Shown here: in pieces, positions 1 through 36,139 of the stretch
Layout: each line of letters starts with the position of its first letter
Position numbering within the stretch: the first letter of the stretch is position 1
Source of the DNA: Bacteroidota bacterium
GTDB lineage: Bacteria; Bacteroidota; Rhodothermia; Rhodothermales; Bin80
Assembly (NCBI GenBank): GCA_028873925.1
Contig: JAPPNA010000009.1
Location: 1 to 36,139, forward strand
Length of the DNA: 36,139 nt
Direction: 5' to 3'
Notes under the pieces: model-generated
Database searches by the model: none
Told to the model about the DNA's origin: nothing
Seen by the model: only the letters and a program-made list of their open reading frames with translations
Made by a program: the position numbers and the translations under genes

Positions 1-621
1 CCGACGGACCGAATTGCACCGACAGTCGTGGTCAAGCCGAACGGCTGGTATCCTGGTCACTGGTTGACCCCACGACTAAGGCCGCCTTCCTCGAACAGGG
101 ACCGAAATTACCCGAAAAAAGTCCGAAAATCCCATCCGCGGAGTACCTGATCCGGCCACCTCACTAGTTTACCATACGGATACGATGCACCGGTCCTTGC
201 TCCGCGGCAGCTAGGTCGTGATGCGCCACCCGTAGTCAAGCACGAATCGCAGGGCGGACCAGCTCAGATGGACACTGCGCATCTTGAGCCGGGAGTGGAT
301 CAGGTAACCGTCGGTGCGGCGGTCGGTCCGGCGAAAGAGCGATTTAAGCCCCAACTGACTTTTCATAGAGACTCAACGTCGGAACCCGAGCGTATTCGCG
401 TGGCTTCTGTGACTTGCGCATGACAGGACGATTGTGCTATCTTGGGACTGATGCAGACTGTGCTACTCGGCGCATTGAGCTCCGGTGCGTCTCTCGTTGG
501 AAAGGGCAAGAAACATGCCGGGATTGGATTGCCTCTGGTAAGCCAGGTCCAGATCCTGAAGCCCCGTCCATCGCGTCCATATCCAATTTTATTGCCGCTC
601 CACCAAATTCTGTAGGAATTC
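1..621. other. gene-poor left edge
   Basis: I see no convincing gene in these 620 bases. Several overlapping open frames exist on both strands, but none has a recognisable domain, signal peptide or ribosome binding site. The cleanest is a 51-codon minus-strand frame at 211-366, basic and without a family I recognise. The last 100 bases presumably hold the promoter of the small secreted protein gene that follows, but I cannot point to a clear promoter. Confidence 0.5.
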
Positions 622-909
622 ATGTCAACTCTTCGCACACTCAAACTCATCCAGGTTCTGCTGGCTGTAGCGATCACTTTCTTGGCTATAGGTTTGCGTC
701 AGACGGACCCAGCGGTTGCAGATCAACAGACAGAAGAGCAAGATCACAAGATGGATGTTCGTGGGGGCTGTATATTTGTAAATGGACCGAGAAGTGGGCC
801 TCCCTGTTACCGCGTGTTTTGTAGGGATCCTGGGACAGATTGCTCCAAATGGAGGGGTGCCTGTTTCACCCTGGATGAGGACGATGAAGATGGCTATTGT
901 GATTACTAA
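622..909 (+). CDS. small secreted Cys-rich protein (copy 1)
   Basis: A 95-residue exported protein of unknown function. Residues 1-33 form a signal peptide: a basic start (STLRTLK), a hydrophobic stretch VLLAVAITFLAIGL, and a likely cleavage near AVA-DQ. The mature part of about 60 residues has six cysteines spaced over its last 50 residues and a very acidic stretch (DEDDEDG) before the C-terminal CDY, suggesting a small disulfide-bonded secreted domain. An AGGA lies about six bases before the ATG. The gene is followed after 52 bases by a six-bladed propeller gene and then a thioredoxin-like gene on the same strand. A similar-sized exported Cys protein sits upstream of a decayed propeller at the other end of the window. 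The arrangement recalls the small NVEALA-type proteins found beside propeller genes in Bacteroides, but I see no NVEALA motif, so family membership is not claimed. Confidence 0.7.
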   Translation: MSTLRTLKLIQVLLAVAITFLAIGLRQTDPAVADQQTEEQDHKMDVRGGCIFVNGPRSGPPCYRVFCRDPGTDCSKWRGACFTLDEDDEDGYCDY

Positions 910-961
910 GCATAGCTGCGTCCTTTCCAAAAGGGGCAAATGCAGCCGCTAAGAGGTTAAC

Positions 962-1987
962 ATGGTTCTGGCTGAGGGTTGGACTCAATGGACGCTTTTG
1001 TTGGCGATCGGCATTTCTGCGGTTGCTGAGGTGTCTGCCCAAGACGAGTCTGCCGCTGAATTGAAGTATTTCAAGTCAGTACGAACGATCGTGTTTGACG
1101 ACCCGGATGTGCCGCCGATTGCTGCCATTGATCACATGGATGTGGATGCATCCGGCCGATTGCTCGTGACAGATGAGCTGGGCGAGCAAGTGTTGCTGTT
1201 TGACTCTAAAGGAATACTGCTCGCTTCGCTGGATCCACGGGGCTGTCACCCTGGATTCACCTTTCTGCCTGTTGGGGCCATGTTTGGGGGAGATGAGTAC
1301 ATTTTTCTCCGAAATGCAGGGCCTTGGGGGTATCTTTTTACATCAGAGGGTGCCTGTATGGAAGATGTGGACCCCGAATTCGTGCCATCAACATTTATGG
1401 ACATTGATCCGACCGGGACCTTGTTTGGAGTACAGGAAAAACCCTTCTGGGAAGTACGACGTATGAGCCCCTCCGGCAAGCTCCAAGAAACATTCCCCGT
1501 AATGGAACCCCGGTATCCCAACGCGAGCAGCCGATACGCTGATGGTGGGGTCGTTGCCGATGGGACGCACATCTATTTCGCGTGGGCACCTGAGCCAGCT
1601 GTCTTGAAATACACTCTGGCTGGCGAGTTTGTACGCAAAATCCAGAAGCGCTCGCGATACTTCAAGCCGCCGGATGCCGACCTGCCAGCTGAAGTGTCGC
1701 CGGAATTGTTCGCCGCGCTTAGGAGATGGACCGGGACCATTACGCGCTCCGTACTTGAACTGGATGACCATATTATCATGGTCCAGTACCTTGACTATCA
1801 ACGGGGCACTGGCTATCAGGTGTTCAGCAAGGATGGGACCCTGATTGCTGAAGAACTCGGCATCGGGGGCCGGTTCTTTATCCACGGACGTGATGGATTT
1901 GCTTATGGCATCATCCAACCGGACTTGGACGAAAAGGGCGAATTGCCCAACCCCTACTTGATAGTATACAAATTCTCGCCCCCATAA
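962..1987 (+). CDS. exported six-bladed beta-propeller protein
   Basis: A 341-residue protein of the six-bladed beta-propeller (NHL/TolB-like) type. An AGAGG lies five bases upstream of the ATG. The N-terminus has a signal peptide (WTLLLAIGISAVAEVSA) with likely cleavage before QDE. The mature chain shows repeated blades with the usual pattern of a hydrophobic strand followed by a D-x-x-G turn: 'DVDASGRLLVTDE', 'LFDSKGILLASL', 'DIDPTGTLFG', 'KYTLAGEFVRKI', 'VFSKDGTLIAEE'. In Bacteroidota such proteins are cell-envelope or secreted proteins of mostly unknown ligand. It lies between the Cys-rich miniprotein and the thioredoxin-like gene (11 bases downstream), probably one transcript. Unlike the decayed copy at the right end, it has no lipobox cysteine, so it should be periplasmic or secreted rather than lipid-anchored. 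Fold assignment is firm; function is unknown. Confidence 0.8.
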   Translation: MVLAEGWTQWTLLLAIGISAVAEVSAQDESAAELKYFKSVRTIVFDDPDVPPIAAIDHMDVDASGRLLVTDELGEQVLLFDSKGILLASLDPRGCHPGFTFLPVGAMFGGDEYIFLRNAGPWGYLFTSEGACMEDVDPEFVPSTFMDIDPTGTLFGVQEKPFWEVRRMSPSGKLQETFPVMEPRYPNASSRYADGGVVADGTHIYFAWAPEPAVLKYTLAGEFVRKIQKRSRYFKPPDADLPAEVSPELFAALRRWTGTITRSVLELDDHIIMVQYLDYQRGTGYQVFSKDGTLIAEELGIGGRFFIHGRDGFAYGIIQPDLDEKGELPNPYLIVYKFSPP

Positions 1988-1998
1988 CGGACAGCCTC

Positions 1999-2613
1999 AT
2001 GTCCTCGCCCGTTAAGACTGAAGTCACCAAGGTGTTGGCCTTAGCTGTGCTCCTCATTCTGAGTATCGGGTATCTCCCAATTAGTGACACCGACGAGCAC
2101 TCTTCCTCAACTGGAGATTTTCATGTTGATGTCAATTTCAGTTCCGTGGACTCACTTTGGTTGGCCTTCGTAGGACAGGTCATTGCGCCGCTCCACGCCC
2201 GTAATACTTTGCCCGGATATCAGATAGGTGCCCTTGATTTGACAGCTCCGAGCCTGATCATCCCCATTCCCGGGAATTCCTGCATCCAACGACAGGTTAC
2301 GGCACTAAGACGAATTCGGGACTTGCATGACCTCATTGGCGGAGAACTGCCTGTCCGGGTGCTTCTACTGTCTCAATTTGATGAAGATGCCACGAGAATG
2401 AAGGCGCTCCTTCTTCGGAAAGCCATTCGCCCCTCGTTTGAGTTGTGGTACAGCAATGAGCTGACCCGTCTTTCAAAGAGTATCCTCCTTCGGCAGTTGG
2501 AGCCAGTCCTCTTGGTCAGTAATTCCACGGTAGCTGAGGTGTATCATGCTGTTGAGCATGACAGAATCAAGCGTGCTGTCGCTGAAATGAAGGCATCTGC
2601 GTCTGCAGATTGA
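1999..2613 (+). CDS. thioredoxin-like membrane-anchored protein
   Basis: A 204-residue protein with an N-terminal hydrophobic segment at about residues 11-27 (VLALAVLLILSIGYLPI), which could be a signal anchor. The rest has the look of a degraded AhpC/TlpA-type thioredoxin fold: a strand LIIPIPGNSC, then a helix, then VRVLLLSQF, and a late strand PVLLVSN resembling the cis-Pro-containing part of thioredoxins. There is only one cysteine, about residue 95, at the place where a CxxC would normally sit, so dithiol oxidoreductase activity is unlikely. It begins 11 bases after the propeller gene and probably shares its transcript. The thioredoxin-like call is an inference from strand order and position, not from a conserved active site. 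Confidence 0.55.
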   Translation: MSSPVKTEVTKVLALAVLLILSIGYLPISDTDEHSSSTGDFHVDVNFSSVDSLWLAFVGQVIAPLHARNTLPGYQIGALDLTAPSLIIPIPGNSCIQRQVTALRRIRDLHDLIGGELPVRVLLLSQFDEDATRMKALLLRKAIRPSFELWYSNELTRLSKSILLRQLEPVLLVSNSTVAEVYHAVEHDRIKRAVAEMKASASAD

Positions 2614-2932
2614 ATCCATGCGTGACGCAATTCACAAGGCGCTTTACCGTACGCTTACGCTCGGTCGGCGGAGTTCGGTCTATTATGAGTCGGAGACAGT
2701 CCGGTTCCAGAGTTTTGAAAGAGGCTCACCTGTCTGAACAAGCCATGGCAAGACCCTTCATCCGGTACGAATATACGCGCTCAGCAGAAGCGGGCAACAT
2801 GATCCGAGAGCATGATTGATGGAACAAGGGCAACACACGGTGGGTATCCAAATCAGGATTGTCACCCGCACAGATGATTATGTCGCAGACTGCAGAGGTG
2901 GGTCCGGCGCGCGCGGTTGGGGTTAGCGGTGG
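2614..2932 (+). other. intergenic gap before TonB receptor
   Basis: No supportable gene. A 39-codon frame at 2618-2737 starts five bases after the preceding stop, but it has no recognisable features. The gap probably holds the promoter of the TonB receptor/DUF4249 pair. I see no clear terminator hairpin. Confidence 0.4.
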
Positions 2933-5308
2933 ATGGACGTACGTCTGATGTGGCGGAACAGGAATACATCAGGGGATTGGATTCCAAGACTCGTGTGCGG
3001 GGTGAGTTGGTTGGTGCTAGCAGGTCACGCGGGCGCTCAGACTCACGGGGTCCAAGGGTATGTGACCAACGGGGTGACGGGCGAGGTGTTGATCGGTGCG
3101 CACGTTTATGAGTTGCGTACCGGAAAGGGCGCGGTAACCAATCAGTACGGATTTTTCAGGCTGCTCGCCGCCGCCGACACATTTCGCTTACAGATTAGTC
3201 ATGTCGGGTATGAGCAACTTATCCGTGAGCTCATTCCCTTCAACAGTGTCAGGACGTTTGAATTACGGCCTCTCGTGACCCGGTTGGACTCAGTTGTCGT
3301 CACAGCGGATACTGAGCAGCTGGAACATCGGTTGCTCTTGGGCAAAGTTACGATCGCACCGGAGGAGGTGGCTACACTATCGGCGCTGCTTGGAGAGGCG
3401 GATATCCTGAAGGTGTTTCAGCTGAAGCCCGGGATATCCTTCGGGACGGAAGGCACTTCAGGCCTTCATGTGCGCGGGGGCAGCCCGGACCAGAATCTCG
3501 TGATTGTTGATGGAGCACCGATCTACAACTGGAGTCATGTGTTCGGATTCGTCTCCAGCTTCAATCATGACGCTCTCAATGAGGCTGATCTCTATAAGGG
3601 ATGGTTTCCCGCCCGATACGGTGGACGCTTGTCGTCAGTGATAGACCTGACCATGCGCGAGGGCAACCGCCGTGAATTTGAAGGTGGGGGGACCTTGGGA
3701 CTGCTGGCTTCCCGAGTGACAGTTGAAGGGCCCATTCGGAAGAACGAGAGCTCCTTTATCATTTCGGCGCGGCGCACTTATCTGGATCTGCTGGTCCGAC
3801 CGCTCAATTGGATTGGCGGGACGGATTTTCTGATAAGATATCATTTTGGCGATATCAATGCGAAGGCCAACATGATTCTTTCTAGCCGAGATCACGCGTT
3901 TATCAGCGTGTATGCTAGCCAGGACAGCTACTACCTGCGTGATGGTCCTAAGGAAGAACAGGTACGCAATGGTGTCGGTTGGGGGAATCTGGTTGGAACG
4001 CTGCGGTGGAATCGGGTCCTTATGCGCAAGATGTTCTTGAATTTTGCGCTGTTGCACAGCCGCTACAGGTATTCCGCGCTTGACAGATATACGGTCTCCG
4101 CAGTCAATTCCGGCAGCCGAACCAATGAGTTGTATGAGACGCGATTCAGATCGGGAGTTTCAGACTGGACTGCAAAGGCTGACTTGGAGTATAGCCCCTT
4201 AATGAGGCATGGCCTACGCTTCGGTTCCTCTCTGAGTCGCAAGCGGTACACGCCGGGTGTGCAACGCGTCCGTGAAAGAGCTGGTGTCGCCTCCGTTCAG
4301 GACACGCTGATTGAGACCAATAGGGAGCATGTTGCTCTTGAATGGCATGCTTATGTGGAAGATACAGGACGTTTCAAAGAGCGGATTCGGATCAACGGGG
4401 GGTTTCATTTGTCAGGATTCAGGGCACGGGGGGCGCGTTATGCATCCGTGGAACCCCGCGTTTCGGCACTGATTTGGATATCGCCCGCCTGGGCAGCTAC
4501 GGGTTCGTATGCTCGTGCGTACCAGTATGTACACCTTCTAACAAATAGCGGTGTCGGACCACCGACTGACCTCTGGGTACCCAGTACCCGTCGCGTCTCC
4601 CCGCAGCGGGCCTGGCAGCTGAGCGCAGGGGTGTCCCGCGAGCGGACGCAAGATGCAATCGCGGCGAGCATTACAGGATATTACAAGGCCATGAACGGTG
4701 TGATTGAATACTTGGAAGGGAGCAGTCTTGTCGGGCTAAGGCGTGATTGGGAGAGCCAGATAGCTGCCGGACGCGGATGGTCCTATGGCATCGAAACGCT
4801 GATTGAGCGAAAGCGGCGCAAGTTGAGCGGATGGATCGGGTATACACTCTCCTGGACTTGGCGACGCGTGCCCGGTATCAATCAGGGACGACCTTATCCG
4901 TACCGGTACGACCGCAGGCATGACATTTCAGTAGCACTCACTCGGCCCCTTGGCCGCCGCACGGTGTCCGTTTCCTGGGTGTTCGCATCCGGTCATGCAG
5001 TCTCAGTTCCCATCGCGCAATATATTGAAGACGGAACCCTGGTCAGCATAATCCAAGGGCGAAATCAGCAGCGCATGCCCGCGTACCACCGGCTAGATCT
5101 GAGTCTCCATTCGCCCAGGAGAAACGGCAGAAACAGGCTCACGATCAGCATCTACAATCTGTATAATCACCGCAACGCCTTCTACACCTATGTCCGGGAA
5201 TCCTCAGAATTTGACCCCTTTGCAGGTTACGCTGACGAAGGCCGCAGCTTTCGAAAGGTAACCCTGTTCCCGGTGATCCCGTCTGTCAGTTACAGCTTCA
5301 CCTTTTGA
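2933..5308 (+). CDS. TonB-dependent receptor with CarboxypepD-like N-domain
   Basis: A 791-residue outer-membrane active transporter. The order of domains is: signal peptide (LVCGVSWLVLAGHAGAQ), a carboxypeptidase-regulatory-like beta-sandwich at about residues 37-112 (GYVTNGVTGEVLIGAHVY ... GFFRL), a plug domain at about 140-260 with the typical 'LHVRGGSPDQNLVIVDGAPIY' type motif (here split around HVRGGSPDQN and VIVDGAPIYN) and GWFPARYGGRLSSVIDL, then a 22-strand barrel ending in a C-terminal phenylalanine (SYSFTF). This is the SusC-like architecture common in Bacteroidota. No TonB box can be assigned with confidence. The DUF4249 lipoprotein gene begins nine bases after its stop, a pairing frequently seen in this phylum. 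The substrate is unknown. A second ATG at 2948 would also leave an intact signal peptide. Confidence 0.9.
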   Translation: MDVRLMWRNRNTSGDWIPRLVCGVSWLVLAGHAGAQTHGVQGYVTNGVTGEVLIGAHVYELRTGKGAVTNQYGFFRLLAAADTFRLQISHVGYEQLIRELIPFNSVRTFELRPLVTRLDSVVVTADTEQLEHRLLLGKVTIAPEEVATLSALLGEADILKVFQLKPGISFGTEGTSGLHVRGGSPDQNLVIVDGAPIYNWSHVFGFVSSFNHDALNEADLYKGWFPARYGGRLSSVIDLTMREGNRREFEGGGTLGLLASRVTVEGPIRKNESSFIISARRTYLDLLVRPLNWIGGTDFLIRYHFGDINAKANMILSSRDHAFISVYASQDSYYLRDGPKEEQVRNGVGWGNLVGTLRWNRVLMRKMFLNFALLHSRYRYSALDRYTVSAVNSGSRTNELYETRFRSGVSDWTAKADLEYSPLMRHGLRFGSSLSRKRYTPGVQRVRERAGVASVQDTLIETNREHVALEWHAYVEDTGRFKERIRINGGFHLSGFRARGARYASVEPRVSALIWISPAWAATGSYARAYQYVHLLTNSGVGPPTDLWVPSTRRVSPQRAWQLSAGVSRERTQDAIAASITGYYKAMNGVIEYLEGSSLVGLRRDWESQIAAGRGWSYGIETLIERKRRKLSGWIGYTLSWTWRRVPGINQGRPYPYRYDRRHDISVALTRPLGRRTVSVSWVFASGHAVSVPIAQYIEDGTLVSIIQGRNQQRMPAYHRLDLSLHSPRRNGRNRLTISIYNLYNHRNAFYTYVRESSEFDPFAGYADEGRSFRKVTLFPVIPSVSYSFTF

Positions 5309-5317
5309 AAACGCCGA

Positions 5318-6619
5318 ATGAGTACTGTCAGATCGTTGATCCCATTGCTGCTGTGCATCGTGCTGGGTTGTGAGGGTCCGGTGGAGTTCCCGGGCTATCC
5401 TTATCAACCGAAGCTCGTTGTAACGAGCGAATTCTCAGCGCAGTCCGCCTGGCATGCAGTTCTGCAACGTACGGTGGGCTTTGATGAAGTGGTTTCTTTT
5501 CCAGTCGGAGTGGAGCACGCAACTATTGCCGTAACGGGCGATGATGGCTCGCAGGTTGAGCTGATGCACAAGGGAGGCGGGTTTTACCAGGCCGGTTGCT
5601 GCCGACCCAAACCCGGGGTTACGTACCAGATGGTGGTTCGGGCTGACGGATTTGTACAGGCCACCGCGAGCGACAGATTGCCTGCAACGGTGCCGATAGA
5701 CGTGGTACGTAGAACGACTGTGGTCCGGGAGGGAAGACCGACAGCCCGCCTTGAGATTGATTTCCAGGATGCTAGGGGTGTACGCAATTATTACGAGCTG
5801 TCCGTCTTGCTGGATGTGCGTTGGCTGCCAGTAGGATTCACGGTCCTGAATGTTGAAGTGCAGGATCAGCTGCAGGATTATGGCGTGGGTGATTTCATCG
5901 AACCGGACTTAGCCGCCATTTTTGTCAGACGAGTTCTCCTCCACGATGACGGATTTGATGGTAAGGCGTATACCTTGATTTTGGAAGTAGATCCATTTCA
6001 TTCGGTTGAAGAGATTGGAGGTCCCCTTTCCGTTAAACTGCGCACGGTGAGTGAAGCGTATTATCAGTACCGGCGGTCGCAGTTGTTGCAGGAAAATCTG
6101 AGCGTAGACCCATTCGCGGAGCCAGTTACGATAAGGTCAAATGTTATGGGCGGACACGGCGTATTCGCCGGTTATGCTCCGCAGACCCACGGCGACCTGT
6201 CCGACACCGTGCTGCTTCAGCGGATTGCAGGGCCCTATGTACTCTCCTACTTTGATGTGCGCAGGGATGGCGCGGGGTTTCTCTACGTTACCGGGGGTGA
6301 TTCGGGGAAATTGGAGCTGCAAACAGATCACAGGGTACTCGGGGAATTACAGATACCGCTGAACAATGGGGAGTTCTGGTCCGCCAGCCTGGACGGAGGA
6401 TTCGTGTTAAGTGGAACCAGTCTGCGTTTGTTTCACAGTGCGGATACAGCGCTCAGGGACATGGAATTTGAGTACAGGCCTGAATATTCAACGCTAAACG
6501 GCAACATAGCCATCGATTTCGGAGAGTACGTAGCAGTCGAGTTCAAAAAGGCGGATACGCAGCCGACACCTGTTCAACAGCGTCCAGTCTCGTTATCTGG
6601 TTCCACGCCCAGACCGTAA
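5318..6619 (+). CDS. DUF4249 family lipoprotein
   Basis: A 433-residue lipoprotein. The N-terminus is a lipoprotein signal (LIPLLLCIVLGC) with the lipid-modified cysteine at residue 18. The following region (QPKLVVTSEFSAQ ... VEHATIAVTGDDG ... GGGFYQAG, then PGVTYQMVVRADGF) is typical of DUF4249, a family that accompanies TonB-dependent receptors in Bacteroidota. The protein is probably attached to the outer membrane and works with the upstream receptor, either as a surface or periplasmic accessory factor; the precise role is not known for the family. It starts nine bases after the receptor stop, so the two are almost certainly cotranscribed. The C-terminus is rich in Pro, Gln and Thr and appears disordered. 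Confidence 0.85.
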   Translation: MSTVRSLIPLLLCIVLGCEGPVEFPGYPYQPKLVVTSEFSAQSAWHAVLQRTVGFDEVVSFPVGVEHATIAVTGDDGSQVELMHKGGGFYQAGCCRPKPGVTYQMVVRADGFVQATASDRLPATVPIDVVRRTTVVREGRPTARLEIDFQDARGVRNYYELSVLLDVRWLPVGFTVLNVEVQDQLQDYGVGDFIEPDLAAIFVRRVLLHDDGFDGKAYTLILEVDPFHSVEEIGGPLSVKLRTVSEAYYQYRRSQLLQENLSVDPFAEPVTIRSNVMGGHGVFAGYAPQTHGDLSDTVLLQRIAGPYVLSYFDVRRDGAGFLYVTGGDSGKLELQTDHRVLGELQIPLNNGEFWSASLDGGFVLSGTSLRLFHSADTALRDMEFEYRPEYSTLNGNIAIDFGEYVAVEFKKADTQPTPVQQRPVSLSGSTPRP

Positions 6620-6895
6620 AGGACGCGCAGTGCCGGCTTTCGTTGGCAGGCGCGTATTGGGGATAGTTTCAGGCGATTCGTGTCGTACAGATGGCTCAAG
6701 CCTGATCACTTCCCAATGTGCACGGTAACGGCTTGGCTACACCCCGACCAGCGGTCCAAGTCTCGCGGTTAGCTTTGGCCTGAGAAAGCGGTCTCTTAAC
6801 GAAGCGGCTGATCAACAGCGGTTAGCGATTCGCGGCGGGAATGGTCTTCGGTTGAGCATCTCGCGGTGCTGCACGATGCCCACCGAATTCAGCTG

Positions 6896-9550
6896 TTAAT
6901 CCTGCGGCGGTTCGCTTAATGACAGTAAGATTTCAGCGGCGGGTGACCGCATATTGTAGTTTAAGCTCATAACGCGTCCGTAAGCGCCTGCGGTGGCGAT
7001 AAGCAGCACATCCTGTTCCGTGGTGCTGTGGGGGAGTCGGCGTGCGTGGCCCAGGATGTCACCGGTTTCACAGATGGGGCCGACAATTTCGGCGGTCATA
7101 TCGGGCGTTTCGTCCAGTCGGGTCAGGTTGTAGATGGGGTGGTAAGACCCGTAGAGTGCGGGCCGGATGAGTGAGTTAATGCCGGTTTCAAGGCCGACAT
7201 AGCGCATTTCGCCCTTACGCTTGATCTGGGTCACGCGTGCGAGCAGCACCCCGCTCTCGGCGACCAGGTATCGTCCCGGCTCAAGCCAGACCTCAAATTG
7301 CGGATGCGCCTTCTGGAAGGCATCCAGGTATTCGCTCATCCTGTCCAGATCCAGGGGAGATATGCCGGGTCTTTCCGGCACACCGAGTCCCCCTCCGAGG
7401 TTGAGATGGTGCGCGTCCGGGAAAAAGCGTGCGGCGGATGCGAGTGCGATGGCGGTTTCGCCCCAAGTTTCGGGAGTCAGGATGCCGCTGCCCACATGAG
7501 CATGCAGACCGGTTACGCGCAAATCCATGTTGCCAGCCAGCTCAGCCAGACGGGCCAGACCGCCGGCTGAAACACCAAACTTGGACTGTTTGCCTGCCGT
7601 TCGTACATGCTTATGGTGCCCGTAACCCTGACCGGGATCTATTCTCAAGAGGACCTCACGCCCGGCAAAGACATCCGGCCAGAGTTCCAGGGCCCGCAGG
7701 CTGTCCAGCGTTACATGACCGGCCAGCCGGAACCCGGTTTCGTATTCATCGCCGGTGACAAAATTGGGGGTGAACAGTACGCGGTCAGGGTCAAGATCCT
7801 CAATCAGGTCGTGTGCGAAGTTGAGTTCGCCCGGCGACACGCACTCCAGCCCGAGCCCGGCGTTGTAGAGCAGGCTGACAACCTCGGGGTGGCTACACGC
7901 CTTTACGGAATAGAAGCACCGCGAAACTGCCTGCAGGCTCTTCAGGTGCCCGGCCCGGTCAACAATGGTCTGCGCATCATACACAAAGCAGGGTCCTGAC
8001 CGATGGGCAATCCGCAGCAATGCCGCGCGGCACCCATGCCACCAGGGAGCACGGGATTCGGGGGTGACTTCTTCAAGCAGCTCGCGATAGGAGGGACCGA
8101 ACTGACCATCTTGGGCCCTCTGTCCGAACAGGATCCCGTGCAGCTTTTGAGTCACCCGACCGGCATGTTTTCCGTCTACCACGAAGGTGAAATTCACATC
8201 ACTCGCGGCTTGAGAAACCAGATACAGCTTTTGTTCATCAAGCACCTCCATGGCGGGTCCTAACTCATGGAGCACGCTGCGGATGTCCCGGCCGACCAAG
8301 CTGATGGCGGCGCAATCCTGGATGGAGCGCGCCGTGCAGACGGACTCCAGGTCCACAAGCAGGGCTTCAAGGGCGGCCGCATCAACGGGGAAGCCATGCA
8401 CGGGGTCAATGGAAACGCTTACGCAGGTCTCCGAAGTTGCTACCAGACCGACAGAGAATTTGTGCTGGGCAAATGAGTTGAATATGCGGGCCAGAAACCC
8501 TACAGAGTGCCACATGCGGGGTGTCTCCATGATGATCAGCGTCAGACCAAGGCGTGTGGCAATCGCCTTGACTTGAGGACCGGATTCGGACGTGGCATTC
8601 ACGACGGCCGTGCCTTCCAGTTCGGGGTTTGCCGTTGATCGAACCAGCAGCGGGATGCAATGATCACGCAACGGATCAATGCATCGGGGATGCAGCACCA
8701 CAGCCCCGGCGCTGGCCAGCTCCTGTGCTTCATCATATTCCAGCTGTTTGAGCAGTCGGGCATCGGGAATCAGGCTGGGGTCAGCCGTGAAGATGCCCGG
8801 CACATCGGTCCAGATTTCCAGCCGAGAGGCCTCCAGTTTGGCGGCGAAGCAGGCGGCAGAGGTATCAGAGCCCTCCCAGCCGACCAGTACCGTGTGGCCC
8901 AAGGCGTTACTGGCAATAAATCCCTGTGTGATGATTACCCGATTGGAGATGGCCTGCAATTCGGGGTCAGGATCGGATAGGCATCGGGCCGACAGGTAGC
9001 GCTCGTGGGGAAGCAAGCTTCGGTCTTCCCGCGATTTAAGCACGCGCCGGGCATCCATCCATTGGGCATCTATTCCCCGGGATGCCAGGAACACGGAGCC
9101 CAGCACCGTGATCATGATCTCACCCACGGCCAGTACTCGGGCCCTGAGCCTTGGATCGACATGTTCGGTCAGGGAAATGCCGTAGGCTAGCCGCTCAAGC
9201 ACTTGAAAATGTTCGGCCAGCAGCTTGGGACCATCGACATTGATCCGGTCGGCTAAAGCCAGGTGCTGCCGGCGAATCTCTTCCAGGACCGGCTCGTGCC
9301 GGCCGCTTGCCGCCGCGTCAATCAGGGTCTCAAGGGCTTTCGAAATTGTGGCCAGTGCTGAGCACACTACAAATACCCGGTACCCGGCAGTCAGGCGTGA
9401 TGTGACGATGGAGGAGAGGGTTTCCCAGTGTTCCCGTGATTGCAGACTGGTACCGCCGAATTTCAGCACAGCCCAGCTATCCGCAGGCGCGTCCGCTATA
9501 TTGGGGCCAGACGAACGGGCTTCAGAATGGTGCTGAGCGAGTTGTGGCAT
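6896..9550 (-). CDS. lysAC: bifunctional aspartate kinase/diaminopimelate decarboxylase
   Basis: An 884-residue fusion of the first and last enzymes of the DAP lysine pathway. Residues about 27-470 are aspartate kinase: ATP/aspartate motif KFGGTS at 30-35, 'WEGSDTSAA' and 'WTDVPGIFTADP' for the kinase core, then ACT-type regulatory repeats that may bind lysine. Residues about 480-884 are a PLP-dependent diaminopimelate decarboxylase: the Schiff-base lysine is K550 in FYSVKACSHPEV, followed by GLECVSPGEL, HAHVGSGI, LNLGGGLGVP, EPGRYLVAESG, 'GPICETGDILG' and TAGAYG near the C-terminus. Fused LysC-LysA enzymes are known from Xanthomonadaceae and scattered other bacteria. The chosen ATG at 9550 overlaps the divergent uracil-DNA glycosylase start by 24 bases. 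An internal GTG at 9469 (VLKFGGTS) would remove the overlap and still keep the whole kinase domain. Confidence 0.92.
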   Translation of the reverse strand: MPQLAQHHSEARSSGPNIADAPADSWAVLKFGGTSLQSREHWETLSSIVTSRLTAGYRVFVVCSALATISKALETLIDAAASGRHEPVLEEIRRQHLALADRINVDGPKLLAEHFQVLERLAYGISLTEHVDPRLRARVLAVGEIMITVLGSVFLASRGIDAQWMDARRVLKSREDRSLLPHERYLSARCLSDPDPELQAISNRVIITQGFIASNALGHTVLVGWEGSDTSAACFAAKLEASRLEIWTDVPGIFTADPSLIPDARLLKQLEYDEAQELASAGAVVLHPRCIDPLRDHCIPLLVRSTANPELEGTAVVNATSESGPQVKAIATRLGLTLIIMETPRMWHSVGFLARIFNSFAQHKFSVGLVATSETCVSVSIDPVHGFPVDAAALEALLVDLESVCTARSIQDCAAISLVGRDIRSVLHELGPAMEVLDEQKLYLVSQAASDVNFTFVVDGKHAGRVTQKLHGILFGQRAQDGQFGPSYRELLEEVTPESRAPWWHGCRAALLRIAHRSGPCFVYDAQTIVDRAGHLKSLQAVSRCFYSVKACSHPEVVSLLYNAGLGLECVSPGELNFAHDLIEDLDPDRVLFTPNFVTGDEYETGFRLAGHVTLDSLRALELWPDVFAGREVLLRIDPGQGYGHHKHVRTAGKQSKFGVSAGGLARLAELAGNMDLRVTGLHAHVGSGILTPETWGETAIALASAARFFPDAHHLNLGGGLGVPERPGISPLDLDRMSEYLDAFQKAHPQFEVWLEPGRYLVAESGVLLARVTQIKRKGEMRYVGLETGINSLIRPALYGSYHPIYNLTRLDETPDMTAEIVGPICETGDILGHARRLPHSTTEQDVLLIATAGAYGRVMSLNYNMRSPAAEILLSLSEPPQD

Positions 9551-10168
9551 CTGGTGGATACAAAGCTGTCGGCAACGCCTTCAACGCCGGACTTGTTCAA
9601 CTTTTACGTTGAAACCGATGCCGCGTTTGATGCGCCGGGTGCGGCCGAGACGCGCCGCGCCAATTTGCGGGCGTATCTGGGATGCTTTGAGTCCATGCCG
9701 GATGTGTTTGTACTGGCCGAAGCACCGGGTCCCTGGGGGTGCCGATTCAGTGGAGTGCCGGTCACCAGCGAGGCGCAGCTGATCGAGACGGAGTTTCCCG
9801 TTGATGGCCATCCGACGAGCCTGAAGCCAAAGCCGCTGGGTGAATATACCGCCCGGATTTACTGGCGGGTCATGGGTGAGGCGTTTCCCAACTTTCTGAC
9901 TTGGAATGCCGTGCCGCTGCATCCGCATCGCATCGGCGAACCCATGTCCATACGAACTCCCCGGTCCACTGAGGTAAAGTCCTTTCTACCATTGTTGAAA
10001 GATATGCTGCATATTGCGGCCCCAAAAATCGTCCTGGCGATGGGTCGAACGGCCGAGCGTGCGCTTTCCTGGGCCGGTTGGTCATCAATATATGTCCGCC
10101 ATCCCTCCCAAGGCGGAGCCAGGATTTTTGAGCGTCAGGTTCGTCCGATCCTGGCCCGATTGCCCTGA
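9527..10168 (+). CDS. uracil-DNA glycosylase superfamily protein
   Basis: A 213-residue protein of the uracil-DNA glycosylase superfamily, predicted to excise uracil from DNA in the cytoplasm. The signature is a family-4/5-like first motif LAEAPGPWGCRFSG (compare the GEAPG...GCxxTG pattern), then 'LTWNAVPLHPHR', a strand/loop KIVLAMGRTAERAL, and the late RHPSQGG motif in the place of the catalytic HPS loop. There are no four cysteines for an iron-sulfur cluster, so it is not a classical family-4 enzyme. The ATG at 9527 was chosen because it places the protein start close to the first recognisable helix; longer in-frame starts lie inside lysAC. The gene overlaps the 5' end of divergent lysAC, and the frame of the following TRAP gene opens before this gene stops. 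Confidence 0.75.
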   Translation: MVLSELWHLVDTKLSATPSTPDLFNFYVETDAAFDAPGAAETRRANLRAYLGCFESMPDVFVLAEAPGPWGCRFSGVPVTSEAQLIETEFPVDGHPTSLKPKPLGEYTARIYWRVMGEAFPNFLTWNAVPLHPHRIGEPMSIRTPRSTEVKSFLPLLKDMLHIAAPKIVLAMGRTAERALSWAGWSSIYVRHPSQGGARIFERQVRPILARLP

Positions 10169-10244
10169 ATGTCGGTCGGACGGGCCCGCTCTATACAGCG
10201 GCCTTAGCCCTATATTTTGGATCTGCACTCGCTGCCGCCATCGC

Positions 10245-10931
10245 ATGAAAATCGTAGGGAAGCGGTTGGACCCGGCAAGTATAGACCGTGTGATGGACCG
10301 CGGTTCACGGATCGCGGACCGGATTGAAGCGGCAATGGATCGGATCGGGGCGCTGACACGCTACTGCATACTGCTGATGGTCGTGATCGGCTGCTACAAT
10401 GCAATTGTGAGGTATGTGTCCAGATGGTCGCACATTGATCCGGCCTCCGCTGAGGGCTGGGAATCAGTCCTGCTGTGGATTGGCGAAACCGCACGGCGGA
10501 TGAGTTCCAACATGTTCATTGAATTACAGTGGTATCTGTTTAGTGTGGTACTCCTTTTGGGGGCGGCGTACGCCCTGCGCCGCCATGCGCATGTGCGGGT
10601 GGATATCGTGTACAGCCGCCAGACGTTGGAGGGCCGGGCGTGGATAAATATTCTGGGTACCGTTCTGTTTTTGGTGCCCTTTAGCGGGCTTATGATCTGG
10701 GCCTCCTGGCCGGATGTGCTGGATTCCTGGGCTAGGCTGGAGGGATCTCCCGACCCGGGTGGACTGCCCAGATACCCGCTGCTCACGGTGGTGCCCATAG
10801 CGTTTGCTCTGCTGATCGTGCAGGGTCTTGCTTATGTGCTGCGCGAAGCAGCCATCCTGTATGACATCGCCGTGCTGCGCAGGCTGGTTCGCGAGCACGG
10901 TAAATCATCACCACCGCTGGATGGGGATTGA
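10245..10931 (+). CDS. TRAP transporter small permease DctQ
   Basis: A protein of about 228 residues with four membrane segments, the small membrane subunit of a tripartite ATP-independent periplasmic transporter. Recognisable DctQ/FcbT2-like stretches are YCILLMVVIGCYNAIVRYVSR, 'LQWYLFSVVLLLGAAYALRR', HAHVRVDIVYS, 'LGTVLFLVPFSGLMIWASW' and DPGGLPRYPL with a final helix VVPIAFALLIVQGLAYVL. This subtype belongs to the group that includes mannitol/chloroaromatic and alpha-keto-acid TRAP systems. The start is uncertain: ATG 10245 is used here, 10293 gives a more usual length, and the frame stays open upstream to 10014 and encodes a CxxC...CxxC zinc-ribbon-like stretch at about 10149-10245. It overlaps dctM by 11 bases, implying coupled translation. 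Confidence 0.82.
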   Translation: MKIVGKRLDPASIDRVMDRGSRIADRIEAAMDRIGALTRYCILLMVVIGCYNAIVRYVSRWSHIDPASAEGWESVLLWIGETARRMSSNMFIELQWYLFSVVLLLGAAYALRRHAHVRVDIVYSRQTLEGRAWINILGTVLFLVPFSGLMIWASWPDVLDSWARLEGSPDPGGLPRYPLLTVVPIAFALLIVQGLAYVLREAAILYDIAVLRRLVREHGKSSPPLDGD

Positions 10932-12267
10932 GTGGCTGGCCCCCATTATGTTCGCGGCAGCCCTGCTGCTGATTTTCTCGGGCTATCCGGTGGCGTTTGC
11001 CTTGGGAGGTACGACGCTCATCTTTGCGATTATCGGGGTGGCGACCGGATATTTTGACTGGTACCTGCTGCTGGCGCTGCCGGACCGATTGTTCGGCATC
11101 ATGTCCAATTACACGCTCCTGGCCGTGCCGTTTTTCATATTCATGGGCACGATGCTGGAAAAGAGCAATCTTGCCCAGGATCTGTTACAGACAATAGGAC
11201 TGGTATTTGGTCCGATACGGGGCGGCTTGGCACTGGCGGTGGTCATTGTAGGGGCTTTACTGGCGGCGGCTACGGGTGTGGTGGGGGCCAGCGTGGTGGC
11301 TATGGGGCTGATTTCGCTGCCGGTGATGTTGAGGTACGGCTATTCCAAGACGCTCGCTTCGGGGGTCATCACGGCATCCGGCACATTGGGGCAGATCATA
11401 CCGCCCAGTGTGGTGCTGGTCGTGCTTGCCGATCAATTGGGAGTTTCAGTCGGCGATCTGTTCATAGGTGCTTTTGTGCCGGGCGTTATGCTGGCGTGTC
11501 TGTACGGGGTGTACGCGCTCGGGACCGCATTTTTCCGCCCTCAGGCGGCACCTGCTCTGCCTGCGGAGGACCGGGCGATTCCGACGCGCGAACTGGTGCG
11601 GCGCATATTCTTGGTTATGCTGCCGCCTTTGCTGTTGATTCTGGTGGTCCTGGGAAGCATATTCGCCGGAATTGCCACACCGACCGAATCAGGCGCACTC
11701 GGGGCAGCCGGTGCTGTGCTGCTGGCGGCGTTGAACAGGCGGCTTACGCGCGATGCCCTGCGCAAGACCATGGAGGAGACTGTTAAGCTGACAGCGATGG
11801 TCATGATGCTGCTGATCGCGTCCACAGCGTTTGCCTTGATTTTCCGCGGTCTCGATGGCGGGATCTGGATTGAGGAGCTGCTGACCAACTTGCCGGGTGG
11901 CGTGATTGGGTTTCTGCTGGTGGCCAACCTGGCCATTTTCGTATTGGGATTCTTCATTGATTTTTTTGAGATTGCGTTCATTATAGTCCCGCTGCTGGTG
12001 GCTCCGGCAGCGCAGCTGCTGAGTCCCATGTTGGGCGTGCCGGCCAGTGTGGCGCTGGTGTGGTTCGGCGTAATGGTGGGCATGAATCTGCAGACCTCGT
12101 TTCTGACACCGCCGTTCGGTTTCGCGCTGTTTTATCTGCGCGGCGTAGCCCCCAAGAGCGTGCGCACGGCGGACATTTACCGGGGTGCCATCCCTTTCAT
12201 TGGCATTCAGCTGGTGGGCCTTTTGCTGTTGGTGCTGTTTCCAGAGCTGGCCCTGTGGGCATTGTAG
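10921..12267 (+). CDS. TRAP transporter large permease DctM
   Basis: A 448-residue integral membrane protein, the large (ion-coupled) permease of the TRAP transporter, with about a dozen hydrophobic helices. Family motifs include FSGYPVAFALGG near the N-terminus, 'YTLLAVPFFIFMGTMLEKS', GGLALAVVIVGALLAAATGVVGAS (in two halves), 'ASGTLGQIIPPSVVLVVLAD', GIATPTESGALGAAGA and MNLQTSFLTPPFGFALFY. The ATG at 10921 gives the normal family length and overlaps the end of dctQ by 11 bases; the frame opens 93 bases earlier but that part lies wholly in dctQ. The matching substrate-binding protein is encoded 5.4 kb away on the other strand (17681-18790), with an accessory island between them. Confidence 0.93.
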   Translation: MGIEWLAPIMFAAALLLIFSGYPVAFALGGTTLIFAIIGVATGYFDWYLLLALPDRLFGIMSNYTLLAVPFFIFMGTMLEKSNLAQDLLQTIGLVFGPIRGGLALAVVIVGALLAAATGVVGASVVAMGLISLPVMLRYGYSKTLASGVITASGTLGQIIPPSVVLVVLADQLGVSVGDLFIGAFVPGVMLACLYGVYALGTAFFRPQAAPALPAEDRAIPTRELVRRIFLVMLPPLLLILVVLGSIFAGIATPTESGALGAAGAVLLAALNRRLTRDALRKTMEETVKLTAMVMMLLIASTAFALIFRGLDGGIWIEELLTNLPGGVIGFLLVANLAIFVLGFFIDFFEIAFIIVPLLVAPAAQLLSPMLGVPASVALVWFGVMVGMNLQTSFLTPPFGFALFYLRGVAPKSVRTADIYRGAIPFIGIQLVGLLLLVLFPELALWAL

Positions 12268-12875
12268 GGCCGCTTGCCCGGCCCGCTAATTTGAAATATC
12301 ACGGCTGATGGTATACCTGCTTGGGTCGCTTACCGAGCTGCTCATTATCTATGCAACGGTGATGATGCTGGCAATGGGCGACAGGCGGATTGGTTCAAAC
12401 CCTATCTGCCAGCAGGAATCCAGGCCTTCCTCACCCCATCTACCTTCAGTTCAAGGGGACCTGCATTCGTCATGAACTTCGTCAAGGAACGGCACTTTAT
12501 CTTCTGCTTGACCAATCCATTCTGCAGCTTTCCCGAGGATCAGTTGCATCTGCCGGAAACGCTCGCAGCAAGCTCCGATCGCTCACGCGGCAGTGTATCA
12601 TGCGTGTACCCCTGGGATGTCAACAACACGGCAGGTGGAGTCCTTTCGCCCCTGCCACATGCAGCGGATCGTTCCAAATGTCGGTCATCATTCCTCGAGT
12701 GCCGCTTCCAACATTTCTCACGGGGTTCTCAGCTTATTGAGCAGATACGGGACTGTTCAAGGCGACTCTTTTTCGTGACCGAAGCGGGTTTCCAAACGAT
12801 CATTAAAGGATCCCGCAATGTGTAGGTGGGTACTATGGAAGGACTGAGAACCTATGGGAAGGGGACGAGCCAGCC
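12268..12875. other. gap downstream of dctM, left edge of accessory island
   Basis: About 600 bases with no supportable full-length gene. Three plus-strand frames overlap between 12390 and 12825 (116, 117 and 61 codons), none with a domain I recognise and with Ser/Arg/Cys-rich composition unlike neighbouring proteins. A short hydrophobic frame at 12308-12475 is listed separately. The gap is a likely junction between the TRAP locus and the accessory island; I found no obvious direct or inverted repeats at it. Confidence 0.4.
12308..12475 (+). CDS. short frame with membrane-like N-terminus, possible truncated gene
   Basis: A 55-codon frame starting 40 bases after dctM. Residues 1-23 (MVYLLGSLTELLIIYATVMM and following LAM) are hydrophobic, like the first helix of a membrane protein. 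After MGDRRIG the composition changes abruptly to Ser/Pro/Gln-rich sequence that looks non-coding. It could be the surviving 5' end of a membrane-protein gene that once followed dctM and was cut by insertion of the island, or simply a chance frame. No ribosome binding site is obvious. Confidence 0.25.
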   Translation: MVYLLGSLTELLIIYATVMMLAMGDRRIGSNPICQQESRPSSPHLPSVQGDLHSS

Positions 12876-14024
12876 GTGACCGGAAGCCAGCACCACCAAC
12901 GCGCGACGATTTCGTCGATCCGGATCCAAGGGTTTCGTTCGCTGGCCGACCTAAACCTTGAAGAATTGAGTCAGGCGGTCGTTCTCATCGGGGCCAACGG
13001 CTCGGGGAAGTCCAATCTGATCCGGTTCTTTGAAATGATGAGTTGGATGCTTCGTGCCCGGCGGCTAGGGGAGTTTGTGGAACGGCAGGGAGGTGCTGGC
13101 GATCAGCTCTTTGGGGGGCATTCAACTACCGCAGTAATTGAGGCTGAGATTGGCTTGCGTACTGGCAGCGGGCAGAATGACTACAAATTCGCGCTCGCAC
13201 ATGCACATCCCGATCGATTCATTTTCACACGTGAAGGGTTCCGCATCAGCAGGGAAGGAAGCCACGAGATGGCACCGTGGCAATGGTTGGGAATTGCTCA
13301 CCGAGAGGCCGAAATCATTGCGGCGATGGAGGACAACGGGGCCCATGATGTTAACCCCCAAACGGCCAGAGTCATCGTGAGTTTGCTGCGAAGCTGCGCG
13401 GTGTACCAGTTTCATGATACGTCAGATACGTCCAGTTTCAAGAAGAATTGGGACGTTGACAGTACCAGTAGCGAGCTTAGAAGCCACGGTGGAAACCTGG
13501 CCGCAGTCTTGTACCGTTTGGAACAGGAAGACTCGCGACGGTACGAGTGGATTTGCGATCAGATCCGGAGAGTGTTGCCGATTTTTGATCGGTTCACGAT
13601 TTCCGGGCGTTATGGCCGGGTGTATTTGAGCTGGAAAGCGCGGGGTCAGGAGAAAACCTACGGGGCCCATCTCACGTCTGATGGTACGCTCCGATTTTTT
13701 GCTCTGGTGACGCTGCTCAACCTGCCTTCTGAAATGCTGCCGCAGGTCTTGTTGCTGGACGAACCGGAGTTGGGTCTGCACCCGGCCGCTGTTTCATTGG
13801 TCGGTGGGATGATCCGGTCCCTTTCTGCGAATCGGCAGATCATTGTAGCAACGCAGTCACCAATGTTGGTGGATACCTTTGATATAGACGAAATCATCGT
13901 GTTTGACCTGGTGAACGGACGGACCGAGTCAAGAACTCTTGCTCGCCATCAGTACGGCCAGTGGCTGGACGAATTCACCACGGGTGAATTGTGGCAGAAA
14001 AATCTGCTTGGTGGCCATCCGTGA
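12876..14024 (+). CDS. AAA family ATPase, RecF/SMC-like, of an ATPase-DUF4276 pair
   Basis: A 382-residue cytoplasmic ATPase. The N-terminus has the ABC/SMC-type start 'ISSIRIQGFRSLADLNLEEL', then Walker A GANGSGKS at residues 39-46. The C-terminal half has HLTSDGTLRFFAL in the position of an ABC signature region, Walker B LLLDEPELGLHP at about 291-303, and the H-loop-like ATQSPMLVD at about 325. This is the COG4637-like group of predicted ATPases. The GTG start has an AAGGGGACGAG sequence upstream. The last four bases overlap the GTG start of a DUF4276 gene, a pairing seen repeatedly in bacterial genomes and analogous in layout to ATPase + Toprim defence systems such as Gabija and PARIS (AriA/AriB). 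A role in anti-phage defence is inferred from this architecture and the neighbouring AbiE-type pair. Confidence 0.85.
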   Translation: MTGSQHHQRATISSIRIQGFRSLADLNLEELSQAVVLIGANGSGKSNLIRFFEMMSWMLRARRLGEFVERQGGAGDQLFGGHSTTAVIEAEIGLRTGSGQNDYKFALAHAHPDRFIFTREGFRISREGSHEMAPWQWLGIAHREAEIIAAMEDNGAHDVNPQTARVIVSLLRSCAVYQFHDTSDTSSFKKNWDVDSTSSELRSHGGNLAAVLYRLEQEDSRRYEWICDQIRRVLPIFDRFTISGRYGRVYLSWKARGQEKTYGAHLTSDGTLRFFALVTLLNLPSEMLPQVLLLDEPELGLHPAAVSLVGGMIRSLSANRQIIVATQSPMLVDTFDIDEIIVFDLVNGRTESRTLARHQYGQWLDEFTTGELWQKNLLGGHP

Positions 14025-14674
14025 TTAGACTTGCAGTTGTAGCTGAGGGGCTGACGGAGACGGATTTCGCGAACGGAATTCTCTCAGAGCATTTGAGGGG
14101 CAGGAACATCTGTACGACAGCAATCCTGATGGGCCGTGGGCGTGCCGCAAAAGGGGGGAACGTCACTGTTGATGGGATTGCAGCGGAAATGGCCCGGCTC
14201 TACTGGGACTTTGACTTTGTGACCTCGCTGGTAGACTATTATGGGTTTCGCGGTAAGGGCACAATGACAGTTGAGGAATTGGAAGAGGAAATTGCCAGTC
14301 GGACCTGTCAGAGATTCGGGTCTGGATGGGATTCGCGGAAGATCCGTCCGTATGTGCAGTTACATGAGTTTGAGGGGCTTCTGTTTTCTGATGTGAGCGC
14401 GTTTACAAGAGTGCCGGACGCACCGAAGAATCTATTGACATCCTTAAGAGAAATCCGGTCCAGGTTTCGGACTCCCGAGGACATCAACGATAAACGAGAT
14501 ACGGCCCCCAGCAGGCGCATTTGTCAGTTGATCCCCAATTACAATAAGAGATTTCAGGGGGGTTTTCTGGCCGGATTGATCGGGCTTGACAAGATCCGCG
14601 AAGAGTGCCCCCGATTCAATCAGTGGGTGGCCAGTCTTGAGTCACTGCGAGTTCAGACGGACGGCCCGAATTAG
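14021..14674 (+). CDS. DUF4276 family Toprim-like protein
   Basis: A 217-residue protein of the DUF4276 family. Supporting motifs are the N-terminal VVAEGLTETDF (the conserved glutamate is residue 9, in a Toprim-like EGxTE context), 'FVTSLVDYYGFRGKG' with the acidic D-x(n)-Y segment, and YVQLHEFEGLLFSD at about residues 110-124, typical of the family. Toprim folds use such acidic residues to bind magnesium for nucleic-acid cleavage or related chemistry; that this protein is a nuclease is inference. The GTG at 14021 was chosen because it forms a four-base GTGA overlap with the stop of the ATPase gene and places the first conserved strand at the N-terminus. The two proteins are expected to be made together and to form a complex. 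Confidence 0.8.
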   Translation: MIRLAVVAEGLTETDFANGILSEHLRGRNICTTAILMGRGRAAKGGNVTVDGIAAEMARLYWDFDFVTSLVDYYGFRGKGTMTVEELEEEIASRTCQRFGSGWDSRKIRPYVQLHEFEGLLFSDVSAFTRVPDAPKNLLTSLREIRSRFRTPEDINDKRDTAPSRRICQLIPNYNKRFQGGFLAGLIGLDKIREECPRFNQWVASLESLRVQTDGPN

Positions 14675-15154
14675 CGCATGTGTGGACGGAAGTGTCTCCC
14701 TCGTCCCGGTATCTCTTCGCGGCTTGAGCGGTGGCAAGTGAGTCAAAGCTCCTCCGGTACCGCAAGGCTGAATCAGTTGGGCAGCGCCGCTTAGGTCTCC
14801 CTGTTGTTGAGGAGCTTGAATACCTGCTACTGGGTGGATTTCAACGGGGGCGGCATGGTGATTTGGTGAACTGTCCTCCGAGTGATCTTCGGTGTGATGA
14901 ACCTGTGACACAGCTCCGAGAGATGTTCAATCAGCCGCGTATAATTCCGCGGCACATTCCGCAGCGGTCGGGGCACTAATCCGATTGAACCGATACACCT
15001 CCACGGCACGAGAATTGAGGTGCTTTCCGGCATCTTGGACGCACAAGCAGCATTGCGGATTTCCACGGCTGATTACCTTGTTAACGGATCGCTCAGAACA
15101 AACAGTGCGTGAAATCGTTAGTAGTTTCAGCAGAATCATTGATTTCAGCATTCG
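14675..15154. other. gap between the two island operons
   Basis: About 480 bases without a supportable gene. An 82-codon plus frame (14731-14979) and several minus frames are open, but none has recognisable features. The 3' part presumably carries the promoter of the AbiEi-like gene; no hairpin or repeated operator is evident to me. Confidence 0.4.
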
Positions 15155-16258
15155 ATGAAAAGCCCGGAATTAGTGAAATGCACTGGCGAGACGGGTCTAA
15201 AGGCGGCCTGTGATCTGCTGAACCGGGTGCTGGACCTGAAGATCAGCGCGGTTTATCGTGATCCGAAGCCTAACAGTATCCTGGGGACTGACGGACGTGT
15301 TGAATTCGACCAAGGCGATGTAGCCTATGCGCTCATCATAAAGGTCTTGCCAGACGGAGCTCCTCGTTTCGTCCGGTCCATGGTCTTGCAGCTTATGGGG
15401 CACTTGGAGCATGTACGGCAGTCCGGTCAAGAAGATTGCGGTCGACATCTGATCCCGATGCTCGTAAGCCCTTACCTGTCGCCCCAGTCTCGGTCAATAT
15501 GCGCCGATCACGGGGTCGCCTACCTCGATCGGGTTGGGAATGCTCTTGTTTCCTTCAATAGTGTCTATATCAATCGGGCGGTCGCTGAAAAACCCAAGTC
15601 GGAAGCCCGATCTCTTGGTTCGCTCTTCAGCCCCAAAGCGGGAGCGGTTCTGCGGGTCCTCCTTCAAGGCCCTGAGCAAACATGGCGCGTCATGGACTTA
15701 GCGGCAGCAGCTAATGTGAGCCTAGGTCATGTGAGCAACATTCGCAAAGCTTTAATGGCAAGGGAGTGGGTTGAGGAGCGAAAGAATGGCATCATCCTGG
15801 CTCAGCCGGATGCACTGTTGAGGACATGGCGCAAGGAATACCGTCCTCCGACCGACCGACAGGTCACTGGCTACACGCTTTTCCACGGGGACCAGCTCAA
15901 CAAACAACTGCCGGAAATTCTAAATCCGAACCCACAGCGTCCACGTGCAATTCTATCGGCACACTCGGCCGCCCAATGGCTTGCGCCGTTCGCTCGCAGT
16001 GGTACGCTCAGCTTCTATGCTGATGAGCCCGGCATGCGGAAGCTGAAAATGGCACTGAATATTGCTCATACGCAACGGGGGTCAAATGTCATCGTGCGCC
16101 TCCCGAAGGATGACACCCTGTTCGCTGATGCTGTTCAGCCAGTGCCGGGCATTTATTGCACCAACCCGGTCGTCACGTACCTCGATCTGTACAGTGGGAA
16201 CGACCGTGATCGTGAGGCAGCTGACCATATGGCATCAGAGTACTATCCATGGCTATGA
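15155..16258 (+). CDS. AbiEi-like antitoxin/transcriptional regulator
   Basis: A 367-residue protein resembling the long AbiEi-type antitoxins of type IV toxin-antitoxin systems. The N-terminal third (LKAACDLLNRVLDL ... VRSMVLQLMGHLEHVRQ ... LVSPYLSPQSRSICADHG) resembles a restriction-enzyme-like fold region. Residues about 163-215 form a winged helix: 'AGAVLRVLLQGPEQTWRV', DLAAAANVSLGHVSNIRKAL, then the wing EWVEERKNGIILAQPDALL. The C-terminal part ends with NPVVTYLDLYSGNDRDREAA, typical of this group. AbiEi proteins repress their own promoter and neutralise the AbiEii nucleotidyltransferase. The partner gene starts at an ATGA overlap with this stop, but carries an in-frame TAG. The assignment is from motif memory; an orphan regulator of the same fold is the alternative. 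Confidence 0.72.
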   Translation: MKSPELVKCTGETGLKAACDLLNRVLDLKISAVYRDPKPNSILGTDGRVEFDQGDVAYALIIKVLPDGAPRFVRSMVLQLMGHLEHVRQSGQEDCGRHLIPMLVSPYLSPQSRSICADHGVAYLDRVGNALVSFNSVYINRAVAEKPKSEARSLGSLFSPKAGAVLRVLLQGPEQTWRVMDLAAAANVSLGHVSNIRKALMAREWVEERKNGIILAQPDALLRTWRKEYRPPTDRQVTGYTLFHGDQLNKQLPEILNPNPQRPRAILSAHSAAQWLAPFARSGTLSFYADEPGMRKLKMALNIAHTQRGSNVIVRLPKDDTLFADAVQPVPGIYCTNPVVTYLDLYSGNDRDREAADHMASEYYPWL

Positions 16259-17115
16259 ACGAGTTCCAAGCAGCCGCTGATTACGATGACCGGTTAACAA
16301 GGGCGGTAAAATCCGTGCTGGTGGAGATTCAGTAGATCTTGGGCAGTTTTAGCGGCAAGTTTGCAATAATCGGCGGTGCGGTCCCCTGGCTATTGCTAAG
16401 CAATGCCGATATGCCCCATGTTGGGACCGGAGACGTGGACCTCGTGCTTGACCCCGCCGCCTTGGGCGATGGCGAGTACGCAAAACTAATTGAAGCCCTG
16501 CAGGCACATGGTTACCATCAACGGCGCAATCTGCGGCGCTTTCAGCTTTTGCGCACCGTAGCTGCCAGAGATCATGGAATTAATATCGATGTTATCGTTG
16601 ACTTCCTGATGCCGCGCGACGCAGAAATAGCCAAGAGCATTTCGCCGCTGATCAGCGATTTTGCCGTTCAGCGTGCCGATGGTGCCGACTTGGCAATCAG
16701 ATTCTGGCAGTCGGTCGCTATAGAAGAAGACATGCCCGAAGGTGGCAGGAACCATGTTGAAATCGCGGTGGCATCAATTCCAGCTCTTATGGCGATGAAA
16801 GGATATGCCATCAGGAATCGTCTGAAGCACAAGGACGCTTACGACATCTACTATTCTATTCGAAATTTCCCGGGAGGAATCGGCGCACTGGTCCAGGGTA
16901 CCCGACCGCTTCTCGCTGTTGACTCGGACCGCAGGGGTTACTGCCTGATAGCGGAGAAATTCCGCAGCATAGATGATTTTGGACCTACCAGCGTTAGGCA
17001 ATTTGTTGAAGGCTCTCCGTCAGTTATGGGCGACCGCACACCGGCTCAATGGCAGCAGGATGCCTTTGGGCAGGTTTATGCCTGGCTCAAGGGGATTGGC
17101 CAGAGAGGAGCTTAG
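16255..17115 (+). pseudogene. AbiEii-like nucleotidyltransferase interrupted by an amber codon
   Basis: An AbiEii-type nucleotidyltransferase toxin gene. The natural start is ATG 16255, overlapping the AbiEi-like stop (ATGA). Codons 1-26 read MNEFQAAADYDDRLTRAVKS and VLVEIQ, then codon 27 is TAG (16333-16335). Beyond it the same frame runs 260 codons: FAIIGGAVPWLLLS contains the GG of the nucleotidyltransferase fold, and GTGDVDLVLD supplies the D-x-D catalytic pair. Further on are NIDVIVDFLMPRD, where the third acidic residue is expected, and MAMKGYAIRNRLKHKDAYDIYYSI, which is typical of the AbiEii family (LKxKDxxDI). A TTG at 16339, three bases after the TAG and 12 bases from a GGAG, could restart translation and yield a 258-residue protein with an intact catalytic core. 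It may therefore be a pseudogene, a gene expressed by reinitiation, or a sequencing error. Confidence 0.72.
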
Positions 17116-17680
17116 AACGCCAAGAGGAATACCGCACTGTGGACAGGCACCGCCCGCGCGTACCATTCGACTCGGTCCTTCGGGATACTTGGTCCGGTGG
17201 TCAATTTCAAACGGAATGGGTGGTCCGCCTTTACCAAAATGGCAGGTGCGGAGCCAGCCCAAGATATGATCGGAATTCCCCCCGTCCGCAGTACAAGCAT
17301 GTTGATCGGTGTTTAAGTGTGTGGAGGCGGCTTGTTCAGCTGCCGTGACGCTGCACAGCGGCAAACGACCGCCGCATAAATCGCGTCATCGGTGTCGTAG
17401 GTGCTTTCTGGGGCTCCATAATGTCACAACTCGCGCGGAGATCGTTGGGGCCGAGTGATTCAATGCACCGCAATCCCAGGCATGTACAAAGCCGACTGCC
17501 GTAGTGCATGGATCTGGTGGCATTCACCCTTGTTGCGGTGGTGATGCCGGTTACGGGTACACCGGGTTGTGGTCACATAGACTGGCATCATTGCCTAAAT
17601 CCTACGCCGCGTATTTTTCACCATCCGACACCCTCAATGCTAATCCCAGGGGTACTGCGCCGCACTTGACGAGGCCTTAT
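17116..17680. other. gap between accessory island and dctP
   Basis: About 560 bases with no supportable gene. Overlapping frames of 60-115 codons are open on both strands, one minus frame containing a CPQCG-like pair and a DHR, but without a complete zinc-ribbon or HNH pattern. This is the probable right junction of the accessory island; no repeat matching the left junction was found by eye. Confidence 0.4.
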
Positions 17681-18790
17681 TCAGGCGGCGAGCATTCGGG
17701 CCACAAACTCGCTGTACGAGAAACTGGCCGCACCGAACCAGTTGTTGGACGCACCTAACCAGGCCATGTACGAATCGTAGATCTCCGAATAAACAGGATC
17801 AGAGGTTCCCTCCTGGATCATCTCCGCAGAAGCCGTACGCGCGGCTTCCAAGACATCGGCCGGGAATGATCTTAACTCAACACCTGAATCAACCAGCCGC
17901 TGGAACGCAGCCGGGTTCACCGCATCATAACGCGACAGCATGTACATGTTAGCCTCAATCATGGCCGTTTCAAGCGCATGCTGGTATGCGGAGGGCAGCG
18001 TGCCGAAGGCAGACCGGTTGACATAAAAGGACAGGTTGGCCCCCGGCTCCCACCATCCGGGAGAATAGTAGTAGCGGGCAACCTGGTGGAAGCCCAATTT
18101 CTCGTCATCGTAGGGACCGACCCACTCAGCGGCATCAATCACTCCGCGCTCCAAGGCCGGATAAATCTCGCCACCCGGAATCTGCTGGACAGTTACGCCA
18201 AGTCGGTCCATCACACGTCCTCCCAATCCGGGAATGCGCATGGTGAGCCCGCGCAGGTCCTGGACGGAGTTGATTTCGCGATTGAACCAGCCTCCCATCT
18301 GGGTACCCGTGTTGCCGCCGGGATAGCTAAGGATGTTGTAGTCCGCAAACAATCCCTGCATGATCTCACGGCCACCGCCATGATAAGCCCAGGCGTTGAA
18401 CTGACGCGCGGTTAATCCAAACGGAATAGTGGTGTCAAAGGCGAAAGCCGGATTCTTGCCGATATAGTAGTAACTGGCGGAATGCCCGAGCTGCACGGTT
18501 CCCTTCTGCACGGATTCAAGCACTTCAAAAGCCGGAACGATTTCGCCGGCCGGATATACGCGTACCGTGAAGCGACCATCGGTGATCTGACTCAATCGGT
18601 CCGCCATCACATCCGCCGCTCCGTAGATGGTGTCTAATGACCGCGGATAGCTGGAGGCCAGCCTCCACCGCAAGGTAGGCTGTCCTGCTTGTATGGCCGG
18701 GGCATCAGACGAGTTACCGGCGCATCCGCTGACCAATGTACCCGCTGCGGCTCCCAGAGCCGCCGATTTGATAAAATGTCGTCGTTCCAT
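17681..18790 (-). CDS. TRAP transporter substrate-binding protein DctP
   Basis: A 369-residue periplasmic solute-binding protein of the DctP/TakP type. The N-terminus has a twin-arginine-like motif (RRHFIK) and a lipobox (LVSGC, cysteine at residue 23), indicating a Tat-exported, lipid-anchored protein. The core shows the DctP signatures 'LRWRLASSYPRSLDTIYGAA', DGRFTVRVYPAGEIVPAFE, VQKGTVQLGHSASYYYIGKNP, 'GNTGTQMGGWFNREI', LRGLTMRIPGLGG and ALERGVIDAAEWVGPYDD. The arginine in MRIPG is the conserved carboxylate-binding residue. Similarity to the alpha-keto-acid binder TakP group suggests an organic-acid substrate, which is inference. It is the only candidate partner here for the DctQM membrane subunits encoded 5.4 kb upstream on the opposite strand. 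The SDR gene lies 12 bases upstream on the same strand. Confidence 0.92.
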   Translation of the reverse strand: MERRHFIKSAALGAAAGTLVSGCAGNSSDAPAIQAGQPTLRWRLASSYPRSLDTIYGAADVMADRLSQITDGRFTVRVYPAGEIVPAFEVLESVQKGTVQLGHSASYYYIGKNPAFAFDTTIPFGLTARQFNAWAYHGGGREIMQGLFADYNILSYPGGNTGTQMGGWFNREINSVQDLRGLTMRIPGLGGRVMDRLGVTVQQIPGGEIYPALERGVIDAAEWVGPYDDEKLGFHQVARYYYSPGWWEPGANLSFYVNRSAFGTLPSAYQHALETAMIEANMYMLSRYDAVNPAAFQRLVDSGVELRSFPADVLEAARTASAEMIQEGTSDPVYSEIYDSYMAWLGASNNWFGAASFSYSEFVARMLAA

Positions 18791-18802
18791 CAGGCTAGAG
18801 AG

Positions 18803-19510
18803 TTATCCGCGCGGTCTCAGCGGACGCATGACCACTTCAGAAATCAGATAATTGTCCGGTGCATCCAGCACATGAACGAGCGTAGCGGCAATATCGGTCG
18901 GCAGCATGGGCTGGGCCGCGCCGTGAGAGCCAGCCTTGCGACCAAATCCCGTCGCTACCGACCCCGGACACAGCACGGTTACTTTTATGCCGCTGGCCCG
19001 CAACTCCTTCATGATGGCCTCGCTGAATCCGCGCAGGCCGAACTTGGTGGCGTTGTAGGCGCTCAAATTGGGATTGCCCACCAACCCAGCGATGGATGCA
19101 ATATTGACGATATGGCCTCCAAATCCGGTCCGGTCATTCTGCGCCTTCATCGTAGGAACCACGGCGCGCGTGCAGTAGAAGACACCGGACAGGTTGGTGT
19201 CCATCTGGGCACCCCAGTCATCTGCTGCCTGTTTGTCCACGGGCGCAAAACGCCCCAGGCCAGCATTGTTAACGAGGATGTCAATCTCCGGCAGTCCCCC
19301 GACAGCCGCCTGAACCTCGGATTCAACCGTTATGTCACAGGTCAGTGGCCGAAACGCCGGCCCCAAAGACCGCGAAAGCGTGTCCAACCTTTCCTGCCGC
19401 CTCGCCAGTCCGTACACGATCGCTCCTTTGGCCACCAGCGCTTTTGAGAATTCGGCACCGAGTCCGCTGCTGGCACCGGTGACAATGGCGGTCTTACCCT
19501 CAAGAACCAT
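18803..19510 (-). CDS. short-chain dehydrogenase/reductase (SDR)
   Basis: A 235-residue classical SDR. It has the nucleotide-binding glycine motif TGASSGLGAE at residues 11-20, the LVNNAG motif, the catalytic serine in HIVNIASIAG, and the catalytic SAYNATKFGL (YxxxK) near residue 150, followed by VLCPGSVATGFG. RR after the second strand (ARRQERLD) suggests NADP preference. The ATG at 19510 is chosen because it puts the first strand (MVLEGKTAIVTG) at the N-terminus; the frame is open 61 codons further upstream without SDR-like sequence. It is cotranscribed with dctP (12-base gap), so it may act on the compound imported by the TRAP system, but the substrate cannot be read from the sequence. Confidence 0.92.
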   Translation of the reverse strand: MVLEGKTAIVTGASSGLGAEFSKALVAKGAIVYGLARRQERLDTLSRSLGPAFRPLTCDITVESEVQAAVGGLPEIDILVNNAGLGRFAPVDKQAADDWGAQMDTNLSGVFYCTRAVVPTMKAQNDRTGFGGHIVNIASIAGLVGNPNLSAYNATKFGLRGFSEAIMKELRASGIKVTVLCPGSVATGFGRKAGSHGAAQPMLPTDIAATLVHVLDAPDNYLISEVVMRPLRPRG

Positions 19511-19591
19511 ATTGGCAGAATATGCAAATGCAAAACGGTTGAACAAGCCGGAACATTGCCTGTTCGCAGCCGAAGCACACCGACAAGATAT

Positions 19592-20806
19592 ATGGAGCGG
19601 GCCCTGAACGAGGCTTTTCAGCGGCATGTCGCTTGGACTAGCGACGCACCGCTCGGGCTGGTGGTGGAATCCGCCAGCGGTCCCTACCTGCACCTGGCAA
19701 ACAATCGCAAACTGATCGACCTGATCAGCGGCATTGCCGTCTCGTCACTCGGGCATGGTCATCCCGAAGTATTGGAAGCTATCAGGGCGCAGGTTAACAG
19801 GCACCTGCATGTCATGGTCTACGGCGAATTCATCCAGCGCCCCCAAGCTGAATTCGCCAGCCTGCTCGCAGCGAACCTGCCGCCATCCTTGGACACGGTC
19901 TACTTCACCATGACCGGTACCGAAGCCAATGAAGGTGCGCTGAAGCTGGCCAAAAAATTTACGGGGCGAACAAGAATAATCGCGTTCGATGGCTCCTACC
20001 ATGGCGATACGCACGGATCGCTGAGTGTAACCGGCAGGTCGGTCTATCGAAGGCCGTTTGAACCGCTGCTTTCAGATGTGCACTTTCTGCCCTTTGGGGA
20101 CATCGAAGCGCTGGAGGCCATTGACAACAGAACGGCATGCGTCATTACCGAACCCATTCAGGGCGAAGGGGGCGTGCGTGTACCCGGCTTCAAGTGGATG
20201 CGTGCGCTGCGAAAGAAGTGTACTTCATCAGGTGCACTACTGATTTTTGACGAGATTCAGACCGGATTCGGGCGTACGGGCAAATTGTTTGCTTTTGAGC
20301 AGTTTGATGTCGTGCCGGATATGCTGACCCTGGCCAAAGCCATGGGTGGTGGCATGCCGCTGGGTGCGTTTGTGTCCTCGGGCGCAATCATGGATACGTT
20401 GCGTAGGGATCCACCCTTAAGCCATGTGACCACCTTCGGCGGACATCCGGTATCCTGTGCAGCTGCGGTGGCGGCGCTGAGGGTTCTGTTGCGGGAACGA
20501 CTGCCTGATCGGGCCCGGGAACTGGAGCGTCAGATCCGCAGCCGGCTTCGACACCGGGCCATAGTGGAGATCCGGGGTATGGGTGCCATGCTGGGGATGC
20601 AGCTGACGAGCGATACCCTTGCATCCAGATTCGTAAACGCCTGCCTTGAGTCCGGTGTCCTGGTGGGCTGGACGCTGCATTCGGGGAGTCTGGTCCGGAT
20701 CGCCCCGCCGCTAAACATTCCCAGTACCGTGCTCCATCAGGCCCTGACCGCTATGCTGAAGGCATTGGATCTGGCGACGCAGGATCAGTCGCGCAACCAC
20801 GGGTAA
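19592..20806 (+). CDS. class III PLP-dependent aminotransferase
   Basis: A 404-residue fold-type I aminotransferase of the acetylornithine/ornithine/4-aminobutyrate group. Motifs: 'LIDLISGIAVSSLGHGHPEV', TMTGTEANEGALKLAKKFTG, AFDGSYHGDTHGSLS, VITEPIQGEGGVRVP, the PLP-contacting aspartate in LLIFDEIQTGFGRTG, the Schiff-base lysine K249 in TLAKAMGGGMPLGAF, and THTT-equivalent 'SHVTTFGGHPVSCAAA'. The chosen ATG follows an 81-base gap from the divergent SDR gene. The amino donor and acceptor cannot be set from motifs; the lack of argD-operon neighbours argues against calling it ArgD. The end overlaps the convergent FGGY kinase gene by 22 bases. Confidence 0.9.
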   Translation: MERALNEAFQRHVAWTSDAPLGLVVESASGPYLHLANNRKLIDLISGIAVSSLGHGHPEVLEAIRAQVNRHLHVMVYGEFIQRPQAEFASLLAANLPPSLDTVYFTMTGTEANEGALKLAKKFTGRTRIIAFDGSYHGDTHGSLSVTGRSVYRRPFEPLLSDVHFLPFGDIEALEAIDNRTACVITEPIQGEGGVRVPGFKWMRALRKKCTSSGALLIFDEIQTGFGRTGKLFAFEQFDVVPDMLTLAKAMGGGMPLGAFVSSGAIMDTLRRDPPLSHVTTFGGHPVSCAAAVAALRVLLRERLPDRARELERQIRSRLRHRAIVEIRGMGAMLGMQLTSDTLASRFVNACLESGVLVGWTLHSGSLVRIAPPLNIPSTVLHQALTAMLKALDLATQDQSRNHG

Positions 20807-22170
20807 TCGCTCAGGAAGCGATCATACGCGTGACCCAGACCGGCGGCAGGGTAATAGGTCCGCCGGATTCGGGTCATTTGCCGGGCAGCGGTCCGGACAG
20901 AATCAAAATGTGTGCCGGCGGCCGCCAGTATTGCGGCCCCCATGGCCGCCTCCGGGCAGGCCGGGAGGTGGAACGTCCGCTGGCATACATCCGCCCTCAG
21001 CTGCATCCATATATCGCTTTGACTGCCTCCGCCCGTGCTGAAAACGGAGCCGCCCGCGGTACTCATCGCGTCGTCCAGCACTTCGTAACAGCGACGCTCA
21101 ACACAGGCCGTACCCAAAAGGCCGGCCGCAAACAGGTCAGCCTCCCCGAGACCTTCAGGCCGGGGCACAGTCAGATGGTCATCCGCTACCGGAAACCTCT
21201 CGCCGCGGCCCAGAAGCGGATAAACGGCCCGCGCGTGCGGAAAAACCCGGCCAGCTCGGCGGTCAAGTTCCTGAACATCCCGATTCGCAAACCATGCCGG
21301 AATCCAGGCCGCCCCGACATTACTGGCCGCTCCGGGAAGCCACAATCCTCCGGGTAATTTGTGGGCGTAGACCATGGGATGGGACACCGGCGCGGCTGCC
21401 AGGGCCTTGAAGGTTAATGTGCTGCCCAGCGAAGTGCTGTAGTCCCCCCCACGGTGCAGTCCTGAAGCCAACCCGGCCGCCACACCATCGGTCGCCGCCG
21501 TCACCACCGGAAGGCCCTTCGGCAGTCCGGTGAAAGTGCCGGTCTGCTGTGTGATGGTGCCGATTTGCGTTCCGGGGGCCACGACATCGGGTAACAGGCA
21601 ACGGATATCCGAGTCAATCCAGTGCGGCCAGCTCTCAGTGGTCAGGTCCAGACCCATCTTGAGGCCATTACTATAATCGGTAATCCCGAAGGTGCCGCAC
21701 AGTCTGCCTGCTACCCAGTCTGCCTGACTGAGGCAATATCGGATTCGGGCAAATCGCTGAGGCTCGCGGCGCTTGATCCAAGCGGCCTTCGGAAGAGACC
21801 AGGACCCGGAAAGATTCGCCCATGAAGAGACATGACGCATCCGCCGGGCCTCCTGCCGGGCGCGCGCGTCATTGTACATGATAGCCGGACCAACGGGATG
21901 GCCGGATTCGTCGGCGCAGACCAAGGTGCCGGAGGTACCGTCAACGGCGATCGCCCGCAGGGCGCAGAGATCGGACAGCTGGCTAAGTGCCGCTTGGAGG
22001 GCTGCGCCTGCAGACTCCCACCAGTGTTCCGGCTCCTGTTCATGCCGGCTGCCCGACGCAGATGCGCGCAACGGAGCTGACGCACGCGCGTGCACAACGC
22101 CGGAGTCGTCGGCAATAATGATGCGGATGCCCGAGGTGCCAACATCCACGCCGGCAAACAGCGGATTCAT
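20785..22170 (-). CDS. FGGY-family carbohydrate kinase, ribulokinase-like
   Basis: A 461-residue sugar kinase of the FGGY family, phosphorylating a pentulose or related sugar with ATP in the cytoplasm. The N-terminal domain begins FAGVDVGTSGIRIIIAD (phosphate-1 motif) and has HEQEPEHWW, 'AIAVDGTSGTLVCADESG' and MYNDARA. The C-terminal domain has TAATDGVAAGLASG, STSLGSTLTFKAL and FSTGGGSQSDIWMQLRADV (adenosine motif). The stretch ITDYSNGLKMGLDLTTESWP resembles the plant/cyanobacterial D-ribulokinase (XK-1-like) subfamily more than classical xylulokinase, so D-ribulose is a reasonable guess for the substrate. It lies downstream of the two tRNA-Ser genes on the same strand and converges on the aminotransferase gene with a 22-base overlap. 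Confidence 0.87.
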   Translation of the reverse strand: MNPLFAGVDVGTSGIRIIIADDSGVVHARASAPLRASASGSRHEQEPEHWWESAGAALQAALSQLSDLCALRAIAVDGTSGTLVCADESGHPVGPAIMYNDARARQEARRMRHVSSWANLSGSWSLPKAAWIKRREPQRFARIRYCLSQADWVAGRLCGTFGITDYSNGLKMGLDLTTESWPHWIDSDIRCLLPDVVAPGTQIGTITQQTGTFTGLPKGLPVVTAATDGVAAGLASGLHRGGDYSTSLGSTLTFKALAAAPVSHPMVYAHKLPGGLWLPGAASNVGAAWIPAWFANRDVQELDRRAGRVFPHARAVYPLLGRGERFPVADDHLTVPRPEGLGEADLFAAGLLGTACVERRCYEVLDDAMSTAGGSVFSTGGGSQSDIWMQLRADVCQRTFHLPACPEAAMGAAILAAAGTHFDSVRTAARQMTRIRRTYYPAAGLGHAYDRFLSDYPWLRD

Positions 22171-22211
22171 TCAGTCAGGCGACGCACATCAGTCCGCCCT
22201 TGCCGTGGCAG

Positions 22212-22296
22212 CGGAGGGGGAGGGATTCGAACCCCCGGTACCTTGCGGTACGCTGGTTTTCAAGACCAGTGCATTCGACCACTCTGCCACCCCTCC
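22212..22296 (-). tRNA. tRNA-Ser(UGA)
   Basis: An 85-base class II tRNA on the minus strand. The acceptor stem is GGAGGGG/CCCCTCC with discriminator G, the anticodon loop is CTTGAAA (anticodon UGA), a long variable arm GCGTACCGCAAGGTACC follows, and the T arm carries GGTTCGAATCC. CCA is not encoded. Confidence 0.95.
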
Positions 22297-22310
22297 AGGC
22301 GTGGTACACA

Positions 22311-22338
22311 TAAAAAGAGCCGAACACGGGTCCGGCTT
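22311..22338 (-). terminator. intrinsic terminator between the two tRNA-Ser genes
   Basis: On the minus strand AGCCGGAC and GTTCGGCT form an eight-pair stem (one G-U) around a CCGT loop, followed directly by CTTTTTA. It lies just after tRNA-Ser(GCU) and before tRNA-Ser(UGA), so it would end transcription coming from the ATP synthase genes and the first tRNA. Confidence 0.7.
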
Positions 22339-22345
22339 CTTGCGG

Positions 22346-22432
22346 CGGAGAGGGTGGGATTCGAACCCACGATGAGCGTCAACCCATACTCCCTTAGCAG
22401 GGGAGCGCCTTCAGCCACTCGGCCACCTCTCC
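22346..22432 (-). tRNA. tRNA-Ser(GCU)
   Basis: An 87-base class II tRNA on the minus strand. The acceptor stem is GGAGAGG/CCTCTCC with discriminator G, the anticodon loop is CTGCTAA (anticodon GCU), with a long variable arm and the T-arm sequence GGGTTCGAATCCCA. CCA is not encoded. It starts about 20 bases after atpG and may be processed from the same transcript. Confidence 0.95.
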
Positions 22433-22451
22433 CAAGGGTGCACCAATTTTG

Positions 22452-23378
22452 TCAGGCTGAAGACTCCAACGCGTTAGCACCGCTTATGATCTCCAGGATT
22501 TCGGAGGTAATGGCACTCTGGCGGGCCCGGTTGTACTGCAGCTGCAGCGAACGCAGCAGTTCGTTGGCATTCGAGGTGGCGTTGTCCATGGCCACCATTC
22601 GGGCACTCTGCTCCGCGGCGTTGGATTCAAGCAGCGCACGCCAGATCTGAAAATTGATAAATAGCGGGACCAGCCGATTCAGAATTGCTCTGGTACCCGG
22701 CTCAAATATGTAGTCGGCTCGGTATTCCGGCTGGATCTCCGGCTCAACGAGGGTTTCCTGCTGCATCACCGGCGTACGGAACTGCTCCGGCGGCACCGGC
22801 AGCAGCGGGGAAACAATACGATTCTGGGCAATCGTGTTGCGGAATTCATTATAGATCAGATAGACCTCGTCCCACTTGCCGTCGAGGAATCCTTCCACTG
22901 CTAACGTACCGACTGATTGGGCCACCGGAAAGGTCAGGTCACGAAACACACCGCTTAAGCGGGCTTCCATACGGTAGTCACGCCGCCTGAAGTACTCCAC
23001 TCCTTTGCGTCCGACACCAGCCAGATAGAGCTGCCCCGCGGTCTGGAGATGCTCAAACTTCTCGCGGATAAGCGATTCCGCAGACTTGATGATGTTGGTG
23101 TTGAAGGCACCGGCAAGTCCGCGATCTCCGGTTACCACAATCAGCAGCACGCCCGCAGTTTCCTCTCGCGCCTTCAACAAAGGATGTGCATCCACTTCGC
23201 CCTGGCGTTTCAGGTGGTCAATGATCTCGCCGATCTTGAAGGCATAGGGGCGTGTCTTGAAAATATTCTCCTGCGCACGGCGCAGCTTGGCGGCCGCCAC
23301 CATCTTCATGGCCCGCGTAACCTGCTGCGTATTCTTTACCGACGCAATCCGCGTGCGGATGTCCCGCAAGGTGGCCAT
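22452..23378 (-). CDS. atpG: F1Fo ATP synthase gamma subunit
   Basis: A 308-residue central-stalk subunit of F1. The N-terminal helix MATLRDIRTRIASVKNTQQV and TRAMKMVAAAKLRRAQ are diagnostic, as are VTGDRGLAGAFNTNI and the C-terminal helix 'ARMVAMDNATSNANELLRSL' with NRARQSAITSEILEIISGA. Rotation of this subunit couples proton flow to ATP formation. It is the last protein gene of the atp operon here (13 bases after atpA); the beta and epsilon genes, which follow gamma in most bacteria, are absent and tRNA-Ser genes follow instead. Confidence 0.98.
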   Translation of the reverse strand: MATLRDIRTRIASVKNTQQVTRAMKMVAAAKLRRAQENIFKTRPYAFKIGEIIDHLKRQGEVDAHPLLKAREETAGVLLIVVTGDRGLAGAFNTNIIKSAESLIREKFEHLQTAGQLYLAGVGRKGVEYFRRRDYRMEARLSGVFRDLTFPVAQSVGTLAVEGFLDGKWDEVYLIYNEFRNTIAQNRIVSPLLPVPPEQFRTPVMQQETLVEPEIQPEYRADYIFEPGTRAILNRLVPLFINFQIWRALLESNAAEQSARMVAMDNATSNANELLRSLQLQYNRARQSAITSEILEIISGANALESSA

Positions 23379-23391
23379 AGGTACGGCTGAA

Positions 23392-24981
23392 TCAGGCGGC
23401 GTACAGAGCGGCCAGGCGTTCGGCCTCTTCCCGGAAGGCCTTTTTGGACGCGTCGCTGAGTTGGCCGGTTTCCAGGATGTCGGTCAGAGCTTCGGGGCAG
23501 CGTACCCTGAGGTTCTTGATGAATTCAGCCTCAAACCGCTTGATGTCCAGCATGGCCACGGAGTCCAACAGGCCCTCGGCCCCCACATAAATGATGGCGA
23601 TCTGTTCTTCGACCGCCACGGGGGTGAACTGACCCTGCTTCAGCAGTTCCACCAGACGCTCTCCGCGCCGCAGCTGCCGCTGAGTGGACGGGTCCAGGTC
23701 GGAACCGAATTTGGCGAAGGCCTCCAATTCCCGATACTGAGCCAGGTCCAGGCGCAGCATGCCCGCGGCCGATTTCATGGCCTTGATCTGGGCGTTGCCG
23801 CCTACCCGGCTGACCGAGATCCCCACATTGATGGCCGGGCGTACACCGGCATTGAACAGATCCGGCTCCAGGTAAATCTGGCCATCCGTGATGGATATTA
23901 CATTCGTCGGGATGTACGCATCTACCGCACCGGCCTGTGTTTCAATAACCGGCAGTGCCGTGAGCGAGCCGCCGCCTTTGACGCGACCGGCCAGAGAGGG
24001 AGGCAGGTCATTCATCTGAACGGCAATCTCGTGACTGCGGGTAATCTTGGCGGCCCGTTCCAGCAGTCGGCTATGCAGGTAAAAGACATCTCCCGGATAG
24101 GCCTCACGGCCCGGCGGGCGGCGCAGCAGCAGCGAGACCTGCCGGTAAGCGACCGCCTGTTTGGATAAGTCATCATAAATGACCAGCGCGTGACGACCCG
24201 TATCCCGGAAATACTCGCCGATACAAGCGCCCGCAAACGGAGCAATAAACTGGAGCGGAGCCGCTACAGATGCTGGTGCGCTGACAATGACCGTATAGTC
24301 CATGGCACCGATTTCCTGTAGCGCGCGCGCGACCTGTGCTACCGTTGAGGCCTTCTGCCCAATGGCGACATAGATGCAAAAGACCGGCTCTTCGGTATCC
24401 TGGGTGGACTTCTGACTGATGATCGTATCGATCAGAATCGCGGTCTTGCCGGTCTGCCGGTCACCGATGACGAGCTCTCGCTGACCTCGTCCGATCGGAA
24501 TCATCGAATCAATCGCCTTTATGCCGGTAATCAGCGGCTGCGATACGGGCTGACGGTAAATCACGCCGGGTGCCTTGCGTTCAAGCGGCATTTCACAGGG
24601 ATCACCGGTGAGCGGTCCCAAGCCATCCAGCGGTTCCCCCAGCGGATTCACCACCCGCCCGAGCATGCCTTCGGTCACCTGGATTGAAGCTATCCGATGG
24701 GTGCGGCGTGCTTCGTCGCCCTCTTTGACTTCCTGAACTTCTCCGAACAGGACGGCCCCGACATTGTCTTCTTCGAGGTTGAGCACCATGCCCGTCACGT
24801 CCCGTTCCGGGAATTCAATCAGTTCACCGGCCTGAATGCCGGAGAGACCGTAAATGCGGGCGATGCCATCGCCCACCTGTAGTACGGTGCCGACTTCATA
24901 CACGCCGGTGTCAGCCTCAAATCCGCCCAGCTCCTGCCGGAGCAGGGCCGTTACTTCATCCGGCCGAATTGCAGTTGCCAT
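23392..24981 (-). CDS. atpA: F1Fo ATP synthase alpha subunit
   Basis: A 529-residue subunit of the F1 catalytic head. N-terminal region '[18 protein letters not shown]', nucleotide-binding P-loop [10 protein letters not shown] at about residue 170, [33 protein letters not shown] (Walker B region), [22 protein letters not shown] and the arginine-finger region '[17 protein letters not shown]' are all intact. Alpha subunits bind ATP non-catalytically and supply the arginine finger to the beta site. It lies between atpH and atpG with gaps of 11 and 13 bases. Confidence 0.98.
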
Positions 24982-24992
24982 TGGGTATTGGG

Positions 24993-25520
24993 TTATAGAT
25001 GCATGCGCTTGCGGAGCGCGGAAAGCTGGTACCGTACGCTGCCATCATATACAGTATCGCCGATGCTCAGAACTAGGCCGCCAATCAGGTTTTCATCTTC
25101 GGTAACCGAAAGGCGCACCGACTGGCCGAGCCGATCTTCCAGCGCTTCTGTCAATTGAGTGCGGGCGGACGCATCCAGCGGCTCGGCCACGTGGGCCTTC
25201 ACATGGATGATGCCTTTACGCTGATCACTGAGCACCTGTACCTGCTTTAAAATCAGCGGCAGCAGATCCTCTCGCTGCCGGCTCACCAGCAGCTGCAGGA
25301 ACTTATGCGTAAGCGGTTGTACGCGCGTTCCGAAGAGCTGCGCTATTACGGATGACTTCCGCGTTCGCGGCACCACGGGACTGGCCATGCAGAGCCGCAG
25401 TTCCCGGGAGTCCTCAAGCGCACCGATCATCAGCGCCACATCCTCCTGCACCTGCTGCGAATCTGCGGCTTCCAAGTACAGGGCCTGGGCGTAACGTTGA
25501 ACGACCGCCGAACTGGTCAT
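24993..25520 (-). CDS. atpH: F1Fo ATP synthase delta subunit
   Basis: A 175-residue subunit linking the peripheral stalk to the top of F1. The start [16 protein letters not shown], the middle 'VTHKFLQLL'-type stretch (here [20 protein letters not shown]), and the C-terminal [22 protein letters not shown] (in two parts) are typical of OSCP/delta. The ATG overlaps the end of atpF by four bases (ATGA). Confidence 0.96.
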
Positions 25521-26047
25521 GCTCTATAGGTTCGCCCACGCTGCGCGCCGGCGGCAAAATCATCCATGAACCGGGCCACTAGCTTCCGGTTCTGATCTGC
25601 ATCCAACTGCTCACGCAGGATCCTTTCAGCGGCCTGTATCGCCAGATCGGCGACTTCACTCCGCAGTGCCTGCAGCGCATTGTCCTTGTCACGCTCAATC
25701 TGCTCCTGCGCCTGGGCGCGCAGGTCGGCTATCTCCTGGCGCACCCGCTGCAATTCCGTTTCACGCAGCTGATCGGCTTCATCACGGGCTTGGCGCATGA
25801 GTCGCTGAGCCTCCTGCTCGGCCTCCCGCCGTGCCTGCTGATTGCTTTCCTGCAGGCGGCGGCTTTCGGCGAGTGCGGCTTCGGCGCGCCCAAGAGAGTC
25901 CGCAATGGTCTCTTCGCGTGTCTTGAGCGCGGAGGTGATCGGCCCCCAGGCAAAGCGCCTCATCAGCAGCAGCAGCGTCAGGAACACAACTGTCAGCCAG
26001 ATGACCAGCCCCGGATTAGGGGCCAATAAGTCTGCGCCAAAATACAT
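25517..26047 (-). CDS. atpF: F1Fo ATP synthase subunit b
   Basis: A 176-residue peripheral-stalk subunit. It has one N-terminal membrane helix (LVIWLTVVFLTLLLLMRRFAW) followed by a long, highly charged coiled coil (residues about 40-150, rich in Glu, Arg, Gln and Ala: REETIADSLGRAEAALAESR and onwards), ending ERILREQLDADQNRKLVARF. Downstream coupling to atpH is by a four-base overlap. Confidence 0.96.
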   Translation of the reverse strand: MYFGADLLAPNPGLVIWLTVVFLTLLLLMRRFAWGPITSALKTREETIADSLGRAEAALAESRRLQESNQQARREAEQEAQRLMRQARDEADQLRETELQRVRQEIADLRAQAQEQIERDKDNALQALRSEVADLAIQAAERILREQLDADQNRKLVARFMDDFAAGAQRGRTYRA

Positions 26048-26064
26048 GATGCCAAAGCTGGGCG

Positions 26065-26292
26065 TTACTTGATCACCAGAAGGAAGGCAATGACCAGTCC
26101 GAAGAGGGCGACACCTTCAATGAAGGCGGCACCGATCATCATTGTGGTCCGAATATCGTTGGTGGCTTCCGGTTGCCGGGCGGTACCCTCCATGGCGGGG
26201 CCCGCCAGGCGTCCGATGCCCAAGCCTGCGCCGAGCGCAATCAGTCCGGCTCCAAGACCTGCTCCCAAGTAGGCCATTGCTTGTGGGTCCAT
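26065..26292 (-). CDS. atpE: F1Fo ATP synthase subunit c
   Basis: A 75-residue hairpin of two membrane helices that forms the rotor ring. Helix 1 is glycine/alanine-rich (YLGAGLGAGLIALGAGLGIG), the polar loop contains the conserved ARQPE, and helix 2 carries the ion-binding glutamate E59 in AAFIEGVALFGLV. Helix 1 lacks the conserved glutamine of sodium-type rings, so proton coupling is expected. Confidence 0.97.
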   Translation of the reverse strand: MDPQAMAYLGAGLGAGLIALGAGLGIGRLAGPAMEGTARQPEATNDIRTTMMIGAAFIEGVALFGLVIAFLLVIK

Positions 26293-26337
26293 GATAACAG
26301 CTAAAATTTGCGAATAGTTGGAATGAAAACAGTGGAA

Positions 26338-27426
26338 TCAGTGGGCCTCACCGTGCGAATGCTCGGCGATAGCCATTCCAATGAACAGGGCAGACAAAAT
26401 CGTAAAGATATATGCCTGAATGAACGCAATGAGCAGCTCCAGACAGAACACGAACAGGACGAAGCCAAGACTTACCGGAATCACCCCGTATCCGGCCAGG
26501 GGGCCGAACATTTCGGCGAACGTGAAGATAAGCCCGATGAGGCTCAGGATCACCAGGTGGCCAGCGGTCAGATTGGCGAACAGCCGGATTGCCAGGGCGA
26601 TCGGTTTCGTGAAGAGCCCGATGATTTCAGTAGGAATCAGCAGGAACTTTACCAGGACCGGCATCCCGGGCGGCCAGAACACATGGCGCCAGTGATCCTT
26701 CGATCCGTTTACCTGCGTCAGAATGAATGTGAAAGCGGCCAGCGCTGCGGTGATATTCAGATTTGATGTGGCGGTTGCGCCGAACGGCACCAGCCCCAGC
26801 AGATTGCAGGTCAGGATAAAAAAGAAAGCGGTCAGCAGGTACGGCAGGTATCGCTCATAATTGTCTTCCCCCAGGTTGGGGATGGCGACCTTGTCGCGCA
26901 GGAAAATGATCAGGGTTTCAAACATATTCTGAAGCACGCCCCGGGGTGCCTGCTCGCGGCCAATGCCAGCTTGATACCGTCGGGCCAGGCTGACGAACAG
27001 GTATAGGATTATGCCGGAAGCTATCAGGGCAAAGATCAGGTGCCGGGTCACAGACAGGTCAAGGATAAGGCTCCCGTTTGTCGGGACCAGATGTGCGTCC
27101 AGGTGTGCCCCGCTTGCGATCAGGGCCTCCGCATCAACGGGATCTTCCCCATGATCTTCATAGACCGCATCGGGTTGCATGAGTCCAGACCTGACCGCTG
27201 ACGCGGTGGACATAAAGAAGCGGACCTGGAGGCCTTCCTGCTCGCTGCGGACAATGAACAGCCGCGGCAGCTCAATCTTGGCAATGGGCTGCAGATCCAG
27301 GTAGTACCCGTCCGCCGTATGGTGAACGGCATCAAAGGAATCCTCATCCGCAGCGTTGGCTGCCGCGGAATGCCCCACAAGTGTCCAGCCGGCGCACAGC
27401 CACAGAAGTGCAACAACGAGACGCAT
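26338..27426 (-). CDS. atpB: F1Fo ATP synthase subunit a, N-terminally extended
   Basis: A 362-residue membrane subunit forming the proton half-channels next to the c ring. Residues 1-25 look like a signal peptide (LVVALLWLCAGWTLVGHSAA), followed by about 100 residues of periplasmic domain (YYLDLQPIAKIELPRLFIVR) not present in E. coli AtpB but usual in Bacteroidota-type enzymes. The membrane core has FFFILTCNLLGLVPFGATAT, the essential arginine in 'LAIRLFANLTAGHLVI', and the last helices ELLIAFIQAYIFTILSALFIG. It starts three bases after the stop of the upstream AtpI-like gene. Confidence 0.96.
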   Translation of the reverse strand: MRLVVALLWLCAGWTLVGHSAAANAADEDSFDAVHHTADGYYLDLQPIAKIELPRLFIVRSEQEGLQVRFFMSTASAVRSGLMQPDAVYEDHGEDPVDAEALIASGAHLDAHLVPTNGSLILDLSVTRHLIFALIASGIILYLFVSLARRYQAGIGREQAPRGVLQNMFETLIIFLRDKVAIPNLGEDNYERYLPYLLTAFFFILTCNLLGLVPFGATATSNLNITAALAAFTFILTQVNGSKDHWRHVFWPPGMPVLVKFLLIPTEIIGLFTKPIALAIRLFANLTAGHLVILSLIGLIFTFAEMFGPLAGYGVIPVSLGFVLFVFCLELLIAFIQAYIFTILSALFIGMAIAEHSHGEAH

Positions 27427-27429
27427 GAC

Positions 27430-27714
27430 TCAGTTCTTTCGCAAAATCAAGAGCACTTCAACGCCCAACCCCACCAGGAAGACGCACAGAAAGGCTGCGA
27501 TCATTGCCGGAGCATAGACCGGAAGCAGCAGCGCGCTTGCCACCAGAATGACCACGGCAGCCGCGATTCGCACCAGCATGCCGCCCAGCACTACCAGCAC
27601 AAACCGCTGTGAACGCCGGGCGAGCCGGCTGACCAACATACTGGCGGTGACATAGCCGAGCCCCAGCATGACTCCCAAAAGGATGCTCCACCATATTTCG
27701 GCCGCCGCGGGCAT
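27430..27714 (-). CDS. small four-helix membrane protein, AtpI-like
   Basis: A 94-residue hydrophobic protein with three to four membrane segments (WWSILLGVMLGLGYVTASML, VLVVLGGMLVRIAAAVVIL, YAPAMIAAFLCVFLVGLGVE). It sits immediately upstream of atpB, where ATP synthase subunit I or an equivalent Fo assembly factor is normally encoded. AtpI-type proteins help assemble the c ring. Sequence identity to AtpI cannot be judged by eye, so the name rests on size, topology and position. Confidence 0.7.
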   Translation of the reverse strand: MPAAAEIWWSILLGVMLGLGYVTASMLVSRLARRSQRFVLVVLGGMLVRIAAAVVILVASALLLPVYAPAMIAAFLCVFLVGLGVEVLLILRKN

Positions 27715-27794
27715 TATTTGTTAAGCACCCCAGAATCTACGAAAGGAGCTGCAGCCGTTGACACTCAGCAGGTGAATAATCGGTGAAAGTCGCA

Positions 27795-28007
27795 TCAGGT
27801 GCTTTGCTGTCGGGCGATATACATCACGCGAGCGATCATGGAGGCCACACCCAGGAGCGCGCCGGCAAGTACGCCCCAGGGCTCTGTTGCCAGGTAACGG
27901 TCCAGCAGAAATCCCACGGCTACGCACCCCGCCATACCGAGACCGAGCTGCATGCCCAGACTCATATACGGGGCTGCATCCCGGACGGTTTGCTGCCAAT
28001 TGCTCAT
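27795..28007 (-). CDS. AtpZ/AtpI-family small membrane protein
   Basis: A 70-residue protein with two membrane helices: MSLGMQLGLGMAGCVAVGFL followed by LDRYL, then GVLAGALLGVASMIARVMY. The G-x-x-x-G-x-x-LD pattern and size match the AtpZ family (Fo-associated magnesium/calcium transporter or assembly factor), usually encoded at the head of atp operons. It starts eight bases after the bactofilin stop and precedes the AtpI-like gene by 80 bases. The longer open frame reaching 28730 is a shadow of the bactofilin and peptidase genes. Confidence 0.8.
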   Translation of the reverse strand: MSNWQQTVRDAAPYMSLGMQLGLGMAGCVAVGFLLDRYLATEPWGVLAGALLGVASMIARVMYIARQQST

Positions 28008-28015
28008 GCGTTCGG

Positions 28016-28429
28016 CTAAGCTGCGGCCCGGCGGACGGGCTCCACGGCAACCGGGCCACCTTCCGATGGGCGACTTCGGCTGCGCGGCTGCATCATGCAG
28101 TCGCCTTGGAAGACAGCGCCTTCCTCCACTACGAGGCGACTCGTGTGAATGCTGCCTTCCACATGAGCCGATTCCGAGAGGGTCAGTTTTTGTTCGATGA
28201 GGAGGTCTCCTTTGACCGTGCCCGCAATTACGGCTGCGTTGGCTGAAAGCTGGCCGGTAATCTTGCCGTTTTCCGATACGACCACTTGACCATCCACCTT
28301 CAATTCTCCATCCATGGAGCCATCGATACGGATATCGCTCACTGAACCCAGCGATCCGACAATTTCGGTGCCTTCGGCGACGATGGTGACATGGACATGG
28401 GAGGGCTCGCTGATCGCGCGTCTGGGCAT
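28016..28429 (-). CDS. bactofilin (polymer-forming cytoskeletal protein)
   Basis: A protein of about 137 residues with the right-handed beta-helix repeats of bactofilins: TIVAEGTEIVGSLGSVSDIR, IDGSMDGELKVDGQVVVSEN, GKITGQLSANAAVIAGTVKG, DLLIEQKLTLSESAHVEGSI, then LVVEEGAVFQGDC. The C-terminal tail is basic/proline-rich. Bactofilins polymerise without nucleotide and position cell-wall enzymes; the M23 peptidase gene 50 bases upstream is the usual partner. The start is not certain: ATG 28429 is preferred, but GTG 28465 would add 12 residues; neither has a clear ribosome binding site. Confidence 0.9.
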   Translation of the reverse strand: MPRRAISEPSHVHVTIVAEGTEIVGSLGSVSDIRIDGSMDGELKVDGQVVVSENGKITGQLSANAAVIAGTVKGDLLIEQKLTLSESAHVEGSIHTSRLVVEEGAVFQGDCMMQPRSRSRPSEGGPVAVEPVRRAAA

Positions 28430-28482
28430 TGTAAAGGGGCGGGTCAGGTTGAGTGCGGCACGCACCGGAATCTAAAACAAAA

Positions 28483-29382
28483 TCATAATCCGAGCAAATA
28501 GGCACCGGGATCCTGCGCCAGCCCGTTGTTCCACAGCTCAAAGTGCAGGTGCGGGCCGGTGGTGAATTCGCCTGAGTTGCCGCTGATCGCCAGGCCTTCG
28601 CGAACGCTGACGCGGTCGGCGACCTGTTTGAGCAGCTGCTCGTTGTGCTTGTAAACCGACAGGAATCCGTTGGCATGCTGCACAATGATGGTATGTCCGC
28701 CGGTGTAGGTCCAGTCTGCAAACACCACATACCCGTCTCCTATACAACGGACCATTGTGCCGGCTTCGGTGGCAATGTCAATGGCAAAATGGCCGGTCCG
28801 GGCATCAAAACCGTGGGTCACAAATCCATCCACCGGGGCCAGGGCCGGCAGCTGAAGGCTCTCCAGGTTCCGCAGGAGGGCAGGCGGGGACAATTGTGGC
28901 GCTGTCATGTTCGCTGGCATGACGGTGATCGGCAGAGCGGGATGCACATGATCCTGCCAGTTCTGCGGCTCTGGCAGAACAGTGTCAGTCGGGTTGTCTG
29001 CGGTGTTGGATATTACAGAAGCGGCAAGCGTTGAGTCAAGTTCGCCGGTGAGAATCAGTCGCAGATTGGACAGGTACATCTCGTGCGCGGCCAGCGAGTC
29101 TTCAAGGCTGGCCATCCGCAGGGCAATCATCCGGGTATTCTGAAGCATTTCCGGGGTCAGGTAACCGGGAATCAGCGCCCGCAATGGTGTCAGCGGCGCG
29201 ACAGCGGCCACCACCACGGTGTACGTCAGGAGTACACCGATCAGCACAATCCGCAGGTGACGGGGCCGGAATGTGTATTCCCGTGATGGTTTAGCGGTGC
29301 CCCGATCGACGACGATGACCGTGCGCCTGGCGTGGGTGCCGCCTACGAGGCTTCGGAAGAGAGAGAGAAGGTTCTTGAGCAT
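28483..29382 (-). CDS. M23 family metallopeptidase (LytM-type)
   Basis: A 299-residue peptidoglycan hydrolase. The chain has a cytoplasmic basic N-terminus, one membrane helix at about 44-62 (RIVLIGVLLTYTVVVAAVA), a periplasmic helical segment (MIALRMASLEDSLAAHEMYL) likely forming a coiled coil, a Pro/Thr linker, and a C-terminal M23 domain. Zinc ligands are visible as the HxxxD of GHFAIDIA and the HxH of GPHLHFELW, with 'GHTIIVQHANGFLSVYKHN' between. The leading SREYTFRPRHLR is typical of Bacteroidota M23 proteins. Together with the downstream bactofilin it forms a cell-shape module. Confidence 0.93.
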   Translation of the reverse strand: MLKNLLSLFRSLVGGTHARRTVIVVDRGTAKPSREYTFRPRHLRIVLIGVLLTYTVVVAAVAPLTPLRALIPGYLTPEMLQNTRMIALRMASLEDSLAAHEMYLSNLRLILTGELDSTLAASVISNTADNPTDTVLPEPQNWQDHVHPALPITVMPANMTAPQLSPPALLRNLESLQLPALAPVDGFVTHGFDARTGHFAIDIATEAGTMVRCIGDGYVVFADWTYTGGHTIIVQHANGFLSVYKHNEQLLKQVADRVSVREGLAISGNSGEFTTGPHLHFELWNNGLAQDPGAYLLGL

Positions 29383-29400
29383 GGACTCCCCTGGCTGTAG

Positions 29401-29700
29401 CTATCGGAAGACAATTTTCCGGATCATCGGTTTGGACAGTTTCCGGTTGAGGCGGTTACACCAGCCCTCACGGTTCATATGCAGCTCCTGCCTCCATACG
29501 CTGTTGGTCACTTCAACGTATAAGACCCCTTTATGCACGAACACCCCGCTGGTGATCGAGGCGATATCGGGACCAGCGATTTCCACCCATTTCTCTATGG
29601 CCTTGGCTTCCTGAAAGCGCTCAAGGCAGCCGATATTGTTGAGCACATCGCCGACGATGGCACCCACGGGTCGGGATTCGTTGTACCGCGTGGTACTCAT
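29401..29700 (-). CDS. DUF721/DciA-like protein
   Basis: A 99-residue protein of the DUF721 family related to DciA, the helicase-loading factor found in bacteria lacking DnaC. The pattern is NESRPVGAIVGDVLNNIGCL, then AIEKWVEIAGPDIASITSGV and VHKGVLYVEVTNSVWRQEL with a basic C-terminus. The ATG at 29700 gives the compact family length; the open frame upstream to 29847 is not family-like. It precedes the M23 peptidase gene by 18 bases and is divergent from the TolC-like gene, with 174 bases for promoters in between. Confidence 0.82.
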   Translation of the reverse strand: MSTTRYNESRPVGAIVGDVLNNIGCLERFQEAKAIEKWVEIAGPDIASITSGVFVHKGVLYVEVTNSVWRQELHMNREGWCNRLNRKLSKPMIRKIVFR

Positions 29701-29874
29701 TAGCGGTCGTAGCCGTTTGGCAGTAGTACGAATTGGGTCTGCAATGGATGCAATGCGCCGGGTGGTCCGAAGGCAGCTCCCGGATTGGACCGGTTTTTGT
29801 ATGGGTACAGGCGGGCAGGATAACATTATATTGCCGGACGAGTCCAAAGCGGTCCGCTACAGACTTTGCGACAC

Positions 29875-31311
29875 ATGAGGGGCTTTGAAGCCAGGATAAG
29901 AGAGACTGACAGGTGGCGCACGCACTGCCTCTGGACTGCCCTGTCCGCAATTGGCGTGCTGCTTGTGTCATACGCGCCGGCAAACGGGCAGGACACGCTT
30001 GCTTTGGACCTGCCGGGAACCATGGAGCGCGCGCTCCTGGTGAGTCCGGAACTGCTGGCCGCCCAGGCGGCAGCAGAGGCCTCAGAGGCGCAGGTAAGGC
30101 AGGTGCAGTCATTACGATTCCTGCCGGAGGGCGAGTTTACGACCGCATTTTCGGCCGCCCCCGGAGTCACCAATCCCAACGGAGTCTCCACCGAGGCATT
30201 GTACCTGGACCCTGCCGTGCGTAACGACTTCGGAAATCTGAATCCCTATTTCCAGTCGGAGGTGTCCCTGCTGCAGCCGTTGTTTACCTGGGGTGCCTTG
30301 GGTGGCGGCATTCGGGCGGCCGGAGCAGGTCTGGAGGTTCAGATCGGAATGCTGGAGGGCAGGCGTTTGGCCGCCGCGCTCAGGGCCGGTGAGTTGTACT
30401 ATGATCTGCTGCTGGCCATGGAGCTCTATCGGCTGGCGGAGCGCGTTGGCGATGTGGTCAGCCAGGCCATGCGCGAAATTGATCGTCTGCTGCAGGAGGG
30501 CGATCCCGATGTGGACGATGCGGATCGGTATCAGGTCCTGATTACTCAGCAGGAGTATGCGCGCCGGGTGGTGGAGGTTACCGAAAAACGCGTGCTGGCC
30601 CGGTCGGCGATGCAAAGGCAGCTCATGCTTCCGCAGGAAACGGTAGTTATGCTAAGCGCCGAGTTTCTGACACCGCTGGCGTTTGCACCGGCTCCTCTGG
30701 GGCAATACCGGAATGCGGCACTGCAGTACCGGCCGGAGCTGGCTCAGGCTCAGGCGGGCCTGGTTGCGCGCGATGCGCTGATCCGGGTAGCCCGTGCCGA
30801 GTACTATCCACAGGTGGCGGCGGCGTTCGCACTGAATACGAGTGGAGCTGCCAATCGTTACCGGCAGCCGAACCCCTATGTGAGTGACGGCTTCAGGCGT
30901 ACCGGTATGAGCGCCGGTGTTGGGATTCGGCAGAAATTGAACTTTTCGCAGACCCGCGCCCGGGTCCGCCGCGCTGAGGCGCAGCGTGACGAAGTGCGAC
31001 ATCTGTTAACGGCAGCCGAGCAGCTGGTACACTTGGAGGTCGAGCAGGCCTGGCGGAATCTGGAAGTGGAGCGCGCGGCGTTGGCCGCTCAAGATAGCGC
31101 GTTGGCGATCAGCAAGGAGTGGCTGCGTGTTGAGTACATCAACTTTGATCTCGACCTTGGGGACACCGAAAACCTCGTGCGCGCCGTCCAGGCGAGTCTG
31201 GAGCTTGAAGCGAGATACTTTGAAGCGGTACGGCGTTACAATGTGGCCGTGCTGCGTCTGCTTGCGGCATCGGGTCTGCTGATTCGTGAGATGAACAGTC
31301 TTGCCGAATGA
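29875..31311 (+). CDS. TolC family outer-membrane efflux protein
   Basis: A 478-residue outer-membrane channel of the TolC family. The signal peptide (LSAIGVLLVSYAPANGQ) is followed by two structural repeats of long helices with membrane strands: DLPGTMERALLVSPELLAAQ and FQSEVSLLQPLFTWGALGGG in the first, YRPELAQAQAGLVARDALIR and MSAGVGIRQKLNFSQTRARV in the second, ending with VRAVQASLELEARYFEAVRR typical of the family. The ATG at 29875 is preferred over a TTG three codons earlier. No inner-membrane pump or adaptor is encoded here; instead an MlaC-like gene overlaps its stop (ATGA), suggesting a joint function in envelope transport. Confidence 0.9.
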   Translation: MRGFEARIRETDRWRTHCLWTALSAIGVLLVSYAPANGQDTLALDLPGTMERALLVSPELLAAQAAAEASEAQVRQVQSLRFLPEGEFTTAFSAAPGVTNPNGVSTEALYLDPAVRNDFGNLNPYFQSEVSLLQPLFTWGALGGGIRAAGAGLEVQIGMLEGRRLAAALRAGELYYDLLLAMELYRLAERVGDVVSQAMREIDRLLQEGDPDVDDADRYQVLITQQEYARRVVEVTEKRVLARSAMQRQLMLPQETVVMLSAEFLTPLAFAPAPLGQYRNAALQYRPELAQAQAGLVARDALIRVARAEYYPQVAAAFALNTSGAANRYRQPNPYVSDGFRRTGMSAGVGIRQKLNFSQTRARVRRAEAQRDEVRHLLTAAEQLVHLEVEQAWRNLEVERAALAAQDSALAISKEWLRVEYINFDLDLGDTENLVRAVQASLELEARYFEAVRRYNVAVLRLLAASGLLIREMNSLAE

Positions 31312-31901
31312 AAAGCTGGTACTTGATCGTCGTATTGGGCGTGATTTTGGTGCCTCAGACTGTGGCGGCGCAGGACGGGCCGCGGGAAGTACGCGCATTC
31401 ATGGAACAGCGGGATCGTGAGATCAAGGCAGTCCTGCAGCAGGTGGATCAGAGCGAACAGGCCCGGGAGCGGGCCCGGTCACTGATCAATGATCGTATCG
31501 ATTTTGAAAAGATGGGCCGGCAGGCCCTGGGGCCCTATGATGCGGAGTTGTCCGCGGAAGAAAGACAACAATTCGTTGAGACGTTTGCCGGTATCGTGCG
31601 TGCCCAGTCCCTGGCGGACCTGTCGGTCTACCATGCACAGGTGACCTATGACTCGGTCGGGGCTACTGGAGATCAGGCGTATGTGCGAACCCGTGCCCGC
31701 CTAGACCAGGTAACGCTGAAGGTGGAGTATCTGCTTCACCGGAATGCCGGTGGCTGGTGGTTGTACGACATCGTCATTGACGATGTGGGCACGGTGGAGG
31801 GATACGCGATTTCATTCCAGACTTACATCCGCAAGCGGGGCATTCCGGCATTTCTGGAGAGTTTGCGCAGGAAGCTGGCCCGAGACAGTGCGTCCGGTTA
31901 G
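31308..31901 (+). CDS. MlaC/Ttg2D-family periplasmic phospholipid-binding protein
   Basis: A 197-residue exported protein of the MlaC family. Signal peptide LIVVLGVILVPQTVAAQ; mature region with 'RSLINDRIDFEKMGRQALG' (the DxxxM/LxxxxLG element), LSAEERQQFVETFAGIVRAQ, then the lipid-binding sheet VEYLLHRNAGGWWLYDIVID and YAISFQTYIRKRGIPAFLES. MlaC proteins shuttle phospholipids between outer and inner membranes. The start overlaps the TolC-like stop by four bases. The remaining Mla components are not in the window. Confidence 0.92.
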   Translation: MKSWYLIVVLGVILVPQTVAAQDGPREVRAFMEQRDREIKAVLQQVDQSEQARERARSLINDRIDFEKMGRQALGPYDAELSAEERQQFVETFAGIVRAQSLADLSVYHAQVTYDSVGATGDQAYVRTRARLDQVTLKVEYLLHRNAGGWWLYDIVIDDVGTVEGYAISFQTYIRKRGIPAFLESLRRKLARDSASG

Positions 31902-31955
31902 TCAGGTCACCGCCGGCTTCTGTATTTTTCGGCGGACATCATCGCCGGACTGGTT

Positions 31956-32903
31956 GTGCCTGAAGAGGGCTACGTATTCCATACTTACGGCCGCGAAGCG
32001 CATCTCAGATACGCTGTTGCGTCACTGCAGACGCTCCGCCGGCATGATCGAAACCGGCCGGTCGCATTGTTCTGCAGCCGATTGCACCGGGACCTGTTAC
32101 GGGAAAGACAGCTTGACCGGTTATTCAGCCCCGTGGAGGTGTTGCCGGAGAAGCACCACTCCATTATGGGATTCAAGCATTTCCTGCACCGGTTCATGCC
32201 GTTTGAGCGGAATCTGTATGTTGATGCGGACATGGTCTGGTGCCGGAATCCGGATCTGTTGTGGCATCAGTTATCGGTCTACCCGTTCACGGTGACGGGG
32301 TTGGATCGGGCGGACCTGTATTTTGGGGGTCCGAAAAATCTGGGCGTATTCCTGGAGTACCTGCGGAATCGCCGGGGTCGGACCATGGCCCGATTCGGAC
32401 TCACGTACCTGCCGCGCGTGCAGGCCGGGATGATTTACGCCCGCGACGCGGGAGTTACGCAGTCGGTGTGTGAGCAGGCGGCGGGTCTGTATGCCCGGCG
32501 TGGTGAGACGCATTTCAGGCGATCCGAGGTACCTTCGGAGGAGTCTTGTGAGTGGGGTCTGGCCATGGTGATGGCGCAGAACGCGATCCCGGTATTCGGG
32601 TGGTATCAGGGCTACAACAGCCCGCAGTTGGACTATTTGCCGGGGCTGACGACGTACACCGGCGATTTTGAGAACGTTCAGTGCAAGTATTTCTGCGACC
32701 GTTTCATTTACGAGATCCGCGGGCTAAAGAATTTGCGTATGCGCGATTTCTTCACCGCGTTGTTTTCCCGGCTGCTGCGCCGGCAGGACTATTTCATGGT
32801 GACCCCTTTCGCGCTGCATTTCAGTTGGAATCACGCGAAGGCCCCATTTGAGGAGTTCGCCAACCGGGTCTGGGCTGGCTACAGCTCCGCGCATACGGAC
32901 TGA
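31956..32903 (+). CDS. GT-A fold glycosyltransferase-like protein
   Basis: A 315-residue cytoplasmic protein resembling family 8-type glycosyltransferases. It begins with GYVFHTYGREAHLRYAVASL, has a metal-binding DxD in RNLYVDADMVWCRNPDLL (about residues 88-105), a PRVQAGMIYARDAG segment equivalent to the acceptor region, and late 'FALHFSWNHAKAP' with the histidine expected to contact the metal. The GTG start at 31956 is used because there is no ATG upstream; the gap from the MlaC-like gene is 54 bases. Donor and acceptor sugars are unknown. Confidence 0.75.
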   Translation: MPEEGYVFHTYGREAHLRYAVASLQTLRRHDRNRPVALFCSRLHRDLLRERQLDRLFSPVEVLPEKHHSIMGFKHFLHRFMPFERNLYVDADMVWCRNPDLLWHQLSVYPFTVTGLDRADLYFGGPKNLGVFLEYLRNRRGRTMARFGLTYLPRVQAGMIYARDAGVTQSVCEQAAGLYARRGETHFRRSEVPSEESCEWGLAMVMAQNAIPVFGWYQGYNSPQLDYLPGLTTYTGDFENVQCKYFCDRFIYEIRGLKNLRMRDFFTALFSRLLRRQDYFMVTPFALHFSWNHAKAPFEEFANRVWAGYSSAHTD

Positions 32904-33172
32904 GCCGCTGGCATGAATGCGTCGTTTCCTGTCACCGGGGGTTACGGCACCATTTGGAGCGGCGGTGGTCTGAGCGCTTCTCCGCGTTGTGGGTGCGCTC
33001 GGCATATGGACCATGCGCACTGCGGTCTTACCAAGCCTTGGTGATCTGCTGGAAACTTCCTGGGCTCGATCCGCTGTACTGGGAGAAGAGCCCAAACAGT
33101 AACGCGTACCCAGTGGTCCGGCAATGATGTAAGGTCGCCAGCCGGTAAAGCCTCAATTTCAACCGTACTGGG

Positions 33173-34057
33173 CTACAGACCAACGATGCGTGATGCCTTC
33201 ATTCCCTCGAAAACCCAGATGTCCCCATAGAGGTCCTTCTGCTGTGCTACGGCTATAAATCGCATCCAAAGGCGCCAAATTGCGATCCACTGTGGCTCTG
33301 ATGCCACCAGTTCATGAACCGGCAGCCCCAAATGAGATTTCGCGTATTGCGCGGAGATCGTGGTTCCGTGGCTCTGCGAGCGGTCCAGCAAGGGTCCTTT
33401 GAGCCTATTGATTAGGTCCTGCGTGGCTGTCTCGTCTCGGTTTGATGCACTTTGAAGGGCCTCCTTTAGCAGGCTGCCTGTTCGCGCCACAGCACTCTGG
33501 GCCAGAGCTACATCAGCGATTGAGATGCCTTCAAACAGCGACGCATATAGTGGGAAGACATCCGGGCTTGTCTGGATTCGCTTTTCTGCTTTCTCAACTG
33601 CCGCGATCAGATCTTGCGCAGCAACCCATCGATTAGAGTTCAATGGGATCTGAGGATCAATCGGACCGAGGTCACTTGTAGGCCCCATCAGAATACAGTC
33701 GGCACCGATGGCCAGCAGCGTTCCAGCGCTTTTGGCTTGATCCGGGACAATCACGGTCAATTTTCTACACCGAGTCTGCGCCTGCCGGATTATCCTGAGT
33801 GCCGTTTCCCCATCGCCACCCGCTGTGCCCAGTAATAGATGAAGGTCTTCATCCGAGCGCGCATCGTAGAGAGTCTCTTCAAGATTAGCAACGCACGCGG
33901 GGACTAGGCGGCCAATCAGGACGATAAGGCGGCAGTCGTACTTGTCTTGATACTGCCGGATCAACTTTTGGCGCTCGTAGCGGGCGGCATGTGAAGCCTC
34001 ATACAGTGGGCTGCGTTCCGGCACAGTCCCATCAATGGTGTTCCAGATGTCAGACAT
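33173..34057 (-). CDS. SDH-family ClpP-fold serine proteinase
   Basis: A 294-residue protein of the serine dehydrogenase proteinase (SDH_sah) family, a ClpP/SppA-fold protease. The defining stretch is LLLGTAGGDGETALRIIRQA (oxyanion-hole region), then TVIVPDQAKSAGTLLAIGAD with nucleophile S110, followed by ILMGPTSDLGPIDPQIPL, which is nearly invariant in the family. There is no signal peptide or membrane helix, so it is soluble and cytoplasmic, unlike most SppA-like proteins. It stands alone, 270 bases from the glycosyltransferase gene on the other strand. Its target is not known. Confidence 0.88.
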   Translation of the reverse strand: MSDIWNTIDGTVPERSPLYEASHAARYERQKLIRQYQDKYDCRLIVLIGRLVPACVANLEETLYDARSDEDLHLLLGTAGGDGETALRIIRQAQTRCRKLTVIVPDQAKSAGTLLAIGADCILMGPTSDLGPIDPQIPLNSNRWVAAQDLIAAVEKAEKRIQTSPDVFPLYASLFEGISIADVALAQSAVARTGSLLKEALQSASNRDETATQDLINRLKGPLLDRSQSHGTTISAQYAKSHLGLPVHELVASEPQWIAIWRLWMRFIAVAQQKDLYGDIWVFEGMKASRIVGL

Positions 34058-34223
34058 GTCTGAGAATACCAGGAAACGCGCGATTGCTCGTGTTCAACCG
34101 AGGTGCGATCCAGACCGGTGTACGCGCATGCAGCGTTAGCAGGTGGGACAGAGTATCTCTGCGGATCAGATCTGCTACCTGGCGCAGATGCCCACCGGAT
34201 TTACACGCGTCCTGAAAGCTCCG

Positions 34224-34427
34224 TCACCATAGAGGGGCCGGTTCATTACCCCTCCGGGCTTTTTCAGCGTGCTCACGGGCCTTTCTGGCTTGTTGACGGG
34301 CCTTGAGTGCACGCTGCTTGCGATCCCACCAATCGTCATTGACGCGTGACGGTTTGGTCAGGACTGATTCTTTTCGGCGATCATCCGGTGCGGTCATAAC
34401 GGGTGCCTCTGCTTTACGCATTGTCAT
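34224..34427 (-). CDS. small basic hypothetical protein
   Basis: A 67-codon frame rich in Lys, Arg, Ala and Glu; residues about 34-59 (WWDRKQRALKARQQARKARE and onwards) are predicted to be one long charged helix. I do not recognise a family. It is 166 bases upstream of the proteinase gene on the same strand. No clear ribosome binding site precedes either of the two ATGs. The composition is coding-like, but the evidence is weak. Confidence 0.35.
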   Translation of the reverse strand: MTMRKAEAPVMTAPDDRRKESVLTKPSRVNDDWWDRKQRALKARQQARKAREHAEKARRGNEPAPLW

Positions 34428-34474
34428 GAATCAAAAAAGTCTCAAATCGGAAGAACGGTGACCTCCGCGCCAGC

Positions 34475-34573
34475 TCAGCCATCGCTCCATGACGAAGATT
34501 GGTCTGCAGTTTGCGGTCCAGCGAGTAATGCAATCCATGCTAACCATTCAGTATACATACGCAAGACCTTCAT
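34475..34573 (-). other. short signal-peptide-like frame, possible remnant
   Basis: A 32-codon frame starting 70 bases downstream of the decayed propeller gene. It begins MKVLRMYTEW followed by LAWIALLAGPQTAD, which has signal-peptide character, and stops soon after. In the intact left module a thioredoxin-like gene with a hydrophobic N-terminus occupies the same place, so this may be the 5' end of a lost third gene. It may equally be chance. Confidence 0.2.
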
Positions 34574-34642
34574 GATGGTTGCAAGAAAGGTCGCCGGTTG
34601 GCGCGAAGTCGGGCAAGCAATTCACAAGGCTCGCCATTCGGA

Positions 34643-35730
34643 TCAGTACGGAAACGGATTGCGCAGCAGATGCGGCACATCACTAGCATAGACAAACATA
34701 TGGTCGCCGTACAGTAAGGCCTGGCTCATCGCCATCACTGGTCGGGCATCTGATTCCTCAGACTCCATAATGCGTGCTGCTCCGACATGATCAAACCTAC
34801 CATTGGATCCAATCCTGATAAAATGCCAGATGTCTCGGATCGGCACAGCCAGGAATTCATCATTCAGCACATGGACTCGCAGGATGGATATGCGGAGGTC
34901 CGTACCGGGTACGCCCGGTCGGCTCATGGTATAATTCCCGGCATGAGCGGTAACTGGAGCACCTGCCAGTCTGAGCGTGTGAATGTGCTCATGTGAATCA
35001 TTGAAGATGAGCAGGTAGGGCAATCCCACAAAGGCGACCACAACACGCGAGCCATTGGGCGTGGCACCGAAGGCAATGCCATCCATAGGGGGGCTTGTGA
35101 TGCCTATGGATTGCAAAAACGGGCCTTCTTCCTGAAAAGGCGGCTCAGCACTGCGCGGACACACCCGATACTCGCTACCTCGCCGACAGCTGGTATAGAT
35201 ATAGTTTTCGGTCGCCACTAGCCCCGTACCCGGCAACAGCTCGCTCTTTTGAGGTGGCAGGGACGCGATATACTCAAAATCTTGGGATAGCACTTGGATG
35301 CGGGAGGCTTCCCCAACGATAAAGTAGGTCCCGCTATAGGCCAATCGCTCAATTGATCAAACTCTCCTGGCCCTTTGCCCGCACGGCCGATTTGACGCAT
35401 GAGTACTCCATCGAAGCCGCTGGCATATATGGCATCCTGGAATCCTCCGAAATACAGGGTGTCCTGCGCGACCGCGAACATGAAAGGATTGGGAATTACA
35501 AGCTAATCCCGGGGATGCGCGAGTTCCATGTCAGGCACCCACCGGGATGGCGATGGGCGGTCCAAGTCAACCACCGTCTGGGGTGCAGCCATCAGTAGAT
35601 CATCGATGACAGGAGAATCAAGAATCCCGGCATGCTGGTCAAGCACATCTTGACCATGCTGGGTTCACTCAGAACAGGCTCCTGCCAGAATTCCCAATAA
35701 AACCACCGACGGGATGCAGAGTCTATGCAT
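34643..35730 (-). pseudogene. six-bladed beta-propeller lipoprotein, decayed (copy 2)
   Basis: A propeller lipoprotein gene broken in three places. The original start is ATG 35730: MHRLCIPSVVLLGILAGACS is a clear lipoprotein signal with lipobox LAGAC. Codon 22 is TGA (35665-35667). The same frame continues readable sequence (DVLDQHAGILDSPVIDDLLM, then PSRWVPDMELAHPRD) to a TAG at 35503-35505. It then reads NPFMFAVAQDTLYFGGFQDA and GKGPGEFDQ, a hallmark of these propellers. Near 35350-35356 (GATCAATTGAG) one base is missing; adding an A restores IERLAYSGTYFIVGEASRIQ, and the frame then runs intact through blades such as FEYIASLPP and LLIFNDSHEHIHTLRL to the stop at 34643. It overlaps the small secreted protein gene by eight bases. 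Assembly error cannot be excluded, but three independent lesions favour real decay. Confidence 0.8.
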
Positions 35731-35980
35731 CCGGCTGGCACGTAATCGTACCCGCGTACACCCCGCTTCCGCTCCAACCGCCGTAATCACCATCTGCGCA
35801 AGTAATGCGTAGGACCCATCCGTCCTCGTCCTGGCGAAAATACGTGTCGCAGTGTGAGGAATCGCAGACAAAGGTCCACTCCGCTGCCGCCAGCACCAAA
35901 GAATGCCCCAAAATCGCCAGTATTGGCGCGAACACCACGAGTGAGCGCCGGGGCCATCCGGAAAGCACTCTCGTCATCAT
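35723..35980 (-). CDS. small secreted Cys-containing protein (copy 2)
   Basis: An 85-residue exported protein. From ATG 35980 it has a basic N-terminus (MMTRVLSGWPRRS), a hydrophobic core LVVFAPILAILGHSLVLAAA and likely cleavage before EWTFVC. The mature domain of about 50 residues has four cysteines (in FVCDSSHCD, ITCADG and ITCQPDA) that could form two disulfides, and many Gly/Asp residues. The frame is open 18 codons further upstream, but that part is basic and would bury the signal peptide. Its stop overlaps the ATG of the decayed propeller lipoprotein gene by eight bases, the same order as the intact module at the left end. The gene itself shows no lesion. Function is unknown. Confidence 0.62.
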   Translation of the reverse strand: MMTRVLSGWPRRSLVVFAPILAILGHSLVLAAAEWTFVCDSSHCDTYFRQDEDGWVLRITCADGDYGGWSGSGVYAGTITCQPDA

Positions 35981-36139
35981 TGATCTACCGGTCCATTTGA
36001 GTTTGCAACAAATTTGAGGCGGCAGGTCCGCCACAGCTCACAGCAACGCACTCAGGTGCCAGCCAAGCCCGTTTGGAATTAGCACTTTCCTGACTTCGGC
36101 GGTTTACAATTGCAGTGAGTTATACAACATGCCCATTTT

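Follow-up and report, generated by a model that had tools for sequence, protein, structure and literature searches.

A conserved gene unit of Rhodothermales bacteria encoding an exported cysteine-rich miniprotein, a candidate propeller and a thioredoxin-like protein

The three-gene module and its proteins

The window (the whole stretch of 36,139 nucleotides analysed here, contig C61 of a 3.9 Mb assembly that was 98.6% complete) carried three closely spaced genes near its start. A miniprotein of 95 amino acids, designated M1, was encoded at 622-909 (+) and combined a signal peptide with a six-cysteine mature region; direct reading of the sequence displayed a Shine-Dalgarno-like AGGA motif 5' of its start codon (614-617, +). 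The miniprotein gene was followed, after 52 nt, by a gene for an exported protein of 341 amino acids and candidate 6-bladed-propeller type (962-1987, +) and, after a further 11 nt, by a gene for a membrane-anchored thioredoxin-fold protein of 204 amino acids, TrxL (1999-2613, +). An earlier note on this DNA had placed three open reading frames at exactly these positions. A TonB-dependent receptor bearing CarbopepD_reg_2 and plug domains and then a DUF4249 lipoprotein were encoded right after the module (2933-6619, +), and were excluded from it because they were absent from the downstream genes of the other modules for which such genes were listed. Elsewhere in the window, an AAA_21 ATPase gene preceded an overlapping gene for a DUF4276 protein (12876-14674, +), a pair that we take to look defence-like, and an AbiEi_2-like protein was followed by a weak AbiEii-like nucleotidyltransferase (15155-17115, +), a possible type IV toxin-antitoxin pair.

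By inspection, the M1 miniprotein displayed an N-terminal hydrophobic segment and a signal-peptidase-I-like, AxA-type site between AVA and DQ, and no double-glycine leader was seen in the window member. Its six cysteines were located at positions 50, 62, 67, 74, 81 and 93. Across an eight-member M1 alignment, C50, C62, Y63, C67, G71, C74, C81 and F82 were invariant, so that cysteines made up five of the eight invariant positions, while the total number of cysteines ranged from 4 to 8 with no fixed even number. The mature region of the window protein held one tryptophan, that of two members none, and that of the others one to four. The reading frame is under purifying selection (dN/dS of 0.14-0.32 between M1 paralogues, at high dS near saturation); the DNA 5' of paralogous miniproteins was partly conserved too. 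The predicted structure was moderately confident (pLDDT 76, pTM 0.45), and no significant PDB match to a known solved fold was obtained. A bacteriocin or RiPP precursor might have a modifying enzyme or a C39-peptidase exporter nearby; the direct downstream neighbours scanned were the TonB receptor and the DUF4249 lipoprotein, and the upstream view was limited to 621 nt, where the contig starts.

The second protein possessed a signal peptide by inspection and scored 10.4 bits against PF17170 (DUF5128), under the cut-off of 22.9. Weak matches to this family were obtained for 5 of 9 propeller members (best E 0.0067), and in hhalign the propellers found beside M1 and M2 (a further miniprotein type, below) were similar to those found beside a third type, M3 (79.6%, E 1.5e-5). 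Together, the weak family matches and the profile-profile similarity hint that the protein encoded at 962-1987 is of propeller type. Its cysteines C95 and C132 were conserved in all 42 relatives. A second pair of columns, near positions 148 and 199 of the window protein, held cysteine in 19 of 42 propellers each, and possibly forms a second disulfide in one lineage.

The AlphaFold2 model of TrxL displayed a thioredoxin fold (mean pLDDT 87), with a membrane helix at the N-terminus and a single cysteine, C95 in the motif NSCIQRQ, opening the active-site helix. Foldseek matches at probability 1.00 included SdbA, Bcp1 and ResA, with Bcp/peroxiredoxins among the PDB matches, while no Pfam match was obtained for the window protein. 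TrxL thus shared its fold and active-site cysteine position with TlpA/AhpC-type proteins (SdbA, ResA, peroxiredoxins), but differed from them in its second active-site cysteine: the first was conserved in 20 of 20 TrxL proteins, the second was lost in 17 and a CxxC motif was retained in 3. The window TrxL, having one cysteine only, lacked CxxC. The absence of the resolving cysteine in most members makes catalysis by TrxL doubtful. The earlier description of a six-cysteine exported miniprotein of 95 codons and of a single-cysteine thioredoxin-like protein was borne out, the cysteines and fold by sequence reading and modelling, and the export signal by inspection.

Recurrence and linkage of the module

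The miniprotein-propeller-TrxL unit is real and conserved in Rhodothermales bacteria. Among 16 genomes of the family, a single-sequence search recovered two further tandem M1 copies in the same genome (C55) and significant matches in five others (G011, G009, G014, G012 and G008), with more obtained by profile. Every M1 match lay directly 5' of a homologous propeller gene, with TrxL next in most cases. The M1-propeller pair, usually with the third gene, was found elsewhere in the same genome and in five to eight others, and the full order of three genes in the same genome (two sites), G011, G014, G012 and G008. Three distant modules (G017:C444, G034 and G017:C12) retained the order as well; two of them encoded a CxxC-type TrxL, and at G017:C444 a TlpA-like gene followed TrxL. 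The earlier note had proposed the three genes as one module and had staked this on conservation of the miniprotein upstream of homologous propellers, its absence counting as refutation; such conservation was found, and the order recurred within and between genomes as that of one unit.

In the fetched loci, an M1 or M2 gene stood just upstream of 27 of 79 propellers and of none of 129 other long open reading frames, a count for which the models were partly trained on the same loci. An out-of-sample search starting from TrxL alone was run for this reason, restricted to previously unseen loci with a propeller, a TrxL and enough flanking sequence, and using models built without them. Seven of the eight testable new loci displayed the order M2-propeller-TrxL, L224 being the exception; within this set the propeller of L231 was in pieces. 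Miniprotein and TrxL also co-occurred around propellers (counts of 17/10/6/48), although these loci share descent and had in part served to train the models, and the associated p-value is indicative at most.

Searches with single components gave different yields. TrxL homologues alone were found in 14 of 114 genomes, and an order-wide propeller search matched 22 of 114, with many diverged propellers. Scanning contigs with a single propeller as query returned no match, and with the propeller alignment as query 14 loci, all from Rhodothermales, Rhodothermaceae or Bacteroidetes/Bacteroidota metagenome-assembled genomes. A link to sponge hosts was considered and is not claimed, the literature found being silent on it. 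The genomes were mostly fragmented assemblies, and some contigs ended inside modules.

No recognised miniprotein accompanied 52 of the 79 propellers, and tandem propellers lacking miniproteins occurred. M1-type genes were frameshifted or fragmentary beside an open propeller frame at L049, L101, L102 and L237, as was an M2-type gene at L148. At L051 (4854-6020, G014:C1), the miniprotein leader was fused in frame to the propeller and the cysteine-rich part was gone, a miniprotein lost by deletion. Because several miniprotein genes were broken while the propeller remained open, the partnership between the two is not obligate.

Further miniprotein families and related systems

Beyond what the earlier note described, modules of this kind were numerous in the genome of the window and in related genomes, and included two or more miniprotein families apparently unrelated to M1. 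M2 miniproteins were exported, carried about 8 cysteines, often ended in CLYCGP, and lay upstream of many diverged propellers. Their dN/dS (about 0.7-0.8) was higher than that of their propellers (0.4-0.55). A membrane-anchored TrxL was often encoded behind the propeller with both types, M1 and M2.

The far end of the window encoded the third type, M3 (35723-36034, -), an exported protein from the list of open reading frames whose conserved region contains four cysteines. The propeller lipoprotein gene after it (34643-35721, -) was broken by frameshifts into several frames, whose fragments included VLLGILAGACSE and GRAGKGPGEF, so that this second module (34643-36034, -) is decayed. Searching with the M3 miniprotein alone recovered relatives, some of them weak, in six other genomes, and an intact propeller-sized open reading frame lay directly downstream at 9 of the 11 inspected M3 loci. 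Of three M3-propellers scanned, one scored 36.5 bits against PF17170, above the cut-off of 22.9. Cysteine number and spacing differed between M3 and M1/M2, no common Pfam family was found, and none of the three families had a Pfam match at cut-off; M1, M2 and M3 apparently represent at least three unrelated types, M3 being set apart by its cysteines. At L250, an additional exported cysteine-rich small open reading frame (LKCDGDVICTGLCTTTCDP..., 1071-1355) was located just upstream of an M3-propeller pair, and a similar-looking one stood before a long open reading frame on the minus strand of L148.

The arrangement resembles that of NVEALA (PF14055) clusters, in which a short exported cysteine-containing protein is likewise encoded directly upstream of a propeller. 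In a phylum-wide sample the NVEALA cut-off was passed in one genome only, G329, Bacteroides-like by content, where NVEALA genes stood directly before TolB_like/DUF5128 propellers, in several consecutive pairs, and the cluster also encoded a redoxin-like GCTSC protein. The statement in the earlier note that NVEALA proteins adjoin propeller genes in Bacteroides was seen to hold in this genome. The systems differ in that the genomes of the present family had no NVEALA match: the PF14055 profile matched none of the eight M1 members at E up to 10 and nothing in the 16 genomes at E 0.1, with a positive Bacteroides control. Membership of the window miniprotein in NVEALA is ruled out by this result, which agrees with the earlier note that the motif was missing. 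Homology of TrxL to the GCTSC protein of G329 was unsupported by hhalign. For the propellers, M3-type and NVEALA-locus proteins aligned strongly (96.5%, E 8e-10), whereas the direct comparison of M1/M2-propellers with NVEALA-propellers was weak. Since M3-propellers align to both ends, all three sets plausibly form one superfamily, as judged from these profile comparisons, with miniproteins that are not detectably related to each other.

DUF6520 (PF20130) loci of other Bacteroidota provided a looser parallel than the NVEALA-propeller pairs. There, small exported cysteine-containing proteins were encoded beside MauE, a thiol-redox partner often fused to an extra region of about 350 residues. At L180, L181, L182 and L192, the fused region next to DUF6520 was a conserved domain lacking a Pfam match; its homology to the propellers was unsupported. 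Gene order differed from that of the module, and the window miniprotein had no PF20130 match. Two distant M1 relatives scored under the cut-off (E 0.08 and 0.015) and the hhalign alignment of M1 with DUF6520 spanned the signal peptide only, and DUF6520 membership of M1 was rejected.

Methylamine dehydrogenase has a cysteine-rich small subunit and a propeller large subunit, and is matured with the thioredoxin-like protein MauD together with MauE. This system (mauA/mauB with mauD/mauE) shares with the module a small cysteine-rich partner, a propeller and a thioredoxin-like protein; it differs in that the module displayed neither the conserved tryptophan for the cofactor nor MauE. The role of MauD/MauE in this maturation is among the points cited in PMC7794033, which describes decRiPPter candidate families from Streptomyces where MauE/MauD genes accompany precursors of at least 8 cysteines. 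These families likewise place a cysteine-rich small protein beside disulfide-linked redox genes, but they belong to Streptomyces, and the passages of PMC7794033 that describe them mention no propeller. The literature search found nothing on NVEALA or DUF6520, and no title describing a miniprotein-propeller-TrxL module.

Proposed function and its alternatives

Export and anchoring features suggest that all three proteins reside in the cell envelope. The interpretation that we tentatively favour, at a confidence somewhat short of even, is a disulfide-bonded secreted miniprotein with a propeller partner and a dedicated TrxL making or holding the disulfides, a partnership that we infer from gene linkage. 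A disulfide-bearing pair with a thiol-redox partner is favoured because of the invariant cysteines (42 of 42 propellers and 20 of 20 TrxL) combined with the export features. After export and cleavage, the miniprotein would fold into a small peptide held by disulfides, either in the envelope or outside, and the propeller, with its own invariant cysteine pair, would be its co-encoded partner. TrxL, membrane-anchored and presumably facing the periplasm, may make, isomerise or covalently hold disulfides of the miniprotein, the propeller or both, acting in most members by way of a single active-site cysteine and in a few by way of CxxC. The peptide would be the variable, exchangeable part and the propeller a constant docking scaffold, a logic that would resemble methylamine dehydrogenase maturation stripped of its cofactor chemistry. 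Such a dispensable peptide on a constant scaffold fits the decay of peptide genes beside open propeller frames and the faster evolution of M2. Gene order and conservation, export and anchoring features of the sequences, the modelled fold of TrxL, the conserved cysteines and the several unrelated miniprotein families on related propellers are observations, whereas we infer physical binding, disulfide handling and whatever purpose a complex would serve. Such a complex could act in binding, in signal reception or in conflict, with the peptide as signal, toxin or subunit. The earlier note had suggested a secreted peptide with its own receptor or processing partner and a possible signalling, toxin or natural-product role, which is a conjecture at this stage.

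Several of these observations could also be accommodated by a released pheromone or interbacterial toxin, with the propeller as receptor, carrier or self-protection and TrxL merely folding the peptide. In its favour are the cleavable export signals, the presence of more than one module in a genome, the placement of unrelated miniproteins ahead of related propellers, the elevated dN/dS of M2 relative to its propellers and frequent decay, but neither a dedicated exporter or protease for processing nor a regulator was seen beside the module, and M1 is under purifying selection. PADLOC models likewise gave no significant match to M1 or M2 module proteins, for which reason an anti-phage defence identity was rejected, and release of the peptide is, on balance, an unlikely explanation if a serious one. 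Less probable still is a role as redox sensor or thiol store in the periplasm, in which miniprotein and propeller would be TrxL substrates whose thiol state reports oxidative stress: the conserved cysteines of all three proteins, the CxxC of three TrxL and the additional TlpA-like gene at one locus speak for it, against the single cysteine of most TrxL and the lack of any regulator or signalling gene fixed nearby.

The gene layout of methylamine dehydrogenase (propeller, small cysteine-rich subunit, thioredoxin-like protein) raises an enzyme of the methylamine or quinohemoprotein amine dehydrogenase kind, whose miniprotein would carry a Trp-derived cofactor. This is disfavoured, and highly improbable, because the miniprotein has no conserved tryptophan, and hence no tryptophan pair for TTQ; two M1 members have none at all in the mature region, and no cofactor-maturation gene was recognised nearby. 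Small open reading frames are often spurious and the module lies near the end of a contig from a metagenome-assembled genome, so chance neighbours or a spurious frame had to be weighed too. This least credible of the alternatives is at odds with the conservation, the selection and the linkage that independent tests brought out, and is refuted by the linkage recovered in TrxL-only and M3-only searches.

Beyond the favoured disulfide-bonded pair, a modular system might extend across Bacteroidota/Rhodothermota, in which a conserved envelope propeller would be combined with exchangeable, unrelated miniproteins (M1, M2, M3, NVEALA) and a thioredoxin-like or MauE-type folding partner, for peptide communication or conflict; this broader proposal is speculative and rather doubtful. 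Small secreted proteins are poorly annotated, and gene order here ties several unrelated families of them to one plausible propeller superfamily, and two of these families to one redox partner. Orphan small open reading frames thereby become a system that is open to testing and that recurs as several modules within a genome, which suggests that the NVEALA-propeller pairs of Bacteroides belong to a wider class.
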